A stretch of 64,000 nucleotides of DNA from Deltaproteobacteria bacterium. Lineage in GTDB: Bacteria > Myxococcota_A > Polyangia > Polyangiales > Polyangiaceae. Positions 1-64,000 of the stretch are shown here, piece by piece. Below the pieces are notes generated by a model. It was not told where the DNA came from, searched no databases, and saw only the letters and a list, made by a program, of their open reading frames with translations. The first letter of the stretch is position 1. Each line of letters starts with the position of its first letter. Made by a program: the position numbers and the translations under genes. The stretch is taken from assembly GCA_016875405.1 (NCBI GenBank), contig VGRJ01000001.1, positions 62,001 to 126,000 on the forward strand, in the 5' to 3' direction.

Positions 1-1044
1 GACGCCGCGCGAGAGCCCGAGGTCGAGCCTACGCCATCCCGACCACACCGGCGACTGCAAGATGTAGAGCCCGAAACTCGCCTCGCCGAGCAGCAGCAGG
101 AGCGGCGACGAGAGCGCCGGCGACACCATGGGGAGCCCGAGCGCGACCGCCAGGATCAAGGCCCCGAAGGCGGGCGCGAGCAGGCCGTTGTGGAAGAGGA
201 GGTTCGTCGCGCCGGGCGGCGTTGCGAGGAGCAGGCCGAGGACGCTCATGGCGCCGACGCCCAAGGGGACGCGCGCCCGGAGGAGGCGCTCGCGGAGCGG
301 CGAATCGAAGAGCTCGGCGAGCAGGATGCCGAGCGCGAAGGTGGGCAGGTGCAGGAGCGGATCGTATTTGACGAGCGCGAGGAGGAGCTCGTCACGCGTC
401 GTGGCGAGATAGACGACCGGAGCGAAGAGCGCGACCAGGTAGAGCCCGAGCGCGAGCCCGAGGCGCGAGCGACGAGGCGCGAGGAGGCGCGGCAAGAGCG
501 CGGGAAACGCAGCGTAGAAGAGGGCTTCCACCGAGATCGACCATGACGGCGGGTTCCACCACGTGTGCGCGCCGGGGAGCCATGCCTGAGCGAGCCCGAG
601 CGAGACGAGACCGGCCGCCGTCGTCTTCGCGGCGAACACGACCGGCGAGCCGTCGGCCGCGAGGCGATGGCCGATCGAGACGGGAGCCGCGGCGAGCCAC
701 GCGACGAGGTAGAGCGGGTACACGCGCGCGAAGCGGTTCCACCAGAACGCGCCGGACGTGCCGCGCATGCGCACGGTGCCGTCCTCCGAGCGGTCGACGT
801 AGTTGTAGGCGAGGATGAACCCCGACAAGAGGTAGAAGAAGCTCACGCCCACGTAGCCATGAGCGAGTACGTTGCGGATCACGGCCGGGGTCGCGGCCGG
901 GAGCGCAGGCTCGGCGAAGTGGTAGAGGACGACGTGCGCTGCCGCGAAGAAGCGGAGGCCCGTCAGCGCGTCGAGCGGCTCGCGGCGGGCTTGGCGCGGC
1001 GGGGCGGCACGCGCGTACGACGGAGAGCTCGCGGCCTCGCTCAT
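1..1044 (-). CDS. Acyltransferase 3 (OafA/YrhL-type) membrane protein, C-terminus off window
   Basis: The reverse frame is open from an ATG at 1044 to the window edge, giving 348 residues without a stop. After a short cytoplasmic N-terminus the protein reads LDALTGLRFFAAAHVVLYHF (about residues 25-43), the hallmark first helix of acyltransferase-3 proteins, with the likely catalytic His at residue 42. Further conserved pieces follow (SFFYLLSGFILAY, FWWNRFARVYPLY, WNPPSWSISVEALFYAAFP) and several hydrophobic helices. Family members move acyl groups from CoA or carrier donors onto sugars or lipids at the inner membrane; the acceptor here is unknown. It is divergent from the methyltransferase gene. 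The last helices lie beyond base 1. Confidence 0.88.
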   Translation of the reverse strand, partial: MSEAASSPSYARAAPPRQARREPLDALTGLRFFAAAHVVLYHFAEPALPAATPAVIRNVLAHGYVGVSFFYLLSGFILAYNYVDRSEDGTVRMRGTSGAFWWNRFARVYPLYLVAWLAAAPVSIGHRLAADGSPVVFAAKTTAAGLVSLGLAQAWLPGAHTWWNPPSWSISVEALFYAAFPALLPRLLAPRRSRLGLALGLYLVALFAPVVYLATTRDELLLALVKYDPLLHLPTFALGILLAELFDSPLRERLLRARVPLGVGAMSVLGLLLATPPGATNLLFHNGLLAPAFGALILAVALGLPMVSPALSSPLLLLLGEASFGLYILQSPVWSGWRRLDLGLSRGV

Positions 1045-1124
1045 CGGCCGAGGAGCCTAGCGACGCGACGCGCGCGGTGCCGCTTTTTTTGAGGGCCGAG
1101 TGGCGCGTGGCATCGTGCGCCGCG

Positions 1125-2039
1125 ATGAGCCAGGTCGCCTCCGAGCACGGCACGAGCCGGCTGCGTCTCGTTGCGGGCGACAACCTCCCGGCGATGGCGC
1201 GACTCGCGACCGAGGGCGTGCGCGTCGAGCTCGCCTATCTCGATCCGCCGTTCTTCACCCAGCGGCTGCACCTGCGGACGGTACGGCACGGGCGCGGCGG
1301 CGAGGCGACGCGCAGCAAGGTGACCGCGTTCGACGATCGATGGCCGAACTTCGACGCCTACCTCGAGGTGATGGAGGCTCGGATCGTCGCGGTACGCGAG
1401 CTTCTGTCGGACCAGGGCGCGATGGTGCTCCACGTCGACCCGACGAGCAGCCACTACCTCAAGGTCGCGTGCGACCGGATCTTCGGGCGCGACGCCTTCG
1501 CGAGCGAGATCGTGTGGCGCTACCGGCGCTGGCCCGCGCGCACCCGAAACTTTCAGCGCGTGCACGACGTCCTCTTGCGCTACGTCAAGAATCCGCGCCT
1601 CGAGCCACGCTTCGTGCAGCTCTACGAGCCGCTCGCGCCCTCGACCGTCGCGACCTGGGGCCAAGCCAAGCAGCTCGCGGCGTTTGGTCGAGATGGGCGG
1701 CGGGTGCGCTCGACGCGAACCGACGAGGCCTCGCCGGGCGTGCCGATGGGCGACGTCTGGGAGATCGGCGTCATCGCGCCCGTCGCGCGCGAGCGAACCG
1801 GCTACCCCACGCAGAAGCCCGCCGCGCTGCTCGAGCGGATCGTCGCGTCCGGGACCTACCCCGGCGACACCGTGCTCGACCCGTACTGCGGCAGCGGCAC
1901 CACGCTGGCCGTGGCCGCGACGCTCGGCCGCCACGCGATCGGCATCGACCAGAGCCCGGAGGCACTTCGCGTAACCCGCGAGCGCCTCGCGGCGGCTGGC
2001 CGCGAGCTCGTCGAAGAGAGCCTGGCGACGACGGGCTGA
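1125..2039 (+). CDS. DNA methyltransferase, beta class (N4-cytosine or N6-adenine)
   Basis: A 304-residue protein with catalytic motif IV first (LAYLDPPFF, DPPF at residues 40-43) and the SAM-binding motif I near the C-terminus (VLDPYCGSGTT, about 248-260), the order that defines beta-class amino-methyltransferases. GYPTQKP just upstream matches motif X of this class. DPPF instead of the commoner DPPY/SPPY is a tolerated variant. I use the ATG at 1125; an in-frame ATG at 1077 would add 16 residues with no family resemblance. No restriction endonuclease or specificity subunit lies beside it, so it looks like an orphan methylase. Target base and recognition site cannot be read from sequence. 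Confidence 0.87.
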   Translation: MSQVASEHGTSRLRLVAGDNLPAMARLATEGVRVELAYLDPPFFTQRLHLRTVRHGRGGEATRSKVTAFDDRWPNFDAYLEVMEARIVAVRELLSDQGAMVLHVDPTSSHYLKVACDRIFGRDAFASEIVWRYRRWPARTRNFQRVHDVLLRYVKNPRLEPRFVQLYEPLAPSTVATWGQAKQLAAFGRDGRRVRSTRTDEASPGVPMGDVWEIGVIAPVARERTGYPTQKPAALLERIVASGTYPGDTVLDPYCGSGTTLAVAATLGRHAIGIDQSPEALRVTRERLAAAGRELVEESLATTG

Positions 2040-2054
2040 CGAGCGCGCCAGAGC

Positions 2055-2570
2055 TCAGCGCGGGGCGGCGTGCCGAAACGCATCGCGTTGCCGGTAAGCC
2101 TCGTAGACGACGATCGACACCGCGTTCGCAAGGTTCAGCGAGCGCACCTCGCCGATGGTCGGGATTCCGTAGACCTCGCCGGCGTGCTCGCGGAGCAGCT
2201 CCTCGGGGAGTCCGACGGACTCGCAGCCAAAGACCAGCGCGTCCCCGGGCTCGTAGCGAGCGTCGAGGTAGCTGCGCTCGGCCACCGCCGAGAAGAGGCG
2301 GAGCTTGGCGCCCGGGTGAGCGTGACGAAAGTGGGCGAGATCGAGGTTTCGCTCGAGCTCGACGAGCGGCCAGTAGTCGAGCCCTGCGCGCCTGACGGCC
2401 TTCTCGTCGATCGAGAAGCCCAGCTTGCCGACCAGGTGGAGCGGAAACTGGAGGGCCGCGGCGAGCCGCGCGATGTTGCCCGTATTCTGCGGGATCTCGG
2501 GGTCGACGAGGACGACGCGCGGAGGGGTTTCGAGGCGCGGGGCGCGGAGGCGGGGACGGTCCTTGGCCAT
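2055..2570 (-). CDS. trmL: tRNA (cytidine/uridine-2'-O)-methyltransferase TrmL, SPOUT family
   Basis: A 171-residue SPOUT methyltransferase. PEIPQNTGNIARLAA (about residues 24-38) and the knot segment GEVRSLNLANAVSIVVYEAY near the C-terminus are diagnostic of TrmL (formerly YibK/CspR), which 2'-O-methylates the wobble nucleotide 34 of certain tRNA-Leu species using SAM. GCESVGLPEELL supplies the second SAM-binding loop. Length is close to E. coli TrmL (157) plus a short basic N-terminal tail. The gene converges with the DNA methyltransferase, whose stop lies 15 bases away, so it belongs to a separate transcript. Confidence 0.92.
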   Translation of the reverse strand: MAKDRPRLRAPRLETPPRVVLVDPEIPQNTGNIARLAAALQFPLHLVGKLGFSIDEKAVRRAGLDYWPLVELERNLDLAHFRHAHPGAKLRLFSAVAERSYLDARYEPGDALVFGCESVGLPEELLREHAGEVYGIPTIGEVRSLNLANAVSIVVYEAYRQRDAFRHAAPR

Positions 2571-2691
2571 GACGTAGTGACGCGGCGAGCGGCGGGCGAC
2601 GGTCGCGAGAGCGGTTTGTCGGAGGCGGCTGCGCGCAAACGTCTACCTGAGAGCGGGCAGGTGTACTAGCCTCCTCGGCCTGGGTAGCGGC

Positions 2692-3861
2692 ATGCGCGCG
2701 TTCGGACGGATCCTCGGGTGTGCGGTGGCGGCAGCGACGACGCTCGTCGCCGGGGTGGCGTTCGCCGACAAGATGGACCCCGCGCTCGAGCGCTTCGTCC
2801 TCAACAACCGCTGCATCGGCACCGTCGACGGGGTCGGCAAGTACTACGACCCGACGGCAGGCTTCACGCGGTGCCTCCCGGACAACCTCGCGTTCGCGAA
2901 GCTCGTGGCGCAGTACGGCGCGGCGATCGCGCCGGTGGCGTCGTACTCGGCGCGCACCACCGGGTTCGGCGGGTTCAAGATCGGCGTGCAGGGCGCCTTC
3001 ACGACGATCGACTCGGACGCGCCCTACTGGAAGAACGGGACGCAGGGCTCTGTCGACCGCTCGACGAATCAGTACTCGATCGTGAACAACGGGCCCGACG
3101 ACGCGCTGCAGCTCTACTCGGTCCGGCTCGCGAAGGGCTTCCCGTTCGGCGTCGAGCTCGGCGCGAGCTTCGGACACCTCGCGAACACGTCGCTCGTCAC
3201 CGGCGGAGGGGATGTTCGGCTCTCGATCCTCGAGGGCTTCCGCACCAACTACGGGCTCGGTTACTTGCCCGACCTCGCCGCGACGGGCGGGATTCGGACG
3301 ATCACCGGCACGTCGCAGCTGAAGCTCACCGTCGTGTCGGTCGACGGCGTCATCTCGAAGCCCTTCCCAATCCAAGGCTCGGTCGTGCTGCAGCCGCACG
3401 TGGGGTACCAGTGGCTGCGGATCTTCGGTGATTCCGGCGTCGTGGACATGACGCCAAACACCGATCCGGTTCAGCACTGCGGGTATCAGGGCGACAACAG
3501 CCCCGCCTCTCCCGATCCGAGCAAGCCGGCTCGCGACGGGCAGCCCTACTGCTCGGGCTCGAGCGCCGACTTCAACAACAACGTGGTGTTCGACGCGGTC
3601 CGCTTGAACCGCCACCGCATCAACGTCGGCGTCGACCTGCGCTTTCAGATGGTCTACCTCGGGCTTAACTTCCTGACGGACCTCGTGCCGGTCGACAAGG
3701 CGAACACCGGCACGAAGGCGGTGCCGGACGGGGCTGACCCGAGCGCCTCAAAGACCATCGTCGTGAACCCCTACTCGGACGACCCGCGTCCGACGAGCCC
3801 CGAGAACGACGCGGTGAAGAGCCAGTTCACGATGTCGGTCGAGCTCGGCGCGGTCTTCTGA
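2692..3861 (+). CDS. Predicted outer-membrane protein with signal peptide
   Basis: A 389-residue protein with a clear Sec signal (basic start, then VAAATTLVAGVAFA, cleavage before DKMDPA near residue 25). The mature part alternates polar and aromatic residues in strand-like stretches and ends in SVELGAVF; a terminal Phe after an alternating strand is typical of beta-barrels inserted by BamA. Two early cysteines (NNRCIG and TRCLPD) and a later pair (HCGYQG, YCSGSS) could form disulfides. I do not recognise a named family. It is divergent from trmL with a 121-base gap that should hold its promoter. Confidence 0.72.
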   Translation: MRAFGRILGCAVAAATTLVAGVAFADKMDPALERFVLNNRCIGTVDGVGKYYDPTAGFTRCLPDNLAFAKLVAQYGAAIAPVASYSARTTGFGGFKIGVQGAFTTIDSDAPYWKNGTQGSVDRSTNQYSIVNNGPDDALQLYSVRLAKGFPFGVELGASFGHLANTSLVTGGGDVRLSILEGFRTNYGLGYLPDLAATGGIRTITGTSQLKLTVVSVDGVISKPFPIQGSVVLQPHVGYQWLRIFGDSGVVDMTPNTDPVQHCGYQGDNSPASPDPSKPARDGQPYCSGSSADFNNNVVFDAVRLNRHRINVGVDLRFQMVYLGLNFLTDLVPVDKANTGTKAVPDGADPSASKTIVVNPYSDDPRPTSPENDAVKSQFTMSVELGAVF

Positions 3862-3862
3862 G

Positions 3863-3872
3863 CGGGCGCCCG
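3863..3872. repeat. 10-bp perfect palindrome after the outer-membrane protein gene
   Basis: CGGGCGCCCG begins immediately after the stop codon at 3861 in the convergent gap before rnc. It could help stop transcription, but no T-run follows, so this is only a weak terminator candidate. Confidence 0.25.
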
Positions 3873-3935
3873 AGGCACGGCGCGGCCCCTGGAACATTCG
3901 CGGCGCCCTGTGAATCCGCGCGCGCTGCTGCGAGG

Positions 3936-4760
3936 TCATTCGGTCCGCGGTGTGTCCGTGGCTGATTCGAGCCCGAGGCCCTCGAGCGCCGCGCTCGCCG
4001 CAGCCTGCTCGGCGAGCTTCTTCGAGCGGCCCTGACCCGTCGCCCGCCAAGTGTACCGCACCGAGCCGTCCTCCGCCGTCTCGTCGGGCTCGGCGCCAGC
4101 CGTCGCGCCATCGAGGAGCACGAGGGTCACCTCGACCCAGAACTCACGCGCGTGAGGCGGCCCCTGCTCGGCCACCACGCGGTACCGCGGCGGGGCGAGA
4201 CCGCGCGCCTGCAAGTGCTCCTGCAGGCGGCTCTTGGCGTCTCGCTGAATGGCGCCCGCCCGCGCGAGCTCCTCGATGCGATCGCCGACGAGCAGCCGCA
4301 CGAGCCGGCGCACCTCGTCGAGGCCGCGGTCGAGATAGACGGCACCGACGAGCGCCTCGAGCGCGTCCGCGAGCACGTTGGGCCGGTCACGCTCACCGGT
4401 GGCGTCGGCTCCGCGGCCAAGGCGCAACGCTTGACCTAGATCAAGCTCGCTCGCAATCTCTGCGAGCGTGCGCGCGTTGACGAGCGAGGCCCGCATGAAG
4501 GTGAGCTGCCCCTCATCGAGATCCCCGCGCGTCGTGACGAGCAGCTCGCTCACCGCGAGACCGAGGACGGCGTCACCCAGAAACTCGAGCCGCTGGTTGT
4601 CGCGGATGGGCTCGGCGCCCGGGCCGCGCTGCTCGTTCGTGAGGCTCGGGTGGGTGAGGGCCTCGACGAGGTGCGGCGCGTTCACGTCGACCTCGAGCCG
4701 AGCTGCGATGCTCTCCGCGGCCGCGAGCCGGCGCGCCTCTCGTTCCTTCGGGTCCTGCAT
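3936..4760 (-). CDS. rnc: Ribonuclease III
   Basis: A 274-residue double-strand-specific endoribonuclease used in rRNA and mRNA processing. The catalytic signature RLEFLGDAVL lies at residues 57-66 (E59, D63) and the second metal-ligand pair is D132/E135 in ADALEALVGAVYLD. The C-terminal part from about residue 172 is a dsRNA-binding domain ending in the basic GQGRSKKLAEQAAASAA helix. I chose the ATG at 4760 (MQDPKERE); the ATG at 4811 adds 17 non-conserved residues. A short insertion (DGATAGAEPDETAEDGS) interrupts the dsRBD, and the C-terminus carries a small acidic tail. In many bacteria rnc neighbours era or lepB; here it stands alone, divergent from a membrane protein gene. Confidence 0.94.
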   Translation of the reverse strand: MQDPKEREARRLAAAESIAARLEVDVNAPHLVEALTHPSLTNEQRGPGAEPIRDNQRLEFLGDAVLGLAVSELLVTTRGDLDEGQLTFMRASLVNARTLAEIASELDLGQALRLGRGADATGERDRPNVLADALEALVGAVYLDRGLDEVRRLVRLLVGDRIEELARAGAIQRDAKSRLQEHLQARGLAPPRYRVVAEQGPPHAREFWVEVTLVLLDGATAGAEPDETAEDGSVRYTWRATGQGRSKKLAEQAAASAALEGLGLESATDTPRTE

Positions 4761-4831
4761 CCGTCGAGGTCGTGCTAACCGGAGCATCCGTCGGGAGCAA
4801 GCCGACGCCATCGCGGCTATGCTGTTCTGCG

Positions 4832-5467
4832 GTGTCAGACCTCCTCGCCTGCCCGTTCTGTCGTCAGCTCTACGCTCGCGGCGAGCGCGCGACCTGCGCC
4901 GAGTGCAACCTCGCGCTCGCGCCGCTCGCGGAGCTGCCTCCTTCGATGGACGCGGCTGCGCTCGATGCGCACGAGGCTGTCGCCCCTGAAGAGGAGGACC
5001 TCGGCTGGCTCTACCTCGAGCGTGGCCGCGGCGCGCTGCTCATGCTGTCAATCGCGGGGCTCCTCGTGTTCGCGTTCGCGCCCTGGCTCGAGGAGCGCGC
5101 CCCCGAGATCCAGACGCTCACGGGCCTTCAGTTCGCCCGCGTTTTGCCCTGGCTGTGGGCCGGGGGCGTAGGCTGGGTCACCCTGTTCGTGCTCGTGCTC
5201 ACGAGGCGGTCCGTCTACCAGATGCGGAGCTCGCGGCTCGCGGTCGCGCTCATGGCGGCGATGGTTCTCTCGACCGTGGCGCTCCGGCTGGCGCTCCCGG
5301 TGCCGGTGATCCGGTACGTGCCGCGCCGCTTCAGCTGGGGCTGGGGCTTGTACGGCGCCGGGGCGCTCTCGTTGCTCGCGCTCGCGTATGCCTGGACGTT
5401 CGGAGGCAAGCCCGAGGACCTCGAGTCACGAGCCGCGACGAGGCCCCGCGACGAGCCTCTTCACTGA
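4832..5467 (+). CDS. Zinc-ribbon membrane protein of unknown function
   Basis: I choose the GTG at 4832, which places a CPFC...CAEC zinc-ribbon (C7, C10, C22, C25) at the very N-terminus; the in-frame ATG at 4772 adds 20 unconvincing residues. The 211-residue product then has a short acidic linker and about four hydrophobic segments (ALLMLSIAGLLVFAFAPWL, LWAGGVGWVTLFVLVL, VALMAAMVLSTVALRLALPV, WGLYGAGALSLLALAYAW), ending in a polar tail. The layout suggests an inner-membrane protein with a cytoplasmic zinc knuckle. Family unknown. Divergent from rnc across about 70 bases. Confidence 0.66.
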   Translation: MSDLLACPFCRQLYARGERATCAECNLALAPLAELPPSMDAAALDAHEAVAPEEEDLGWLYLERGRGALLMLSIAGLLVFAFAPWLEERAPEIQTLTGLQFARVLPWLWAGGVGWVTLFVLVLTRRSVYQMRSSRLAVALMAAMVLSTVALRLALPVPVIRYVPRRFSWGWGLYGAGALSLLALAYAWTFGGKPEDLESRAATRPRDEPLH

Positions 5468-5515
5468 CGCCGCCGCGAACACGAGCGCTCGAGGGAGCGA
5501 TTTCACTCGAGCAGC

Positions 5516-5532
5516 GAGGCCGCGTCGGCCTC
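5516..5532. terminator. GC-rich hairpin between convergent genes
   Basis: GAGGCC, a 5-base loop (GCGTC) and GGCCTC form a 6-bp stem in the gap between the convergent zinc-ribbon and foldase genes, touching the latter's stop codon. No clear T-run follows on either strand, so a terminator role is only possible. Confidence 0.3.
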
Positions 5533-6553
5533 AGCGCAGCACGCCGTCGCGCAGCTCGGGAGCGCCGGGGCGCTCGGCCTTGTGCACCCGCGGCAAGGCG
5601 CCCGGGCGGCGCGCAGGAGCGACGGCACCGCCGACCTCGATGGTGACGTCGCCGAGGCGCTCGGGGTGCAACTCGGTGACGTACTGCTTCCGGAGCCCTT
5701 CGATGGCGGCGCGGATGCGCTCGTCGAGGCCCTGCTTCGCGAGCAGGTTGCGGATGGTCATCGACTCCAACTCGAGGGTGCGCTCCGGCGTGCGCATCGT
5801 GCCGCGGCGCGACACGATCACCCACACGTCTCCGTCGCGCACGGCCTCGGTCGCGATCTGCCCCTCTCCCAGTTTGTCGGCCGCAGCGTACAGTGCGGGG
5901 TTCACGCGGACCTGTCGATCTTGGGTCGATCCGTCGGCCGCGACGAAGCCGAGGTTGCCCTTCTTCATCGAGGTCGACTTGTCGATCGAGTGGGTGCGCG
6001 CGAGGTCTTCCCACTTGCCGACGGCATCCTTGTCCCACTCCTTGTCGTTGCGGATCGCCTCGAGGACCTCGTCGGCGGCCTCGCGCGTCTTCAGCACGAT
6101 CTGCCAGATCTTGATGCGCGTCTCGGCGGCGTAGCGAGCCCGGTTCTTCTCGTAGAAGGCCTTCACGGCGTCGTCGGAGACCGGAGCCGCGGCGAGCGCC
6201 TCCTCGCGAATCTTCGCCTCAAGCGCGCTCACCATGACGCGACGGATGCGCATCGCGACGTCCTCTCGCTGGTCGAGCTTCTCGGCTCGAGCGGCCATCG
6301 CGAGGAGCTCGGCGTCGATCAGCTGATCGAGGGCACGCCGACGCTGCTCGTCGGCGGTGGGACCGAGCTCACGGAGCCGAAACGCGGGGACGCGCGCGAG
6401 GCGCGCCTCGATGTCGGCCACGGTCAGCTTGGTGTCGCCGATGGTGACGACCCCGCGGTCGCCGCGCGACTGCGCCATCGCAGACGCGCCGAAGACCGTC
6501 GCCCCAGCGATCAGGGCGACTCCGAGGACGTTCACCGATGATCGCGAGCTCAA
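5531..6553 (-). CDS. SurA/PpiC-like periplasmic peptidyl-prolyl isomerase
   Basis: A 340-residue secreted protein. The N-terminus is a Sec signal (VLGVALIAGATVFGASAMAQS, about residues 8-28). It continues with an alpha-helical SurA_N-like chaperone region (VVTIGDTKLTVADIEARL; LDQLIDAELLAMAARAEKL) and a parvulin-like domain (about 130-245: KIWQIVLKTREAADEVL, DLARTHSIDKST, KGNLGFVAADG, GEIA-like KLGEGQIATEAV). Such proteins help fold outer-membrane proteins in the periplasm. The start overlaps the stop of the upstream 131-residue gene by 4 bases (ATGA), indicating translational coupling. Confidence 0.82.
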   Translation of the reverse strand: MSSRSSVNVLGVALIAGATVFGASAMAQSRGDRGVVTIGDTKLTVADIEARLARVPAFRLRELGPTADEQRRRALDQLIDAELLAMAARAEKLDQREDVAMRIRRVMVSALEAKIREEALAAAPVSDDAVKAFYEKNRARYAAETRIKIWQIVLKTREAADEVLEAIRNDKEWDKDAVGKWEDLARTHSIDKSTSMKKGNLGFVAADGSTQDRQVRVNPALYAAADKLGEGQIATEAVRDGDVWVIVSRRGTMRTPERTLELESMTIRNLLAKQGLDERIRAAIEGLRKQYVTELHPERLGDVTIEVGGAVAPARRPGALPRVHKAERPGAPELRDGVLR

Positions 6554-6945
6554 CGGTCGTCTCCGCCGGTCTCTGCGTCACGGCGGTCGGCCGCCTTCGC
6601 CTCGCGCGCGGCCGCGGCGAGCTTCCGCTTGCGGGCGCGCATAGCGTAGCCGTAACCGACGAGTAGCGAGGCCGCGAGCGGCGAGAAGGCCATCGCACTG
6701 GTGGCGCCCGGGTGAGCGAGCAGCCAGTCGTAGGTGCCCTGGAGGTATGGGTCGAGGCTCTCGGCGTAGAAGACTCCGACGAAGAACGCGACCGCAACGA
6801 CGGCGGCGATGGCGTTCAAGATCACGAAGTACCCCCAGCGCATGGCGCCACGTCGGTAGGCGTCGGCGGGGTTGACTTCGGCGTCGGCGCGGAGCGCCGC
6901 CTCGGGGGGCGTGAGGGTGGCCTGGGGCATGATCGAGCGTAGCAT
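6550..6945 (-). CDS. Small membrane protein, coupled to the PPIase gene
   Basis: A 131-residue protein with two hydrophobic segments (YFVILNAIAAVVAVAFFVGV, about residues 39-58, and a second around SAMAFSPLAASLLVGYGYAM, about 82-101) and a highly charged C-terminal tail rich in Lys, Arg, Ala and Glu. GGAG four bases before the ATG at 6945 supports that start; an internal ATG at 6930 is an alternative. I do not recognise the family. Its stop overlaps the start of the SurA-like gene by 4 bases, so the two are probably made together, possibly as an envelope-folding pair. Confidence 0.6.
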   Translation of the reverse strand: MLRSIMPQATLTPPEAALRADAEVNPADAYRRGAMRWGYFVILNAIAAVVAVAFFVGVFYAESLDPYLQGTYDWLLAHPGATSAMAFSPLAASLLVGYGYAMRARKRKLAAAAREAKAADRRDAETGGDDR

Positions 6946-7002
6946 AGCGCTCCGGGCGACGCTTTGCAGCCTACCCTCCGAGGAATCGACGGCTCACGCC
7001 AC

Positions 7003-8517
7003 TCAGCGGATCTGTGCGCGCGCCGCGGCGTGATCCGGCGCCAGGGCCAGCACCTTCTCGAGGTCTTGGCGCGCCGCCGCATCCTGCCCAAGCCGCCGCC
7101 GCAACATGGCTCGGTAATAGCGCGCGTTGACGTGCTCTGGCTCGAGAAGCAGCAGGTCGTCGAACTCGAGGAGCAGCACCTTGAGATCGGGGCGCGCGAG
7201 GTGTGCGCGGACCCACGCGGCGGTCGCGAGGAACTCGAGATCGTCGGGCGCGAGCTCGGTGGCGCGTTCGCAGAGCCGGCTCGCCGTCTCGGGGTCCTGG
7301 CAACCGAGGGCATAGAGCGCGCGTTCGCGGAGCTCATCGGGTGCCATTCGGCTCTCGGGAGACGGCTCGACGCCCAGCCGCTCGAGCTCCCGCGCGAGCG
7401 CGTCCGGGTCGGCCAGCGTCGCGCGCGCCTCGTCGAGGGCGGCACGGACGGCTCCTTGTAGCGCGAGAAAATCCTCGGGGCCGGACTCGTCCTGCCAAGC
7501 CTGCGCGCGCTCGGAGTGCGCGGCCTCCAGCATCGTGGTGACGCGCCGCGCTGTCCCGTCGGCGAGCGCCTGCGCGTCGAGGCCAAGCCGCTCGATGGGT
7601 CCCTGTTCGAGGAGCGCCGCAGCCGCGGCCCGCCTCTCGAGCAACGGGTCCGACGCCTCGACATCGTCGGCGCCGCGCGCGACCGCCACACGACGGAGCT
7701 GGATTCGCGTTACCCTGCGCGAGGAAAGCGGCACGCCATCATCGCGCGCGAGGGTGCGCGGCGAGGATGGCGCCGAGCGAACCGAGGCGCGAGCGTCGTC
7801 GCCCTGCCGGAGAAAACGCGCACTCGCGAGCAAATGAACGACGCGTCGGCACACGCCGTCGGGCGCGACGCCCGATGCCAGGAGCTCAGCGAAGGTCGGC
7901 TCCTCGGCGAGCAGCTTCGAGACCACCGCGAGCGCCTCGCCCTGAAAGCCAAAGCGCTCGACCTTGACGTCGTCACGGAGGACGAGCGGAGCGTCGTCGA
8001 GCAGCATGAGGACGAGCTCGACGCGAGCGTCGTCGGTGCCGTGCGTCTCGCTCACGACGGCCGCGATGCGCAGCGGATCCACGCGTCGGCCAGGCGCGAG
8101 CTCGACGAAGCGACCGTCGCCTGGCACAAAGCGCCACGTCGTCGACGGAGGAGCGCCGGCGAGGCGCACGGCGCGCGCGAGGACCTGCGCCCCGAGAGCG
8201 CGGTCGATCGTCTGCTCGTCGGTCGCACCGCGGGCCACCAGCGCGGCGCCGAGGAGCGTCCCTTCGTGCTCGAGCGCGGCGAGGATCTCGTCCTCGGACA
8301 CGAGCCCCCGCTCGACGAGGAGATCGCCGAGGCGCGCGTACCCATCGGGGACCAGCACGCGCACCGGAACGCCGTGGATGAGCTCGAGGACGCCTCCGTC
8401 GGTGTCGGGACCGCCCACTTCGAGGGCACCCGTCCAGCGCCGATCGAAGGCCTGAACAAGCCCCTCTCCGAGCGGCATCTGCGCGAGCGAGCCGCGTGCC
8501 TCCTCATCCGACGACAC
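7003..8517 (-). CDS. DUF4388-like (PATAN) plus TPR protein
   Basis: The frame stays open to 8673, but the likely start is the GTG at 8517 (reads SSDEEARGSLAQMPLGEG), leaving a regulator-sized gap before the divergent response regulator; an ATG at 8478 is another option. About 504 residues. The first 150 residues resemble the DUF4388/PATAN fold found with myxobacterial and cyanobacterial signalling proteins (TGALEVGGPDTDGGVLEL, then GDLLVERGLVSEDEILAAL). The last 120 residues are TPR-like (RALYALGCQDPETASRLC, then NARYYRAMLRRRLGQDAAA). Probably a cytoplasmic adaptor in signalling; partner unknown, with the divergent sigma-54 activator the obvious candidate. Confidence 0.68.
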   Translation of the reverse strand: MSSDEEARGSLAQMPLGEGLVQAFDRRWTGALEVGGPDTDGGVLELIHGVPVRVLVPDGYARLGDLLVERGLVSEDEILAALEHEGTLLGAALVARGATDEQTIDRALGAQVLARAVRLAGAPPSTTWRFVPGDGRFVELAPGRRVDPLRIAAVVSETHGTDDARVELVLMLLDDAPLVLRDDVKVERFGFQGEALAVVSKLLAEEPTFAELLASGVAPDGVCRRVVHLLASARFLRQGDDARASVRSAPSSPRTLARDDGVPLSSRRVTRIQLRRVAVARGADDVEASDPLLERRAAAAALLEQGPIERLGLDAQALADGTARRVTTMLEAAHSERAQAWQDESGPEDFLALQGAVRAALDEARATLADPDALARELERLGVEPSPESRMAPDELRERALYALGCQDPETASRLCERATELAPDDLEFLATAAWVRAHLARPDLKVLLLEFDDLLLLEPEHVNARYYRAMLRRRLGQDAAARQDLEKVLALAPDHAAARAQIR

Positions 8518-8675
8518 GACTCGAGACGATATCACGAGTGGCACAAAGGCCGACAAATCCGCTCTCAGCCCCCCAAGCGCTGGGCCTCGTTTCGCGGGAG
8601 CCTGCGCGTTTCGACTGCCCGTTGGAGCCGCGCCTCGACTAGCGTCAAGCGCGCGCGCGCGGCGCGCCCCCATCC

Positions 8676-10034
8676 ATGTCCCGCGGCTACATCCTCGTCG
8701 TCGACGACGAAGTCTCGATCCTGCAGACCCTCCGGCGAGCGCTCACGCTCGAGGGCTACGTCGTCGACGTGGCCGGAGGCGCGTCTGTCGCGCTCGAAAA
8801 GCTCGCGAAGCAGAGCTACGACCTAGCGCTGCTCGACGTCGCGCTGCCAGACGGCGATGGCGTCGCCGTGCTCGAGCGAATGCGAGCTGGCGGGGACGAT
8901 ACCTGCGTCGTCATGATGAGCGGCCACGCGACGGTCGACGCCGCGGTGCGGGCCACACGCCTCGGTGCCAGCGATTTCCTCGAGAAGCCACTCTCGACCG
9001 ATCGGCTCCTCTTGGTCGTCGAGAACCTCCTGCGCATGGTACGCGCGGAGGCGAAGGCGACCTCGCTCATCGCTCGCACCGGGCTCGATGGCGAGCTGCT
9101 CGGGTCGAGCGGCGCGATGGACGCGCTTCGCGATCAGATCGTCCGCGCAGCTCGAGCGAACGCGACCGTCATGGTCCGCGGGGAGCGAGGCACCGGCAAA
9201 GAGCTTGTCGCGCGAGCGCTCCATCGCCAGTCACGGCGCGCGGCCGGTCCCCTCGAGAAGCTGAACTGCGCGGCCGTTCCAGGCGAGCTCATCGAGAGCG
9301 AGCTGTTCGGCCACGAAGCCGGCGCATTCACGGGCGCGACACGACAGCGACGAGGGAAGTTCGAGCGCGCAAACGGCGGGACGCTGTTCCTCGACGAGGT
9401 GGGCGACATGCCGCTCACCATGCAGGCGAAGCTGCTCCGCGTGCTCCAAGAGCAAGAGATCGAGCGCGTGGGCGGGAGCGAGACGCTGAAGGTGGACGTG
9501 CGCGTCGTCGCCGCAACGAACCGCGATCTCGAGGCAGCCTGTGAGTCTGGCGCCTTCCGTGCAGATCTGTTCGATCGCCTCAACGTCCTGCCGCTCACCC
9601 TCCCCCCGCTCCGCGCGCGGCGCGAAGACATCCCCGAGCTCGCGCGTCACTTCCTCGGGCTCGTCGGCGCCGCGAACGATCGACCCGAGGTCCAGCTGAC
9701 GACGGACGCGCTCGACGCCTTGAGCGCGTACACCTACCCCGGGAATGTTCGAGAGCTCCGCAACGTCGTCGAGCGCCTCGTCATCCTGACTCCCGACGCA
9801 TCGGTCGATGCCGCCGATGTGCGCACCTGCCTTGGCTCGGGCGCCGCCCCCGCAGCGCGTGGGCTCTACCGCCCCGGGCTCCCGTTCCGCGTGCTGCTCG
9901 AGGAGGCGGAGCGAACGATCTTGGACGAGGCGCTGAGGCACCACGAAGGTCAGATGGCGAGCACGGCGCGGGCGCTCGATCTCGAGCGGAGCCACCTCTA
10001 CAAGAAGTGCAAGGCGCTCGGTCTGCGCGAGTGA
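8676..10034 (+). CDS. Sigma-54-dependent response regulator, NtrC/NtrX type
   Basis: A 452-residue three-domain regulator. Receiver domain: D10/D11, phospho-acceptor D54 in [10 protein letters not shown], and K104 in FLEKPLS. AAA+ domain: Walker A GERGTGKE (about 169-176, Arg replacing the usual Ser), the sigma-54 contact loop GAFTGA (216-221), Walker [13 protein letters not shown] (D240, E241) and the sensor region [12 protein letters not shown]. The C-terminus is a Fis-type helix-turn-helix ([20 protein letters not shown]), a pattern common in NtrX-like proteins. It should bind enhancer DNA and remodel sigma-54 polymerase closed complexes. No histidine kinase is adjacent, so the sensor is unknown. 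Divergent from the DUF4388/TPR gene. Confidence 0.95.
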
Positions 10035-10047
10035 CGAGGCCGGCGCG

Positions 10048-12828
10048 TCACTCCTCGGGCGCGCTCGCGGGCTTCGGTGAAGCGGCAAGCGTCTTCGCGT
10101 GGCGCTCGGCCTCGGCGGCGAACTGCGCTCGACCGAGGTGGCGATACCCTTCGGCGAGCATCGCGTAGATGCGCGCCCCAAGTGCCGGATCGGGTCGCGC
10201 CGCGAGGGCGCTGTTCAGCTCGAAGATGGCGCTCACCTGGCGGCCCGTTCGCGCGAGCGCGCGTGCGTAATCGACGTGGGTCTCGGGGTGCATGACGTCG
10301 ACGAACATCGCGCTCTCGCCGACGTGCACCGCCTCGTCCCAAAGGCCGCGGCGAACGAGCAGCGCGAGCAGCCTGCGCCAGACGCGACGATCATGCTGAT
10401 CCAGCTTCGCGAGCGCGCGCAGCGTGAAGAGCTGCTCCTCTTCGTCGCCTCGCTTCTTGGCGAGATCGTAGAGGCCTTGGAGGGGCTCGGCCTGCGAGGG
10501 ATCGAGGCCATGGGCTGCGTGGAGCGCGGCCCGGAGCCCGTCCTTGTCACCCTTCGCCTCGGCGACATCGGCCGCCTTCATGCGCACCGCGTAGCCGTCG
10601 TGGCCGGCAGCGAGCAACGACGCCACGGCGGCCTCGGCGCGCGGCGTGTCCCGGCGACCGAGCGCGAGCTTCAGCTGAAGGAAGAGCGCGTTCGCGTCAC
10701 GCGGGTCGACCGCGAGCCCGACCTTGAGCGTGACCTCGGCCTCGTCGGCCTTGCCCGCCGCGAAGAGTGCACGCGCGAGGGCTGCGTGCCGAGCCCCGTT
10801 CTTCGGCTCGAGGGCGAGGGCCGCCTGCGCGTCCTCCACGGACGACGTCGACGCGTCGGGCACGAATTGCTTGGCGTAGCGTGCGAGTCGGGGCTCCTGC
10901 CACGCGCGGTACTGCCGGTCGAGCTCACCGACGTCGACGCCGTAGACCTCACGAACGAGCTGGTCGGTACGCCGTCCGCTCGCCCAGCCCGAGAGCATCC
11001 GAGGGAAGCGGTCGAAGCCGAAGCGCTCGGCCGAGAACACCTGGACCTGGCTTGCCGCCAAATACGCCATGACGACGTCGGCGGCGCTGTCGACGTGCGT
11101 GAACGCTCGGTTGAAATGGCCGATTCCGGGGAGCCGCGCGCGCCTGAGACCGTCGTAGAGCGAGGGCTCCTCCTCGCGCCGCCACTCGGGCCGAGCGATC
11201 AGCGTCTCGTACTCGGCGAGCCCTTCGGTGAACCAGCGGGGGACGTGGCTCTTGCTCTGCTGGATATGGAAGACGTGCGACAGCTCGTGCCAGACGATCA
11301 TGCCCCAGTTGAAGCTCGCGGCGCCCGGCGAGAGCGCAGCCAGCGTCTTGCCGAAACACACGCCCTGGATCCCGACGTTGGGTAGACCGCTGGTTCGCAC
11401 GCTGAAATGCTCGGGATCGGCGTACAGCTCGATGCCGACGGGCTCAGTCGGCGTGAAGCCGTAGCGCCCCACCATCGAGGCCCACGCCTGGTCGAGCATG
11501 CGCGGGAGGTAGCGCTCGAGGACGGCTCGCTCGTCGCGGTGATAGCGAATGCGAAACCGCGCGCCGTCGACGGTGACGTAGTCCTTCGCGACGGTCCGCT
11601 CGTAGAAATTGAGGGTGTTGAAGACGCGGACGTTGAAATCGTCGAGCGCGAACGCCTTACGGAGCGCCTCGAGCCCCTCGGCGTCTTCACCGGCGCGGAT
11701 GAGGTTGAGGCCGAGCGCTGCATAGGCCTTCGCCTCTCCTGGGTCGACTCGAACAGCACGTCGCATGAGCGCGACGATCTCGTCGTAGCGGTGCTCCCAC
11801 TCCGCGAACTCCCCGATGACGATGTAGAAGCGCGCGTAGCTCGGGTTCACGGCGAGGACCCGCTTCTCGAGCGCGTCGAGCCCGGCGGTGTCGTCCGCGA
11901 GGAAGCGCGTAGCCGCCGCGATCGAGAGCAGCTCGAGGTTGTCGGGGTCGAAGGTAAGGCCGGCGCGAAGAGCCGCGTCCGCAGCCTCGAGATCCATCGT
12001 GCGAAGCGCGAGTCCGGCTCGAATGAAGTGCGCCTCGGCGAGCTTCGGATCGACGTCGAGCGCAGCCTTCACCTCGGCCTCGGCCGCCGCGAAGTCCATC
12101 GCTTGATCGAGGAGCACGTGAGCCTTGGTCACCCGGAGGCGCGGATCGCGCGGAGCGAGCGCGAGCGCGTCGCGGATCGCGGACGCCGCGTGGCCAGGGT
12201 CGTATTTGTCGAGGAACAGCTCGGTGCGCCAGCGAAGGAGCTCGGGGCTCTTCGTGCGCGACGCAGCCTCGGCCTCCGCGTAGAGCTTGTTGGCGTCCTC
12301 GGCGTGCCGCAGAAGGAAGGCCGCGCGTCCCACGAGCGCGAGGCCCTCGGCGTCATCGGAGCGAATGCGGTCCGAGTTGTACGCCTCGACGACCTGCATC
12401 AAGACCCCGTCGGCGTCCGCGCGCCGACCGAGCTCGATGTAGAGCTCGCCCAGGGCGAGGTGCGCTCGATAGGCCTCGTCGTCCTTCGCGAGCCGCTCGA
12501 GCTCTTGGAGCGCCTCGCGACGTCGGCCGGATCGGACCAGCGACTCGGCGGCCACGGGGATGGCGCGCCGCGCGAGCGTCGTCTCGCGAGCGGCCTTGCG
12601 CGCGAGCTTCAGCGCGTCGTCATAGCGCCCGGTGACGAGCGCGAGGTTGGCGTCGAGCAGGTCGGCCCGCGCGGCCTCACCCGCCTTGCGAGCTTCGGCA
12701 ACGGCCGCCTTCACCTCGTCGTAGCGGCTCGCCGCGAGCGCGCGCTCGCCTCTCTCGGCGGCCGATTCGGCGTGCGCCGCTCCGGAGAGCAGCAGGATCG
12801 CGAGCGCGAGGCAGAAGCGGGCCTTCAT
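10048..12828 (-). CDS. Secreted TPR protein with a peptidase MA-type metalloprotease domain
   Basis: A 926-residue protein with a Sec signal (FCLALAILLLSGAAHAES). Multiple TPR-like helical repeats occupy roughly residues 30-430 and 650-920 (for example PRLRVTKAHVLLDQAMDFAA; KLAEAHFIRAGLALRTMDLE). Between them sits a gluzincin-like domain with HELSH at 514-518 and a downstream WFTEGLAEY (Glu535 as likely third zinc ligand), the arrangement of the peptidase MA family. The HExxH Glu515 is intact, so activity is plausible. It probably works in the periplasm or at the outer membrane; the substrate is unknown. Only 6 bases separate it from upstream hemH, so the two are likely co-transcribed. Confidence 0.85.
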   Translation of the reverse strand: MKARFCLALAILLLSGAAHAESAAERGERALAASRYDEVKAAVAEARKAGEAARADLLDANLALVTGRYDDALKLARKAARETTLARRAIPVAAESLVRSGRRREALQELERLAKDDEAYRAHLALGELYIELGRRADADGVLMQVVEAYNSDRIRSDDAEGLALVGRAAFLLRHAEDANKLYAEAEAASRTKSPELLRWRTELFLDKYDPGHAASAIRDALALAPRDPRLRVTKAHVLLDQAMDFAAAEAEVKAALDVDPKLAEAHFIRAGLALRTMDLEAADAALRAGLTFDPDNLELLSIAAATRFLADDTAGLDALEKRVLAVNPSYARFYIVIGEFAEWEHRYDEIVALMRRAVRVDPGEAKAYAALGLNLIRAGEDAEGLEALRKAFALDDFNVRVFNTLNFYERTVAKDYVTVDGARFRIRYHRDERAVLERYLPRMLDQAWASMVGRYGFTPTEPVGIELYADPEHFSVRTSGLPNVGIQGVCFGKTLAALSPGAASFNWGMIVWHELSHVFHIQQSKSHVPRWFTEGLAEYETLIARPEWRREEEPSLYDGLRRARLPGIGHFNRAFTHVDSAADVVMAYLAASQVQVFSAERFGFDRFPRMLSGWASGRRTDQLVREVYGVDVGELDRQYRAWQEPRLARYAKQFVPDASTSSVEDAQAALALEPKNGARHAALARALFAAGKADEAEVTLKVGLAVDPRDANALFLQLKLALGRRDTPRAEAAVASLLAAGHDGYAVRMKAADVAEAKGDKDGLRAALHAAHGLDPSQAEPLQGLYDLAKKRGDEEEQLFTLRALAKLDQHDRRVWRRLLALLVRRGLWDEAVHVGESAMFVDVMHPETHVDYARALARTGRQVSAIFELNSALAARPDPALGARIYAMLAEGYRHLGRAQFAAEAERHAKTLAASPKPASAPEE

Positions 12829-12834
12829 GCTCCC

Positions 12835-13728
12835 TCAGAGCCCGAGCGATCGGCGTGCCACGGCCTCAAGCGCGTCGATGAAGCGGGGTCGCGTATCGAG
12901 GGCGGGCATGCGCTCGAGGCGCTCGAAGCCGAGGCGCTCCGCGAGGGCACGGGCCTCGACGTCGATGTCGTAGAGGGTCTCGACGTGCTCGGTGACGAAG
13001 CCGATCGGTGCGACGAGGAGGCGCCGGTGCCCCGTCGCGAGCTCGCCGAAGACGGTCTCGATATCGGGCCCGAGCCAGGCGTCGCGGCTGCCCATGCCCT
13101 GACTCTGGAAGGCGACGCGGATCGAAGCTGCGCCAAACCCCCTGGCGACGAGCGCCCCCGCGACGGCCTCGGCCATCGACCGAAACTCGCGCTCGTACCC
13201 GTCACCGGCGGCGACCACGCGGCGCGGCAGGCTGTGCGCCGAGAGGACGACGCCGAGCGAATCGCGCGGCGCCTCGAGACGTGAGGCGGCCTCGAGGGCC
13301 GCCTCGACGAAGGCGTCGATGAGCGCGGGCTCGTGCCCCCACGGCTCGGCTCGCACGACCTCGAGGCCGTGAGGAGCCGCGGCTGCCTCGACTCCAGGGT
13401 GGTAGATCTGCACCGACTGCGGGGCAAGCGGCAGCGAGAGCAGGCGCGTCACCCCGAGCGCCGCAAGCTCGGAGACCACCTCGCTCGGGTAGGGATGCCA
13501 CAGGCGAGCCGCGATCCGCACCGGGCAACCAAGCCGCGCTTCGAGGGCCTCGGCTTGCGCTCGGCTGAGGCGCGTGAGAGGCGAGCCGCCGATGTGCTCG
13601 AGGCGGCGGCGCACCTCCGCGACCACCTCGTCCGGGGCGGGCTGGCCGTGGCGGATGTTCCGTACGAACGCGGGCACCTCGTCCGAGGAGGAGACGGTGC
13701 CGTGGTAGCTGAGGAGGACGCCGAGCAT
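12835..13728 (-). CDS. hemH: Ferrochelatase
   Basis: A 297-residue ferrochelatase, inserting ferrous iron into a porphyrin at the end of heme synthesis. Catalytic His165 is in VLSAHSLP and the conserved acidic residue is Glu250 in TEHVETLYDID; the substrate-loop piece QSQGMGSRDAWLGPDIE is also recognisable. It is shorter than the 320-340 residue gamma-proteobacterial enzyme, and no [2Fe-2S] C-terminal cysteine set is present. Whether it uses protoporphyrin or coproporphyrin cannot be decided; no other heme genes lie here. It is just upstream of, and likely co-transcribed with, the TPR-metalloprotease gene. Confidence 0.92.
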   Translation of the reverse strand: MLGVLLSYHGTVSSSDEVPAFVRNIRHGQPAPDEVVAEVRRRLEHIGGSPLTRLSRAQAEALEARLGCPVRIAARLWHPYPSEVVSELAALGVTRLLSLPLAPQSVQIYHPGVEAAAAPHGLEVVRAEPWGHEPALIDAFVEAALEAASRLEAPRDSLGVVLSAHSLPRRVVAAGDGYEREFRSMAEAVAGALVARGFGAASIRVAFQSQGMGSRDAWLGPDIETVFGELATGHRRLLVAPIGFVTEHVETLYDIDVEARALAERLGFERLERMPALDTRPRFIDALEAVARRSLGL

Positions 13729-13778
13729 GCGGCTGGTTCTAGCGCCGGATCGGCTGGGCGACCATCGCGGTGAGTCGA

Positions 13779-15614
13779 TTAGGCTGCGCGCACCTTGCTG
13801 CGGGGACGCGGCGCCGCGTCAGGCGTCACGACCCGAGTCCCCTCCGCGCGGGCGGCTTGGGTGTCGGTCACGCGCGAGGCGAGCGCGAGCACGATCTCGC
13901 TCGTCATGGCGATCGTAGGCAGCCGCGGTGTAAAGGCGAAGACGCGCTCGTCGGCCTTGCGACCGGGGGTGATCCGGGCGCGCCGCGAGAGGGAGGCAAG
14001 GGCCTGATCGCAAGGCGATCCCGCGACGACGCGCAGCAGAATCTCGGGCATGCCGACACGCGCGCCGAGGCCGATGGCGTAGGTCATGGCGACCTCGATC
14101 GAGGCGAAGCCGCGCAAGGGGAGGCGCGGCACCACGAGCAGGCGGAGCTCGTCGGCGTCGACCTCTCCAAGCGGAATGCGGACGCGCGGCACGAGCCGGA
14201 GCGAATCCGAGCCCTGTCGCTTGCGGAGCTTCGCGACGAGCTTTTTATAAAAGGGTGCCGGCTCGCTGGCGAGGTCAGCGGGGAGCGCGCATGGCCTACC
14301 GGTCCCGAAGATCGCGAGCAGCACGACGGCGTCGAGCGCGACGAGGAGCGCCTGGTGCGATGCGCGTCGGGCAAGCCACGTCGCGAGGGCGACGAAGGGG
14401 AGGACCGAGAGCGCGAAGAGGAGCTTCCCGCCGCGCGAGCCGATGTCGAACCACACCCCGCGCGCATGAGGCAACTCGACGAGGGCCTCGCGCTCGCTCA
14501 CCGCGAGCCATCGGCCTGGGCCGCGGAGCGCCGCCGTCGCGTCGACCTTCGCGACACCGTGGGCCGCGAGCAAGGTGGCACCGAGCACCGCGAGCGCACC
14601 CTCGACGGGGCGATCGGAGACGAGCTCCAGCCAAGCGCCCGCTGCGAAGCCGAGACCGGCGAGGGCCGACCGTAGCGCCGCGTGGAGCGGTACGACGGGA
14701 GGCATCGTCGCGCGGGCGGCCTCCGCGAGGCGGCGCACCTCCCGCGCCTTCGCGCCAACGAGCCCCGCGACTGCGACGAAGAGGAGGGCTGCGGCGAGAT
14801 GCAAGGCGCGCCGCGAGACGCTCTCCTTGATAGACGTCAAGACAAAGACCGTGGGCACCGCGGCGTCGACCGGGCCGGCGAGCCCTTCGATCGCGCGCGG
14901 ATCGGCGCGCACCATCCACAAGACGCGCGTCCCCTCGGGGGCGTACGTGCGAAGCAGCTCGATCTCGTCACCGTCGGCCGCGCGGCGGACCTCCGACAAG
15001 AAGCCGGAGGCGTCCCCGTCGTCGGTGGGTTCGCTCGCGCGAGGAGCCGTCGGCGCCGGCGGCAAACGCCACACGGTGCGCAGGTTGTCGAGCCCGACTC
15101 CGAGCGACGGGCCGCGCCACTCCGCAAGCAACATCGCGCCCTCGCGGCGGACGAGGCCCCGCCCCTTCAAGTCGGTCCGGTAGCGAAAGACGAAGACGTA
15201 CGCCCCGCGGAGGATCCCCTTGTCATCGTCGATGGCGAGCTCGAGCTCGCGCGCATCGACTTCTGCCGGCGGGGCCGCGGCGCCGTCCTCGCCCGCTCGC
15301 GCGCCCTCGACGAGCGTGAGCTTGAGCGGCACGGCAGAGGCGAGCGAGTTGCCGAGGGCCTCCGCTGCCGGGACGACGAAGGCGTTCGGCAGCGGCGCCG
15401 CGTCGGGATCGACTCCTTGCAGGCGGAGCGCGCGCTGCGGCTCGCTGCCGTTAAGGCGCACCGCAAGTCGGTGCTCGATGGTCGCGACGCCCGCGGGATC
15501 GAGCTCGAGGCGAACCTCGTCTCCGGTGATGCGGTGCTCGGTCCAGGCGTGCGCCGGCCAGGCGAGCGCGACGAGGGCGCACGCGAGGAGCAGCAACGCG
15601 AGGCGACGGAGCAT
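13779..15614 (-). CDS. Membrane protein of unknown function with periplasmic N-terminal region
   Basis: About 611 residues from the ATG at 15614 (an upstream in-frame start at 15632 adds 6 residues). The N-terminus is a signal or anchor (RRLALLLLACALVALAWPAHA). The next 270 residues look soluble and beta-rich (DEVRLELDPAGVATIEHRLA), so probably periplasmic. Several transmembrane segments follow (HLAAALLFVAVAGLVGA; ALRSALAGLGFAAGAWLELV; LFALSVLPFVALATWLA; ALLVALDAVVLLAIFGTG). The last 170 residues are cytoplasmic or beta-rich and end in a basic tail. I do not recognise the family. It is followed by hemH after 50 bases and is divergent from the small-protein/sigma-factor operon. Confidence 0.66.
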   Translation of the reverse strand: MLRRLALLLLACALVALAWPAHAWTEHRITGDEVRLELDPAGVATIEHRLAVRLNGSEPQRALRLQGVDPDAAPLPNAFVVPAAEALGNSLASAVPLKLTLVEGARAGEDGAAAPPAEVDARELELAIDDDKGILRGAYVFVFRYRTDLKGRGLVRREGAMLLAEWRGPSLGVGLDNLRTVWRLPPAPTAPRASEPTDDGDASGFLSEVRRAADGDEIELLRTYAPEGTRVLWMVRADPRAIEGLAGPVDAAVPTVFVLTSIKESVSRRALHLAAALLFVAVAGLVGAKAREVRRLAEAARATMPPVVPLHAALRSALAGLGFAAGAWLELVSDRPVEGALAVLGATLLAAHGVAKVDATAALRGPGRWLAVSEREALVELPHARGVWFDIGSRGGKLLFALSVLPFVALATWLARRASHQALLVALDAVVLLAIFGTGRPCALPADLASEPAPFYKKLVAKLRKRQGSDSLRLVPRVRIPLGEVDADELRLLVVPRLPLRGFASIEVAMTYAIGLGARVGMPEILLRVVAGSPCDQALASLSRRARITPGRKADERVFAFTPRLPTIAMTSEIVLALASRVTDTQAARAEGTRVVTPDAAPRPRSKVRAA

Positions 15615-15778
15615 GACGCCCGTGGGTCGCACATTCTCCTACTCGGGGCCAACTTCGACCCGGGTGACGCGCGGGCGTTCTTGGGGGGGCGCGGCGCGGG
15701 TCTCCACAGGGCGTCGCAGTCTTGCCGTCCGCGCAAGAGCACGGCGGCCGCTTCGATACCTCCTCGGAGGCAACGACG

Positions 15779-16057
15779 ATGAACGACATTCGTGACGACG
15801 TGTTCGAGGCCCGGCTGCGTGTGGGTGTTCCGATCGTGCGCGCCTCGGCGTGCCGGGCCTGGTCCGCGCACCGCTGCACCTACGACCTAGACATCCTGGT
15901 GGACGCCGGAGCGCACGTGCTCGTACGCGTGGCGACGCAGTCGTCGAACGACGAGGAGTTCCTCGAGCGGCTCCTCCAAGAGCTGCCGTCAGCCCTCGAA
16001 CGCGTGACCTCGGCAGGCTTCTCGAGCCTCTGCACGACCGTGGAGGCGCGCCCATGA
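15779..16057 (+). CDS. Small protein coupled to the downstream sigma factor
   Basis: A 92-residue protein. The ATG at 15779 is preceded by a good Shine-Dalgarno (CTCGGAGG, about 9 bases upstream), which favours it over the in-frame start at 15722. It has no signal peptide or transmembrane helix; the sequence is strand-like in the middle (YDLDILVDAGAHVLVRVATQ) and helical after (NDEEFLERLLQELPSALERV). Family not recognised. Its TGA overlaps the ATG of the sigma-factor gene (ATGA at 16054-16057), so the two are translated together. A role in controlling the sigma factor is an inference from position only. Confidence 0.66.
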   Translation: MNDIRDDVFEARLRVGVPIVRASACRAWSAHRCTYDLDILVDAGAHVLVRVATQSSNDEEFLERLLQELPSALERVTSAGFSSLCTTVEARP

Positions 16058-16644
16058 TGGCGGCGAATCGAGTGAAGTCGCCGCGCGCCATCGAGGCCTC
16101 GTCCCGTGAGGGCCTGAGAGTCGTCACCGAGGTCGTGCACGAAATGGCCCGTCGCCTTCGCTATCGCATCGACCCAACGGACCTCGAGAGCCTCGGCGTG
16201 ATGGTGTTGTGCGACGCGATGACGCGCTACGACCCCAGACGCTGCGACTTCGCGCCGTACGTCTCCGAGCGCCTCCGCTGGGCAATGATGAGCGAAGCGC
16301 GGCGCGAGCAGCGGCGCCATCGATTGCTCGCTGAGGCGTGCGGGGTGAGCGGAGACGACACCGAAGAGGAGGTCGACGGCGACGACGTGGCGATGCTGTT
16401 CGGCCCCTCCTCGACGGACGACCCCGCGTCCGCGCTCGAGCAGCGTGAGCTCCGCCAACACCTCCGGCGCTCGCTCCGCGCGCTGCCCGATGAGGTGCGC
16501 GCCGTCCTGATCCGACACTACTTCGGAGGCGAGTCGTTCGAGGAGGTCGCCCGCGAGACCTCGAGGAGCAAGGCCACCGTCACGCGGCTCCACCACGCCG
16601 GCCTCACGATGCTCGGCGCGAGCCTCGGGTGGTGTGCCACCTGA
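16054..16644 (+). CDS. Short sigma-70 family RNA polymerase sigma factor
   Basis: A 196-residue sigma factor. Region 2 is clear (EMARRLRYRIDPTDLESLGV then YDPRRCDFAPYVSERLRW, about residues 30-85) and most like FliA/WhiG-type sigma factors (compare the usual GLxxLxxAxxRYDPxRxxxF pattern). Region 4 is at the C-terminus (LRALPDEVRAVLIRHYFGG then FEEVARETSRSKATVTRLHH) with a helix-turn-helix for the -35 element. Region 3 is replaced by a short acidic linker (GDDTEEEVDGDDVAMLFG). No region 1.1. It starts inside the stop of the 92-residue gene. Target promoters unknown. Confidence 0.88.
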   Translation: MMAANRVKSPRAIEASSREGLRVVTEVVHEMARRLRYRIDPTDLESLGVMVLCDAMTRYDPRRCDFAPYVSERLRWAMMSEARREQRRHRLLAEACGVSGDDTEEEVDGDDVAMLFGPSSTDDPASALEQRELRQHLRRSLRALPDEVRAVLIRHYFGGESFEEVARETSRSKATVTRLHHAGLTMLGASLGWCAT

Positions 16645-16704
16645 CGAACGACGAGGACGCCGCGTCGCAGCGGAGTCTCGCGCGGCAGTCCGAGCGGACG
16701 CGCG

Positions 16705-17517
16705 TCAGCTCGACTTCGCGCCGCTCAGGTGCTCGAGGATGATCGCCGCCGTGTCGTCGACGCTTCGGCCCGTCATGTCGACGGTCGCCCAGGAGGGGTG
16801 CTTCGCAAACACCGCCTCCGCGGCGCGGATCTCCTGCTCGACGTGCACCCTCACGCGCGGGTCCGCGGGCATCCCGAGCTTCGCGAGCTGCGCCTGCCGT
16901 AGCGCCGTCAAGCTGTCGACGCCGATGGTGAGCCCGACGACCCGGCCGGCGGTCACCAGATCGAGCTCCGCAGGAAGCGCCTTGCCCGGCTTCAGGGTGA
17001 GGCTCGCCACCTTCAAGCCACGCTGCGCCAGCACCATCGCGACCGGGGTCTTCGACGTCCGCGGGAGGCCGATGAGCACGACATCGGCCTTCGCGAGGTT
17101 CTCGGGCTCACGCCCGGCATCGCTCCGCACGGTGAACTCGACCGCCTCGATCCGGCGAAAGTACTCGGCGCTGAGCGGCACGAGCGCGCCGGGGCTGTGC
17201 ACAGGGTCGTCCCCGAGGAAGGCATGGAGCTTGCCGATGACTCCGCCGATCACGTCGACCGCCTCGATCCGAAGATCGACGGTCTTCTGGTGGATGTAAG
17301 CCGACAGCTCGGGGCTCACTACGGAGAAGATTAGGAGCGCGTCGTCGGCGCCAACCTGCTTCAAGATCGGATCGACGCGCTCACGCGTCCGTACGCGCGC
17401 GTGGCGGCGGATCTCGACCTCGCCTCTCGGGAACTGCAGCAGCGCCGCACGCAGGACGCGCTCGGCCGTCTCACCGGTCGAGTCGCTGAGCACATCGATG
17501 TGTCGTCGCTTCGTCAT
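16705..17517 (-). CDS. ppsR: PEP synthase / PPDK regulatory protein (DUF299)
   Basis: A 270-residue bifunctional regulator that phosphorylates PEP synthase or pyruvate-phosphate dikinase on Thr using ADP, and removes the phosphate with Pi, to switch the enzyme. Diagnostic features are the N-terminus HIDVLSDSTGETAERVL (about 6-22) and the P-loop-like IGLPRTSKTP (149-158), where G150 and T157 match the ADP-binding motif of this family. VHSPGALVPLSAEYFRRIEA is also typical. The target enzyme is not in the window. It lies 105 bases downstream of dnaJ in the same direction. Confidence 0.92.
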   Translation of the reverse strand: MTKRRHIDVLSDSTGETAERVLRAALLQFPRGEVEIRRHARVRTRERVDPILKQVGADDALLIFSVVSPELSAYIHQKTVDLRIEAVDVIGGVIGKLHAFLGDDPVHSPGALVPLSAEYFRRIEAVEFTVRSDAGREPENLAKADVVLIGLPRTSKTPVAMVLAQRGLKVASLTLKPGKALPAELDLVTAGRVVGLTIGVDSLTALRQAQLAKLGMPADPRVRVHVEQEIRAAEAVFAKHPSWATVDMTGRSVDDTAAIILEHLSGAKSS

Positions 17518-17622
17518 GTCGTCTCAGTTCGCGGGGGGTCGCATCTTGCGCCCGTGAGCCGCAGCTGTACAGGCGAGAGCGCGCACTCATCCACGGTGGC
17601 CCTCGACCGACGCGCGGCAGGC

Positions 17623-18726
17623 TCAGCCGCTGAAGAGATCGCGCAGCTTGTCGAGGAACGAGCGCTGCTGAGGCTGGACCCCCTCACCGAGCTCGCGCGC
17701 GAGCTCCTCGACCAGCAATTTCTGACGCTCGGTGAGGTTCGTCGGGATCTCGACCTGGATCTCGACGAGCTGGTCGCCGCGCCCGCCCATCACCCGCTTC
17801 GGGATCCCCTTGCCCTTGATGCGTAGCGTCGTCCCGGGCTGCGTCCCTGCGGGGACGCGGAGCGTTCCCTTGCCTTCGAGCGTCGGGATCTCGACCTCGT
17901 CACCGAGCACCGCCTGCGCAAACGTGATCGGCAGACCGCACACGACGTTGTCACCGACGCGCCGGAAGAACTGGTGCGGCCGGACCGTGACGAGCACGTC
18001 GAGATCGCCAGCGCGTCGCCCGCGCATGGTGTTGCCCCGGCCCTCGAGCCGCCGCGTCGAGCCCGGCTCGATGCCCGGCGGGATCTCGACCTCGAGCTCG
18101 ACCTTCCTCGCGCGAAGGCCCGCGCCGGAGCAGCTCCGGCAAGGCTCGGTGACGACGCGCCCGGTCCCCTCGCAGCGGCCGCAGGTGCGCTCGACCATGA
18201 TCGGGAAGACCCCCTGCTGAAAGCGGACCTTGCCGCGGCCGGAGCACGCCCCGCACGCGCCGACCGGACTCCCCGGTGCGCCGCCCGAACCTCCGCAGTC
18301 CTCGCAGGACAGGACGCGGTCGTAGGCGACCTTCTTCGAACATCCGAACGCGGCCTCCTCGAACGAGAGCTGGACCTCGACCTGAAGATCTCCGCGCTCA
18401 CCGACCCGGATCCCGAGCGCGTCGAGGAGATCGCCGAAAATCCCGTCGATGTGCAGATCTCCGAAGTCGGCGGGCATCCCGCCGAACGGGCTCGCTCCGC
18501 CGCCCCCTCCAACCCCGGCAGCGCCAAAGCGATCGAACATCGCCCGCTTCTGAGGGTCGCTCAGGATCTGGTAGGCGGCATTGATCTCCTTGAAGCGCTG
18601 CGTCGCCAGCTCGTCACCCTGGTTTCGGTCGGGGTGATACTCACGGCCGAGCTTGCGGAACGCCGCCTTGATGTCTCCCTCGGAGGCGCCGCGCGACAGG
18701 CCGAGAACTTCGTAGGGGTCCTTCAT
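17623..18726 (-). CDS. dnaJ: Chaperone DnaJ (Hsp40)
   Basis: A full-length class I DnaJ of 367 residues: J domain with HPD at 31-33, a Gly-rich linker (VGGGGGASPFGG), four CxxCxGxG zinc-finger repeats (CEDCGGSG, CGACSGRG, CGRCEGTG, CRSCSGAG), and substrate-binding C-terminal domains. It stimulates DnaK ATPase and delivers unfolded clients. dnaK and grpE are not adjacent, so it may be one of several paralogues. Its ATG overlaps the stop of the upstream acyl-CoA synthetase gene by 4 bases, an unusual partner that implies co-translation. It is followed by ppsR. Confidence 0.94.
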   Translation of the reverse strand: MKDPYEVLGLSRGASEGDIKAAFRKLGREYHPDRNQGDELATQRFKEINAAYQILSDPQKRAMFDRFGAAGVGGGGGASPFGGMPADFGDLHIDGIFGDLLDALGIRVGERGDLQVEVQLSFEEAAFGCSKKVAYDRVLSCEDCGGSGGAPGSPVGACGACSGRGKVRFQQGVFPIMVERTCGRCEGTGRVVTEPCRSCSGAGLRARKVELEVEIPPGIEPGSTRRLEGRGNTMRGRRAGDLDVLVTVRPHQFFRRVGDNVVCGLPITFAQAVLGDEVEIPTLEGKGTLRVPAGTQPGTTLRIKGKGIPKRVMGGRGDQLVEIQVEIPTNLTERQKLLVEELARELGEGVQPQQRSFLDKLRDLFSG

Positions 18727-20435
18727 GCTCGCTCCACCGCGGTCCGCGCGAGCTCCCGGAGCTCAGTCTTCAGGGTCTTTCCGGTCGGGTTGCGAGGCAA
18801 GCTCTCGACCACCGTGACACCCCTCGGCCGCTTCGGGCCGGCGAGCTCGGCTCGACAGTGCGCGTCGAGCGCCGCGAGATCGAGGCTCGCGCCGTGCTGC
18901 GGCTCGACGAATGCGTGCACGCGCTCGCCCCACTCCTCGTCCGGCAGACCCACCACCGCGACGTCCCCGACGCCGCGGAACGCCGCGATTACGTCCTCGA
19001 CCTCTCTCGGATACACGTTGACGCCACCGGAGACGATCATGTCCCGCGCGCGCCCCTCGAGGAAGAGGTAGCCGCGCTCGTCTTGCCGCGCGAGGTCGCC
19101 AACCGAAAAGTATCCATCGCGCGTCGAGGCCTCGGTCGCGGCGCCGTCGTCATGGTAACCGACGACGAGGTTCCCGCTCTTGACGTGGAGCTCGCCGACC
19201 TCGCCGTTCGCGACCTCCCTCCCCTCTCGGTCGAGGAGTCGGACCTCGTTGCCGAGCAGCGTTCGACCGATGGTGCCAGGCGCGACACGGAGATCGTGAG
19301 GCTTCGCGAGCGTGACGAGACCCGTCTCGGTGGCGCCGTAGAAGTTGAAGAGTTTGTCGCCGAAGGCCTCCATGACGCGCGACGCGAGCGCTCCCGACAG
19401 CGGGGCACCCCCGCAAAACAGCGCGACGAGGCTCGAGGTGTCGCGCGCACGAACCACGTCGCGACCCAGCTCGAGCACGCGATAAAGTTGGGTCGGGACC
19501 ACCGCGGCGTGATGAATCCGATAGCGCTCGAGCAAGTCGAGGAAGTCCTCTGCCTCAAAGTCTGCCAGCACGACGGTGTTTCCGAGCAAGAAGGAGAACC
19601 CGACGAACGCGAACGCGGTAGCGTGATAGAGCGGGCAGACGGCGAGGTGCCGCTGCCCGACTCGAAGCGGCACCTCGACGAGGAAGCCGAGCACGGCGAG
19701 CATCGAGCGACGGTCGAACTTCCTCACCGCGCCCTTCGGTCGGCCGGTCGTACCCGAGGTGTAGATGACGAAGGACGCCTCGCCGGTGCCGGCCTCGTCG
19801 AACTCGAGAACTCGCGCAGGTGCTCCGCTCGAGGCCGCATCGAAGAGCTCGTCAAAGGTGGTGAAGCCCCCACCATGGCCGCCGACCTGAACCGCGCGGC
19901 CGCCGATGGCGTCCCCCGGCGTGGAGAGCGCCTGCCGCACGGCATCCCCGCGATCGCTCGCGAAGAAGAGCGCCCGAGCGCGTGAATGTCGCATGAGGTA
20001 GCCGAGCTCGCTCGCCGTCGAGCGAAAGGACACCGTCACCGCGGCGCCGCCGACGCGACCTATCGCGAGCTGCAAGAGGAGGAACTCGACCGTGTTGCGG
20101 AGCATGAGGAGCACGGCGTCGCCCTTGTCGATGCCCAGCGTGCGCAGCAGCTCCACGGTGCGATCGACGGCGCGGTCGAGCTCGGCGTAAGACAGGTGTC
20201 GGCCGGTCCGCGGCTCGATGAGCGCGGCACGATGCGGCGAGTTCGCGGCGTGAAAGCGCACCGTCATCGAGGGGGTCAGGCGACCGCGGCCGCGCAAGAG
20301 CGCGAGCACCCCCGCGAGCGCGAGGTCCTCGAGCATCCCGGTCTGTGCGAGGAAGCGCCGCGCCGCGAGGGCACGGGCGAGCTCCTCGCGCGCGAGGTCA
20401 CGACTCACCCGCACGGCTCGCGCGACACCGCCCAT
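18723..20435 (-). CDS. AMP-dependent acyl-CoA synthetase
   Basis: A 570-residue ANL-superfamily adenylating enzyme. ATP/AMP-binding motifs are VIYTSGTTGRPKGAVRK (P-loop), NFYGATETG, and the hinge region YLFLEGRARDMIVSGGVNVYP; catalytic Lys is in NPTGKTLKTELREL near the C-terminus. The architecture fits medium/long-chain fatty acyl-CoA ligases or related carboxylic acid ligases; the substrate is not predictable. A 60-residue Ala/Arg/Leu-rich N-terminal part precedes the adenylation core. First gene of a leftward group with dnaJ (4-base overlap) and ppsR. Confidence 0.88.
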   Translation of the reverse strand: MGGVARAVRVSRDLAREELARALAARRFLAQTGMLEDLALAGVLALLRGRGRLTPSMTVRFHAANSPHRAALIEPRTGRHLSYAELDRAVDRTVELLRTLGIDKGDAVLLMLRNTVEFLLLQLAIGRVGGAAVTVSFRSTASELGYLMRHSRARALFFASDRGDAVRQALSTPGDAIGGRAVQVGGHGGGFTTFDELFDAASSGAPARVLEFDEAGTGEASFVIYTSGTTGRPKGAVRKFDRRSMLAVLGFLVEVPLRVGQRHLAVCPLYHATAFAFVGFSFLLGNTVVLADFEAEDFLDLLERYRIHHAAVVPTQLYRVLELGRDVVRARDTSSLVALFCGGAPLSGALASRVMEAFGDKLFNFYGATETGLVTLAKPHDLRVAPGTIGRTLLGNEVRLLDREGREVANGEVGELHVKSGNLVVGYHDDGAATEASTRDGYFSVGDLARQDERGYLFLEGRARDMIVSGGVNVYPREVEDVIAAFRGVGDVAVVGLPDEEWGERVHAFVEPQHGASLDLAALDAHCRAELAGPKRPRGVTVVESLPRNPTGKTLKTELRELARTAVERA

Positions 20436-20524
20436 GGCCGCACTCTACACCGTCGCGAGCGAGCGTCGACGGGAGGCGCGCCGGGCCTTCCACCGGCCAG
20501 CGGTCGCCATGCTAGCGTGACGGC

Positions 20525-22777
20525 GTGAGCCCCGCTCGGTTGGTCAGGCTGCTCGATGGCGCCACGCGCGTCGTGGCCGGTGGCGCGCTGTCGCTCGGAC
20601 TTGCGGCGTGTCACGCGGGAGCGGCGCCGAACGCGCCGGGGACGCCCACCGGAGAGCGCGATACGACGGCGAGCGCGGCGAGCGGACTCGAGGATGCGGC
20701 GTTCGCGGAGAGCGCGTACCAGCTCCTCAGGCAAGGCAAGCCATCGAGCGCCCGCACCGCGATGCTCGCGCGCGTCGTCGATGCCCAGCTTCGACACGCC
20801 GCGGCGCTGTTCGAGAGAGGCGACGACGTCCGGGGGGCGCAAGCGGTGCTCGGCGCGTTCTCCATGACGCGGACGCTCGATGCAGGCGGGCTCGTGCTGT
20901 CGCCGACGGGGGCACCTGCGCTCGACGGAGCGCTTCGGCGGTTCAGCGCGCGCGGTGACGAGGGGCGGGCACTCGCCTTGACCTCGATCAAGAGGCCTCT
21001 GGTCGCGAAGGGCAGCGCCGCGGAGAAGGAGCTCGACGCGCACCTCGAAGCCCTGAAGCGCTGGCGGAACGACACGCGGAGCGACGCGGCGATGGCCGAG
21101 CTCGCGGTCGAACATCGCCAAGCGGTCGCGCGAGCGCTCCTCGAGCCGAGCGAAGACAGGATCGCGACGGCCACGACGGCGGTGGCACGATGGATCGAGC
21201 GGGCGGTCGCCATCAACGTCGCCTTCCAAGAGACGCGACAGCTTCCCGAGCGCGACGAAGCGATCGAGGCGTTCCGCGCGTTGCGCTCCGGAGCCTACGT
21301 GATGGCGGCGCTGTACCTCAGGCACGGCCGCGTCGCCGAGGCCCTGCAGGCGATCGAGACGACGACAGCGAGCCGCGTCGTTCGACCGGACTTCTTTGCG
21401 CGGCTGCGCGCCGCGGCCGAAGGCGGACGCGCCGAGGACCTACGAATGCTCGCGCGCGAATACTCGGAGATCGGGCGCGCACAGGACGAAGACGAGAGCC
21501 CGCTCGACCCCGAGGTCCTCGCGAGCGCCCTCTGGGGCATCGGCCTCGAGGCGTTTCGTCTGGATCCGTCGAGCCTGGCCGTCGCCCACCTCCTCGCGGC
21601 CCAGCTCGTCGTCCACGAGATGCCCGAGGTCGCGCCGCTCGTGCTCGCCGACGCGCTCGGCGTGAGCCCGGCTCCCGCTACCTTGAACGGCGCGCTCGAG
21701 GTGGTCGCGGAGGCGCTCGGCAGAGAAGAGCAGAGCCCGGACGTCGCCACGGCTCGACGCATCTTCGCCGCGTCGGTCCGCCTGCTCGCGCTCGCGGACC
21801 AACCCGGTTACCAGGGCCTCCTGCGAACGAGCGCCGCGAGGCTCCGAGCCCAGATGGCCTCGCTCGAGCTGCGCGCTGGCAACGCGACCGCCGCGCGCGA
21901 GCTGATGACCGCGGCGCTCCGGGCCGAGCCGACCATCTCGGGCCTTGGCACGCTCGGGACCCTCGAGCGCCAGCTCGGCGACACCGCGGCCGCGCGCATG
22001 ACGGCCGATCGCTCGTATCTCCTCGCTCCGCGAGGCCTCCCCGATCTCGACGCTGCGCAGTCCCGGCTCCTCACCTTCGAGCTCGAGCGCGACGCCGGCA
22101 ACGAGACGGCCGCGAACCGCGCCCTCGACGACGCCCTCGCGATCGCGCTCGACGCGCGACGGCTCGGCGGAGCGAACGTGTTCGGGCTTCGGGCAGAGCT
22201 CCTGCTCGCTCGCATCCTCGACGGCTACGGTGAGCGCGACCGCGCAGCCCGCGCGCTCGGACGAGCCCTCGAGCTCGCCGATGTTCACCGCACGATGCTG
22301 CCTCACACGATGCTCGCAGCGATCGGGCGCGCGGTGGCGCTTCGAGACGTGTCGAGCGCTCGGGCGGCCCTCGGCCTCGGCCTCAAGGCGGACACCGATC
22401 GCGAGTCGCTCGTCTACGGAGCTCTCTGGCTCGGGCTGCTCGAGCGGCAGCTCGGCGAGACCACCGATGGCAAGGTCGATCGCATCCTCGCCGACGCGGT
22501 GAACGCCGAGGGCTGGACCGCGCGACTCGCTCGTTGGTACCGCGGCGGCATCAGCGATGCTGAGCTCGCGGCAGCGGCCCGCAACCACTCCGAGGCCGTC
22601 GAGGCCGAGTTCTACGCGGCGCTGCGCGCGTGGGCGAGCCAGTCACCCGAGTCGCTCGCGCGACTGAAGCACGTCGCCAGCGACCCGCTCATCGACCTCT
22701 ACGAGGTACGCCTCGCGCGTGACCTGCTCGCGCCGAAGCTGCGCCTCGCGCCGCCGAAGAGCGCGCCTCTCCCCTGA
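20525..22777 (+). CDS. Large predicted lipoprotein with helical (TPR-like) repeats
   Basis: A 750-residue protein starting at a GTG (20525). The N-terminus ends in a lipobox-like LGLAAC (Cys29), suggesting a lipid-anchored periplasmic or outer-membrane protein. The rest is Ala/Leu/Arg-rich helical repeat sequence resembling degenerate TPRs (for example LRAQMASLELRAGNATAARE; GLGTLGTLERQLGDTAAARM). Family not recognised. The 89-base gap to the divergent acyl-CoA synthetase gene must hold its promoter; the next gene converges. Confidence 0.72.
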   Translation: MSPARLVRLLDGATRVVAGGALSLGLAACHAGAAPNAPGTPTGERDTTASAASGLEDAAFAESAYQLLRQGKPSSARTAMLARVVDAQLRHAAALFERGDDVRGAQAVLGAFSMTRTLDAGGLVLSPTGAPALDGALRRFSARGDEGRALALTSIKRPLVAKGSAAEKELDAHLEALKRWRNDTRSDAAMAELAVEHRQAVARALLEPSEDRIATATTAVARWIERAVAINVAFQETRQLPERDEAIEAFRALRSGAYVMAALYLRHGRVAEALQAIETTTASRVVRPDFFARLRAAAEGGRAEDLRMLAREYSEIGRAQDEDESPLDPEVLASALWGIGLEAFRLDPSSLAVAHLLAAQLVVHEMPEVAPLVLADALGVSPAPATLNGALEVVAEALGREEQSPDVATARRIFAASVRLLALADQPGYQGLLRTSAARLRAQMASLELRAGNATAARELMTAALRAEPTISGLGTLGTLERQLGDTAAARMTADRSYLLAPRGLPDLDAAQSRLLTFELERDAGNETAANRALDDALAIALDARRLGGANVFGLRAELLLARILDGYGERDRAARALGRALELADVHRTMLPHTMLAAIGRAVALRDVSSARAALGLGLKADTDRESLVYGALWLGLLERQLGETTDGKVDRILADAVNAEGWTARLARWYRGGISDAELAAAARNHSEAVEAEFYAALRAWASQSPESLARLKHVASDPLIDLYEVRLARDLLAPKLRLAPPKSAPLP

Positions 22778-22824
22778 CGGCTTCGTCGCTCGACCGCGAG
22801 GACGACGAGCACGTCGAGCAGGCG

Positions 22825-24261
22825 CTAGCCCTTGGGTCCCCGCGGCCCGTTCGCCTTGCCGCCGCCTTTGATCTTGCCGCCTCCGTAAGGCGCGACGCGC
22901 GGGAGCTTCGCCCAGGTCTCGTCGAACACGCGCCTCATGTCGGCGAGGGCGTCCGCGTGCTTCTTGTCGCGAGCGAGGTTCTTGGTCTCGCCAGGATCAC
23001 GTGCAAGATCGTAGAGGCTCACGCCGCCGCCGGCGTCGTCGACGATGAGCTTGTAGTCCCCCTTCACGATGGCGCGCATCGGCGAGTTGTTGCTGTCGCC
23101 GGGGAGGTCCGTGACGATCGGCTCTCGGTCGCCGGGCGGCTCGATGCCATAGACCTCGGGCACGAGGGAGCGGCCGACGAAGCCGGGCGACGGCGACAAG
23201 CCGAGCAAGTCGACGATCGTCGGCGCGAGATCGATGTCGGAACGTCGCGCGTCGACCATGCGCGGCGCGGCCCCTGGCGCCTTGACGATCAAGGGGACGC
23301 GCGTCAGCACCTCCCAGAGCGCGAAGGCGTGGCGCCACATCTTGTGCTCGCCGAACGCCTCGCCGTGGTCCGAGCTCACGATGACGGCCGTGTCCTCCCA
23401 CCAGGGCTGCTTGCGCGCGAAGGCGAGCAGCCGCTCGACCTGCAGATCCGTGTAGAACACTTCGGCGTCGTAGTGGTCGCGCGTGCTCTTGCCGAAGTTC
23501 GGCGCCTCAGGGTGGGGCCGATACTGGTCATGCGGATCCATGTAGTGGAGCCATAGGAAAAATGGCCCCTTCGTGTTCGCGGGCTCGGAGAGGAGGTCAA
23601 TCGCGAGGTCGGTGTGCTTGTCACCGGTGATCGACTCGTCGGTCGTGTTGTTGACCTTGAGGTCGGGCACCATCCGCCACACGTCGAAGCCCTGGTTCAG
23701 ATTCTTGCCGCGGTCGAAGTAGAAGTGCGCGTGCGCAGCCATCGTCTTTACCCCGCGAGCGGAGAGGAGCTCGGGGAAGAACTCGTTGTCGAGGGAGTAC
23801 TCGGCGAAGAACGACCAGGAGCGATAGAGCTGTGACGGATACCGCCCCGAGAGGAGCGCACCGACGCTCTTCGCGGTGTAGCTCGAGACCGAGTAGGCGC
23901 GCGGGTAGACGACGCTCTCGCGAGCGAGCGCCGTGAGGTTCGGCGCGATGTCCCGCGGGTAGCCCTGCCAGGGCATGTCGTAGCGGAGGCTGTCGATCGT
24001 CAGCAGGAGGACGTTGATGGGCTTCGTCGGGCGGCCCGTACGAGGCACGTCGGACGCCGCGTTCGCGGACGAGCCCGAGGAGACTCCAGGTGCCGCGCTC
24101 GACGAGCCCGTCGCACTCACCCCTGGAGACGCAGCCGAAGTGACGGTCGACGACGGCGCGGCGGAGCCCGCCTTCGCGCGATCGCGAGAGCAGCCCGCCA
24201 TCCCGACGCAGACGAGCCCTATCGCGAGCGCAAACGCCGACGACCGCCGCTCGAAGCTCAT
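22825..24261 (-). CDS. Sulfatase-like lipoprotein of the alkaline phosphatase superfamily
   Basis: A 478-residue protein with a lipobox (VCVGMAGC, Cys24) and a Ser/Ala/Gly-rich linker (25-75). The sulfatase fold begins INVLLLTIDSLRYD (metal ligand D90) and contains SSDHGEAFGEH (metal-binding DH) and FFLWLHYMDPHDQY. The nucleophile segment reads SSYTAKSVGALLSGRYP: where classical sulfatases have Cys/Ser in CxPSR, this protein aligns Thr129, and there is no downstream P/R pair. Thr is the nucleophile in LtaS/EptA-like phospho-transferases, so sulfatase activity is uncertain. A Gly/Lys-rich C-terminal tail follows. Its start overlaps the upstream gene's stop by 4 bases. Confidence 0.83.
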   Translation of the reverse strand: MSFERRSSAFALAIGLVCVGMAGCSRDRAKAGSAAPSSTVTSAASPGVSATGSSSAAPGVSSGSSANAASDVPRTGRPTKPINVLLLTIDSLRYDMPWQGYPRDIAPNLTALARESVVYPRAYSVSSYTAKSVGALLSGRYPSQLYRSWSFFAEYSLDNEFFPELLSARGVKTMAAHAHFYFDRGKNLNQGFDVWRMVPDLKVNNTTDESITGDKHTDLAIDLLSEPANTKGPFFLWLHYMDPHDQYRPHPEAPNFGKSTRDHYDAEVFYTDLQVERLLAFARKQPWWEDTAVIVSSDHGEAFGEHKMWRHAFALWEVLTRVPLIVKAPGAAPRMVDARRSDIDLAPTIVDLLGLSPSPGFVGRSLVPEVYGIEPPGDREPIVTDLPGDSNNSPMRAIVKGDYKLIVDDAGGGVSLYDLARDPGETKNLARDKKHADALADMRRVFDETWAKLPRVAPYGGGKIKGGGKANGPRGPKG

Positions 24262-25922
24262 CCGTTCGCAGGGGGAGCGCCGACGCGCTGATTCTCTCGG
24301 GCCATCCGCGCCACGCCCTTCTGGAAGAACGCGCGCAAGAACGGGAAGTCGCGGGGCGGGTTGGTGACGAGCCCGGCTCGGCGGATCGCCTCCGCGAGCG
24401 CGAGAATGCGTCGAGCGGCGTCATCACCGCGGCGCACGCGAACGGCGACGGCAGTGTCGCACAAACGCACCGCGACCTGCTCACGACGCTCCGGCGAGAA
24501 CCACCGATCGGTCGCGGCGCTCGTCTCTTCGTCGAGGGCCTTGTCGACCGCAGCGCGGTCCTCGGCCTCGGCGCCGGTCAGGCGCTCGCCGACTTTGGAG
24601 ACGAGCTCACTGAGGGCCGAGCGCTCCGCCACCCAGGCTGCGAACTCGGGCTCGGCGTGGAGTTTGTCCGAATCGAGCACGGCGGCCGCGCGCTCCTCGT
24701 CGGTCGCCTGCTTCGCGAGCAGGTCCGCGACGGGGTGCGTAGGCTGATCCGCAGGCGCGGGGCCCGCGAGCACGAGGCACGAGTCGAACGCGAGCGGGAC
24801 GATCTGCTTCGCAGCCTCGTTCCGACGACGCCCCTCGGCGACGGCGTGTCGCGCCCACTCGAGCGGCACGGGGATCGGCGGCAGACCAAAGCTCTCCTCG
24901 ACGCGGGCCTTCCAGCGCCGGATGTGCTTGCCCGCGAGGTGGCCGAGGCTCGCGTGGACAACGCCCGTGGCTTCATTCACCATCACGTCGGCGACCCGGA
25001 AGCGCCCGCCGGGCAGCCGCTGGCTGAACGAGTAGAAGGTCGTCCCGTTGCCGTCGGGCGGGATGAAGCTCGCGACGCAGTCCGAGGGCTCGTCGACATG
25101 CTTCGGCGTCACGACCGGCGTGACCTCGAGGGAGACTCCGCGTGCCTTCAGCACGTTGAGGGCGCGGCGCGCGGCCTTGCGCGACGAGCTCGGCGCATCG
25201 TCACGAGCAGCGATGCGCGCGATCGCCGCCGTGTTGCCAGCGTCGAGCCAAGCCTGGACGAGCGCCTCTCCGGCGTCGCCGACGAGCCGCGCGACGTCAA
25301 AAGCCTGATCCGCGGTGACGCGCACATGCTCGGGCCCAATCGCAACCGTGGCGGAGGGCTTCGCGGCGTCTCGCTTGGGCTCGTTGGCGCGTGCGTGTCG
25401 TGCCGCGAGCGCCTCCTTCGCCGTGAGGGGCTTCGACTCCTTCTTCACCGCCGGAGCAAGCGCCTTTGGTGCGGGGTGCCACACGAGCATCAGCTGGTCG
25501 GGGGTCTTCTTCGCGTCCGGCTTCGCCTCGCGAGGCGGCATGACGGGCGGGGTCCCCACGACGTCCTGCCGATAGATGGTCTTCTTCGACGAGCGATTCA
25601 CCGCGATGGCCGAGAGCAGCGAGCCCTGCTGCCCGCCGGGACGAGCGTCGCGTCGTTCCGGCCCCTCCGGTCGACCCGCGGGGCGCCCAGGCCGCCGACC
25701 GGCGGGGCGCTCGGGGCCACGGCGCTCGGGGGAACGGCCCTCCGCCGAGCGTGGCCGCGGACGAGGCCGCGGAGAGGGCTGCGGCTCTACCGACGACGAC
25801 GCGGTGGTCCCGGCGTCGGTCGCGTCGGGCGACGCGTCGCGCTCGACGGTGCTGGTTCGCCGCACGCGGCGAGGGCGCTCGGCAGAGGTCTTCGTGGTGT
25901 CGTCCTGATTGTCGTCCGTCAT
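24258..25922 (-). CDS. Conserved-looking protein with Arg/Pro-rich N-terminus, function unknown
   Basis: From the ATG at 25922 (MTDDNQDD) the product is 554 residues. The first 110 are low-complexity, rich in Arg, Pro, Ser and Gly. The remainder is a globular region: a segment with FIPPDGNGTTFYSFSQRLPG and TGVVHASLGHLAGKHIRRWK (about residues 290-350) and a helical C-terminus. No signal peptide or membrane segment. I do not recognise the family. The start overlaps the ridA stop by 4 bases and the end overlaps the sulfatase-like gene start by 4 bases, so it is translationally coupled on both sides. Confidence 0.7.
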   Translation of the reverse strand: MTDDNQDDTTKTSAERPRRVRRTSTVERDASPDATDAGTTASSSVEPQPSPRPRPRPRSAEGRSPERRGPERPAGRRPGRPAGRPEGPERRDARPGGQQGSLLSAIAVNRSSKKTIYRQDVVGTPPVMPPREAKPDAKKTPDQLMLVWHPAPKALAPAVKKESKPLTAKEALAARHARANEPKRDAAKPSATVAIGPEHVRVTADQAFDVARLVGDAGEALVQAWLDAGNTAAIARIAARDDAPSSSRKAARRALNVLKARGVSLEVTPVVTPKHVDEPSDCVASFIPPDGNGTTFYSFSQRLPGGRFRVADVMVNEATGVVHASLGHLAGKHIRRWKARVEESFGLPPIPVPLEWARHAVAEGRRRNEAAKQIVPLAFDSCLVLAGPAPADQPTHPVADLLAKQATDEERAAAVLDSDKLHAEPEFAAWVAERSALSELVSKVGERLTGAEAEDRAAVDKALDEETSAATDRWFSPERREQVAVRLCDTAVAVRVRRGDDAARRILALAEAIRRAGLVTNPPRDFPFLRAFFQKGVARMARENQRVGAPPANG

Positions 25923-26323
25923 GGCCTCTCCGTCTGGCCCGCGGCCAGGGTGGCGATCGCCTCGATCTCGACCAGCGCGTTGCGGGGGAGCCGCGACACC
26001 TGAACGGTGGAGCGGGCCGGCGGTGCGCCTGTGAAGCACTCGGCGTAGATCGCGTTGACGCGCTGGAAATCCCCGAGATCCACGAGGAAAATCGTGGTCT
26101 TCACGATTCGCTCGAAGCTCGCGCCGGCCGCACTCAGGACGGCACTCATGTTGGCGAGGACCTGTCGGGTCTGGGCCTCGACGTCCCCCTCGATGAGCTC
26201 GCCCGTCGACGGATCGAGGGCGATCTGACCGCTCAGGAACACGAGGTCCACCGAGGCGATGGCTTGCGAGTAGGGCCCGATGGCGCGCGGGGCGTCAGGG
26301 GTAGAAATGACGAGCTTCGACAT
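25919..26323 (-). CDS. ridA: RidA family enamine/imine deaminase
   Basis: A 134-residue member of the RidA/YjgF/UK114 family, which hydrolyses reactive 2-aminoacrylate and other enamines formed by PLP enzymes. Conserved pieces are APRAIGPYSQAI (12-23), LVFLSGQIALDP (27-38), the Arg-containing PPARSTVQVSRLPRNALVEIEAIA (Arg104 is the expected active-site carboxylate binder). The ATG at 26323 gives the standard family length; the frame is open further upstream but without family sequence. It lies 83 bases after recR and overlaps the next gene by 4. Confidence 0.93.
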   Translation of the reverse strand: MSKLVISTPDAPRAIGPYSQAIASVDLVFLSGQIALDPSTGELIEGDVEAQTRQVLANMSAVLSAAGASFERIVKTTIFLVDLGDFQRVNAIYAECFTGAPPARSTVQVSRLPRNALVEIEAIATLAAGQTERP

Positions 26324-26406
26324 GCGTTCGTGGGAACCTTCGCGAGCGACGAGCGCTCGCGCAGCTGCATAGCACGGGCGCGAGCGGGGCGGTGCGTCGA
26401 GCGCCA

Positions 26407-27033
26407 TCACTCGAGCCCGCGGCGACCCGCGATCGCCCGGCCGATCGTGACCGGATCGGCGAACTCGATGTCTCCGCCATGCGGGACACCGCTCGCGATC
26501 CGCGTCACCTGCGCGCCGAGCGGTCGAAGAGCCTGTGCGACGAGCAGCGCGGTCGCCTCGCCGTCGACCGAGGGCGGTGTCGCGACGAGCACCTCGGTCA
26601 CGAGCGGGCGCTCGTCGGTACCCCGAACGCGCTGCCGCAACTCCTCGATGGGGAGCGCGTCGGCACCGACGCCCTCGAGCGGGGAGAGCAGCTTGCCGAG
26701 CACGAAGTAGTAGCCGCGAAACGCGCTGCTGCGCTCGATCGACATGAGATCCTGGATGCGCGCGACGACGCAGAGCGAGGCGGGATCGCGACGCGTATCG
26801 CGGCAGATGGTGCAGAGCGTCGGACCTGGGCGCGCGTCTCTTTCGGCGAGGTTCCCGCATCGGTCGCATGAGGCGATCGCCCCGGCGATTTCGGAGAGGG
26901 CTCCACCGAGCGTGCGCGCGGTGTCCGGCTCGCGGGTGAGGAGGTGGAGCACGAAGCGCTGAGCCGTCTTCTCTCCGACGCTCGGGAGTCGCGCGAAGAG
27001 CTGGACGAGCTCGCGGACCTTGGGTGGAAGCAT
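26407..27033 (-). CDS. recR: Recombination protein RecR
   Basis: A 208-residue RecR, part of the RecFOR system that loads RecA at gaps. N-terminal helix-hairpin-helix (VQLFARLPSVGEKTAQRF), zinc finger C56/C59/C74/C77 (CDRCGN, LCTICRD), and a Toprim domain (SLCVVARIQDLMSIE; GEATALLVAQAL; ASGVPHGGDIEFAD). ATG at 27033 shares one base with the ybaB stop (TGATG). It follows ybaB directly, the usual order in bacteria. Confidence 0.96.
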   Translation of the reverse strand: MLPPKVRELVQLFARLPSVGEKTAQRFVLHLLTREPDTARTLGGALSEIAGAIASCDRCGNLAERDARPGPTLCTICRDTRRDPASLCVVARIQDLMSIERSSAFRGYYFVLGKLLSPLEGVGADALPIEELRQRVRGTDERPLVTEVLVATPPSVDGEATALLVAQALRPLGAQVTRIASGVPHGGDIEFADPVTIGRAIAGRRGLE

Positions 27034-27338
27034 CAGCCGGTGATGCCCGGGATGTGAATGCCGCCCGTCACCTTCGACATCTCGGCCTCGACGTGGGCCT
27101 CCGCGGCCGAGAGCGCGGCATTCGCCGCGGCGACGACGCCATCGAGCGCGAGCTCGAGCCCTTCGCTCGCGAGGAACTCTGGCTCGACCGAGACCGCGCG
27201 GAGCTTCCCTTCGCAGGTGACGGTCACCGAGATCTTGCCGCCCGCGCTCGTCGCGCTGAGCTCCTTGTCCTTCAGCCCATCGCGCACCTGGTCCATCTTG
27301 CGGCGGAGGCGCGAGGCCTGCCGCATGAGCTCGTTCAT
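27033..27338 (-). CDS. ybaB: YbaB/EbfC nucleoid-associated protein
   Basis: A small protein of 101 residues from MNELMRQASRLRRKMDQV (ATG 27338); starts at 27353 or 27374 would add 5-12 residues. The family forms dimers that bind DNA and influence nucleoid structure. Motifs: the N-terminal amphipathic helix and GGKISVTVTCEGKLRAVSV. The stop overlaps the recR start, so both are co-translated. In most genomes dnaX-ybaB-recR run in one direction; here dnaX is divergent. Confidence 0.92.
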   Translation of the reverse strand: MNELMRQASRLRRKMDQVRDGLKDKELSATSAGGKISVTVTCEGKLRAVSVEPEFLASEGLELALDGVVAAANAALSAAEAHVEAEMSKVTGGIHIPGITG

Positions 27339-27428
27339 CCCGCCGGGTCCCATGAGCGGAACTTCTGCCAACAAGTGCGCCGGAGCGCAAGGAGTGGTAG
27401 GTCCGAGACCGGTGCGTGAGGAGATCCC

Positions 27429-29240
27429 GTGAGCTACGTCGTACTTGCGCGTAAGTGGCGACCTCAGACGTTCGATGACCTAATCGGACAGGGGCACGTC
27501 TCGCGCACGCTCGGCAACGCCATCGCAGCAGGGCGCGTCGCCCATGCGTTCCTGTTCACGGGCGTGCGGGGCGTCGGCAAGACGACGAGCGCGCGAATCC
27601 TCGCCAAGGCGCTCAACTGCGAGCGCGGGCCCACCGCCTCTCCCTGCCTCGCGTGCAGCGCGTGCCGCGAGATCGGCGAAGGCGTCGACCTCGACGTCCT
27701 CGAGATCGACGGCGCGACCTACACCGGCGTCGACAAGGTCCGCGAGCTGCAGGAGAGCCTGCCCTACCGGCCGTCGCGCGATCGCTACAAGATCGTGATC
27801 GTCGACGAGGTGCACATGCTCTCGCAGGGTGCGTGGAACGCGTTCTTGAAGACCCTCGAAGAGCCGCCGCCGCACGTGAAGTTCATCTTCGCCACGACGG
27901 AAGTTCACAAGGTCCCGATCACGATCCTCAGCCGCTGCCAGCGCTACGACTTCAAGCTGATCGGCGCGAGCGCGATCGCGTCTCGGCTGCGTCACGTCCT
28001 CGGTGCCGAGGGCGTGACGGCCGACGACGAGGCCATTCGAATCGTCGCGCGAGAGGCCGCAGGGAGCATGCGCGACGCGATGAGCCTGCTCGATCAGGTG
28101 ATCGCCTGGGCCGGGGAGGACGGGCTGACGGCCGACGGGGTCGCGCGCGTCCTCGGTGTCGCCGAACGAAGCGTTCTCCATCGCCTGTCGGCCGCACTGG
28201 TCGGAGGCGACGCTGCAGCCTGCCTCGCGATCGTCGGCGAGCTTGCCCAGCAGGGGTTCGCGCTCGCCCATGTCGCGCGCGATTTCTTGAAGCACCTCCG
28301 GGACCTCGTCGCGGCGAAGGTCGGCGGAGACCCGGCGCGGCTCGACCTCGCCGATGAAGAGCTCGCCGACATTCAAGCTCTCGCGACGAACGCGACACTC
28401 GACGACTTGTCGCGGCTCTATCTCGGGTTCTCGCGAGCCTTCGATGACATCGCGCGCAGCGCAGAGCCGCGCCACGCGCTCGAGATGGCGCTCGTTCGCC
28501 TCGCGAAGCGTCCACCCCTCGTGGCGGTCGATGACCTGCTCGCGCGGCTGCTCGACCTCGAGCGACGACTCGCAGCCGAACCGCCCGTGAAGTCGGAGTC
28601 CCCCGCCCCAAAAGGTCCGGCGGGGCCTGACCCCGCCGAGCACGCCATCGAGCCAGCATCGCAAGCGCCGCATGGAACGACGGCGAGCGCAGCGCGGAGC
28701 ACGGGAGCGCCCTCGCCGAACACAACAGTCGAGGTCGCTCGGGAGGCGCAGGAGGCCGTCGACCCACCTAGCCCTTCGCAAGCAGCGAGCGCGCCTCGCT
28801 CCACGGCTTCGACGAAGGCTCCCACGCCCGAGCCTGGGACTGCGCCGATGGATTCGTGGCGCTTCGTGCTCGACCGCATCGCCGAAGAGCGGCCGCTCGT
28901 CGCTTCCGTCCTCGAGCACGGCGCGCTGCTAAGCACCGAGCGTGATCGCTTCGTCCTGGCCTTCGAGGCTGGCTCGTTCGCGCTCGCGCAGGTCACCCCC
29001 GAGGCCCTCGAGATCGCGAGTCGAATCGCGACGAGCGCTCGCGGTGTGTCGACCACCATCGTCGTAGACGTCGCGAGCGCCGCACCATCCGGTGTCACGG
29101 TCGCAGCCGCCCGCGTTGCAGAGCGTGACGCGAAGGTCGAGGCGGCGCGACGACGGGTCATCGAACACCCGATGGTCGCAGCCGCGCTCACCGAGCTCGT
29201 GGCCGAGCTACGGGACGTTCGCCTCCACGATCTCAGCTGA
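27429..29240 (+). CDS. dnaX: DNA polymerase III gamma/tau subunit
   Basis: A 603-residue clamp-loader subunit starting at a GTG (27429) with AGGAG about 6 bases upstream. N-terminal AAA+ domain: VLARKWRPQTFDDLIGQ, Walker A FTGVRGVGKTTSARILAKAL (about 43-62), zinc-binding cysteines (CERG, CLACSAC), Walker B VIVDEVHMLS, and SRCQRYDFK (SRC motif). After residue ~365 a Pro/Ala/Ser-rich linker leads to a tau-like C-terminal domain. Whether a shorter gamma form is made by frameshifting cannot be told. Divergent from ybaB-recR. Confidence 0.96.
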   Translation: MSYVVLARKWRPQTFDDLIGQGHVSRTLGNAIAAGRVAHAFLFTGVRGVGKTTSARILAKALNCERGPTASPCLACSACREIGEGVDLDVLEIDGATYTGVDKVRELQESLPYRPSRDRYKIVIVDEVHMLSQGAWNAFLKTLEEPPPHVKFIFATTEVHKVPITILSRCQRYDFKLIGASAIASRLRHVLGAEGVTADDEAIRIVAREAAGSMRDAMSLLDQVIAWAGEDGLTADGVARVLGVAERSVLHRLSAALVGGDAAACLAIVGELAQQGFALAHVARDFLKHLRDLVAAKVGGDPARLDLADEELADIQALATNATLDDLSRLYLGFSRAFDDIARSAEPRHALEMALVRLAKRPPLVAVDDLLARLLDLERRLAAEPPVKSESPAPKGPAGPDPAEHAIEPASQAPHGTTASAARSTGAPSPNTTVEVAREAQEAVDPPSPSQAASAPRSTASTKAPTPEPGTAPMDSWRFVLDRIAEERPLVASVLEHGALLSTERDRFVLAFEAGSFALAQVTPEALEIASRIATSARGVSTTIVVDVASAAPSGVTVAAARVAERDAKVEAARRRVIEHPMVAAALTELVAELRDVRLHDLS

Positions 29241-29324
29241 GTCGCTCACCCCGCTGCGTGACCTCTCTCCAGGGTCGCTCTCAACGGTCGCCGTCCCGAA
29301 GGGCGCAGAGGTAGACTCGCGACG

Positions 29325-30191
29325 ATGAGGGTCGCGGTGATCGATGGCCGCTGCATGCCGGGCGACGAGGCCAAGCTCTCGGTGTTTGATCGTGGCTTTC
29401 TCTTCGGCGACAGCGCCTTCGAGACGCTACGCACCTACCGGCGGGAACCCTTCGAGCTCGACGCGCACCTCGAGCGCATGGGACGAAGCCTCGAGGCGCT
29501 TGCCTTCCCGATCGCGGTCCCAGCCGACGCGCTTCGAGAGGACCTGCACGTGGCGTTGTCCACGGTCGATCACGGCGAGAGCTGGATCCGGCTCTACCTC
29601 AGCCGCGGAGAGGGCCCGCCCGGCCTCGATCCGGCCGACGCGAAAGAGCCGTCACGCGTCGTGCTCGTCGACGCCCTCCGGACGCCGAGCGTCGAGAGCT
29701 ACCTGCGCGGCGTTCGCGTGCGGTGCATCGAGACCGTGCGGGCCGCCGACGCGCTCGCGAGCGCAAAGCTCACCAACTACGTGGCCTCGATGCTCGCGAC
29801 CCGCGAGGCTCGGCGACACGGCGACGACGAGGCCTTGATCGTCGACCGTTCCGGCAGGGTGATCGAAGGCGCGACGCAGAACGTGTTCGTCGTACGACCA
29901 GGCGGAGTCCTCACGACGCCGCCGGTGGACGTCGGCGTGCTCGACGGCATCACGCGCCGCATCGTGCTCGAGCTCGCGCGCGAGTCGCGGCTCCGCGTCG
30001 AGCTCACGGCACACACGCCCGCGGAGCTCTGCGACGCAGAGGAGGTCTTCCTGACATCGAGCCTACGTGAGCTCGTCGCCGTCTCACACGTCGACGGGGT
30101 CCCCCTGCGCTCGTCACCGGGGCCCCTCACGCGGACCCTCCATGATGCGTTTCGACGACGCGTAGGGATCCCCCCGGTTCCCTACTCGTGA
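29325..30191 (+). CDS. Class IV PLP aminotransferase (PabC/BCAT-like)
   Basis: A 288-residue fold type IV PLP enzyme. The N-terminal SVFDRGFLFGDSAFETLR pattern, PLP-binding Lys148 in SAKLTNYVASMLA, and the substrate-side VIEGATQNVFVVR are typical. Length fits aminodeoxychorismate lyase (PabC), D-amino acid transaminase or a short branched-chain transaminase; without pabA/pabB or ilv genes nearby the substrate is open. An 84-base gap separates it from dnaX in the same direction, so they may share a transcript. Its stop lies within a palindrome shared with the giant TPR gene's stop. Confidence 0.85.
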   Translation: MRVAVIDGRCMPGDEAKLSVFDRGFLFGDSAFETLRTYRREPFELDAHLERMGRSLEALAFPIAVPADALREDLHVALSTVDHGESWIRLYLSRGEGPPGLDPADAKEPSRVVLVDALRTPSVESYLRGVRVRCIETVRAADALASAKLTNYVASMLATREARRHGDDEALIVDRSGRVIEGATQNVFVVRPGGVLTTPPVDVGVLDGITRRIVLELARESRLRVELTAHTPAELCDAEEVFLTSSLRELVAVSHVDGVPLRSSPGPLTRTLHDAFRRRVGIPPVPYS

Positions 30192-30199
30192 GGCCTCAC
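30188..30199. repeat. 12-bp palindrome holding two convergent stop codons
   Basis: GTGAGGCCTCAC is a perfect palindrome. Its left half carries the TGA stop of the aminotransferase (30189-30191) and its right half the TGA of the giant TPR gene on the other strand (30196-30198). Too short on its own to be a strong terminator. Confidence 0.5.
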
Positions 30200-33100
30200 T
30201 CGCTCGCCTTGAGCTTCGTCAAGAGCTCGTCGGCGACCGCGAGATCGGGCTCGGCCGCGAGCGCGCGCTCGAGGTTGTGAATCGCCTTCTTGGGGTCGTT
30301 CATCGCGACGAGCACCCGAGCCATGCCGAAGAACACGGCCGCCTTGCGCACGGCCCCGGCGTCGTCGAGGCGCTGGAGCAACAAGGCCTTGAAGGCCCCG
30401 TCAGCGCGCCGCAGGTGTTCGGCCTTCGCCTCTTCGTCGGTGGTGGTCTCGTAAAGGTCGAGAGAGAGCTCTCCGAGATCGGCCGAAACCTTGAGGTTCG
30501 AGGGGTCGAGTCTGCGGGCAGCCTCGAGCTCCGCGAGCGCAGCCCCGACGTCTCCCCGCGCCTGCTGAGCAGACGCGAGCCGCAAGTGGATCTCGGCGAG
30601 GTCCTTGCTCCGCTTCCCTCCGAAGGCTTCGACGACCTTCTGCAACATCCCGATCGCCTCGTCGGGGATCCCCGCAGCCGTGAAGGAGTCCGCAAGCTCG
30701 AGCATGATGTCACGGTTGTCGGACTGCAGCTCGAGTGCCCGCTCGAGGAGCCCCGCCGCCGCGACGTGGTCCTGACGCTTCGCGGCTTGGATGCCCGCCG
30801 CGCGGCGGTAGAGGAGGACGCGCTCGGCGTCGTCCTCGCCCTCGTCCGCGCGTCGTGCGACGAGATCGGCGAGAGCCTCGAGCCGCTCGAGCTTCAGGTA
30901 GAGCGCCTCGAGCGCCTCGCGAATGCTCTTGAGGTCGGCCGCAGAGAGGTCGGGGGTCGCCGCGGCGCCCTCGAGCACTCGGACGCCTGCCGCCTCGTCC
31001 GACTCGTAGAGGTCACGCGCTCGGAGCGCGAGGCGCGTGACGTCGGCGAGAGGCGCCCCGTCGAGGAGACGCTCGAGGGTCTCCGCAGCGTCGCTCGTGC
31101 GGCCTTGCTTCTCGTACAGTCGAGCGAGGGCCTCCCGCGCGGGCCGGTAGGACGGGTCGAGATCGAGCACCGCGAGGTTGCCGTCGATCGCGCGGTTCGC
31201 GTCGCCGAGGCGCGTATCGCAGATCTCGGCGAGCCGCAGTCGAAGCGAGAGCTCACCGTCCGGATCGCCCTGCTCACGAGCCACGTCGACCTGCCGCTCG
31301 AGCAGCTCGACGAGCTCCTCATCCCGACCGGTCTTCTCGAGAAGCTCGGAGAGGAGCTCGACCGCGCCGATGTGCCCAGGGATTTCTTCGAGGATCGCCT
31401 GCAGTTGCCCGATGGCTTCGCTCGGCGCGCCGAGCTCGATCTGCGAGATCGTAGCCGCTTCCATTCGAAGCTCCGCGCGATGCTCGAGGTTCTCCTCGCA
31501 ATCGACGAGACGCTCGAGCAGCCTCAGCAGATCTTCGTGCCGCCCATCCTTCAAGTAAAGGCGGCGTAGCGCTGCGGCAGCGGCCGCGTCAGACGAGTCG
31601 TCGTCGAAGGCCTGCTCGAGCAGCACGATCGCGCTCGCGGCGTCGTCGAGATCGTCCTCCGCGACGAGCGCCGTCTCGTGCCGAAGCACACGCAACACAT
31701 CGGACTCCGACGCGAGCTCGAGGCGTCGCTTCATGAGCGTGAAGCGCTCGGCATGGTCAGCCTTGGCGGCACACACGAGCGAGAGCTCCGCGAGCGCCCA
31801 ATCGTCGGAGTCGTACGCCTTCAGCATGTCGCGAAGGATCGCCTCCGTCAGCGAAGCGTCTGCGAGCGACTCCTCGGCGAGGGCCTTCGCCTCGCGACGC
31901 AGGTCGGAAGCCTCACGGTCCGTCGACGCCGCGCCGGAATCGACGAGATCGGCGAGCTTCCGCAGCGTCTCGACGAGGTCCCGATCACGCCCGTAGGCGC
32001 GCTGAAGCGCCTCGAGGCGCACGAGCGCCTCGCCTGCAGTCGGGTCCTCTGCGAGCGCCGCCGCGAGCGCGCGCTCGGCGTGCGACGGATCCTCGACGTT
32101 GTCCTCGAACCACGTCGCGATCCGAAGGTAGACGTCACGCGCGATGTCGGGCCTGACGCCTGCCGACCCCTCGGAGCCGCGCGTCGCCTCGATGGCGTTC
32201 ATGACGGCCTCACCTGCTCGGCGCCACGCCTCCGCGCCCGCCTCGCCTGAACCATTCAGCCCGGCCAGGCGCTCGAGGCGCTCGAGGAGCTCCTCGTCAG
32301 TCGGTCCGTCCGGCAGCGCATACTCCACGATGCGTTGGGCTGCGTCCGGATCCGCACCTTCGTCCTCGAGCATTTGCGCGAGGTCGAGCCGCAGACGGAG
32401 CCGCTCCGTGGCACTCTCGGTGAAGTCGATGCGCTTGTTCCGAAGGTTCACCCGAGCGTCGCCGTCGCCGAGTCGGCGGTAGAGCCCGTCGAGGACCTCG
32501 GCAACCGTGTCGAAGAGCGCTGGGTCACCGCTCAGCTCCTCGAGTCGCGCTCGCGCGCCCGCGTGCTCCGGATCCACCTCGAGAGCACGCTCGTACTGCT
32601 CGATGGCGCCGCGGGCATCGCGGAAGTGTCCGTGTCGAACGTCGCCGAGTCGATGGTGCAGCTCGGCCATCGCCCCCGCATCGCCCTCGCTCTCGAGACG
32701 ACGCTCGAGGACGGCGGCGAGCCGCTCGAAGTCGCTCGTCTCCGAGTAGAGCCGGTCGAGAGCCTCGAGGTAAACACCTGGCTCGTCGGCCTGATCAGCG
32801 GCCTTGCGGTACGCCTCGATCGCGCGCGGCTTGTCCTCGAGCTGCGACTCCGCGATGCGAGCGAGGCGAGCATAAAGCTCGGACTGGGTCGTCGCGTCGT
32901 ACACCTCTGGGCCGAGCTTCTGGAGCGTGTCCGCATAGGCTACGAAATCGCCCGTAGCCTCGCAGAGCCGCTCGATCTCCTCGTGGTGCGACTCGTCCGC
33001 GGTCGCGCCGTCCGCGTGGATTTCGACGAGCGCACGCAGCCGCGAGTCCCGTGCGCGGTCGAGCGCGTCGAGCTGCTCTTCCTGAATGAGCGCGATCTGG

Positions 33101-36100
33101 ATGAGCGTCGTGGCGCGCTCGACCGACTCGTGATGGGCGGTGACCCGCAGCTCGAGAAGATCAATGAGCTCCCAGAAGCGGCCCATGCTCGCGTAGATCG
33201 GCTCGAGCAGGACGGTGATCTCGAAGCGCAGGTCCTCGTGGTCGCGAGCGAGCTGATGCAGGGCCTTCAGCGCGTGACCGTCTTCGGGCACCTCCTCGAT
33301 GACCGCGCGATAGTGCTCGAGGGCGTCGGTCGTCTGCGCGAACGCCTGCAGACACAGGTCGCCAAGCCGATTGCGAAGCGCCGCGCGCTCTGACAGTTCG
33401 TCGGCGAGATCGGCCTGCGTGGTCAGGTTATCGAGGAGGTCGTTCCACCGCTCCGCGCCGCGATAGAGACGCTCGAGCCCAGCGAGGACGCCCGGATCCG
33501 TATGGAGGATGTCTCGGGCGAGCTCGAACATGCGGATTGCGTCGCTCGGACGCTCGAGCTCGCGCTCGTAGATCTCGGCCGCGTAAATGCTTAGCTCGAG
33601 ACGGCGATCATCATCGTCGGTGGTCGCATCGATGCGCTGCTCGACGAGCGCGACGAGGCGGCCTTGATCACGGGATCCATAGAGCCAAATGAGCCGGTCG
33701 AACGCGAACAACGACTGGTTGTCGAGGTCGACCGCTTTCTCGAGGACCACGATCGCCGACTCCTCGTCCCCGAGCATGTCCTGATGCACCTCGCCGAGGC
33801 GCTCGAAGATTTGGGCCTTCTCGTCGACGTGGTCGACGAGCTCAGCCCGCGCCGCGAGCACCCTCGTGAGGGTGTCCCAGTCGCCGAGCAGAACGCAGAG
33901 CTCGTCCATGCGCGCGACGGCGGCCTCGTCGGCCGGGTCGAGCGTCGAGACCTGCGCGAGGGCGGCAAGAGACCGGCGCGGATCGTCAAGACGCTGATCG
34001 CAAATGTTCGCGACGGACGAGAGCAAGCTCGCCTTGATAAGGGCCTCGTCGAGTCGAGCGGCCGCGGCTTCGTACGCCGAGGCGACCTTTTCCCAAGCCG
34101 ACGTCGCCTCCGCGAGGCGCTCGAGCTCTGCCAGGATTTCTTCCGAATCGGGAACGAGGTCGAAGGCGCGGAGCACAATCTCGAACGCAGCGGCCGCATC
34201 GCCGCCTCGCTTCTCGACGAGCCGCGCTGTCTCGACGTGGATCGCTGCCTGGTCGAGGGGATTGTCGGCGAGCGCGAGCCGGTGCTCCGAGAGAGCAATC
34301 AAGCTCTGCCAGTCGTCGTTCCGCTCGTGGAGCCCGCGAAGGATATCGACCACCGTCTCCTTGCGCGACGCGTCGTCGAGCATCTTCTCGAGCTCAGCAA
34401 CGGCCTCGCTGTGGTCGGGGAGCGACTCGACGATGAGCTGGAGTTGCTCGAGAGCGCGATCGCGATCGGCTGGGCGTCCCGCGAAGAGTCGAGCGAGCTC
34501 GAGCCGGTAGACCGCCGCTGCTTCCGGCGCGTGATGCATCTCGGCGCGACGCTCGTAGAGCTCTGCGAGGTCATCGTGCTTACCGGCGGCCTTGTAGAGC
34601 TCGGTCAACGTATCGAGCGCGGCGTCGTCCTCAGGGGCGAAGTCGAGCAAGTCACGAAGCGCGCTCATCGCGTCGTCGTCGCGTCCGAGGTCGCGCTGAA
34701 GCGAGGCGATGACGTGGTAGTAGGCGACGCGCTTCTCGGGCTCGACGGCAGAGTCGACGCCACGGAGGTAATGCGCGACGCGCTCCTCCTTGCGCTCGAG
34801 TGCGACGAGCAGCGAGTCGATTGCGACGAAGAGAGGCTCGCTCTCGGGGCTGAACTCGAACGCGCGTCGGTACCACGAGAGCGCGTCCACGTTGCGTCCC
34901 GCCATCGCGAACAGCTCGCCCGTCCGCTCGCTCAGCTGAGCGGTTTTACCGTCGTCCGAGGACACTCCGGCGAGGGCAGAGTCGAAGATCTCGGCGACTC
35001 GCTCCTCGGCGCCAGTCCCGATCAGGCGACCGAGGCTCTCGATCTTGTCCCAGATGCGCTCATCGCTCGGCTCCTCGCGAAGCAGACGCGCGACGGTCTC
35101 GAGGGCCATGCCGTAATCCTCGAGCTGCTCCTCGTAGTGCTGCGCGAGCTTCTGCAAGAGGAGTCCGCGCTCGCCGGGGTCGTCGCAGGTGTCGACGCGG
35201 GCCTCGAGCGCAACCTTGAGGCGCTCCCAGTTGGCGGTCGTCCGGTAGACCGGCTCGAGGGCACGCGCGACGTGAGCCTTCTGCTCGCTGTCGGTGACGG
35301 TCTCGAGGAGCGCCTCGAGCGCCTCGACCGCGCCGGAGTGCAGTGGCTCGAGCTCGAGCGCCGCGTCGAGCTCATCGAGCGCTCGGGCGAGGTCCTTCTG
35401 GTGCGTGACGAGGACCGCCGTCAGCTTGACTCGGAGATCGGCGATCGCCTTCCCCTTGGCCGAGTCGATCTGGCGCTCGAACAAACTGACGAGCGAGTCG
35501 AACTTTTGCTCGGTGCGGTAGAGGCCGTCGAGGGCCGCGACCGCCTCCGGGTCGAGGATGATTTCGAGTACGTCCTCGTAGGTACGGATCGCCGCGCCCT
35601 TGTCCGACAGCGGACCGGCCTGGAGCGCGCCGGCTCGAAGGAGCAGCGCGACGCGGGCGTCGTCCTGTGCCTGCTCCGCGCGCTGAACGAGGATCCCGAG
35701 CAGCGCAGCGTCGTCAGCCACCGCCGCGTAGAGCTCCTCGAGCGCAAGTAGGGCGGTCGCGTCATCGCTCACCGCATCGAGCGCCGCTCGGTAGTGCCCG
35801 ATGGCTCGGCGGTCGTCGCCCAGCTGCGCGCGGGCGAGCTCGGCCGCGCGGAGGCGGGTCGACTGTTGAACTTCGGAGTCGAGGATCTGCCCGAGCACGG
35901 CTTCAAAGAGCTCGAGCAGGTCGGCGTGACGCTTGGTGTTGTCCGCGAGCCGCTCGGCGTTGGCGATCCAGTGCGCGAGGTTCATCTCGCCTGCCGCCTC
36001 ACGTACGCCGCGCGCGGCGTAGTCGAAGGCCCGGGAGGAGTCGTCGAGGACGTCCTCGGCCGTGTTCAGCGCCCGCTCTAGGATCTCGAGCCGCTCGCTC

Positions 36101-39100
36101 GGCTCCTCGGTTGCGGCGACCTCGATGTCGAGGACGCGCAAGAGAGCCTCGGCGTTTCCGTCGGCTCGGAAGATCGGAGCGAGCGTCTGCGCCGCCTCCC
36201 GTCGCACCTCGGCGACTTCGTGCCCGAGGAGCGACTCGAGCCCGGCGCGCGCAGGCGCGTTCGTCGGATCGCGCTCGAGGACGGTGCGATACGACGCCAT
36301 CGCGCCCGAGGGGTCGGCGAGGCGCGCACGACGGACGTCGCCGAGGCGGACCTGGAGGTCCGTCGCATCCGCCGCGAGCGTAATCCACGTCTCGAGGACC
36401 TCGGCGAGCTCCTCGAAGCGCCCCGCCTTTTCCTGAAGGCGAGCGAGCGGGTCGAGCACGAGCGGCTCCGGCCCGAAGTCATCCTGCACCGCGCGCCAAG
36501 CTGCGATCGCGTCGGCGACCTCGTCGAGGCGGTCGCCGAGGACCTCGGCGCACTTCACCATGCAGCGCTTGCGCTCCTGCGGATGGTCGGTCGCCTGCTC
36601 GATACGACGAAGCGCATCGATGAGGTTACGCCACTCTTCGCTGTCGCCGTAGAGGCGCTCGAGCGACAGAAGCGCGACGAGATCGGTCGGTTCGTCCGCG
36701 AGGCGGGCGTTCCAGGAGACGATCGCGTTCGCGCGGTCGCTGAGCGCCTCCTCGTAGAGGGTCGCGATACGCTCGAAGAGGCGTGCGCGCTCGTCGGCCT
36801 CGTCCACGAGCTTGACCTCAATTCCGAGGACCACGACGAGGTTCGCGTGGTCGCCCCGCTTCGCGTAGATCGCCGCGAGGGCGCGTGCCGCCGGAATGAC
36901 GAGCTCGGGGTCGGCCGGATCGATTTCGAGTGCTTCCTTGAGGAGCCCCTCGGCGCGGACATCGTCTTCGAGATCGCGCTCGCACACCTGCGCCGCGGCC
37001 ATCAGGATCTCGCCACGAGCCTGCGCGCTCTGGCAGCGCTTGGCAGCCTCGGTCAGCCCATCGGCGACCTCCGCATACGACCCCGTACGCTGACCGATCT
37101 GCAAGAAACGCTCTCGAACCGAGGCGTCCTCGGGCTCGAGTGGGACGAGCCGACGGAGGGCCGCGAAGGCTCCGGGGTCGTCCCGGAGCCGCTCGTCGCG
37201 CAAGGTCGCCACGCGGCGGAGTAGCTCGCGACGATCGTCGTCCGAGAGCTCGGCCTCGAGGCGAACCCCAAGGATTCGCACGAGGTCGCGGATCTCGCCG
37301 CGCGCATCGTAGACGCCGTCGAGGAGCAGCGCCGCAGGCTGCCGGAGCTCTTCGACCGCGAGGCACTCCTCGGCGAGCTCTCGGGCTTCCGAGTGATCGT
37401 GGTGTCCCTCGAGGACGGCCGAGAGATGAGCCATGACGCGCGCGGTCTGCTTGAGCGCGTGGAGGTAGAGATCGACGAGGCGGATTCGAAGCGTCACCGC
37501 GTCCTCTTCGGACGCCGTCTCGAGGCTCCGCTCGAGGAGCGCCGCGAGCTCCGTAAAGCGCTCGTTGCGGACGTACAGTCGATCGAGGGACTCGGTGGCC
37601 TCGCTGTGGAGCGGATCGAGCCCCGCGATGCGCTCGAAGTAGCCGATCGCACGGCCGTCATCGCTCATGAGCTCCTCGGCGAGGAGCGCCACCTGGTGCA
37701 GGTGCTCGACCTTCGTGAGATCGTCCTCGGCGGTCTCGATCGCGCGGAGGTAGAGACCCTCGAGGTCCGACCAGCGCTCGGCGCCGGTGAGGATCGCCTT
37801 CAGGCGCGAGAAGGCGCCGTCGTGCTTCGGATCGAGATCGAGCACCACTTGCAGGTAAGGCGCCGCCCCTTCCGGATCGGAGAGGTGCTCCTCGTGCAGG
37901 GTCGCTGCGCGATCGCAGAGATCGATGCGCAGGTCGCGCTCGAGCTCCGGGGCGCGCTTGGCGCCCTCGCCGACCGTGCGGGCGTAGGCGTTGGCCAGGT
38001 CCTTCGTGCGCCCCGAGAGGCCGGCGAGGCGAGAGGCGCTGTCCCACAGGGAGAGCTCTGCCGGTGCCTCGGCCAGCGCCGAGAGCACCACGTCGAGGGC
38101 CGCCCCGCGGTCCTCGAGCTCCGTCTCGAGAGCCTCCGCGAGCGATCGGAAGAGCTCGAGACGACGATCCGCCTGGTCCTCGTGCTCGAGGAGGACCCGC
38201 AACACGCGAGCGCGATCGCCGGCGTTGCCCTTGCGGCCGTGGTACTCTTCGAGCACCGAGGCGGCCCGAGCGCGGACAGCCCCGGGCTTTGGCTCGAGTC
38301 CTTTCGGGAGGGGCCCGGCGAGCGTCTCGAGAAGCGCGATGGCACGGCCATACTCGGCATCGATCTCGAGCGCGCGAACGCACGCGTCGAAGGCCTCGAC
38401 AGGCGCGTCGAGCCGCTCAAGGTAGAGGGCCGCAAGGGCGGTCTCGAGACGGACGCGCGCGTCGCCGACCTCGGCATCGCGGTGAGCCTGCATGACCTCC
38501 GCGGCGCGCTTGAATTTGCCGGCAGCCGCGAGGAGCCGCGTAAGCTCGGCGAGCGAGCCCGTACGCGACGCGTCGAGAGCGAAAACTCGCTCGAGGAGGT
38601 CGACGGCGCGCTCGGGCTCGCCGAAGACGTCCTGCTCGACCTGCGCCCACTCTTCGAGTGCCTCGATCTGCGCATAGCCCTGGAACCGAGAAGCCTTGAT
38701 CTCGAAGAGCCAGCGGAGATCCTCCTTGCGCGCGTTGCTGCGAAGGAGCTGCTCGAACGTAGCGACGGTCTCGGTATCGGCCGGATCGGCGTCGACGAGC
38801 TTACGGTAAATGGCGACGGCGTCGTCCGTCTTGCCGAGGTGCGTGGCGTAGACGTCGGCGAGCTTCGCCTCGACCTCCCGCGACGCCGCGATAGAGAGCC
38901 CGGCCTCGCCGAGCTTGGCCTTCAGCACCTCGACGAACGACGACCAGTCACCCGAGAGCTGCGACCACTCGCGAAGTCGCTCGAGCCCCGCCTCGTCGCG
39001 CCGCAGCTCGTAGGCCTGACGCGCGTACTGAAGCGCGGCATTCTTGTTCGCGAGCTGCCCGCCCGCGATCGACGCCATCTTCTCGAGGATGGCGATCTTC

Positions 39101-41532
39101 TCGTCGACGTCGCTGGTCGCCTCGAGCAAAATTCCGTGAAGGCCCGGCAGGCGCGACCACTTGGAGTCCGCCTCGTAGATGGGCAAGAGGGCACGCGCGG
39201 CGTCGATGTTCTTCGGCTGTGCCGCGAGGACACGCTCGAAGGAGCGTGCGGCCCGCTCGGGCGCGGAGAGCTGACTCTCGTAGATGCGCGCGGCGCGGAA
39301 CGACAGCGCCACCTTGTCGGGCTGGGCCTCGGTGCGATCGGCCGTCGTCGAGAGGAAGTCCGCAAGCCCCTCGTAGTCGTCCTGCGAGCCGTAGAGCTCT
39401 TCGAGGCCGTCCCAGTCGCGCGCCTCGACCAAGGCCTGGCGGAGCACGCGGAGGGCGCGGGTGTGTCCCGGCGAGAGGTCGAGCACCCGTCGCCAGGTTC
39501 GCAGCGACGCAGGGAAATCGTTCATCTTCTCGGCCTGGAAAGCGCCGAGCTTCTGCAAGAGCACGACCTTCTTCTCGGCGTCGCTCTCGGCGATGCGCGC
39601 CTCGAGGACAAACGCGGATGTCGCGAAGTCCTTCTGCCGCTCCGCTTGCTTCTCGAGCGCGTCGAGCACGCCTTCGGCTTCGGGAGCCTCCTCGAGGATC
39701 GTCTTCCACAGACGGATCGACTCTTCGCCCTTGTCGAGGCGCTCAGCCGCGAGCTTCGCCATCTCGCGCAAGATTCGGATGCGCTCGTCGCCGGTGGCCG
39801 CCTCGAGCTGCTTCTCGTAGAGCTCGTAGAGCTTCGGCCAAGTGCGGCGCTTCTGATAGAGGTCGACGAGCTGCTCGCGGGCCTCGGCGTCGTCGCCGGT
39901 GGACTCGAGCAACGCCTCGTAGGCGGCGATGGCGTTCTGGACATTCGAGAATTGCTCGAGCCACCGACGCGCAACGGCGCGCAGCAGCTCGATGCGTTCG
40001 CTCGGATCCGCGGTGATGTCAGCGAGCTTCTGCTGCGCCCCGAGGAGATCACGCCAGCGGCTTAGCGTCTCGTAGACCTTGATGACGTCGCGCACCGCCT
40101 CGACGTCGCGCTCGTCGATCTGGAGGATCTGCGTGAGCACGGTGAGGAGCGCGGTGTCGCTCTTCATGCGATCGCGGTAGAGTTCGGCCATCTGCCGAAG
40201 CACCGCGATGCGGCCTGCGGCGTCCTCCTTGGGCAAGCGCTGGAGGTCCTGACGCAACAAGTCGACGAGCGCGTGGTAGGCCTCGGTCTGGAGGTAGAGC
40301 TTCTTCAGCTTCTCGCGCGCATCTTCGTCGTTCGGGTCGGTTCGAAGCGCAGCCTTGTACTGATCGATGGCGCGCTTCGAGTTGTCCTGACTCTCCGCGA
40401 GCGCGGCGATTTCATCGGTCAGCTTGCGCTTCCACTCGTCGTCGGTCGAAGCCCGTTGGGCGTCGGTGAGCACGGCGATGAGGCGCCCCGCGTCTCCTTT
40501 GGACGAGTAGCGCTCGCGGAAGAATCGCAGCATCCCGAGGTGTGCGGGCTCACCCTTGCGGACCTTCTCGAAGTAGGGCTCCGCGGCTTCGGGGTTGCCG
40601 AGTGCCTGCCAGTGCAGCATCGCGATCTGCACCCAGATGGCGAACTCCTCGGCTTGCTTCACGGTCCCGCTCGAGAGCATGCGCTCGTAGACCGCGACGA
40701 GCGGCTGCCAGGACTCGTTCTGCGTGTAGTGCTCGCGGAGCCAGTCGACCGCGATCGCGTTCCCGGGCTCGAGCTCGATCACCTTCTCGTGGGCTCGGAT
40801 CGACCCCTCGGCGTCGTCGAGGCGCGTCCGATGGATTTGGGCGGCGTGCGCCGCAGTCGCGATCTTGTCGGCGCGCGTCGGCAGGACGTCTGCCAGCCGA
40901 CCGAGGGCCCGCGCGGCGTCGTCCCAGCGCTCGAGCTCCTCGTAGACGACCGCCGCGAGCGCGCGCGCGCGTCGGTTGTCCCCGTCGCCGGCCAGGGCGC
41001 GCTCGAGGAAGTCTGCGACGCGCTTCACGTTGGTTTCGATGCGGGGTGCGTGACGCAAGGTGGTGTCGGCGGCAGCCACGAGGAACCGCGCGCGACGACC
41101 GTCGTCGTCGGCTTCGGTCGCGTCGAGCATCAGTTGCTCGACCGTCGCTTCCCAGGTCTCGCGTTGGGCGAGGATGTCCGCGATCGCGGCCTTCGCGCTC
41201 GCGTCGTCGGGGCGCGCGTCGAGGGCGCTGCGATAGGCAACGAGCGCGTCGTCGTCACGGTAGAGCTCTTCGTGAAAGATCCGCGCGCGTTGGAGCTGCT
41301 TCGAGGCGACCTGCGCGTCGCCTTGGACGACCTTGAGCTCGAACTCGAGGAGCTTCGTCGCAGCCACCCAGGAGCGCTGCTTCTCGAGCTCGAGCCGTGA
41401 GCGCTCGAGCTCCCGCACGACGGCGTCTCCCTCACCTTCGGCCACCGCCTCCTCGATCTGCGACCAAGCAGCAGAATCGTTGGGGTCCGAGATCAGTGCA
41501 ACGAGGGCGGTACGCAGCGTATCGAGGCTCAT
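30196..41532 (-). CDS. Giant TPR protein, about 3,778 residues
   Basis: One uninterrupted frame of 11.3 kb. I start at the ATG at 41532 (MSLDTLRTALVALI) because GGAG lies 5 bases upstream; a GTG six bases earlier is also in frame. No signal peptide or transmembrane segment is seen, so the protein is probably cytoplasmic. It consists almost wholly of TPR-like helical pairs. The unit reads roughly LxxLYxxxxxWxxLxxxYE, then ERIxLLRxxAxLxxxxLxDxxxAIxxYxxxLxxxPxDxxA; three successive units from about residue 413 measure 74, 72 and about 73 residues, so about fifty could fit. The end is a canonical TPR (AIHNLERALAAEPDLAVADEL). Rich in Asp and Glu. No catalytic domain was recognised. Likely a scaffold; partners unknown. 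Divergent from acs. Confidence 0.9.
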   Translation of the reverse strand: MSLDTLRTALVALISDPNDSAAWSQIEEAVAEGEGDAVVRELERSRLELEKQRSWVAATKLLEFELKVVQGDAQVASKQLQRARIFHEELYRDDDALVAYRSALDARPDDASAKAAIADILAQRETWEATVEQLMLDATEADDDGRRARFLVAAADTTLRHAPRIETNVKRVADFLERALAGDGDNRRARALAAVVYEELERWDDAARALGRLADVLPTRADKIATAAHAAQIHRTRLDDAEGSIRAHEKVIELEPGNAIAVDWLREHYTQNESWQPLVAVYERMLSSGTVKQAEEFAIWVQIAMLHWQALGNPEAAEPYFEKVRKGEPAHLGMLRFFRERYSSKGDAGRLIAVLTDAQRASTDDEWKRKLTDEIAALAESQDNSKRAIDQYKAALRTDPNDEDAREKLKKLYLQTEAYHALVDLLRQDLQRLPKEDAAGRIAVLRQMAELYRDRMKSDTALLTVLTQILQIDERDVEAVRDVIKVYETLSRWRDLLGAQQKLADITADPSERIELLRAVARRWLEQFSNVQNAIAAYEALLESTGDDAEAREQLVDLYQKRRTWPKLYELYEKQLEAATGDERIRILREMAKLAAERLDKGEESIRLWKTILEEAPEAEGVLDALEKQAERQKDFATSAFVLEARIAESDAEKKVVLLQKLGAFQAEKMNDFPASLRTWRRVLDLSPGHTRALRVLRQALVEARDWDGLEELYGSQDDYEGLADFLSTTADRTEAQPDKVALSFRAARIYESQLSAPERAARSFERVLAAQPKNIDAARALLPIYEADSKWSRLPGLHGILLEATSDVDEKIAILEKMASIAGGQLANKNAALQYARQAYELRRDEAGLERLREWSQLSGDWSSFVEVLKAKLGEAGLSIAASREVEAKLADVYATHLGKTDDAVAIYRKLVDADPADTETVATFEQLLRSNARKEDLRWLFEIKASRFQGYAQIEALEEWAQVEQDVFGEPERAVDLLERVFALDASRTGSLAELTRLLAAAGKFKRAAEVMQAHRDAEVGDARVRLETALAALYLERLDAPVEAFDACVRALEIDAEYGRAIALLETLAGPLPKGLEPKPGAVRARAASVLEEYHGRKGNAGDRARVLRVLLEHEDQADRRLELFRSLAEALETELEDRGAALDVVLSALAEAPAELSLWDSASRLAGLSGRTKDLANAYARTVGEGAKRAPELERDLRIDLCDRAATLHEEHLSDPEGAAPYLQVVLDLDPKHDGAFSRLKAILTGAERWSDLEGLYLRAIETAEDDLTKVEHLHQVALLAEELMSDDGRAIGYFERIAGLDPLHSEATESLDRLYVRNERFTELAALLERSLETASEEDAVTLRIRLVDLYLHALKQTARVMAHLSAVLEGHHDHSEARELAEECLAVEELRQPAALLLDGVYDARGEIRDLVRILGVRLEAELSDDDRRELLRRVATLRDERLRDDPGAFAALRRLVPLEPEDASVRERFLQIGQRTGSYAEVADGLTEAAKRCQSAQARGEILMAAAQVCERDLEDDVRAEGLLKEALEIDPADPELVIPAARALAAIYAKRGDHANLVVVLGIEVKLVDEADERARLFERIATLYEEALSDRANAIVSWNARLADEPTDLVALLSLERLYGDSEEWRNLIDALRRIEQATDHPQERKRCMVKCAEVLGDRLDEVADAIAAWRAVQDDFGPEPLVLDPLARLQEKAGRFEELAEVLETWITLAADATDLQVRLGDVRRARLADPSGAMASYRTVLERDPTNAPARAGLESLLGHEVAEVRREAAQTLAPIFRADGNAEALLRVLDIEVAATEEPSERLEILERALNTAEDVLDDSSRAFDYAARGVREAAGEMNLAHWIANAERLADNTKRHADLLELFEAVLGQILDSEVQQSTRLRAAELARAQLGDDRRAIGHYRAALDAVSDDATALLALEELYAAVADDAALLGILVQRAEQAQDDARVALLLRAGALQAGPLSDKGAAIRTYEDVLEIILDPEAVAALDGLYRTEQKFDSLVSLFERQIDSAKGKAIADLRVKLTAVLVTHQKDLARALDELDAALELEPLHSGAVEALEALLETVTDSEQKAHVARALEPVYRTTANWERLKVALEARVDTCDDPGERGLLLQKLAQHYEEQLEDYGMALETVARLLREEPSDERIWDKIESLGRLIGTGAEERVAEIFDSALAGVSSDDGKTAQLSERTGELFAMAGRNVDALSWYRRAFEFSPESEPLFVAIDSLLVALERKEERVAHYLRGVDSAVEPEKRVAYYHVIASLQRDLGRDDDAMSALRDLLDFAPEDDAALDTLTELYKAAGKHDDLAELYERRAEMHHAPEAAAVYRLELARLFAGRPADRDRALEQLQLIVESLPDHSEAVAELEKMLDDASRKETVVDILRGLHERNDDWQSLIALSEHRLALADNPLDQAAIHVETARLVEKRGGDAAAAFEIVLRAFDLVPDSEEILAELERLAEATSAWEKVASAYEAAAARLDEALIKASLLSSVANICDQRLDDPRRSLAALAQVSTLDPADEAAVARMDELCVLLGDWDTLTRVLAARAELVDHVDEKAQIFERLGEVHQDMLGDEESAIVVLEKAVDLDNQSLFAFDRLIWLYGSRDQGRLVALVEQRIDATTDDDDRRLELSIYAAEIYERELERPSDAIRMFELARDILHTDPGVLAGLERLYRGAERWNDLLDNLTTQADLADELSERAALRNRLGDLCLQAFAQTTDALEHYRAVIEEVPEDGHALKALHQLARDHEDLRFEITVLLEPIYASMGRFWELIDLLELRVTAHHESVERATTLIQIALIQEEQLDALDRARDSRLRALVEIHADGATADESHHEEIERLCEATGDFVAYADTLQKLGPEVYDATTQSELYARLARIAESQLEDKPRAIEAYRKAADQADEPGVYLEALDRLYSETSDFERLAAVLERRLESEGDAGAMAELHHRLGDVRHGHFRDARGAIEQYERALEVDPEHAGARARLEELSGDPALFDTVAEVLDGLYRRLGDGDARVNLRNKRIDFTESATERLRLRLDLAQMLEDEGADPDAAQRIVEYALPDGPTDEELLERLERLAGLNGSGEAGAEAWRRAGEAVMNAIEATRGSEGSAGVRPDIARDVYLRIATWFEDNVEDPSHAERALAAALAEDPTAGEALVRLEALQRAYGRDRDLVETLRKLADLVDSGAASTDREASDLRREAKALAEESLADASLTEAILRDMLKAYDSDDWALAELSLVCAAKADHAERFTLMKRRLELASESDVLRVLRHETALVAEDDLDDAASAIVLLEQAFDDDSSDAAAAAALRRLYLKDGRHEDLLRLLERLVDCEENLEHRAELRMEAATISQIELGAPSEAIGQLQAILEEIPGHIGAVELLSELLEKTGRDEELVELLERQVDVAREQGDPDGELSLRLRLAEICDTRLGDANRAIDGNLAVLDLDPSYRPAREALARLYEKQGRTSDAAETLERLLDGAPLADVTRLALRARDLYESDEAAGVRVLEGAAATPDLSAADLKSIREALEALYLKLERLEALADLVARRADEGEDDAERVLLYRRAAGIQAAKRQDHVAAAGLLERALELQSDNRDIMLELADSFTAAGIPDEAIGMLQKVVEAFGGKRSKDLAEIHLRLASAQQARGDVGAALAELEAARRLDPSNLKVSADLGELSLDLYETTTDEEAKAEHLRRADGAFKALLLQRLDDAGAVRKAAVFFGMARVLVAMNDPKKAIHNLERALAAEPDLAVADELLTKLKASE

Positions 41533-41749
41533 GCTCACTCCGGCTTGAAACGGCCATGACCCCGCGTTCCCCCGAGAAATTTCACGGGTGGGTGCGGGAT
41601 GGACCCGGCATTAAACCTGCCCTCCGAGAGGGTTGCAACGGGGTCCCGGGCTCTCATGATCCGGGTCGATGCCGAACGGGCCGAAGCCCCTGTCGGACGC
41701 ACTCGAGACGCTATCGAAGGGCGCTCGTTCGGGGTTAAATCGCGCCCCG
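41533..41749. other. Divergent intergenic region between giant TPR gene and acs
   Basis: This 217-base stretch must hold promoters for both genes. A small hairpin (CCCTC-CGA-GAGGG) lies at 41620-41632. I looked for sigma-70 or sigma-54 boxes and found none convincing. In-frame starts for acs at 41669 would occupy the right part. Confidence 0.4.
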
Positions 41750-43744
<1,995 letters not shown>

Positions 43745-43777
43745 CCGCCGTTCGACCTCGCGCTAGCCTCCGCGGGC

Positions 43778-44854
43778 ATGCGTCGGGGGTTCAACGTCCA
43801 CCGCGTTGGGGCGTCGTTCGTCCTCGCGTCCTCGCTCCTCGCGACGGCGGCGAGCGCCGCGGACCCCTGTCCACCGCACCCGGCCTCCACGGCACCTGAG
43901 GACCTCACCACGGCGCGCAAGCACATGGCGGCGGGCGTGGCCTTCATGCAGGACCCGGAGGGTGCTCGCTGCGAGGAAGCCTACCCACAGTTCGCTAAGG
44001 CCTACGAGCTCTCAGGCTCGCTCAATGCCCTCCAGAACATGGCGATCTGCGCGGCGAAGCTCGAGCTCGACGGCGAAGCGATCGCCTGCTTCGAGCGCTA
44101 CCTCGAGCGCAAAGGCGCCGACATCGCGGCCGAGGACAAACAACAGGTCGAGAACGATCTGCGAGGGCTGAAGGCCGCGATCGCTCACGTCACGTTCAGC
44201 TCCGATCTCCCGGGGGTCACCATCCAAGACACGCGCACCCCACGCCGCGGCCCCGAGGTGCGCAACACCTACAAGCTAGGCTCGACCAAGCTGCGCCTCG
44301 GGGTCCACCCCGGAGACCACTCCTTCGTGGCGCAGGCGAAAGGGCACCCGGATCAGAAGTGGACCATCGAATTGAAGAGCGGCGACAAGCTCTCGAAGGA
44401 GTTCCTCTTCGACGTGGGCAAGCCGGTCACCGCGGAGGGCTTCACCGAGTCCGACGCCGGGCGTCGAAGGGCCGCGCTCAGCTACACGAGCGAGCCCGCG
44501 ACGAATCATGGACTCCCGGCATCGTTCTGGGTCGCAGGGAGCCTCACCCTCGCCGCGGCGACCGGGTGGGCGGTGACGGGTGCGCTCGCGCTCAAGCGAG
44601 GCTCCGAGTACGAGGCGACGAATACCCTCTCGAACGCCGTGGCGGGTGTCGACCTTGCGCGCGAGCACGATGACGTCAAGGCGCTGAACCTGAGCGCCGA
44701 CGTGCTCATGGGTGTGACGTTGGCCGGCGCAGTCACGACCGTCGTCCTCGGGCTCACGAGCTCGAGCGTGGAGCCGTCCTCGAGCGCCCACCTGACGCTC
44801 CTTCCCGTCTGGACGGAGCGCGCGGTCGGAGCGTCGCTCGTCGGACAATTCTGA
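43778..44854 (+). CDS. Secreted TPR/PEGA-like membrane protein
   Basis: A 358-residue protein with signal peptide (GASFVLASSLLATAASAAD). A short TPR-like region follows (CEEAYPQFAKAYELSGSLNA; AIACFERYLERKGADIAAED), then a beta-rich PEGA-like domain (about 140-220: VTFSSDLPGVTIQD, KLRLGVHPGDHSFVAQAKGH), then two hydrophobic segments (FWVAGSLTLAAATGWAVTGA; LMGVTLAGAVTTVVLGL). This layout recurs in myxobacteria near Ser/Thr kinases. The kinase gene begins 13 bases downstream, so they probably form an operon. Confidence 0.76.
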   Translation: MRRGFNVHRVGASFVLASSLLATAASAADPCPPHPASTAPEDLTTARKHMAAGVAFMQDPEGARCEEAYPQFAKAYELSGSLNALQNMAICAAKLELDGEAIACFERYLERKGADIAAEDKQQVENDLRGLKAAIAHVTFSSDLPGVTIQDTRTPRRGPEVRNTYKLGSTKLRLGVHPGDHSFVAQAKGHPDQKWTIELKSGDKLSKEFLFDVGKPVTAEGFTESDAGRRRAALSYTSEPATNHGLPASFWVAGSLTLAAATGWAVTGALALKRGSEYEATNTLSNAVAGVDLAREHDDVKALNLSADVLMGVTLAGAVTTVVLGLTSSSVEPSSSAHLTLLPVWTERAVGASLVGQF

Positions 44855-44867
44855 GCGAGGACGTCGC

Positions 44868-46130
44868 GTGACCATTGAAGAAGGGACGCTCGTCGCGCAG
44901 CGCTTTCGGGTGCTCGGGCTGCTCGGCAAGGGCGGCATGGGCGAGGTCTTCGCTGCCGAGAACACCCGCACCGGGCGGCGAGTCGCGCTCAAGGTCCTGC
45001 GACCAGAGTCGAAGGACAAGCAGACGGCCGTCGAGCGCTTCCGTCGCGAAGCACGGGCGGCAGGGGCTATCCGCAGCGAGTTCGTCACCGAGGTCTACGA
45101 CGTCGAGGAAGACGCCGAGCATGGGATCGTGCTCGTGTTCGAGCTGCTCGAAGGGGAGTCGCTCGTCGATCGGCTGAAGCGTACGGGGCCGATGCCGCTG
45201 GTCGAGCTGTGGGGGGTCGTCGAGGCGGTCTGGGTGGGGCTCGCGGACGCGCACGCCGCGGGCATCATCCACCGAGACCTCAAGCCGTCGAACGTCTTCC
45301 TCCTCACGAAGACGTCGCCCGCGCGCGTCAAGCTCCTCGACTTCGGCATCTCGAAGCTGCCGAAAGCGATCACCACCGATAGCCTGACGCAAGTCGGGCA
45401 GAGCCTCGGAACCTTCTCGTTCATGCCGCCGGAGCAAATCGGGCGCGCCAAGACGGTCGATCACCGCGCAGACATCTACGCCTGCACCACGCTGATCTAC
45501 CAGGCGCTGACGGGCAAGCTCCCGTACCTCGCGAAGAACGCCGTAGTGATGATGGAGCTGAAGTTGCGACAGGATCCGCTGACGCTCGCTGACGCGGTCG
45601 GCGCGCCGGTCGATCCACGGCTCGAGGCCTTTGTCGCGCGGGGCCTCGCGCGCGACCCGGACACTCGCTTCCAGACGGCGAACGAAGCTCTCGTCCAGTG
45701 GCAAACGCTGCGCCCATCCGACGCCGTGTCGTTCGTCGCGTCGGCGAGCCAAAACAGAGGCTCGGCGGCGATGACGGAGCCTACCCCGAGCGAGGAGAAC
45801 TCGCAGACGGATGCGGGCACCCGACGACGCTCGCTCCCCGACTCGACTCAGGCGATGCCGGTGCTCGTCGAACCGCGGCCGTTGCAGCGCCCCGACGAGG
45901 ATGTCTCGACCCTTCAGCGCCCATCGACCGCGATGTCCATCACGCCGCAATCCGCGCCGTTCGCGGCCCCGGCGCCGGCGCCACGCGCGCCGGAGACCTC
46001 TCGCCCCGCCCTTCCCTCGACGAGCGCACCTGAGCGGCGCCAGTCGCTCGTAACGATGGCCGCAGCAGCGGTCGCGCTGATGCTCCTCGGGTTCGGGATC
46101 GTCGCGCTCGCGCTCCGCTTCCTGCGCTGA
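44868..46130 (+). CDS. Tail-anchored Ser/Thr protein kinase
   Basis: A 420-residue Hanks-type kinase starting at a GTG (44868). Gly-rich loop LLGKGGMGEVF (about 18-28), VALK Lys42, catalytic loop IIHRDLKPSN (D137, K139, N142), DFG at 158-160, activation segment with GTFSFMPPEQIG, and RADIYACTTLIYQ. A Pro/Ser/Ala-rich linker (about 285-385) leads to one C-terminal transmembrane helix (MAAAAVALMLLGFGIVALAL) with only a few residues beyond, so there is no extracellular sensor domain. It likely signals from the inner face of the membrane, possibly with the upstream PEGA-like partner. Confidence 0.95.
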   Translation: MTIEEGTLVAQRFRVLGLLGKGGMGEVFAAENTRTGRRVALKVLRPESKDKQTAVERFRREARAAGAIRSEFVTEVYDVEEDAEHGIVLVFELLEGESLVDRLKRTGPMPLVELWGVVEAVWVGLADAHAAGIIHRDLKPSNVFLLTKTSPARVKLLDFGISKLPKAITTDSLTQVGQSLGTFSFMPPEQIGRAKTVDHRADIYACTTLIYQALTGKLPYLAKNAVVMMELKLRQDPLTLADAVGAPVDPRLEAFVARGLARDPDTRFQTANEALVQWQTLRPSDAVSFVASASQNRGSAAMTEPTPSEENSQTDAGTRRRSLPDSTQAMPVLVEPRPLQRPDEDVSTLQRPSTAMSITPQSAPFAAPAPAPRAPETSRPALPSTSAPERRQSLVTMAAAAVALMLLGFGIVALALRFLR

Positions 46131-46198
46131 GTTGTCGGCGGCGCTTGCATCGGGCTCGCGGGCGAGACTAGGTTTCCGACGAAGCTGGGGAATATCGC

Positions 46199-46477
46199 GT
46201 GGGTCTCAAGCAAATTCACCTGCGGATCTACGGGCGCGTGCAGGGCGTCTACTACCGTGCGTCGGCGCAACGAGAAGCCAAGCGCCTCGGGCTCACCGGC
46301 TGGGTGAAGAACCGGAAGGACCTGTCGGTCGAGCTCGTCGCCGAAGGCGAAGAGACCGGCATCAAGGACCTGGTCGCCTGGGCCCACCATGGCCCAGGAG
46401 CCGCGCGCGTGGAGCGTGTCGACGTTCGTTGGCGAAGCTTCATCGGCGATTTCTTCGACTTCCGCATCCTCGAGTGA
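46199..46477 (+). CDS. acyP: Acylphosphatase
   Basis: A 92-residue enzyme hydrolysing acyl-phosphates. Starts at a GTG (46199, reads GLKQIHLR). The phosphate-binding GRVQGVYYR (R20) and the catalytic Asn38 in GWVKNRKD are intact; the usual NxxDG has Leu in place of Gly here. The fold-closing VERVDVRW strand is present. Its 3' end overlaps an open frame of the next gene, whose true start is 46560. Confidence 0.93.
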   Translation: MGLKQIHLRIYGRVQGVYYRASAQREAKRLGLTGWVKNRKDLSVELVAEGEETGIKDLVAWAHHGPGAARVERVDVRWRSFIGDFFDFRILE

Positions 46478-46559
46478 CTCCTCGCCGGCGTCGATCGACG
46501 CCAGCGACTACTTGATGATCGTCAATCCGAAGCGCTGCGAACGAGCGACGGACCACGAC

Positions 46560-48407
46560 ATGCGACGGCCCCTCTGGCTCCTGCTGCTCTCGCTGACGCA
46601 CGCGGTCCCGGCGAGTGCCGACTCGCCAGCGGCGGCGGTCGAGATCCCGCTGCCCGAGCTCCCACCGCTCCCGGCGCTCGAGCATCCGTCTCCGTCGCCC
46701 GCCGCGGTACAAGCGCTCGATGCGCGTCTGGAGCAGCTGCTCGCCCTTCACGTCAAGCATCCGCTCGAGCCACGGGTCGACCTCGGGTTCCTCTCGTCCG
46801 AGCTCGACGAGGAGTCGGTCCTGGCGATCGCGCAGCGCCTCGAGCAGCTGCGCCGCGGGCTCGATGGTCGCGCGGCCACGGGGCTGCTCGAGCGGGCGCG
46901 GAAGGAAGGCGCGAAGTCCCTCGATCGCCGAAGGAAGGGCCGCAAGACCGCCGAGAAGACCGAGGGCGGAGGGCAAGACGCTGGAAAGAGAGAGCCGCCG
47001 CCCGCCACGAGTGACGAGGGCACGAGCGAGGGAGATGGGGATTGGCTCCAGTTCGCGCTCGCCCTCGATCGAGGCGACGACCCCGCGTGGCGCGATCTCG
47101 TGCACCTCTACGGGATGCTTCGGATGCTCGAGGCGCTCGGGACGACCGCCGCGGTCCGGGAGCTCGTGAACGCCTACAGCTACTTCGGCGAGCTCGTCCG
47201 CATCGATCTGCAGCGCACCCTCTTGCGGCTCAAAGACAAGGCCGTCCCAGCGCTGATCGAGGCGCGCGAGCACGACGCCAAGAAGGTCCGCGACTGGTCA
47301 CGGCGCACGCTCGAGGGAATGGGCCGAGCGATCCCGGGCGAAGCGATCGCGACCACCGACCCGGCCGTCCTCGCCGACGTGCTCCTCGCCTTCGGCCGCG
47401 TCAAAGACATCGACGCCACGAGGGTGATCCTGAGCTTCGTCGCGAGCGAGCGAGTCCACCTTCGGCGAGCTGCGCGCCAAGCGGTAGGAGCGCTCGGCGA
47501 CGCCGCGGTATGGCATCTGAAGGACGCGTACGAGAGCGTCACCGGCGACAAGCCGCCACGCGCGTGGGATCACCGAAGGCTCGCTCAAGAGCTCTTTCGC
47601 GTTCACGACCGTTCGCGCGCGACCGCCGTCTTCGAGCTGATGGCGCAGGGCCTCGAGCTCGCGAGGAAGGGCAGCACCGCCGAAGCCATTGCGGCCTACG
47701 ACCAGGTCCTCGCGCGCGCCCCGCTGTTCGAGCGCCGCAAAGAGATGGCGCCGACCTACGTCGCGCACGCGACCGCCCTCGAGTCCTCCGACGAGCACGC
47801 AGAGGCTCTCGTGGCGCTCCGCAAGGCGCTTCGTCTCGACCTCGACTCGCCCGACCGAGTGCGCATCGAAGCGCGCATCGCGTACCTCGAGGGGCGCATG
47901 CTCGCCGACAAGGGGACGCCGGATCTCTTCATCCTTCGGCGCGCCGTCGAGCTCGACCCGAACAACCGCGACGCACGCGAGCTCTTGAAGACCCTCGAGG
48001 AGCGCGCAGCCCACGTCGAACGAGCGACGAAGCGCTACGTCGCGGCCGGGGCGATCGGACTCTTCGCTGCGATGGCGATGGTCTGGCTGGCCCGCCGCCG
48101 GCCGAGCGCGTCTTCGAAGGGCATGACCAAGCCCCCATCGCCGGCCCCTGCACCAGAGGACTCCGGCGCGCTGCGGCACTCAGCGGCCATTGAGCCCGCG
48201 CATCACGATGCGTCGAGGCTGACGACGGTTGAGCTGAGCGAGGGCACTCGACCGAGCGAGGACGAGCGTCCCACGATCGCCGAGGGCTCGCCCTCGTTGG
48301 ATGCCGCGGAGGCCGTCGCCGAGGCCGCGACGAGCCTGCTTCCGGAAGCCGCGGTCGAGGCGCCGAGCTCCCCTCGAGATCCGAGCGAACCGGCCTCAGG
48401 TCGCTGA
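46560..48407 (+). CDS. Membrane protein with HEAT/TPR-like repeats, function unknown
   Basis: The frame is open from 46389, but the ATG at 46560 starts a good signal peptide (RRPLWLLLLSLTHAVPASAD), giving 615 residues. A charged, low-complexity stretch (about 125-165, Lys/Arg/Glu-rich) precedes HEAT-like helices (LIEAREHDAKKVRDWSRRTL; RAARQAVGALGDAAVWHLKD) and TPR-like repeats (LARKGSTAEAIAAYDQVLAR). One transmembrane helix (YVAAGAIGLFAAMAMVWLA, about 533-551) is followed by an acidic cytoplasmic tail. Family not recognised. It ends at a strong hairpin. Confidence 0.7.
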   Translation: MRRPLWLLLLSLTHAVPASADSPAAAVEIPLPELPPLPALEHPSPSPAAVQALDARLEQLLALHVKHPLEPRVDLGFLSSELDEESVLAIAQRLEQLRRGLDGRAATGLLERARKEGAKSLDRRRKGRKTAEKTEGGGQDAGKREPPPATSDEGTSEGDGDWLQFALALDRGDDPAWRDLVHLYGMLRMLEALGTTAAVRELVNAYSYFGELVRIDLQRTLLRLKDKAVPALIEAREHDAKKVRDWSRRTLEGMGRAIPGEAIATTDPAVLADVLLAFGRVKDIDATRVILSFVASERVHLRRAARQAVGALGDAAVWHLKDAYESVTGDKPPRAWDHRRLAQELFRVHDRSRATAVFELMAQGLELARKGSTAEAIAAYDQVLARAPLFERRKEMAPTYVAHATALESSDEHAEALVALRKALRLDLDSPDRVRIEARIAYLEGRMLADKGTPDLFILRRAVELDPNNRDARELLKTLEERAAHVERATKRYVAAGAIGLFAAMAMVWLARRRPSASSKGMTKPPSPAPAPEDSGALRHSAAIEPAHHDASRLTTVELSEGTRPSEDERPTIAEGSPSLDAAEAVAEAATSLLPEAAVEAPSSPRDPSEPASGR

Positions 48408-48444
48408 GCCCCTCCTCGGCCACCGACGGAGCGACAAAACGACG

Positions 48445-48484
48445 ACGGGCGGCGACGCCTCTCTCGAGGTCCTTCGCCACCCGT
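48445..48484. terminator. Bidirectional terminator between the HEAT/TPR gene and rplQ
   Basis: ACGGG-C-GGCGA ... TCGCC-A-CCCGT form the two 5-bp outer arms and CCTC/GAGG the inner arm of a long stem-loop. On the plus strand it is followed by GTTTCTT; on the minus strand by CGTCGTTTTGTC. The placement between two converging stops fits a bidirectional intrinsic terminator ending the HEAT/TPR gene and the ribosomal operon. Confidence 0.7.
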
Positions 48485-48546
48485 GTTTCTTGACGGGCCC
48501 AGGTTGCCCCTGCGGGCGCCGCGGACTCGCCGACCCTGCGCCGAGC

Positions 48547-49023
48547 TCAGGCCGTCGCCGACTCTGACTCGATCGGCTGGACCGGCGGGGCATCGATGAG
48601 CTCGATGAGGCTCATCGAGGCACCGTCGCCCCGGCGCGGCCCGAGCTTCACGATGCGGGTGTAACCGCCCGGACGCTCGGCCATGCGCTTCGCGAGATCG
48701 ACGAGGAGCTTCTCGACGAGGTCGCGCTTCGTGCCGTCGCGCTCGACTCCCCAACGGGGGAGGAACGAGCCGACGAGGCGCGCCACGTGGAGGCGCTTCG
48801 CCTTGTCCGACGCCGAGAGCTTGTCGTTCGGCGTGTACGCCACGACACCGAGGCGCTTGGCCTTGGTGATGAGGCGCTCAGTCACCCGGCGGAGCTCCTT
48901 CGCCTTGGCGTCGGTCGTGATGATTCGCTCGTGGTTGACCAAGTTGGCCGCCAAGTTGCGGAACATCGCGCGCCGGTGCGCCGTATTTCTACCAAACTGC
49001 CTGCCGTCTTTTCCGTGACGCAT
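48547..49023 (-). CDS. rplQ: 50S ribosomal protein L17
   Basis: A 158-residue L17. [20 protein letters not shown] at the start and [20 protein letters not shown] are diagnostic. It sits near the peptide exit tunnel on the large subunit. The C-terminal extension past about residue 130 ([20 protein letters not shown]) makes it longer than the 120-130 residue E. coli protein. Last gene of the ribosomal cluster, 82 bases after rpoA. Confidence 0.97.
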
Positions 49024-49105
49024 GGTGCTACCTCGATGTCGAGACTCGAGAAGTGACGCGTGTCGAGGGGACTCCCTGGCGACCGCTCACTGCCCGAACG
49101 GGGAC

Positions 49106-50134
49106 TTACTGGTTCCTCGCGGCCTGCCAGCGCTCGAGGAGCATCGGCCAGCTCTCGATCTTCATGCCGAGAGACAGGCCCATGCTGCTCAGGATCTCCT
49201 TGATCTCCTTGAGCGACTTACGACCGAAGTTCTTCGTCTTCAGCATGTCCTGCTCAGAGCGCTGCACCAGCTCGCCGATGAGCTGGATGTTCGCGTTCTG
49301 TAGGCAGTTCGCCGACCGCACGCTGAGCTCGAGCTCCTCGACCGAGCGGAAGAGGTTCTCGTTGAGAGGCTCCTCCTCACCACCCGGCGCGTAGTAGGTC
49401 TCCTCGACCTCCTCGAAGTTGATCCAGATGCTGAGCTGCTCCTTCAGGATTTTCGCCGCGAAGGCGACCGCGTCGGCCGGCGTCACCGCGCCGTTCGTCC
49501 AAACCTCGAGGGTGAGCTTGTCGTAGTCGGTGACCTGCCCGACGCGCGCGTTGGTGACGGTGTAGTTGACCTTGCGGATCGGCGAGAAGAGCGCGTCGAC
49601 GGGGATCGTCCCAAGCGCCATCGTCGCCGTCTTGTTGCGCTCGGCCTGGACGTACCCGCGGCTCACCGACACCGAGAGCTCCGCCTGCAGCGGGCCCTTC
49701 TTGTCGAGAACGCAGATGAGGTGGTCCGGGTTCAGGATCTTGAGACCATCGACGAGCTGGATGTCGCCGGCGAGGACGGGCCCGGGGCCCTCCTTGTCGA
49801 TGCGAACCGTGTAGCTCTTCGAGTCCTCAGCCTTGAAGACGACCTCCTTAAGGTTGAGGATGATGTCGCTCACGTCCTCGACGACGTCGGGGATGGTCGT
49901 GAACTCGTGGAGGGCGCCCTCGATGCGCAGCGCCGTGACCGCTGCGCCCTGGAGCGACGACAGCAGCACGCGGCGCAGCGAGTTGCCGATGGTCGTGCCG
50001 TAGCCGCGCTCAAGCGGCTCGCACACGAACTTCGCGTAGGTGCCCGTAGCGGTCTCGTTGTCGATCGACACGCCGCGCGGACGGATCAGCTCGCGCCAGT
50101 TGCGCGCGATGAACTCTGCCTTCACTTCACTCAT
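49106..50134 (-). CDS. rpoA: RNA polymerase alpha subunit
   Basis: A 342-residue alpha subunit. The N-terminal dimerisation domain is complete ([38 protein letters not shown]), and the C-terminal domain holds the UP-element and activator-binding determinants ([45 protein letters not shown]). A strong AGGAGA Shine-Dalgarno lies about 7 bases before the ATG. It is set apart from rpsD by 170 bases that contain two hairpins, unlike other junctions in the cluster. Confidence 0.98.
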
Positions 50135-50304
50135 GATGCTGTCTCCTGATTCTTGGGTTCACCGTGCGAAGGTCCCGCCTCACGTACCGCACTCGGTCGC
50201 GTGAGGCCGCCTCTGCCCACGGAACATCGTTGCTCCGCGCACCGCCCAACGTCGCGTGGTGGGTGCGCACATCGTGTCGACTCCGGTGAAGGAGCCGCCA
50301 CGAA
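50135..50304 (-). promoter_or_regulatory. Structured rpsD-rpoA intergenic region with two hairpins
   Basis: Two inverted repeats stand in tandem: GCCTCACG/CGTGAGGC with an 15-base loop at 50177-50207 (8-bp perfect stem) and GCGCACC/GGTGCGC at 50237-50268. This is the longest gap inside the cluster. It may be an extra promoter leader or an RNA control site for rpoA; S4-mediated control of alpha operons is known in other bacteria, but no similarity is claimed. Confidence 0.5.
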
Positions 50305-50934
50305 TCAGCGGCTGTAGTACTCGACGATCATCTGCTCGTCGATCGCGGGCTCGTTGAGCTCTTCGCGCACCGGCGCGCCCTTCAGCGTGCCGACGAAATT
50401 GCCGCGGTCGACCTCGAGCCAGCTGACGACGGGACGCGTCGCGGCACCCGCGACGGCTGCCTCGACACGCTTGAACTTGCGCGCCTCCTCGACGAGCTCG
50501 AACTTGTCGCCCTCCTTGGCGAGGTAGGAAGGAATGTCGACGCGCTTGCCGTTCACCTTGAGGTGGCCGTGGCGAAGCAGCTGCCGAGCGTCACTGCGCG
50601 AGGCGGCGAAGCCGAGGCGATAGACGATGTTGTCCAGCCGACGCTCGAGGAGCCCGAGCATCTCCGAGCCCGTGCGGCCCTTGCGGCGTGACGCATTGTG
50701 GTAGTAGCCGCGGAACTGCGTCTCGAGGACGCCGTAGATGCGGCGAACCTTTTGCTTCTCACGGAGACGGATCGCGTACTCCGAGAGCTTGATGCGGCCC
50801 TGACCGTGCTGCCCCGACGGGTACGGACGGCGCGTGTACGAGCACTTCTCGGTGTAGCAACGGTCGCCCTTGAGGTAGAGCTTCATCCCCTCACGGCGGC
50901 AGAGCTTGCAGACGGGACCAATGTAACGAGCCAT
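50305..50934 (-). CDS. rpsD: 30S ribosomal protein S4
   Basis: A 209-residue primary-binding protein of the 16S 5' domain. N-terminal zinc-type cysteines are present (CKLCRREGMKLYLKGDRCYTEKC has four Cys in the zinc-finger pattern), followed by the S4 RNA-binding core (RLDNIVYRLGFAASRSDARQ; RHGHLKVNGKRVDIPSYLAK). In many bacteria S4 represses its own operon. Coded 24 bases after rpsK. Confidence 0.98.
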   Translation of the reverse strand: MARYIGPVCKLCRREGMKLYLKGDRCYTEKCSYTRRPYPSGQHGQGRIKLSEYAIRLREKQKVRRIYGVLETQFRGYYHNASRRKGRTGSEMLGLLERRLDNIVYRLGFAASRSDARQLLRHGHLKVNGKRVDIPSYLAKEGDKFELVEEARKFKRVEAAVAGAATRPVVSWLEVDRGNFVGTLKGAPVREELNEPAIDEQMIVEYYSR

Positions 50935-50958
50935 GACGTGTTCCTATGGGCTGTGCGC

Positions 50959-51348
50959 TCAGACGCGGCGGCGCTTGGGGGGACGGCAACCGTTGTGGGG
51001 GATCGGGGTGACGTCACGGATCACCGTGACGCGAAGCCCGGCCGACTGAAGGGCGCGGAGCGCGCTCTCGCGTCCGGCGCCGGGCCCCTTCACGAAGACG
51101 GCGACCGTGCGCATCCCGCTCTCCATCGCGGTACGCGCGGCATGCTCCGCGGCAACCTGCGCGGCGAACGGCGTCGACTTGCGCGAGCCCTTGAAGCCGC
51201 GCGCGCCAGCCGAGCACGCTGCGACCGCGTGGCCGGTCACGTCGGTGATCGTGATGATGGTGTTGTTGAAGGTCGAACGAATGTGGGCAACGCCCAGCGC
51301 GACGTTCTTCTTGACCTTCTTCTTGGTTTTGGCCTTCGGATTCGCCAT
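50959..51348 (-). CDS. rpsK: 30S ribosomal protein S11
   Basis: 129 residues, platform protein of the small subunit contacting mRNA and 16S helix 23. Lys-rich N-terminus, then [20 protein letters not shown] and the C-terminal [11 protein letters not shown] that are near-universal in S11. 20 bases after rpsM. Confidence 0.98.
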
Positions 51349-51368
51349 GACGATGTTCTCTCAGCCGA

Positions 51369-51731
51369 TCACTTGCGGATGATGCGCTTGCGGGGGCCTT
51401 TGCGCGTACGGGAGTTCGTGTGGGTGCGCTGCCCGCGAACCGGCAGGCCCTTGCGGTGACGGAGGCCACGGTAGCAGCCGAGGTCCATCAGGCGCTTGAT
51501 GTTCATCTGAATCTCGCGGCGGAGATCGCCCTCGACCTTGTAGTCGGCGTCCAGGATCTCGCGGATCGAGCGGAGGTCCGCGTCCGTGAGCTCATCGACG
51601 CGCTTCGTCGGGGGGATGTTGGCCTTCGCGACGATCTGGCGGGCCAGCGAAGGTCCGATGCCGAAGAGGTAGGGAAGCGCGTAAAGGACGTGCTTCCGGC
51701 GGGGAAGATCGACTCCTGCGATGCGTGCCAT
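51369..51731 (-). CDS. rpsM: 30S ribosomal protein S13
   Basis: 120 residues. [20 protein letters not shown] at the start and [20 protein letters not shown] near the end are typical; the basic tail [10 protein letters not shown] reaches the P-site tRNA. It lies 15 bases after rpmJ. Confidence 0.98.
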
Positions 51732-51746
51732 GGTTCAGTTCCTTCC

Positions 51747-51863
51747 TCAGCAGCCCTGACGCTGCTTGTGACGCGGGTTCTCGCAAATGATGCGAACGAC
51801 GCCGCGGCGCCGCACGACTTTGCACTTGTCGCAGATCTTCTTCACGCTCGGTCGGACTTTCAT
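51747..51863 (-). CDS. rpmJ: 50S ribosomal protein L36 (zinc form)
   Basis: A 38-residue protein read from the ATG at 51863: [20 protein letters not shown] then [18 protein letters not shown]. Cys11, Cys14, Cys27 and His32 make the zinc ribbon of the C+ form of L36. It sits between infA and rpsM as in most bacteria. Confidence 0.96.
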
Positions 51864-51877
51864 GACTGCCTGTCTGT

Positions 51878-52132
51878 CTATTTGTGTCGGTAGGTGATTC
51901 GGCCGCGGGTCGGGTCGTAGGGCGAGACCTCGACCGTGACACGATCCCCCGGGAGGATTCGGATGTAGAACTGGCGCATCTTGCCGCTGATGGTCGCTAG
52001 GACGCCGAGACCGTTGTCAGCGACGACTCGGAACATGGCGTTCGGCAACGCCTCGTCCACGACGCCAGTGAACTGCATCTTGTCGTCCTTGGGCTCCTTC
52101 GGTGCCCGCAGCTCTTTGTTTCTACGCGCCAT
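51878..52132 (-). CDS. infA: Translation initiation factor IF-1
   Basis: An 84-residue IF-1; the OB-fold core is [53 protein letters not shown]. It binds the ribosomal A site during initiation. A basic N-terminal extension of about 14 residues ([15 protein letters not shown]) precedes the usual start; an internal ATG at 52078 would cut slightly into the normal length, so I keep 52132. No methionine aminopeptidase gene is present between adk and infA, where map often lies. Confidence 0.95.
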
Positions 52133-52141
52133 GGGCAGTGA

Positions 52142-52785
52142 TCACTTCACCGTGTCCAGCGACGCGACGACGCGCCCGGTCACTTCTTCGGGTTTCCCTA
52201 CGCCATCGATTCGGCGCAGGAGGCCACGCTCCTCGTAGTAGGGGAGCAGGGCGGCCGTCATCGAGTCGTAGGCGTCCAACCGCGTGTTGACGGCTTCGGG
52301 CTGGTCATCCTTGCGATGTTCCAGCGAGCCCGGGTCCTTCAACAACTCCGGGGGCGGGGGATTGTATAGAAGGTGATAGATTTGTCCAGACCGTTTGTCG
52401 GTCCGGCGATGAATGAGGCGCTCCTCGAGGAGCCCGCGGGCCACATCGAGCTGCACCACCGCGGAGAGGACGAGCCCGCGCAAGGCCAGCATCGCCTCCA
52501 GCGCCTCAGCTTGCGGCACCGTTCGCGGGAAGCCGTCGAGCAAGAAGCCCGACCCGCAGTCCGCATCCTTGGTCCGGCGCTCGATGAGTCCGATGACGGC
52601 GGCGTCGGGGAGGAGACCGCCCTCATCCATGAGCTTGCGGTACTCGGGCTCGAGAGTACCGGCAGCCTTCGCCGCCCGAAGCATGTCCCCGGTGGAGAGG
52701 TGCGCGAGGCCGTAGCGCTCGCAGAGCACCTTGGCCTGAGTCCCCTTCCCTGAGCCGGGAGGTCCCACGAGGACGACGATGGTGC

Positions 52786-52789
<4 letters not shown>
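52142..52789 (-). CDS. adk: Adenylate kinase
   Basis: A 215-residue long-form adenylate kinase interconverting ATP, ADP and AMP. P-loop GPPGSGKGTQ (9-18), AMP site LSTGDMLRAA, GFLLDGFPRTVPQAEAL, and a LID domain (RRTDKRSGQIYHLLYNPPPP) with no zinc cysteines. The ATG overlaps the secY stop by 4 bases, so adk is coupled to secY as in many S10-spc-alpha clusters. Confidence 0.97.
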
Positions 52790-54186
<1,397 letters not shown>

Positions 54187-54257
54187 GAGGCGTTGTGGTG
54201 CGCGATGAGCGTGCGGGGGCGGGCGGCGCGACCTTCGTCGTCCGCCGCCCCTCGTGG

Positions 54258-54716
54258 TCAGCCCTGAGCGGCCGCGGCGACGACTTCAGCCTTGCCGCCG
54301 GCCTTCTCGATCTTGGCCTTCGCGCCCGCGGAGAACGCGTGGGCCTTGACCGTGAGGCTCTTGCCGAGCTCACCGTCGCCCAGAATCTTGACGCCGTCGA
54401 CGGCGCCACGGACGAGCCGCTTGGCGCGAAGAGCCTCGATCGTGACGACAGAACCGGCGTCGAACACCTCGAGGTCGCTCACGTTGACGTTGGCGATCCG
54501 CGCGGCGAAGAGGTTCTTGAAGCCGAGCTTCGGCAGGCGTCGACCCATCGGGGTCTGCCCGCCCTCGAACGCCGGCTTGCGGTGGCCGCAGCGGGCCTTC
54601 TGGCCCTTCTGGCCGCGACCGGCGGTCTTCCCGAGACCCGAACCGACACCGCGACCGACTCGGGTGCGGGGCTTTTTGGCGCCCTCGGGCGGCCTGAGAT
54701 TCGAAAGGATCGACAT
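54258..54716 (-). CDS. rplO: 50S ribosomal protein L15
   Basis: 152 residues from the ATG at 54716 ([20 protein letters not shown]), one base after the rpmD stop. The Gly-rich [20 protein letters not shown] and [20 protein letters not shown] segments are typical of L15, a late assembly protein of the 50S. A start 24 bases upstream (54740) would overlap rpmD and is not needed. Confidence 0.97.
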
Positions 54717-54717
54717 G

Positions 54718-54909
54718 TTACTGGACCTCCTCGACGGCAACGAGGTGAATCACCTTCTTGATCATTCCGCGAAACGATGGCGTGTTCGCGACGGTCACGC
54801 TGCGGCCGATGCGGCCAAGCCCGAGACCTTTCAGCACCGAACGCATCGCGGGCGGCTCACTGATCATGCTCTTCTTCTGCGTCACCTTGATCTGCTTCGC
54901 CAGGCTCAT
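54718..54909 (-). CDS. rpmD: 50S ribosomal protein L30
   Basis: 63 residues. [20 protein letters not shown] and the [11 protein letters not shown] turn are characteristic. Its ATG overlaps the rpsE stop by 4 bases and its stop is one base from rplO, showing tight coupling. Confidence 0.96.
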
Positions 54910-55505
54910 GCGTCGCCTCCAGTCTCTTCAGCGGGCTTGGTCGCGCCGGGGAGCGACGTCACCGAAGGCTTGATGCGGGGAGCCGAGACGCCAGCGCTGC
55001 GCGAGCGATGGCCCAACCTGTCCCGCTCGATCTCTCGCTTGCGCGCGAACTCCTCGGGAGCCCGCAGCGACTTGAGAGCCTCGATGGTCGCGTTGACGAC
55101 GTTGTGCTTGTTGCCCGAGCCGAGCGACTTTGTGAGCACGTCCGTGATGCCCGCCGACGCCACGACCGCTCGCACCGCGCCGCCTGCGATAACGCCCGTA
55201 CCGGGGCTGGCAGGCTTCAGGAGAACGCGACCCGCGCCCTTCTCGCCAAGCACGTCGTGCGGAATCGTGGTGCCATCCAGCGGCACCTTGAACATGTTCT
55301 TCCGCGCCTGGTCATTGCCCTTGCGGATCGCCTCGGGGACCTCGTTCGCCTTGCCGAGGCCGACGCCGATGTGCCCCGCCTCATCGCCCACGACGACGAG
55401 CGCCGAAAAGCTGAAGCGCCGGCCGCCCTTGACGACCTTCGCGACGCGGTTGATGTGGATGACGCGCTCCTTGAGGCGCTCCTCGTCGATTTGATCGAAT
55501 GCCAT
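54906..55505 (-). CDS. rpsE: 30S ribosomal protein S5
   Basis: 199 residues from the ATG at 55505 ([20 protein letters not shown]). Core motifs are [18 protein letters not shown] and [18 protein letters not shown]. Longer than the usual 160-170 residues because of a C-terminal tail ([20 protein letters not shown] onward) rich in Ser, Pro and Ala. Acts in translational accuracy at the mRNA entry site. Confidence 0.97.
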
Positions 55506-55516
55506 CTTCGTAGCCC

Positions 55517-55882
55517 TCAGAAGTTGAGTCCGGCTTCGCGCGCCGCGTCGGCGAGCGCCTTGATGCGGCCGTGGTAGCGGTACCCGTTGCGGTCGAAGAC
55601 CACCTTGTCGATGCTCTTCGACCTGCACATCTCGGCGATGAGGGCGCCGACCTTCTTGGCCTCGTCGCTCTTCGTTCCGTCGAGGTTGGTGCGGAGGTCC
55701 TTGGAGAGCGTCGACGCAGCGGCGAGCGTCTTGCCCGTCGTGTCGTCGATCACCTGCGCGTAGATGTGCCGCGCGCTGCGGAACACGCTGAGGCGAGGAC
55801 GCTCCGTGGTCCCGTTGACGGACTTGCGAATGCGCAGCTTGCGGCGCTCGCGACCTTCCAGTTTTCGGGGTGCAGCAGTCAT
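55517..55882 (-). CDS. rplR: 50S ribosomal protein L18
   Basis: 121 residues from the ATG at 55882 ([20 protein letters not shown]), one base after the rplF stop; the frame is open further upstream but that part lies inside rpl[21 protein letters not shown] and the C-terminal [20 protein letters not shown] are diagnostic. Binds 5S rRNA. Confidence 0.97.
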
Positions 55883-55883
55883 T

Positions 55884-56468
55884 TCACTTGCCTGCCTTTC
55901 CGGCCTTCTCGCGAATCTTCTCGCCCTTGTAACGAACGCCCTTGCCACCGTACGGCTCCGGCGGACGGAAGCCACGGATCGTCGCGGCGGTCTGACCGAT
56001 GAGGGCCTTGTCGCTCCCGAAGAGGGTGAGGATGGTGCCCTTGGATTCCTTCGGGATGTCGGCGGTGATGCCCTTCGGGAGCGGATACTCGATTTGATGC
56101 GAGTAGCCGAGGATGCAGGTCAGCGTCGTGCCCTTCAGCTCGACGCGGTAACCGGTGCCGACCAGCTCGAGCGTTCGCTCGTAGCCCGTCGTCACGCCCT
56201 GCACCATGTTCGCGATCGTCGCTCGGGTCATGCCCTGGAGACGCGCGCCGTCGCGGCCAGGCGCCGACGACGTGACGGTGAGGCTGCCGTCCGCCTGGTT
56301 GAGTTGGATGCTCGAGTGCAGCGGGAAGCTGAGCTCCCCCTTGGGCCCCTTGACCTTGACCTCGGACGCGGCGACGGAGACCGTGACGCCCTTCGGCGTG
56401 ACCACGGGCTTCTTTCCGACGCGAGACGTCTTCGGCGCCAGCTTATTCTCGATTTGCGCGGGTTCCAT
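55884..56468 (-). CDS. rplF: 50S ribosomal protein L6
   Basis: 194 residues from the ATG at 56468, sharing one base with the rpsH stop (TGATG). [38 protein letters not shown] and [20 protein letters not shown] are typical. The N-terminal [13 protein letters not shown] and C-terminal Lys-rich tail make it slightly longer than E. coli L6 (177). Confidence 0.97.
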
Positions 56469-56866
56469 CACCACACCTCGCAGAGGAGCTCTCCGCCCAC
56501 CTTCCGGCGACGGGCTTCGCCGTCCGTCATCACGCCGCTCGAGGTCGAGAGGATCGCGATGCCCAGCCCGGAGAAGACGTTGGGGATATTGTCGTGCGTC
56601 ACGTAGACGCGACGCCCGGGCTTCGAGACGCGACGGATACCGTCGATCGCCCCGCGCTTGTCGCGGTCGTACTTCAAGACGATCTCGATGGTCTTGTGAC
56701 CACGAGCATCCTCCCCCTCTCGTACGTCGGCGATGAAGCCCTCGGATTTCAGGATCTCGGCCACGCGCAACTTCAAGCGGCTGCCGGGCATGACCATTCG
56801 GTCGTGCCGCGCGCTCGAGGCGTTGCGGATGCGGGCCAGCATGTCAGCGATGGGATCGTTCACCAT
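56468..56866 (-). CDS. rpsH: 30S ribosomal protein S8
   Basis: 132 residues from the ATG at 56866 (MVNDPIADMLARIRNASSAR), with GGTGAG just upstream; a GTG at 56875 is an alternative adding 3 residues. The C-terminal GLGIAILSTSSGVMTDGEAR and GGELLCEVW are diagnostic. S8 is a 16S central-domain binder and, in E. coli, the translational repressor of the spc operon. Confidence 0.97.
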   Translation of the reverse strand: MVNDPIADMLARIRNASSARHDRMVMPGSRLKLRVAEILKSEGFIADVREGEDARGHKTIEIVLKYDRDKRGAIDGIRRVSKPGRRVYVTHDNIPNVFSGLGIAILSTSSGVMTDGEARRRKVGGELLCEVW

Positions 56867-56908
56867 GGTGCTCACCAGCTTTGATTCGACACGTCCTGAC
56901 TTGCTGGG

Positions 56909-57094
56909 CTACCAGCTCGCCTTGATCACTCCGGGAAGCTCGCCGCGAAGCGCGAAGTTCCGCAGGCAAAGGCGGCACATCTGGAAGTCGCGGTAGTACC
57001 CGCGGCTTCGACCGCACACCTTGCAGCGGTTCCGGTGCCGAGTGGAGAACTTCGGGGGGCGATTCAGCTTCGCGATGGCTTGGGCACGCGCCAT
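56909..57094 (-). CDS. rpsN: 30S ribosomal protein S14, zinc (type Z)
   Basis: 61 residues with a zinc site at C24, C27, C40, C43 (CKVC, CRLC), i.e. the short zinc-binding S14, not the 101-residue zinc-free form. [20 protein letters not shown] at the N-terminus and [11 protein letters not shown] at the end match the family. Located between rplE and rpsH as usual. Confidence 0.97.
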
Positions 57095-57183
57095 GTTTCT
57101 TTGGTCCTTTGCGTTTTCGGAGACGCGCGGCGTTCACCGCGCTCGAAGTCGTTGGGGGGGCGCGACGGTCGCGCCGTTGGGAT

Positions 57184-57783
57184 TCAGGTGCGGAAGGGCA
57201 TGCCGAGCTGACGCAGGAGCTCGCGGCCTTCCTCGTTGTTCTTCGCGGTGGTCACGAACGAGATGTTCATTCCGCGGATGGCATCGACCTTGTCGTAGTC
57301 GATCTCCGGGAAGATGATCTGCTCGCGCAGGCCCATCGTGAAGTTGCCCGCCCCGTCGAAGCCCTTCGGGCTCACGCCTTTGAAATCGCGCACGCGCGGC
57401 AGGGCGAGGTTGAAGAGGCGATCCGCGAACTCCCACATGCGGTTGCGGCGGAGGGTCACGGAGAGGCCGATCGGGAGACCCGCGCGGAGCTTGAAGCTCG
57501 CGATCGACTTGCGCGAGCGGCGCACGACGGGCTGCTGGCCCGTGATTAGTCGGAGATCCTCGCGCGCCGTGTCCACGACCTTCGGGTTCTGGACGGCGAC
57601 ACCGAGGCCGATGTTGATGACGATCTTGTCGAGACGCGGCACCTGCATCGGGTTCGCGTAACCGAATTTCTCGCGCATCCCTGCGCGGACCTTCGTCTGG
57701 TAGTGCTTCGAGAGGCGCGGCACGTAGCCGGCTTCGTAGCCGGTCGACTTCGCCTCTGCGTTGTCCTTTTTCTCTTTCGCCAT
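57184..57783 (-). CDS. rplE: 50S ribosomal protein L5
   Basis: 199 residues from the ATG at 57783 ([20 protein letters not shown]); an AGGTG lies about 7 bases upstream. Typical segments are [16 protein letters not shown], SKIAxFKLR-like [20 protein letters not shown] and [20 protein letters not shown]. About 20 extra N-terminal residues precede the usual start. It binds 5S rRNA and contacts the P-site tRNA. Confidence 0.97.
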
Positions 57784-57843
57784 TGTCACACCTGGGGGAT
57801 CAGGAGGCTCTTTGCCTTATGACCGTCGAATCGTCGTCGTCGC

Positions 57844-58164
57844 TCAGGCCAGCTTCAGCGCCGCGCCCTTCGACGCGGACACGCGGACCTTGTTTCCTGC
57901 CTCGTCCTTGGCCACCTTGACTCGGGTCGGCTTGTCGGTCGCCGAGTCGATCGGCATCACGTTCGAGATGTGGATCGAGGCTTCCTTCGAGATGCGGCCG
58001 CCCTCGCCACCCTGCTGAGTCGGACGGGTGTGGCGCACGACGATGTTGAGACCGTCGACGATAACGCGGTCGCCGCCCTTGAGGATGCGCTTGATGGTTC
58101 CCCGCTTGCCCTTCTCTTTGCCGGCGATCACCTGGACCAGGTCGCCCACCTTCACGCGTTGCAT
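57844..58164 (-). CDS. rplX: 50S ribosomal protein L24
   Basis: 106 residues from the ATG at 58164, sharing one base with the rplN stop. KOW-motif core VKVGDLVQVIAGKEKGKRGT and IVDGLNIVVRHTRPTQQGG are typical; L24 is an assembly initiator on 23S rRNA. Confidence 0.97.
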   Translation of the reverse strand: MQRVKVGDLVQVIAGKEKGKRGTIKRILKGGDRVIVDGLNIVVRHTRPTQQGGEGGRISKEASIHISNVMPIDSATDKPTRVKVAKDEAGNKVRVSASKGAALKLA

Positions 58165-58532
58165 CACAGCACCTCCGGCGCGAGCGAGACGATCTTCATG
58201 AACTTGCGGGCGCGAAGCTCGCGAGCAACCGGCCCGAAGATGCGGGTGCCGACAGGCTCCTTGGCGTCGTTGATGAGGACAGCGCTGTTCGTGTCGAACT
58301 TGATGTAGCTGCCGTCGGTGCGACGCGACTCCTGCACGGTGCGGACGATGACGGCCTTGGCAACGTCACCCTTCTTCACCTTGGAGTTGGGCATGCACTC
58401 CTTGATCGCGACCACGATGATGTCGCCGAGGCCGGCGTATCGGCGGCGCGAGCCGCCGAGGACCTTGATGCACTTGAGCGTCTTCGCGCCGGAGTTGTCG
58501 GCGGCTTCGAGCTCGGTCTCTACCTGGATCAT
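58164..58532 (-). CDS. rplN: 50S ribosomal protein L14
   Basis: 122 residues, the usual length. [20 protein letters not shown] and [20 protein letters not shown] are near-universal L14 sequences; the protein bridges the two subunits. 24 bases after rpsQ, overlapping rplX by one base. Confidence 0.98.
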
Positions 58533-58556
58533 GGTTTCAGCTCCTGTCGGGTGCGC

Positions 58557-58934
58557 TCAGGCCTGGACGCCCAGAACCTCGTCCTTCAGCTGCAGGCCTT
58601 CGATGTCGGCCGAGCGAGCGATGAGGCGAGTGACGATCCAGCGCTTGTTTTTCGAGAGCGGGCGGTGCTCCTGAATCTCGACGCGGTCGCCGGGGAGGTA
58701 TTCGTTCTTCTCGTCGTGCGCCTTGTAGCGGGCGCGCGAGGTCAGGTACTTCTTGTACTTCTCGTCGAGGGTCTGACGGATGACCTCGACGGTGACCGTC
58801 TTATCCATCTTGTTGCTCTTGACCGTGCCGACGAGCTTTCGGCGGAAGCCGCGCTTCGACTCGGTCGTCTCGACGGCCGGAGACTTGGCGCCGATGCTCT
58901 TGACGCTTGGGCGGGGGGGCGGAACCTTAGCCAT
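58557..58934 (-). CDS. rpsQ: 30S ribosomal protein S17, extended
   Basis: 125 residues, against 80-90 in most bacteria. The core is RKLVGTVKSNKMDKTVTVEV ... EYLPGDRVEIQEHRPLSKNK. Extra sequence lies at both ends: about 34 residues before the core (MAKVPPPRPSVKSIGAKSPA onward) and about 15 after (SADIEGLQLKDEVLGVQA). The upstream start is the only ATG in the extension. Primary 16S 5'-domain binder. Confidence 0.95.
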   Translation of the reverse strand: MAKVPPPRPSVKSIGAKSPAVETTESKRGFRRKLVGTVKSNKMDKTVTVEVIRQTLDEKYKKYLTSRARYKAHDEKNEYLPGDRVEIQEHRPLSKNKRWIVTRLIARSADIEGLQLKDEVLGVQA

Positions 58935-58968
58935 GGGTGGTGTCCTTCGGTGGTCTCGCGGGGGGCGT

Positions 58969-59163
58969 TCAGCCCACCTTCGCCTTCTCGGTCAACAGGG
59001 TCTTCACCCGCGCGAGGTTGCGGCGGGCGCGGCGGATCGACGCGGTGTCGTCCAGCTGGTTCGTGTAGTTCTTGAGACGAGCGTCGAAGATCTCGCGACG
59101 AATCTGCTTCTCGATCTCTTGCAGCCGTTCGGCGTTGCACTCGCGAAGTTCTTTGAGGTCCAC
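58969..59163 (-). CDS. rpmC: 50S ribosomal protein L29
   Basis: 64 residues starting at a GTG (59163; MDLKELRECNAERLQEIEKQ) with AAGGAG about 7 bases upstream. Two-helix protein near the exit tunnel; IRRARRNLARVKTLLTEK is typical of the C-terminal helix. The frame is open well upstream but that part lies over rplP on another frame and is not L29. Confidence 0.96.
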   Translation of the reverse strand: MDLKELRECNAERLQEIEKQIRREIFDARLKNYTNQLDDTASIRRARRNLARVKTLLTEKAKVG

Positions 59164-59173
59164 GGCTGTCTCC

Positions 59174-59593
59174 TTACTGGCTGAGGAAGTCGCGCGCGAT
59201 GAAGCGGCACTCGAGCGGAAGTTTGTGAGCGGCGATCCGGAACGCCTCGCGCGCCACGTCCTCGGGGACGCCGGCGAGCTCGTAGAGGACGCGGCCCGGC
59301 TTGACCGGAGCGCACCACTCTTCCGGGTTGCCCTTGCCTCCACCCATTCGGACCTCGAGGGGCTTCTTGGTGACGGGGCGATCGGGGAACACTCGGATCC
59401 AGAGCTTGCCTGCGCGCTTGCAGTGGCGCTGAATCGCCATACGAGCAGCCTCGATCTGGCGGGCGGTGAGGCGACCGGGCTCGAGGGTCTGCAGCGCGAA
59501 GTCGCCGAAGGACACGTCGGAGCCCTTCCAGGCGAGGCCGCAATTGCGACCCTTCTGCGCCTTGCGGAATTTCGTTTTCTTGGGTTGGAGCAT
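59174..59593 (-). CDS. rplP: 50S ribosomal protein L16
   Basis: 139 residues. [20 protein letters not shown] and [20 protein letters not shown] are diagnostic; the protein shapes the A-site side of the large subunit. 63 bases after rpsC. Confidence 0.98.
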
Positions 59594-59656
59594 GGTGGTC
59601 TCTCTCGAGGAGCGGGCGCCGCGAGGGCGGCTCCCGCGAAGAGTTGGGTTGGAGCG

Positions 59657-60352
59657 TCAGGTCCCGATGGCGCGGGCGCGGCGCTGGAGCACCTCACCCT
59701 TGAAGATCCAAACCTTGACGCCGATCATGCCGACCTTGGTCCGGGCCTCGGCGAGGCCGAACTCGATGTCGGCACGGAGAGTGTGGAGCGGCACGCGGCC
59801 CTCACGGTAGGTCTCGACGCGGGACATCTCGGCTCCGCCCAGTCGGCCGGCGCAGCGAATGCGGATGCCCTTCGCGCCAAACTTCATCGCGATCGAGACG
59901 GCCTTCTTCATCGCGCGGCGGAACGCAATGCGGCGCTCGAGCTGCTGGGCGACGTTCTCGGCGACGAGTTGGGCGTTGGTCTCGGCCTTGCGGACCTCCT
60001 GGACGTCGATGAAGACCTCGTTTTCGGTGAAGGACGTCACGCCGGGGAACTTCGGCTCGTCCTTCGCGGCGGTCGTCAAGTTGCCGCTCTTCAGCGTCTC
60101 GATGCCCTTACCGCCCTTGCCGATGACCATGCCCGGGCGCGCAGTGAAGACGATGACCTTCGCGCGGTTCGCGGCGCGCTCGATTTCGACGCCTGCGATG
60201 CTCGCGTTGTAGAGGTATTGCTTGATGGCGCGCTTGATGCGGACGTCCTCATGCAGCCACTGCTTGTACTTGGCGCCGGACTGGTACCACTTGCTGCTCC
60301 ACGTCTTGATGACGCCGACGCGGAAGCCATAGGGGTGGGTTTTCTGTCCCAT
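59657..60352 (-). CDS. rpsC: 30S ribosomal protein S3
   Basis: 231 residues. [20 protein letters not shown] start, the KH domain ([24 protein letters not shown] loop intact) and [20 protein letters not shown]. Part of the mRNA entry helicase. 75 bases downstream of rplV, across a repeat-containing spacer. Confidence 0.98.
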
Positions 60353-60381
60353 GTTTCTTCGGTTCCTTAGTGCTTCGAGGG

Positions 60382-60414
60382 GCCGAGCTGCTTCGAGTAG
60401 CCGAGCTGGTTCGA
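60382..60414. repeat. Two 15-bp direct repeats (14/15 identical) in the rplV-rpsC spacer
   Basis: GCCGAGCTGCTTCGA (60382-60396) and GCCGAGCTGGTTCGA (60400-60414) repeat with a period of 18 bases. A partial third copy (GCTTCGAGG) precedes them. Confidence 0.7.
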
Positions 60415-60420
60415 ATCGCG

Positions 60421-60439
60421 GATCAGCTCAGCGCTGATC
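60421..60439. repeat. 7-bp stem-loop at the rplV stop codon
   Basis: GATCAGC and GCTGATC flank a 5-base loop; the stop codon of rplV (60428-60430) lies in the loop, next to the direct repeats. It may influence the stability or translation of the rplV-rpsC mRNA. Confidence 0.5.
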
Positions 60440-60763
60440 GAGCTCGATGGAGATGTGGGAGATGCCCTTGGTGACGCGGGTCGCACGGCCCATCGCGCGC
60501 GGACGCCAGCGACGCCAGAACTGGTTCGGGGCCTTGTCGACCGTCGCCTTGCTGATGAAGAGCTTGTCTGGGTCGGCGTTGTTCTGACGAGCGTTCGCGA
60601 CCGCGCTCTCGAGGAGCTTCTTGACCACGTCTGCGGCGCTCTTCTGCGTGAACTGAAGGAGCTGGAGGGCCTCAGCCACGTTGCGACCCTTCACGAGGTT
60701 CGCGATCACGCGCGCCTTCCGGGGGGCGATGCGGCTGTACCTTGCGCTGGCCTTGCTGATCAT
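60428..60763 (-). CDS. rplV: 50S ribosomal protein L22, first gene of the cluster
   Basis: 111 residues from the ATG at 60763 (MISKASARYSRIAPRKARVI) with GAGG about 9 bases upstream. AEALQLLQFTQKSAADVVKK and GRATRVTKGISHISIELDQR are typical; its loop lines the exit tunnel. The frame is open far upstream, but only these residues are L22. In most bacteria rpsS and rplB precede it; here none do. Confidence 0.96.
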   Translation of the reverse strand: MISKASARYSRIAPRKARVIANLVKGRNVAEALQLLQFTQKSAADVVKKLLESAVANARQNNADPDKLFISKATVDKAPNQFWRRWRPRAMGRATRVTKGISHISIELDQR

Positions 60764-60791
60764 CGGTCGATTCCTCGGGCTCTTCGTGCCC

Positions 60792-60990
60792 CCGACCGCG
60801 GTTCGGTCGGAGCGGTTCCTCGTGCGCAGGATTGCGCCGGAGGAGGGTTCAGTCGTTGAGGGTCCGTCGTACGCCGTGGCTCGCTGCCTGGAGGAGAGAT
60901 CCTCGAGCCCTCGTCGCGTCGCCGGCAGGAGTGTAAGTCCGCTCGGCGGCCGATGAGGCAGGCGGCGTCCAGCGACGCCGTTACGGGAAA
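60792..60990 (-). promoter_or_regulatory. Structured leader upstream of rplV
   Basis: The predicted mRNA leader of about 230 bases contains perfect inverted repeats: GGCGTC-CAGC-GACGCC on the plus strand at 60964-60979 and CCGACCG-CGGTT-CGGTCGG at 60792-60810, the latter about 30 bases before the start codon. A weaker GAGGA/TCCTC pair lies between. R-protein operons are often controlled by leaders that bind one of their own proteins; which one would act here is unknown. Confidence 0.45.
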
Positions 60991-60998
60991 GGGAGCGC

Positions 60999-61027
60999 TT
61001 TCTAGCAGGGTCGTCGGGACAGCGCAA
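60999..61027 (-). promoter_or_regulatory. Candidate promoter for the rplV cluster
   Basis: On the minus strand TTGCGC, a 17-base spacer and TAGAAA with a TGC extended -10 form a plausible vegetative promoter. Transcription would start near 60990, about 230 bases before rplV. Confidence 0.5.
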
Positions 61028-61153
61028 GTCCCGAAATGAGATGCGCGTCCGGCGGTCGAGGTGCCCGTGAGGTCGGGCAGGTTCGACGGGCGCAGAGTCG
61101 CTCCATCCACCACGCGTTGGCAAGCGGCGCGTCGCGTGAGAGACTGACCGGCC

Positions 61154-62089
61154 GTGCGGCGATCCTTCCCGGCCGTCCTCGTCGCCCTCGGCGGCCTTAC
61201 GGGTTGCGGCCCGGGAGCACCGGCGCGCCCGGCAACCACCCCGGGGGCCCAGGCGGCGACGAAGCCCGTCGCGACGGCGCGGAGCGAGGTCGGGGTGACC
61301 GCAGCGGTGGCGCGGGTCGAGGTGGGACAAGCCGCGGCACCCCCGAGGCCCGCGGAAGTGCCCCGCGCGGCAGGCGCGGAGCCGCCCGCGTCCGTTGACG
61401 AGTCGACACCCGCGCGGCCGGCGTGCCCAGGCGAGATGACGCTCCTGCCAGGTGGCGTGTGCATTGACCGCTGGGAGGGGAGCCTGGTTCAGGTCGACGA
61501 GCGAGGGCGCGAGCGGCCGTGGTCGCCGTTTCTCACGGTGAAGCAATCTCGCCAGCCGCTTCGAGCGGTCTCGGTCCCGAACGTCGTCCCCCAGGGGTAC
61601 ATCAGCGGGATTCAGGCCGAACGTGCATGCAAGCTCGCGGGCAAGCGCCTGTGCACGGCCCCCGAGTGGGAGAAGGCTTGCCGTGGCCCCGGCGGGACCC
61701 TGTACCCGTACGGGAACGCGCGCCGCGCCCACACGTGCAACGACGACGGGCGACCCGTGCACCCGGTGTCGGAGGCGACGATTCGGATGAAGCTCCCGGA
61801 GAGCAGGCTCTGGTACGAAAACATGGAGCACCCGGTGATCAACCAGCTGCCCAACACCCTTCGACGCACGGGCGAGCTCGGCGAGTGTACGAACGACTTC
61901 GGCGTGTTCGACATGGTGGGCAACCTGCACGAGTGGATCGCCGACGCCGACGGGACGTTCCGTGGCGGCTTCTACATGGATACGCGGGTCAACGGTGAGG
62001 GCTGCATGTATGCGACCACGGCGCACGGTAAGGGCTACCACGACTATTCGACCGGCTTCAGGTGCTGCAAGGATGCGACGACGGAGTGA
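61154..62089 (+). CDS. Lipoprotein with formylglycine-generating-enzyme (SUMF1) fold
   Basis: A 311-residue protein from a GTG at 61154. Lipobox VALGGLTGC (Cys18) then a Pro/Ala-rich linker (to about 90). The FGE-sulfatase domain follows: CPGEMTLLPGGVCIDRWEGS, ACKLAGKRLCTAPEWEKACR, GVFDMVGNLHEWIADADGTF, and the C-terminal STGFRCCKD. This family covers true formylglycine-generating enzymes and many non-catalytic binding proteins; the catalytic Cys pair of the former is not evident, so enzyme activity is unproven. The stop overlaps the next gene's start region by 17 bases. Confidence 0.85.
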   Translation: MRRSFPAVLVALGGLTGCGPGAPARPATTPGAQAATKPVATARSEVGVTAAVARVEVGQAAAPPRPAEVPRAAGAEPPASVDESTPARPACPGEMTLLPGGVCIDRWEGSLVQVDERGRERPWSPFLTVKQSRQPLRAVSVPNVVPQGYISGIQAERACKLAGKRLCTAPEWEKACRGPGGTLYPYGNARRAHTCNDDGRPVHPVSEATIRMKLPESRLWYENMEHPVINQLPNTLRRTGELGECTNDFGVFDMVGNLHEWIADADGTFRGGFYMDTRVNGEGCMYATTAHGKGYHDYSTGFRCCKDATTE

Positions 62090-63473
62090 GCTCGCGCTCG
62101 CGCTCGTGACCCTCGGGCTCGCGAGTGGCTGCAAGAAAAGGGACGAGCGCCCGGAGGAGGTGCCCGTTCCGCCGCGCAACGCCGCAACGCTCGACGTCGT
62201 CAATACGGAGCTCGGGACGGGGCTCGCCCTTCGACTCGGCCTCGCGCCGACGAGCGTTCGTTGGGAGCGCGTGGTGGTGCTCGACGACGAGCGCGCCGTG
62301 CTGCTGGGACGCGACAACGACGTCGCGTACGCGCTGCGGACGAACGACCGCGGACGAACCTGGTCGAGCGTGTCCGCGACCGTCAAATCGTGGGCGAGCT
62401 GGGGCCTCGCGTCCTCGGGCGCGCTCGCGCTGGTGTCAGGGGCGCCGGAGCGTCCTAAGACCGCAGGGCCAGCCGTGCCGAAAGCGACACCGGTGACCGA
62501 GGTGACGTGGTGGTACGCCGCGCCGGGAGACAAGTCGCTCGACGGGCCGCGCGCGCTGCTGCCGGGCGAAGGGCCGCTCGCCGGCGTCACGCTTCCGAAC
62601 GCGGCCGGGAGCCCGGCGTTCGTGGAGGAGGGCGTGTCGCTGTTGGGCGGCCGCAGCGGCAAGAACGCGGTCCTCGTAAACGCGAAATCGTTAGGCTCGG
62701 CGGCTGCTCCGCCCAACGAGCTGGACATGCAAGCGTTCGTGCCGTTCCCGTTCGGCAGGCCGCCGAAGCTGCTCTCGGTGGGCAAGGCGGGGGTCGAGCT
62801 GCGCAGCTGGCCCGCCCCAGGAGAGCCGCTCGGCGTGGCAAGCGCGATCCCGGGGTTACGTCCGGACGCGACGACGCTCGCCCAGCTCTCGGAGGGGCCG
62901 AGCTGCGAAGCGGGAGCCTTCTCGTATCGTCGACTCGCCGGAGCCCAGCCGTGGGTCGTCGGGGTGTCGGGGGAGCGCGCCCTCGCGTTCAAGCTCCCCG
63001 CGTCGGAGGTCGCGCGGCTCAGCTGCGCGGCCGATGCCGTGGTCACCGAGACGACCGTCGTCGACCCGAGCGATCCGGAGCGCAAGCGTCGCGTGCCGCA
63101 GCTCGTACGATGCGGCCAGGATGGCAGATGCTCCGAGCCGAAGGCGCCGCCGTTCGCGGTCTGGAGCGAGAAGCACGAGCGCGAGATTTGGTCCGTGCCA
63201 ACCGCACGGGGGCTCGTCGCCGTGATGCGCGCGCGCACCGGCACGCGCTGGGGGCTCTACCTCGGACAATCCAACGACGGCGGCACTACCTTCGAGCTCC
63301 CGCGGACGATCGGGGAAGGTGCCGAGTCGCGAAGTGAGCTCGCCTTCGGTGCGCTGCTGCGCTTCCAGTCGCGCCTCGTGCTCCTGCTCTCGGCCGACGT
63401 CGGCTCGACGGGCCGACGCGGTTGGTACGCGCTCGCGTCGGAGGACGATGGAAACAACTGGGGCCCGCCCTGA
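62073..63473 (+). CDS. Lipoprotein with Asp-box (BNR) repeats
   Basis: A 466-residue protein from the ATG at 62073, overlapping the FGE-like gene by 17 bases. Signal and lipobox LVTLGLASGC (Cys20). Three Asp-box-like motifs of the S/T-x-D-x-G-x-T-W type are visible: RTNDRGRTWSSV, SNDGGTTFEL and SEDDGNNWGPP, as in beta-propeller sialidase-like folds. No sialidase catalytic Arg triad is claimed. Probably a surface-anchored propeller that binds sugars or proteins. Confidence 0.76.
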   Translation: MRRRSELALALVTLGLASGCKKRDERPEEVPVPPRNAATLDVVNTELGTGLALRLGLAPTSVRWERVVVLDDERAVLLGRDNDVAYALRTNDRGRTWSSVSATVKSWASWGLASSGALALVSGAPERPKTAGPAVPKATPVTEVTWWYAAPGDKSLDGPRALLPGEGPLAGVTLPNAAGSPAFVEEGVSLLGGRSGKNAVLVNAKSLGSAAAPPNELDMQAFVPFPFGRPPKLLSVGKAGVELRSWPAPGEPLGVASAIPGLRPDATTLAQLSEGPSCEAGAFSYRRLAGAQPWVVGVSGERALAFKLPASEVARLSCAADAVVTETTVVDPSDPERKRRVPQLVRCGQDGRCSEPKAPPFAVWSEKHEREIWSVPTARGLVAVMRARTGTRWGLYLGQSNDGGTTFELPRTIGEGAESRSELAFGALLRFQSRLVLLLSADVGSTGRRGWYALASEDDGNNWGPP

Positions 63474-63480
63474 CGGCGCG

Positions 63481-64000
63481 TCAGGGGCAGCGAGGCTTCA
63501 GGATGGTCCGAACGCACGGCTTCGCGACGGGCGCCGGGAGCGGCCCAGCCTTGAAGAGGCGCATCGTCTTCTCGAGGGGCTTCTCGACGTCGACGGTCTC
63601 TTTGAGCGGAATGTAACCACCGATCGCCCGGCGCGCTTCGATGGTGTGCTTGCCGGGGAGCACCTGAACCTTCGTCTTCTCTTCAATCTTCTCGACCTTC
63701 TCGTTGTCGATGAGGAGCTCGTCGCACGCAGGGACGCAGATCAGCGTGAGCTCGACCTTGTCGGTCGGGTCGTCCGCGGGCGCCTGGGCTGACGCGGCCG
63801 CGGGGGCAGTCGCCGCCTCGGAGGCCGATGGCCCCGGTGCGGGCTCCGGCAAGGCCACCGACGAGATCGGCGGCGGCACCGCGACGGGCTCGCCCTGCGG
63901 GGCCGGCGAGTCCGCGGAAGCTGGGCGGCGCACCAGCACCACCGCCGCGATGCCCCCGACGAGGAGCGCCGCGAGGATCCCCAAGACCACCGGCTTAACC
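63481..64000 (-). CDS. Membrane protein with PEGA-like C-terminus, 5' end off window (kinase?)
   Basis: The reverse frame is open to the window edge (reads VKPVVLGILAALLVGGIAAV at the cut end), so a GTG at 63990 is not necessarily the start. One transmembrane helix is followed by a Pro/Ala-rich linker and a PEGA-like domain (VELTLICVPACDELLIDNEK; VQVLPGKHTIEARRAIGGYI). In myxobacteria this arrangement is often the extracytoplasmic end of a Ser/Thr kinase; the kinase part would lie beyond base 64000. Confidence 0.72.
   Translation of the reverse strand, partial: VKPVVLGILAALLVGGIAAVVLVRRPASADSPAPQGEPVAVPPPISSVALPEPAPGPSASEAATAPAAASAQAPADDPTDKVELTLICVPACDELLIDNEKVEKIEEKTKVQVLPGKHTIEARRAIGGYIPLKETVDVEKPLEKTMRLFKAGPLPAPVAKPCVRTILKPRCP

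Follow-up and report, generated by a model that had tools for sequence, protein, structure and literature searches.

A known giant tetratricopeptide repeat (TPR) protein of the myxobacteria is GltI/AgmK (MXAN_4863), a component of the gliding machinery of Myxococcus xanthus with a length of 4,132 aa (PMC3169522). GltI homologues 'in several copies' have been on record since 2011 (Luciano et al.). Our literature search for a second giant TPR protein returned no paper and no functional description. In the following we describe such a protein, A, and compare it to a second giant, B, which is likely the counterpart of GltI/AgmK in the same genome.

The gene for A lies at 30196..41532 on the minus strand of the window, i.e. 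the whole stretch of 64,000 nucleotides from a member of the Polyangiaceae that was analysed here. The frame is open without interruption over 30196-41538 on that strand. As a GGAG is located 5 bases 5' of the ATG at 41532 and the orthologues share the same start point, we assigned a product of 3,778 aa (420 kDa, pI 4.7). A scan for signal or transmembrane segments found none: the top Kyte-Doolittle 19-mer of the whole protein reaches 1.33 and TPR-like helices extend from end to end. The initial annotation had described a single TPR protein of about 3,778 residues without signal or membrane domain, which the intact frame, the hydropathy values and the profile matches given below bear out. Full-length, co-linear orthologues with 22-63% identity rule out that A is an artefact or a shadow ORF, and since almost all genomes of the order encode a colinear protein of ~3,780 aa, as do Bradymonadales, it is not an assembly artefact either. 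Antisense ORFs reach at most 890 aa within the window. The giant gene of some relatives faces an antisense frame longer than 3,600 codons (L027:7709-19162 and L033:4458-15470); the long antisense frames of several relatives were discarded as a by-product of high GC. Such frames could misdirect automatic gene callers.

Three Pfam profiles matched A well above their curated cut-offs and place it in the TPR repeat superfamily: TPR_8 with 77 bits (cut-off 25.7), TPR_19 with 75 (25) and TPR_6 with 65.7 (26.3). The best NCBIfam matches, PrsT (TIGR02917) and MamA (NF040959), were obtained through the TPRs, and we rejected both assignments because the scores fall far short of the equivalog thresholds, with 177 for PrsT (cut-off 312) and 144 for MamA (200). 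The repeat period had been estimated by eye as 72-74 residues, corresponding to two TPRs. The autocorrelation of a profile of 31 orthologues agrees with this estimate, with a sharp peak at lag 72 and weaker ones at lags 34 and 38, so that each 72-residue unit consists of two hairpins of unequal length. A unit HMM places ~50 units of 72 residues with four helices each and thus ~200 helices overall. The AlphaFold models, which cover residues 1-1100 and 2650-3778, are all helical (pLDDT 88.4 and 89.0) and confirm tandem antiparallel helical hairpins with helix lengths of roughly 14, 13, 14 and 18 residues per unit; with a pTM of 0.41-0.44 their long-range shape is unreliable. The top Foldseek matches of the models were TTC21/IFT-A (IFT139), Ski3 and Ctr9, plus OGT. 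TTC21/IFT139, Ski3 and Ctr9 are long eukaryotic TPR superhelices which hold multi-subunit machines; however, they are shorter than A and the likeness is one of fold only (~10-14% identity, TM-scores 0.10-0.17). A sequence search of the PDB returned only designed TPRs and the like.

Enlarged units of 85-98 residues recur every 240-380 residues, or every 4-5 units, and their positions are kept across the orthologues. One of them, an 85-residue unit with an extra helix, covers residues 652-737 (39322..39579, minus strand) and further enlarged units start near residues 1023, 1342, 1720, 2027, 2336, 2713 and 2952. The extra helix often shows an LEP[IV]Y-like motif in both A and B. An HMM of the motif was not selective, and conservation at the extra helix was no higher than in the rest of the protein. 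TPR superhelices complete one turn per ~7-8 TPRs, and by analogy with this established turn length the enlarged units may mark superhelical turns. The protein ends in a conserved C-terminal module of 321 residues with a F[RK]ALLLQKL-type motif (30199..31161, minus strand), which is kept in the A orthologues and stands in place of the C-terminal domain of B.

The initial annotation had presented A as standing alone. This did not hold, as the same genome has B in a glt operon and related genomes have a further family, C. B (L011:2542-14091, 3,849 aa) is similar to A in size and architecture and ends a gene row that encodes a TPR protein (506 aa), a small secreted protein (90 aa), an FHA protein (666 aa), another TPR protein (367 aa) and B itself. 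The B loci of relatives show the full row, with a GltD-sized TPR protein of 1,205 aa and an FHA protein bearing a TonB C-terminal domain. Except for the TPR gene at the gltH position, the row agrees with the gene order gltD-E-F-G-H-I and the architectures published for Myxococcus (PMC3169522). Because B closes a gltE-F-G-like operon we consider it the likely GltI/AgmK orthologue, an assignment made from gene order and architecture rather than from the M. xanthus sequence. The B proteins share a distinct conserved non-TPR domain of the 'LVLFSISEEYFQLRQ' type at their C-terminus. We also observed a shorter GltI-like protein of 1,473 aa (L013, contig G000:C83, 4615-9036), which is 63% identical to the C-terminal 450 residues of B, and a GltG-like TonB C-terminal fragment on the same contig (C83:38-838). 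This contig possibly carries a second glt-like cluster.

Like GltI/AgmK, A belongs to the ~4,000-aa class of giant TPR proteins and has no signal or membrane segment. Via B the likeness extends to a co-linear core and to the spacing of the enlarged units. The core is located at 35917..40236 (minus strand), where A residues ~433-1872 correspond to B residues ~463-1882 with a near-constant offset, and the first four enlarged units are spaced by 371, 319 and 378 residues in A and by 372, 304 and 377 in B. Aligning the two profiles gave the in-register solution as the best one, with a score of 2941 compared to 2522 for the next register. A common register over the whole length is true in part only: the windowed comparison recovered the common core and a match of A ~3025-3744 to B at an offset of about -484, with the stretch between them shifted. 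This mixed register outside the core suggests block duplications since the split. In the core tree, computed in one FastTree run on repeat sequences that did not include M. xanthus GltI, A and B form separate groups with several classes in each, and family C nests with A. As both clades span several classes the A/B split appears to be old. These comparisons make A and B paralogues of ancient origin, and the same single run on repeat sequences indicates that their common ancestor was probably already very long. There are also clear differences from the GltI/AgmK group. A is not encoded together with gltD-E-F-G, the glt-type neighbours belonging to B; in this tree it stands, together with C, apart from the glt-linked B proteins; and it does not have the C-terminal non-TPR domain common to the B proteins.

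Family C is defined here as a third giant TPR group with 2,600-4,300 aa, found in some Polyangiaceae and Sandaracinaceae (L088-L093 and L095-L099). It resembles A in the tree grouping and in a similar C-terminal end, whereas its length varies widely compared to the steady length of A. In the genome of the window no giant frame of this family was found. The phylum as a whole has three or more families of giant TPR proteins. TPR proteins of 1,500-2,000 residues are numerous in it as well, and several of them have the C-terminal domain of B.

Relatives of A are widespread. The N-terminal 1,500 residues found a match at E <= 1e-60 in 92 of the 97 genomes of the same order; a weaker match, taken alone, may stem from a paralogue. 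The profile of the C-terminus scored at least 249 bits in 58 of the 70 phylum genomes that are at least 98% complete. The matches from one scan of genome contigs include Lujinxingia (Bradymonadales) and MAGs, with no Myxococcus sequence among them. The A family is spread over most predatory-type Myxococcota. Among 31 orthologues with identities as low as 22% the length is 3,781 ± 72 residues, and insertions of whole units are rare, with 145 residues in L036 and 69-76 residues in six distant orthologues. A and B occurred together in almost all nearly complete genomes tested. The 3.3-Mb genome G001 (98% complete, 30 contigs) contains B and gltG (L094, contig C27); we looked for A in this genome and did not find it despite the completeness, so A is not obligatory for the B/glt machine. 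Two genomes with an apparent A but no B (G135 and G216) were not accepted as such. Both have gltG, in G135 at 377 bases from the contig end, and B was probably lost to assembly gaps.

The two neighbours named in the initial annotation were found as described: an acs-type acetyl-CoA synthetase is divergent from A (41669..43744, plus strand) and a class IV aminotransferase (PF01063; 29325..30191, plus strand) is convergent with it, with 4 bases between the ends. The acs gene is not conserved beside A outside the genus, whereas the aminotransferase is the sole A neighbour kept across several families. In 10/10 loci (L035-L044), which represent four families of the order, it lies directly 3' of A on the same strand, with a gap of -3 to +118 bases. 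The window and one other class likewise have it next to A. Several relatives, as well as Bradymonadales, have no such gene beside A. Scored against specific family models, the aminotransferase stays below all equivalog cut-offs. Upstream, many of the loci L035-L044 have genes for HMG-CoA lyase and for a small membrane protein. The region adjoining acs in the window (43778-48407) encodes an uncharacterised secreted protein of 358 aa, a Ser/Thr protein kinase of 420 aa and a TPR/HEAT-like protein of 672 aa. In no relative examined did A lie within a glt or agl locus, and there are no motility genes near it.

We propose, with about an even chance of being right, that A is a cytoplasmic superhelical protein-protein scaffold of the GltI type, perhaps for the same motility/envelope machinery. 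The architecture supports a predicted cytoplasmic TPR scaffold well and agrees with the superhelical, scaffold-like protein envisaged at the outset; the role beside GltI is a hypothesis that draws on paralogy and co-occurrence. Like GltI, A would keep several partners attached along its length at the cytoplasmic face of an envelope machine, for which the gliding/focal-adhesion apparatus or a related Glt/Nfs-type complex is the most likely candidate. The enlarged units would mark the turns of the superhelix and thereby provide spaced docking sites. The position of A outside the glt/agl loci and the genome with B and gltG but without A count against a GltI-like role, and the co-occurrence with B may come from shared descent alone. 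We consider it unlikely that A goes further and acts throughout the phylum as a second master scaffold for the surface-motility/polarity machinery of myxobacteria, with ~100 hairpins and extra-helix docking sites about once per turn that would bind a fixed set of partners in constant order; its position away from the glt loci would then explain why it has been overlooked.

The absence of A from glt loci and the genome with B and gltG but without A, together with the conserved aminotransferase 3' of A, would also fit a scaffold that has nothing to do with motility and organises a metabolic or regulatory complex in the cytoplasm. The aminotransferase would then be its dedicated partner or the product of a co-regulated gene. 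We regard this as less likely: the two genes are convergent in the window, the aminotransferase is missing from several of the relatives' loci and those of Bradymonadales, the model scores leave its type unsettled, and a 420-kDa scaffold for a single small enzyme would be odd. Given the number of giant and shorter TPR proteins in the phylum, A could also be just another product of a lineage-specific expansion of TPR proteins, in part redundant with B and C and without a single fixed function. Its retention with its own length and termini throughout the order (92/97 genomes at E <= 1e-60) and in other classes makes this quite improbable. The strongly conserved length, compared to ~2,600 to 4,300 in family C, could be expected of a molecular ruler or counter in which the repeat number sets a length. 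However, whole-unit gains do exist, the ends of A have no anchor domains and no filament or tube-building genes are found nearby. The initial annotation had mentioned a counter, and as no data here point to a counter or ruler we think this explanation very improbable.

A is best filed as an uncharacterised new addition to a known kind of giant TPR protein and not as a GltI orthologue. Its novelty is weakened, since the family to which it belongs as a paralogue already has a member, of the GltI/AgmK type, that is characterised in part. Among the components of the Myxococcus gliding machine, GltI/AgmK is one of the largest and one of the most poorly understood. In most Polyangia and Bradymonadia two or more paralogous giants are retained at full length, with a common core and conserved helix-insertion points, and the pair A and B gives a comparative handle on what such scaffolds bind.

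Follow-up and report, generated by a model that had tools for sequence, protein, structure and literature searches.

Why does the S10-spc-alpha gene cluster of this member of the Polyangiaceae begin at rplV, and where are the genes that should precede it? Few gene orders in bacteria are as conserved as that of S10-spc-alpha, which serves as a phylogenetic and assembly yardstick. The window, by which we mean the whole 64,000-nucleotide stretch of DNA analyzed here, covers positions 62001 to 126000 of a 189,945-bp contig (C1). A preliminary description of its sequence stated that the S10 operon is broken between rpsS and rplV, that 24 genes from rplV to rplQ follow in the usual order, and that a divergent lipoprotein gene has taken the place upstream of rplV. 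Indeed, gene calls and Pfam matches agree with all of this, and rpsS itself is found on another contig, C81. The rplV side of the break is made up as follows.

Positions 48547 to 60763, minus strand: cluster of 24 genes from rplV to rplQ (second half of S10, then spc and alpha), from gene calls.
Positions 60428 to 60763, minus strand: rplV (protein L22), which heads the detached downstream half; Pfam PF00237, E = 7.6e-34, with the start at 60763 taken from the gene call.
Positions 61154 to 62089, plus strand: gene for a lipoprotein with an FGE-sulfatase domain, divergent from rplV and now its upstream neighbor; Pfam PF03781, E = 1.5e-13.
Positions 62106 to 63473, plus strand: lipoprotein gene with a weak BNR-repeat signal in Pfam; relatives lie upstream of rplV in genomes G147 and G126.

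The genes of the cluster were named from sequence and order, with Pfam used only for rplV and for rpsC, which follows directly after it in the gene calls; rpsN was counted from the list of open reading frames. The start codon of the FGE-sulfatase lipoprotein gene is uncertain, and the gene caller favors 61436. Since relatives of the BNR lipoprotein are found 5′ of rplV in G147 and G126, this junction is common to genera g1 and g12. We considered a contig-edge effect as the cause of the break and ruled it out, the edge being 67 kb away.

The six earlier genes had been expected elsewhere in the genome, and all of them were found on contigs other than C1. Whether they form a separate operon has a divided answer: five of them stand together as tuf-rpsJ-rplD-rplW-rplB-rpsS on C81, and rplC lies apart on C106. 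A profile search of the contigs placed the two ends of the five-gene run, with rplD, rplW, and rplB between them.

C81, positions 135 to 443: rpsJ.
C81, positions 2245 to 2553: rpsS.

C81 (locus L003 of the window genome, G000) starts inside the end of tuf, at positions 1 to 126. The contigs of many relatives also start about 2.2 kb before rpsS, inside tuf, which is what one would expect if short-read assembly breaks off at duplicated tuf genes. On the 3′ side of rpsS there is a 13-bp hairpin with a run of T (L003, 2575 to 2614), then a gene for a Sel1-repeat lipoprotein, and about 20 kb of unrelated DNA extends downstream of rpsS on this contig. By its sequence the hairpin resembles a terminator; terminator-like hairpins follow rpsS in 26 of 50 cases against 12.6 in the control, an enrichment of only twofold. 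The canonical contiguous order rpsJ-rplC-rplD-rplW-rplB-rpsS-rplV-rpsC is absent from the window genome. Its S10 operon is in three pieces on three contigs, with both rplC and the rpsS-rplV junction separated.

These two separations differ in age. The relocation of rplC is older than the rpsS-rplV break and is seen throughout the class, a statement that rests on the spacer between rpsJ and rplD: it is at most 70 nt in all 54 class genomes where it was measurable, so rplC is missing from that place in all 54. In the window genome, rplC on C106 (locus L008) stands before rlmE, a 23S rRNA methyltransferase gene, and it is usually found just upstream of this gene. Among 20 genomes compared, the distance to rlmE is at most 300 nt in 15 and at most 2 kb in 2; in the remaining 3, rlmE was not found. 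A single rplC copy was found in the window genome (L008, 9235 to 9901), and it has a frame break at about 9310 to 9320; the copy in G147 is one open frame. This frame break is probably an error in the assembly sequence.

The rpsS-rplV break is a recurrent trait of the family and is not peculiar to the strain of the window. We searched for rpsS and rplV in 80 Polyangiaceae genomes of at least 90% completeness, among them closed genomes of Sorangium and Minicystis, and 77 had both genes. With adjacency defined as less than 600 nt between the Pfam matches, the two genes are adjacent in only 13 of the 77. They are 0.95 to 39 kb apart on one contig in 19, with strand and order kept in every one of these, and 1.5 to 11 Mb apart on one large contig in 6, on opposite strands in 5 of these. 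The other 39 genomes have them on different contigs, some of which could be contig-edge cases. The 19 collinear gaps, together with the 6 genomes at megabase distance, are the pattern of operon disconnection by gene insertion, of which the window genome shows the end state only. A look for the same break in related genomes had been proposed as a check; the two remaining members of the genus, G147 and G233, have this junction open as well. Elsewhere in the order, all 19 genomes of families f2, f3, f5, f7, f8, and f9 have rpsS next to rplV, and families f4 (6 of 6) and f6 (2 of 2) have the two genes separated. In the class outside the order, they are adjacent in 92 of 94 genomes among the matches listed. 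Two genomes from there, G004 and G006, were considered as breaks; by coordinates both genes lie within about 320 bases of contig starts, so we left these genomes out of the break count.

Some single genomes in this survey call for comment. The rplV gene of G186, a two-contig genome of 13.2 Mb, matches in two pieces (L066, 4060 to 4388), which suggests a frameshift. G202 and G220 each have two S19 and two L22 copies on different contigs and are probably mixed bins.

Within the fetched regions we measured seven junctions from rpsJ to rplP, and, the missing rplC aside, none other than rpsS-rplV was open. The six other junctions gave 340 spacer measurements with medians of 3 to 21.5 nt and a maximum of 103 nt. 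The rpsS-rplV spacer gave 34 measurements with a median of 111 and a maximum of 11,011 nt, the remaining genomes being separated. Genes in the gap or on its flanks differ between lineages and are common to close relatives. In the window genome and G147, and partly in G126, the break has Sel1 and BNR lipoproteins on its flanks; seven genomes of another subclade have a different low-complexity lipoprotein before rplV or in the gap. A Pfam scan of eight flanking or inserted proteins named a protein kinase, an amidohydrolase, a Sel1-repeat protein, and a weak BNR match, and no Pfam family was found for four of the eight.

What distinguishes this junction from the others? A promoter-like motif is conserved upstream of rplV, and in the window it is found at the following site.

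Positions 60999 to 61027, minus strand: promoter-like site TTGCGC-N17-TAGAAA with an extended −10 (TGC), followed by a GC-rich and a C/T-rich stretch; read from the sequence and enriched in relatives.

The motif lies about 235 nt before rplV. A plain sigma-70 scan gave no site on either strand of 60300 to 61300, and the motif emerged only by comparing relatives. We wrote the pattern as TTG[ACT] followed after 16 to 19 nt by a −10-like box, and used dinucleotide shuffles as controls. It is present upstream of rplV in 38 of 44 separated family genomes (0.5 in shuffles), in 8 of 11 adjacent family genomes with a spacer longer than 100 nt (0.1 in shuffles), and in 8 of 12 adjacent genomes from other families of the order (0.1 in shuffles); since the pattern was drawn from the same sequences, these counts describe and do not test. 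The distance from the −10 box to rplV has a median of 211 nt and a range of 112 to 317 nt in 46 genomes. Judged by its conservation, the motif is older than the breaks, being present in intact relatives too. Two adjacent genomes with spacers of 37 to 39 nt, G068 and G138, have neither the promoter motif nor the leader described below. The sequence suggests that this motif acts as a promoter.

In many family members, conserved blocks CGUAACGGC and GUACGACGG are found around a variable stem between the promoter motif and rplV. This element would be transcribed from the promoter-like site as a structured leader. In the window it occupies these positions.

Positions 60856 to 60999, minus strand: structured leader RNA of rplV (models R1 and R2), supported by covariation and by a score of 109.8 bits with R2, a model that includes the window.
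Positions 60978 to 60986, minus strand: CCGTAACGG, part of the conserved core of the leader.
Positions 60864 to 60873, minus strand: CGTACGACGG, part of the conserved core of the leader.

Two alignments of these leaders, A1 and A6, have a conserved structure supported by covariation, which is one of the marks of ribosomal protein leaders (r-leaders). The first, A1, is a plain MAFFT alignment of 20 leaders of one subclade plus G216. Its pairing consists of a helix CCGU/ACGG, CG/CG, six inner-stem pairs, and an outer stem, and 93.1% of cells are paired, compared with 78.6% in shuffled controls, 0 of 500 of which were as high, and 33 to 51% when the alignment was slid by 1 to 3 columns. Two-sided changes number 45, against 13 in the control. 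In the window subclade, a larger leader has 17 pairs in its inner hairpin and a small second hairpin as well. In A6, an alignment of 17 window-subclade sequences fitted to its structure, 93.7% of cells are paired against 85.0%, and covariation is 0.339 against 0.184, with 0 of 500 as high. Folding of the window leader as a single sequence is unexceptional (z of −1.3, with 25 of 200 shuffles folding as well), and single-sequence z-scores are weak for most of the window's own clade, so the case for the leader rests on covariation.

The second mark of an r-leader, a consistent place in the 5′ UTR of a ribosomal protein operon, is seen in the matches from the 80 genomes, with the predicted promoter implying that the element would be transcribed. 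Model R1 gave 24 matches in the 80 whole genomes, 23 of them 21 to 156 nt upstream of rplV and one a weak stray, and R2 gave 26 matches in 26 genomes, all 46 to 177 nt upstream of rplV. Taken together, 49 of 50 matches lie directly before rplV on the same strand, and the two sets, which do not overlap, make up 49 of the 80 genomes. Eighteen of the matched genomes are outside the models, 13 with R2 and 5 with R1, and G182, one of the R1 genomes, is a near-duplicate of a model member. R1 also matches before rplV in the sister-family genome G179 (E = 1.8e-4). The other 31 of the 80 family genomes have no R1 or R2 match; the first pass of covariance-model searches scores part of the candidates, and the leader counts are lower bounds. 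No Rfam family reached its gathering score in the window, L003, or L008, and the best matches below threshold are unrelated.

Leaders in the fully split family f4 look different. Six loci of this family (L084, L086, L088, L090, L092, and L094) have another conserved block pair before rplV, GTGGCTGC...GACGCACTGG, possibly a second leader type. In the window, the region from 60860 to 60960 has, besides the core, a second conserved internal loop (CGGCCRCCG / CCGGTGACGCG), and the window-type leader may possibly have a second binding site there.

What might this leader bind? Many r-leaders, but not all, mimic the rRNA site of the protein that they bind. In a scan of E. coli 16S and 23S rRNA only, we found GUAACGG at 260 of 16S with ACGA nearby at 279, in a topology unlike that of the leader. 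We take this region to be helix 11, a uS17 site. Available sections of PMC10931766 describe uS17 as a primary 16S binder. This protein is encoded in the downstream half, and the resemblance gives a lead to a candidate ligand, and only a lead. By analogy, the form of the element, with invariant internal-loop bases between covarying stems, is most likely that of an autoregulatory r-protein leader. Alternatively, it could be a protein-independent attenuator or a stabilizer of the 5′ UTR, and judging from sequence several leaders could form an alternative local hairpin, GGCCG-UAA-CGGCC. But invariant internal-loop bases beside covarying stems, placed before one ribosomal protein gene only, are typical of r-leaders as described in PMC7247131, and we regard an attenuator or stabilizer as rather unlikely.

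We propose that rpsS-rplV is a weak seam in the S10 operon of the Polyangiaceae and of two sister families in our sample, and we consider this explanation probable. The promoter before rplV, which intact relatives would have as well, and the long structured mRNA leader present in much of the family would mean that transcription of the half from rplV to rplQ begins independently and that this half probably responds to its own product: excess free ribosomal protein would bind the leader, and expression would drop. Co-transcription of the two halves would then be unneeded, so DNA inserted between them would be tolerated. Accessory genes could pile up, widening the gap from about 0.3 kb to tens of kilobases with order and strand kept, and later rearrangements could carry the halves megabases apart. 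A more far-reaching version holds that the rplV leader is a new class of ribosomal protein-binding RNA, that it replaced control at the head of the operon, and that it made the second half self-regulated, causing the repeated unzipping. Its ligand would be encoded in the downstream half and could be uS17, binding at a site that resembles helix 11, or L22. We put this version forward tentatively, as a possibility to which we give less than even weight.

Tolerance would make the split neutral, and selection is the competing cause. Separate control of the two halves might be favored, for example, in slow-growing myxobacteria with large genomes, and not merely tolerated; the repeated losses at one seam and the elaborate conserved leader on the downstream half would suit such an adaptive split. 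But intact relatives already have the promoter-like motif, and the inserted genes are unrelated accessory ones (kinase, amidohydrolase, lipoproteins), as neutral insertion predicts. We judge an adaptive split to be unlikely.

Counts of how often the seam has opened vary with the tree and with whether breaks are taken as irreversible. A FastTree phylogeny of eight concatenated ribosomal proteins unites the split families f1, f4, and f6 in one clade with support of 0.999 to 1.0, and the adjacent members are scattered within f1. With irreversible breaks, the maximum likelihood tree requires 21 losses, or 16 after collapse of nodes below 0.9. A recount without rows of little data gave 19 and 12 losses for all rows, and dropping six doubtful rows gave 17 losses, then 13, 11, and 8 at cut-offs of 0.8, 0.9, and 0.95. 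Trees from each operon half alone gave 14 and 19 losses, down to 6 at 0.95, and Fitch parsimony with re-joining allowed gave 10 changes. The rpsS-rplV junction was probably lost 8 to 21 times. The single well-supported clade and the split state of every f4 and f6 genome (8 of 8) would also be accounted for by a single early break in the common ancestor of f1, f4, and f6, if the halves were later re-joined several times, for instance where the intact region of a relative replaced the split one. But the adjacent members, which occur here and there in both subclades, have gene order and strand exactly preserved; the gaps form a graded collinear series (same strand in all 19) that fits insertion, and flanking genes differ between split lineages. 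We find such an ancient break quite improbable. An assembly or binning artefact, in which the halves are truly adjacent or one half comes from another organism, deserves hardly any credence: the assembly has 218 contigs and C81 starts inside tuf, but C1 continues for 67 kb beyond the break, rpsS is followed on C81 by about 20 kb of unrelated DNA, both same-genus genomes have the same break with related neighbors on both sides in G147, and five one-contig genomes together with G186 (on one 13.2-Mb contig) have the halves at least 1.5 Mb apart, closed relatives that make an artefact very unlikely.

Returning to the weak seam, the Polyangiaceae let the unraveling of S10 be seen at one place, and sequenced species span all its stages, from a long spacer up to halves that lie megabases apart. 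An internal promoter together with an undescribed leader RNA is the concrete, testable reason that we propose for the break, and the question of what holds conserved operons together becomes open to experiment. The break is also a warning for pipelines that take a disrupted S10 operon to indicate misassembly.

In open-licence PMC papers we found neither repeated breakage at a single seam inside S10 in one family nor this leader of rplV. The available portion of PMC7247131 covers 20 r-leader motifs, and that of PMC10931766 reports that the S10 leader of E. coli binds L4. Going by these portions, the rplV leader is like known r-leaders in being a structured, covarying 5′-UTR RNA before a ribosomal protein operon in one lineage, and differs from them in structure and in place, directly before rplV and not before rpsJ or rplB. 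In the available portion, Table 1 of PMC7247131 includes no leader of an operon headed by rplV, nor any from Myxococcota. Closest to the rplV leader are two entries: a borderline L2 leader, found in Alphaproteobacteria ahead of rplB-rpsS-rplV-rpsC, and an L20 leader that precedes rpsT in Deltaproteobacteria. An unusual organization of the S10-spc-alpha locus in one lineage has likewise been described for Leptospira, according to the accessible text of PMC2481283. The closest parallel for the break itself comes from the excerpted text of PMC8046335, where the rpoBC-str-S10-spc-alpha array of Gammaproteobacteria and Bacilli has insertions at junctions and then full separation in some descendants, and where the authors hold that insertion relaxed selection on synteny. 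The Polyangiaceae are alike in junction insertion followed by full separation, so the process is already of a known kind. The S10-related examples in that text lie between operons (rpoBC-str and str-S10), and one example from Bacilli lies inside the rpoBC operon. Unlike these cases, the seam in the Polyangiaceae is inside S10, between rpsS and rplV, and has opened many times in one family.
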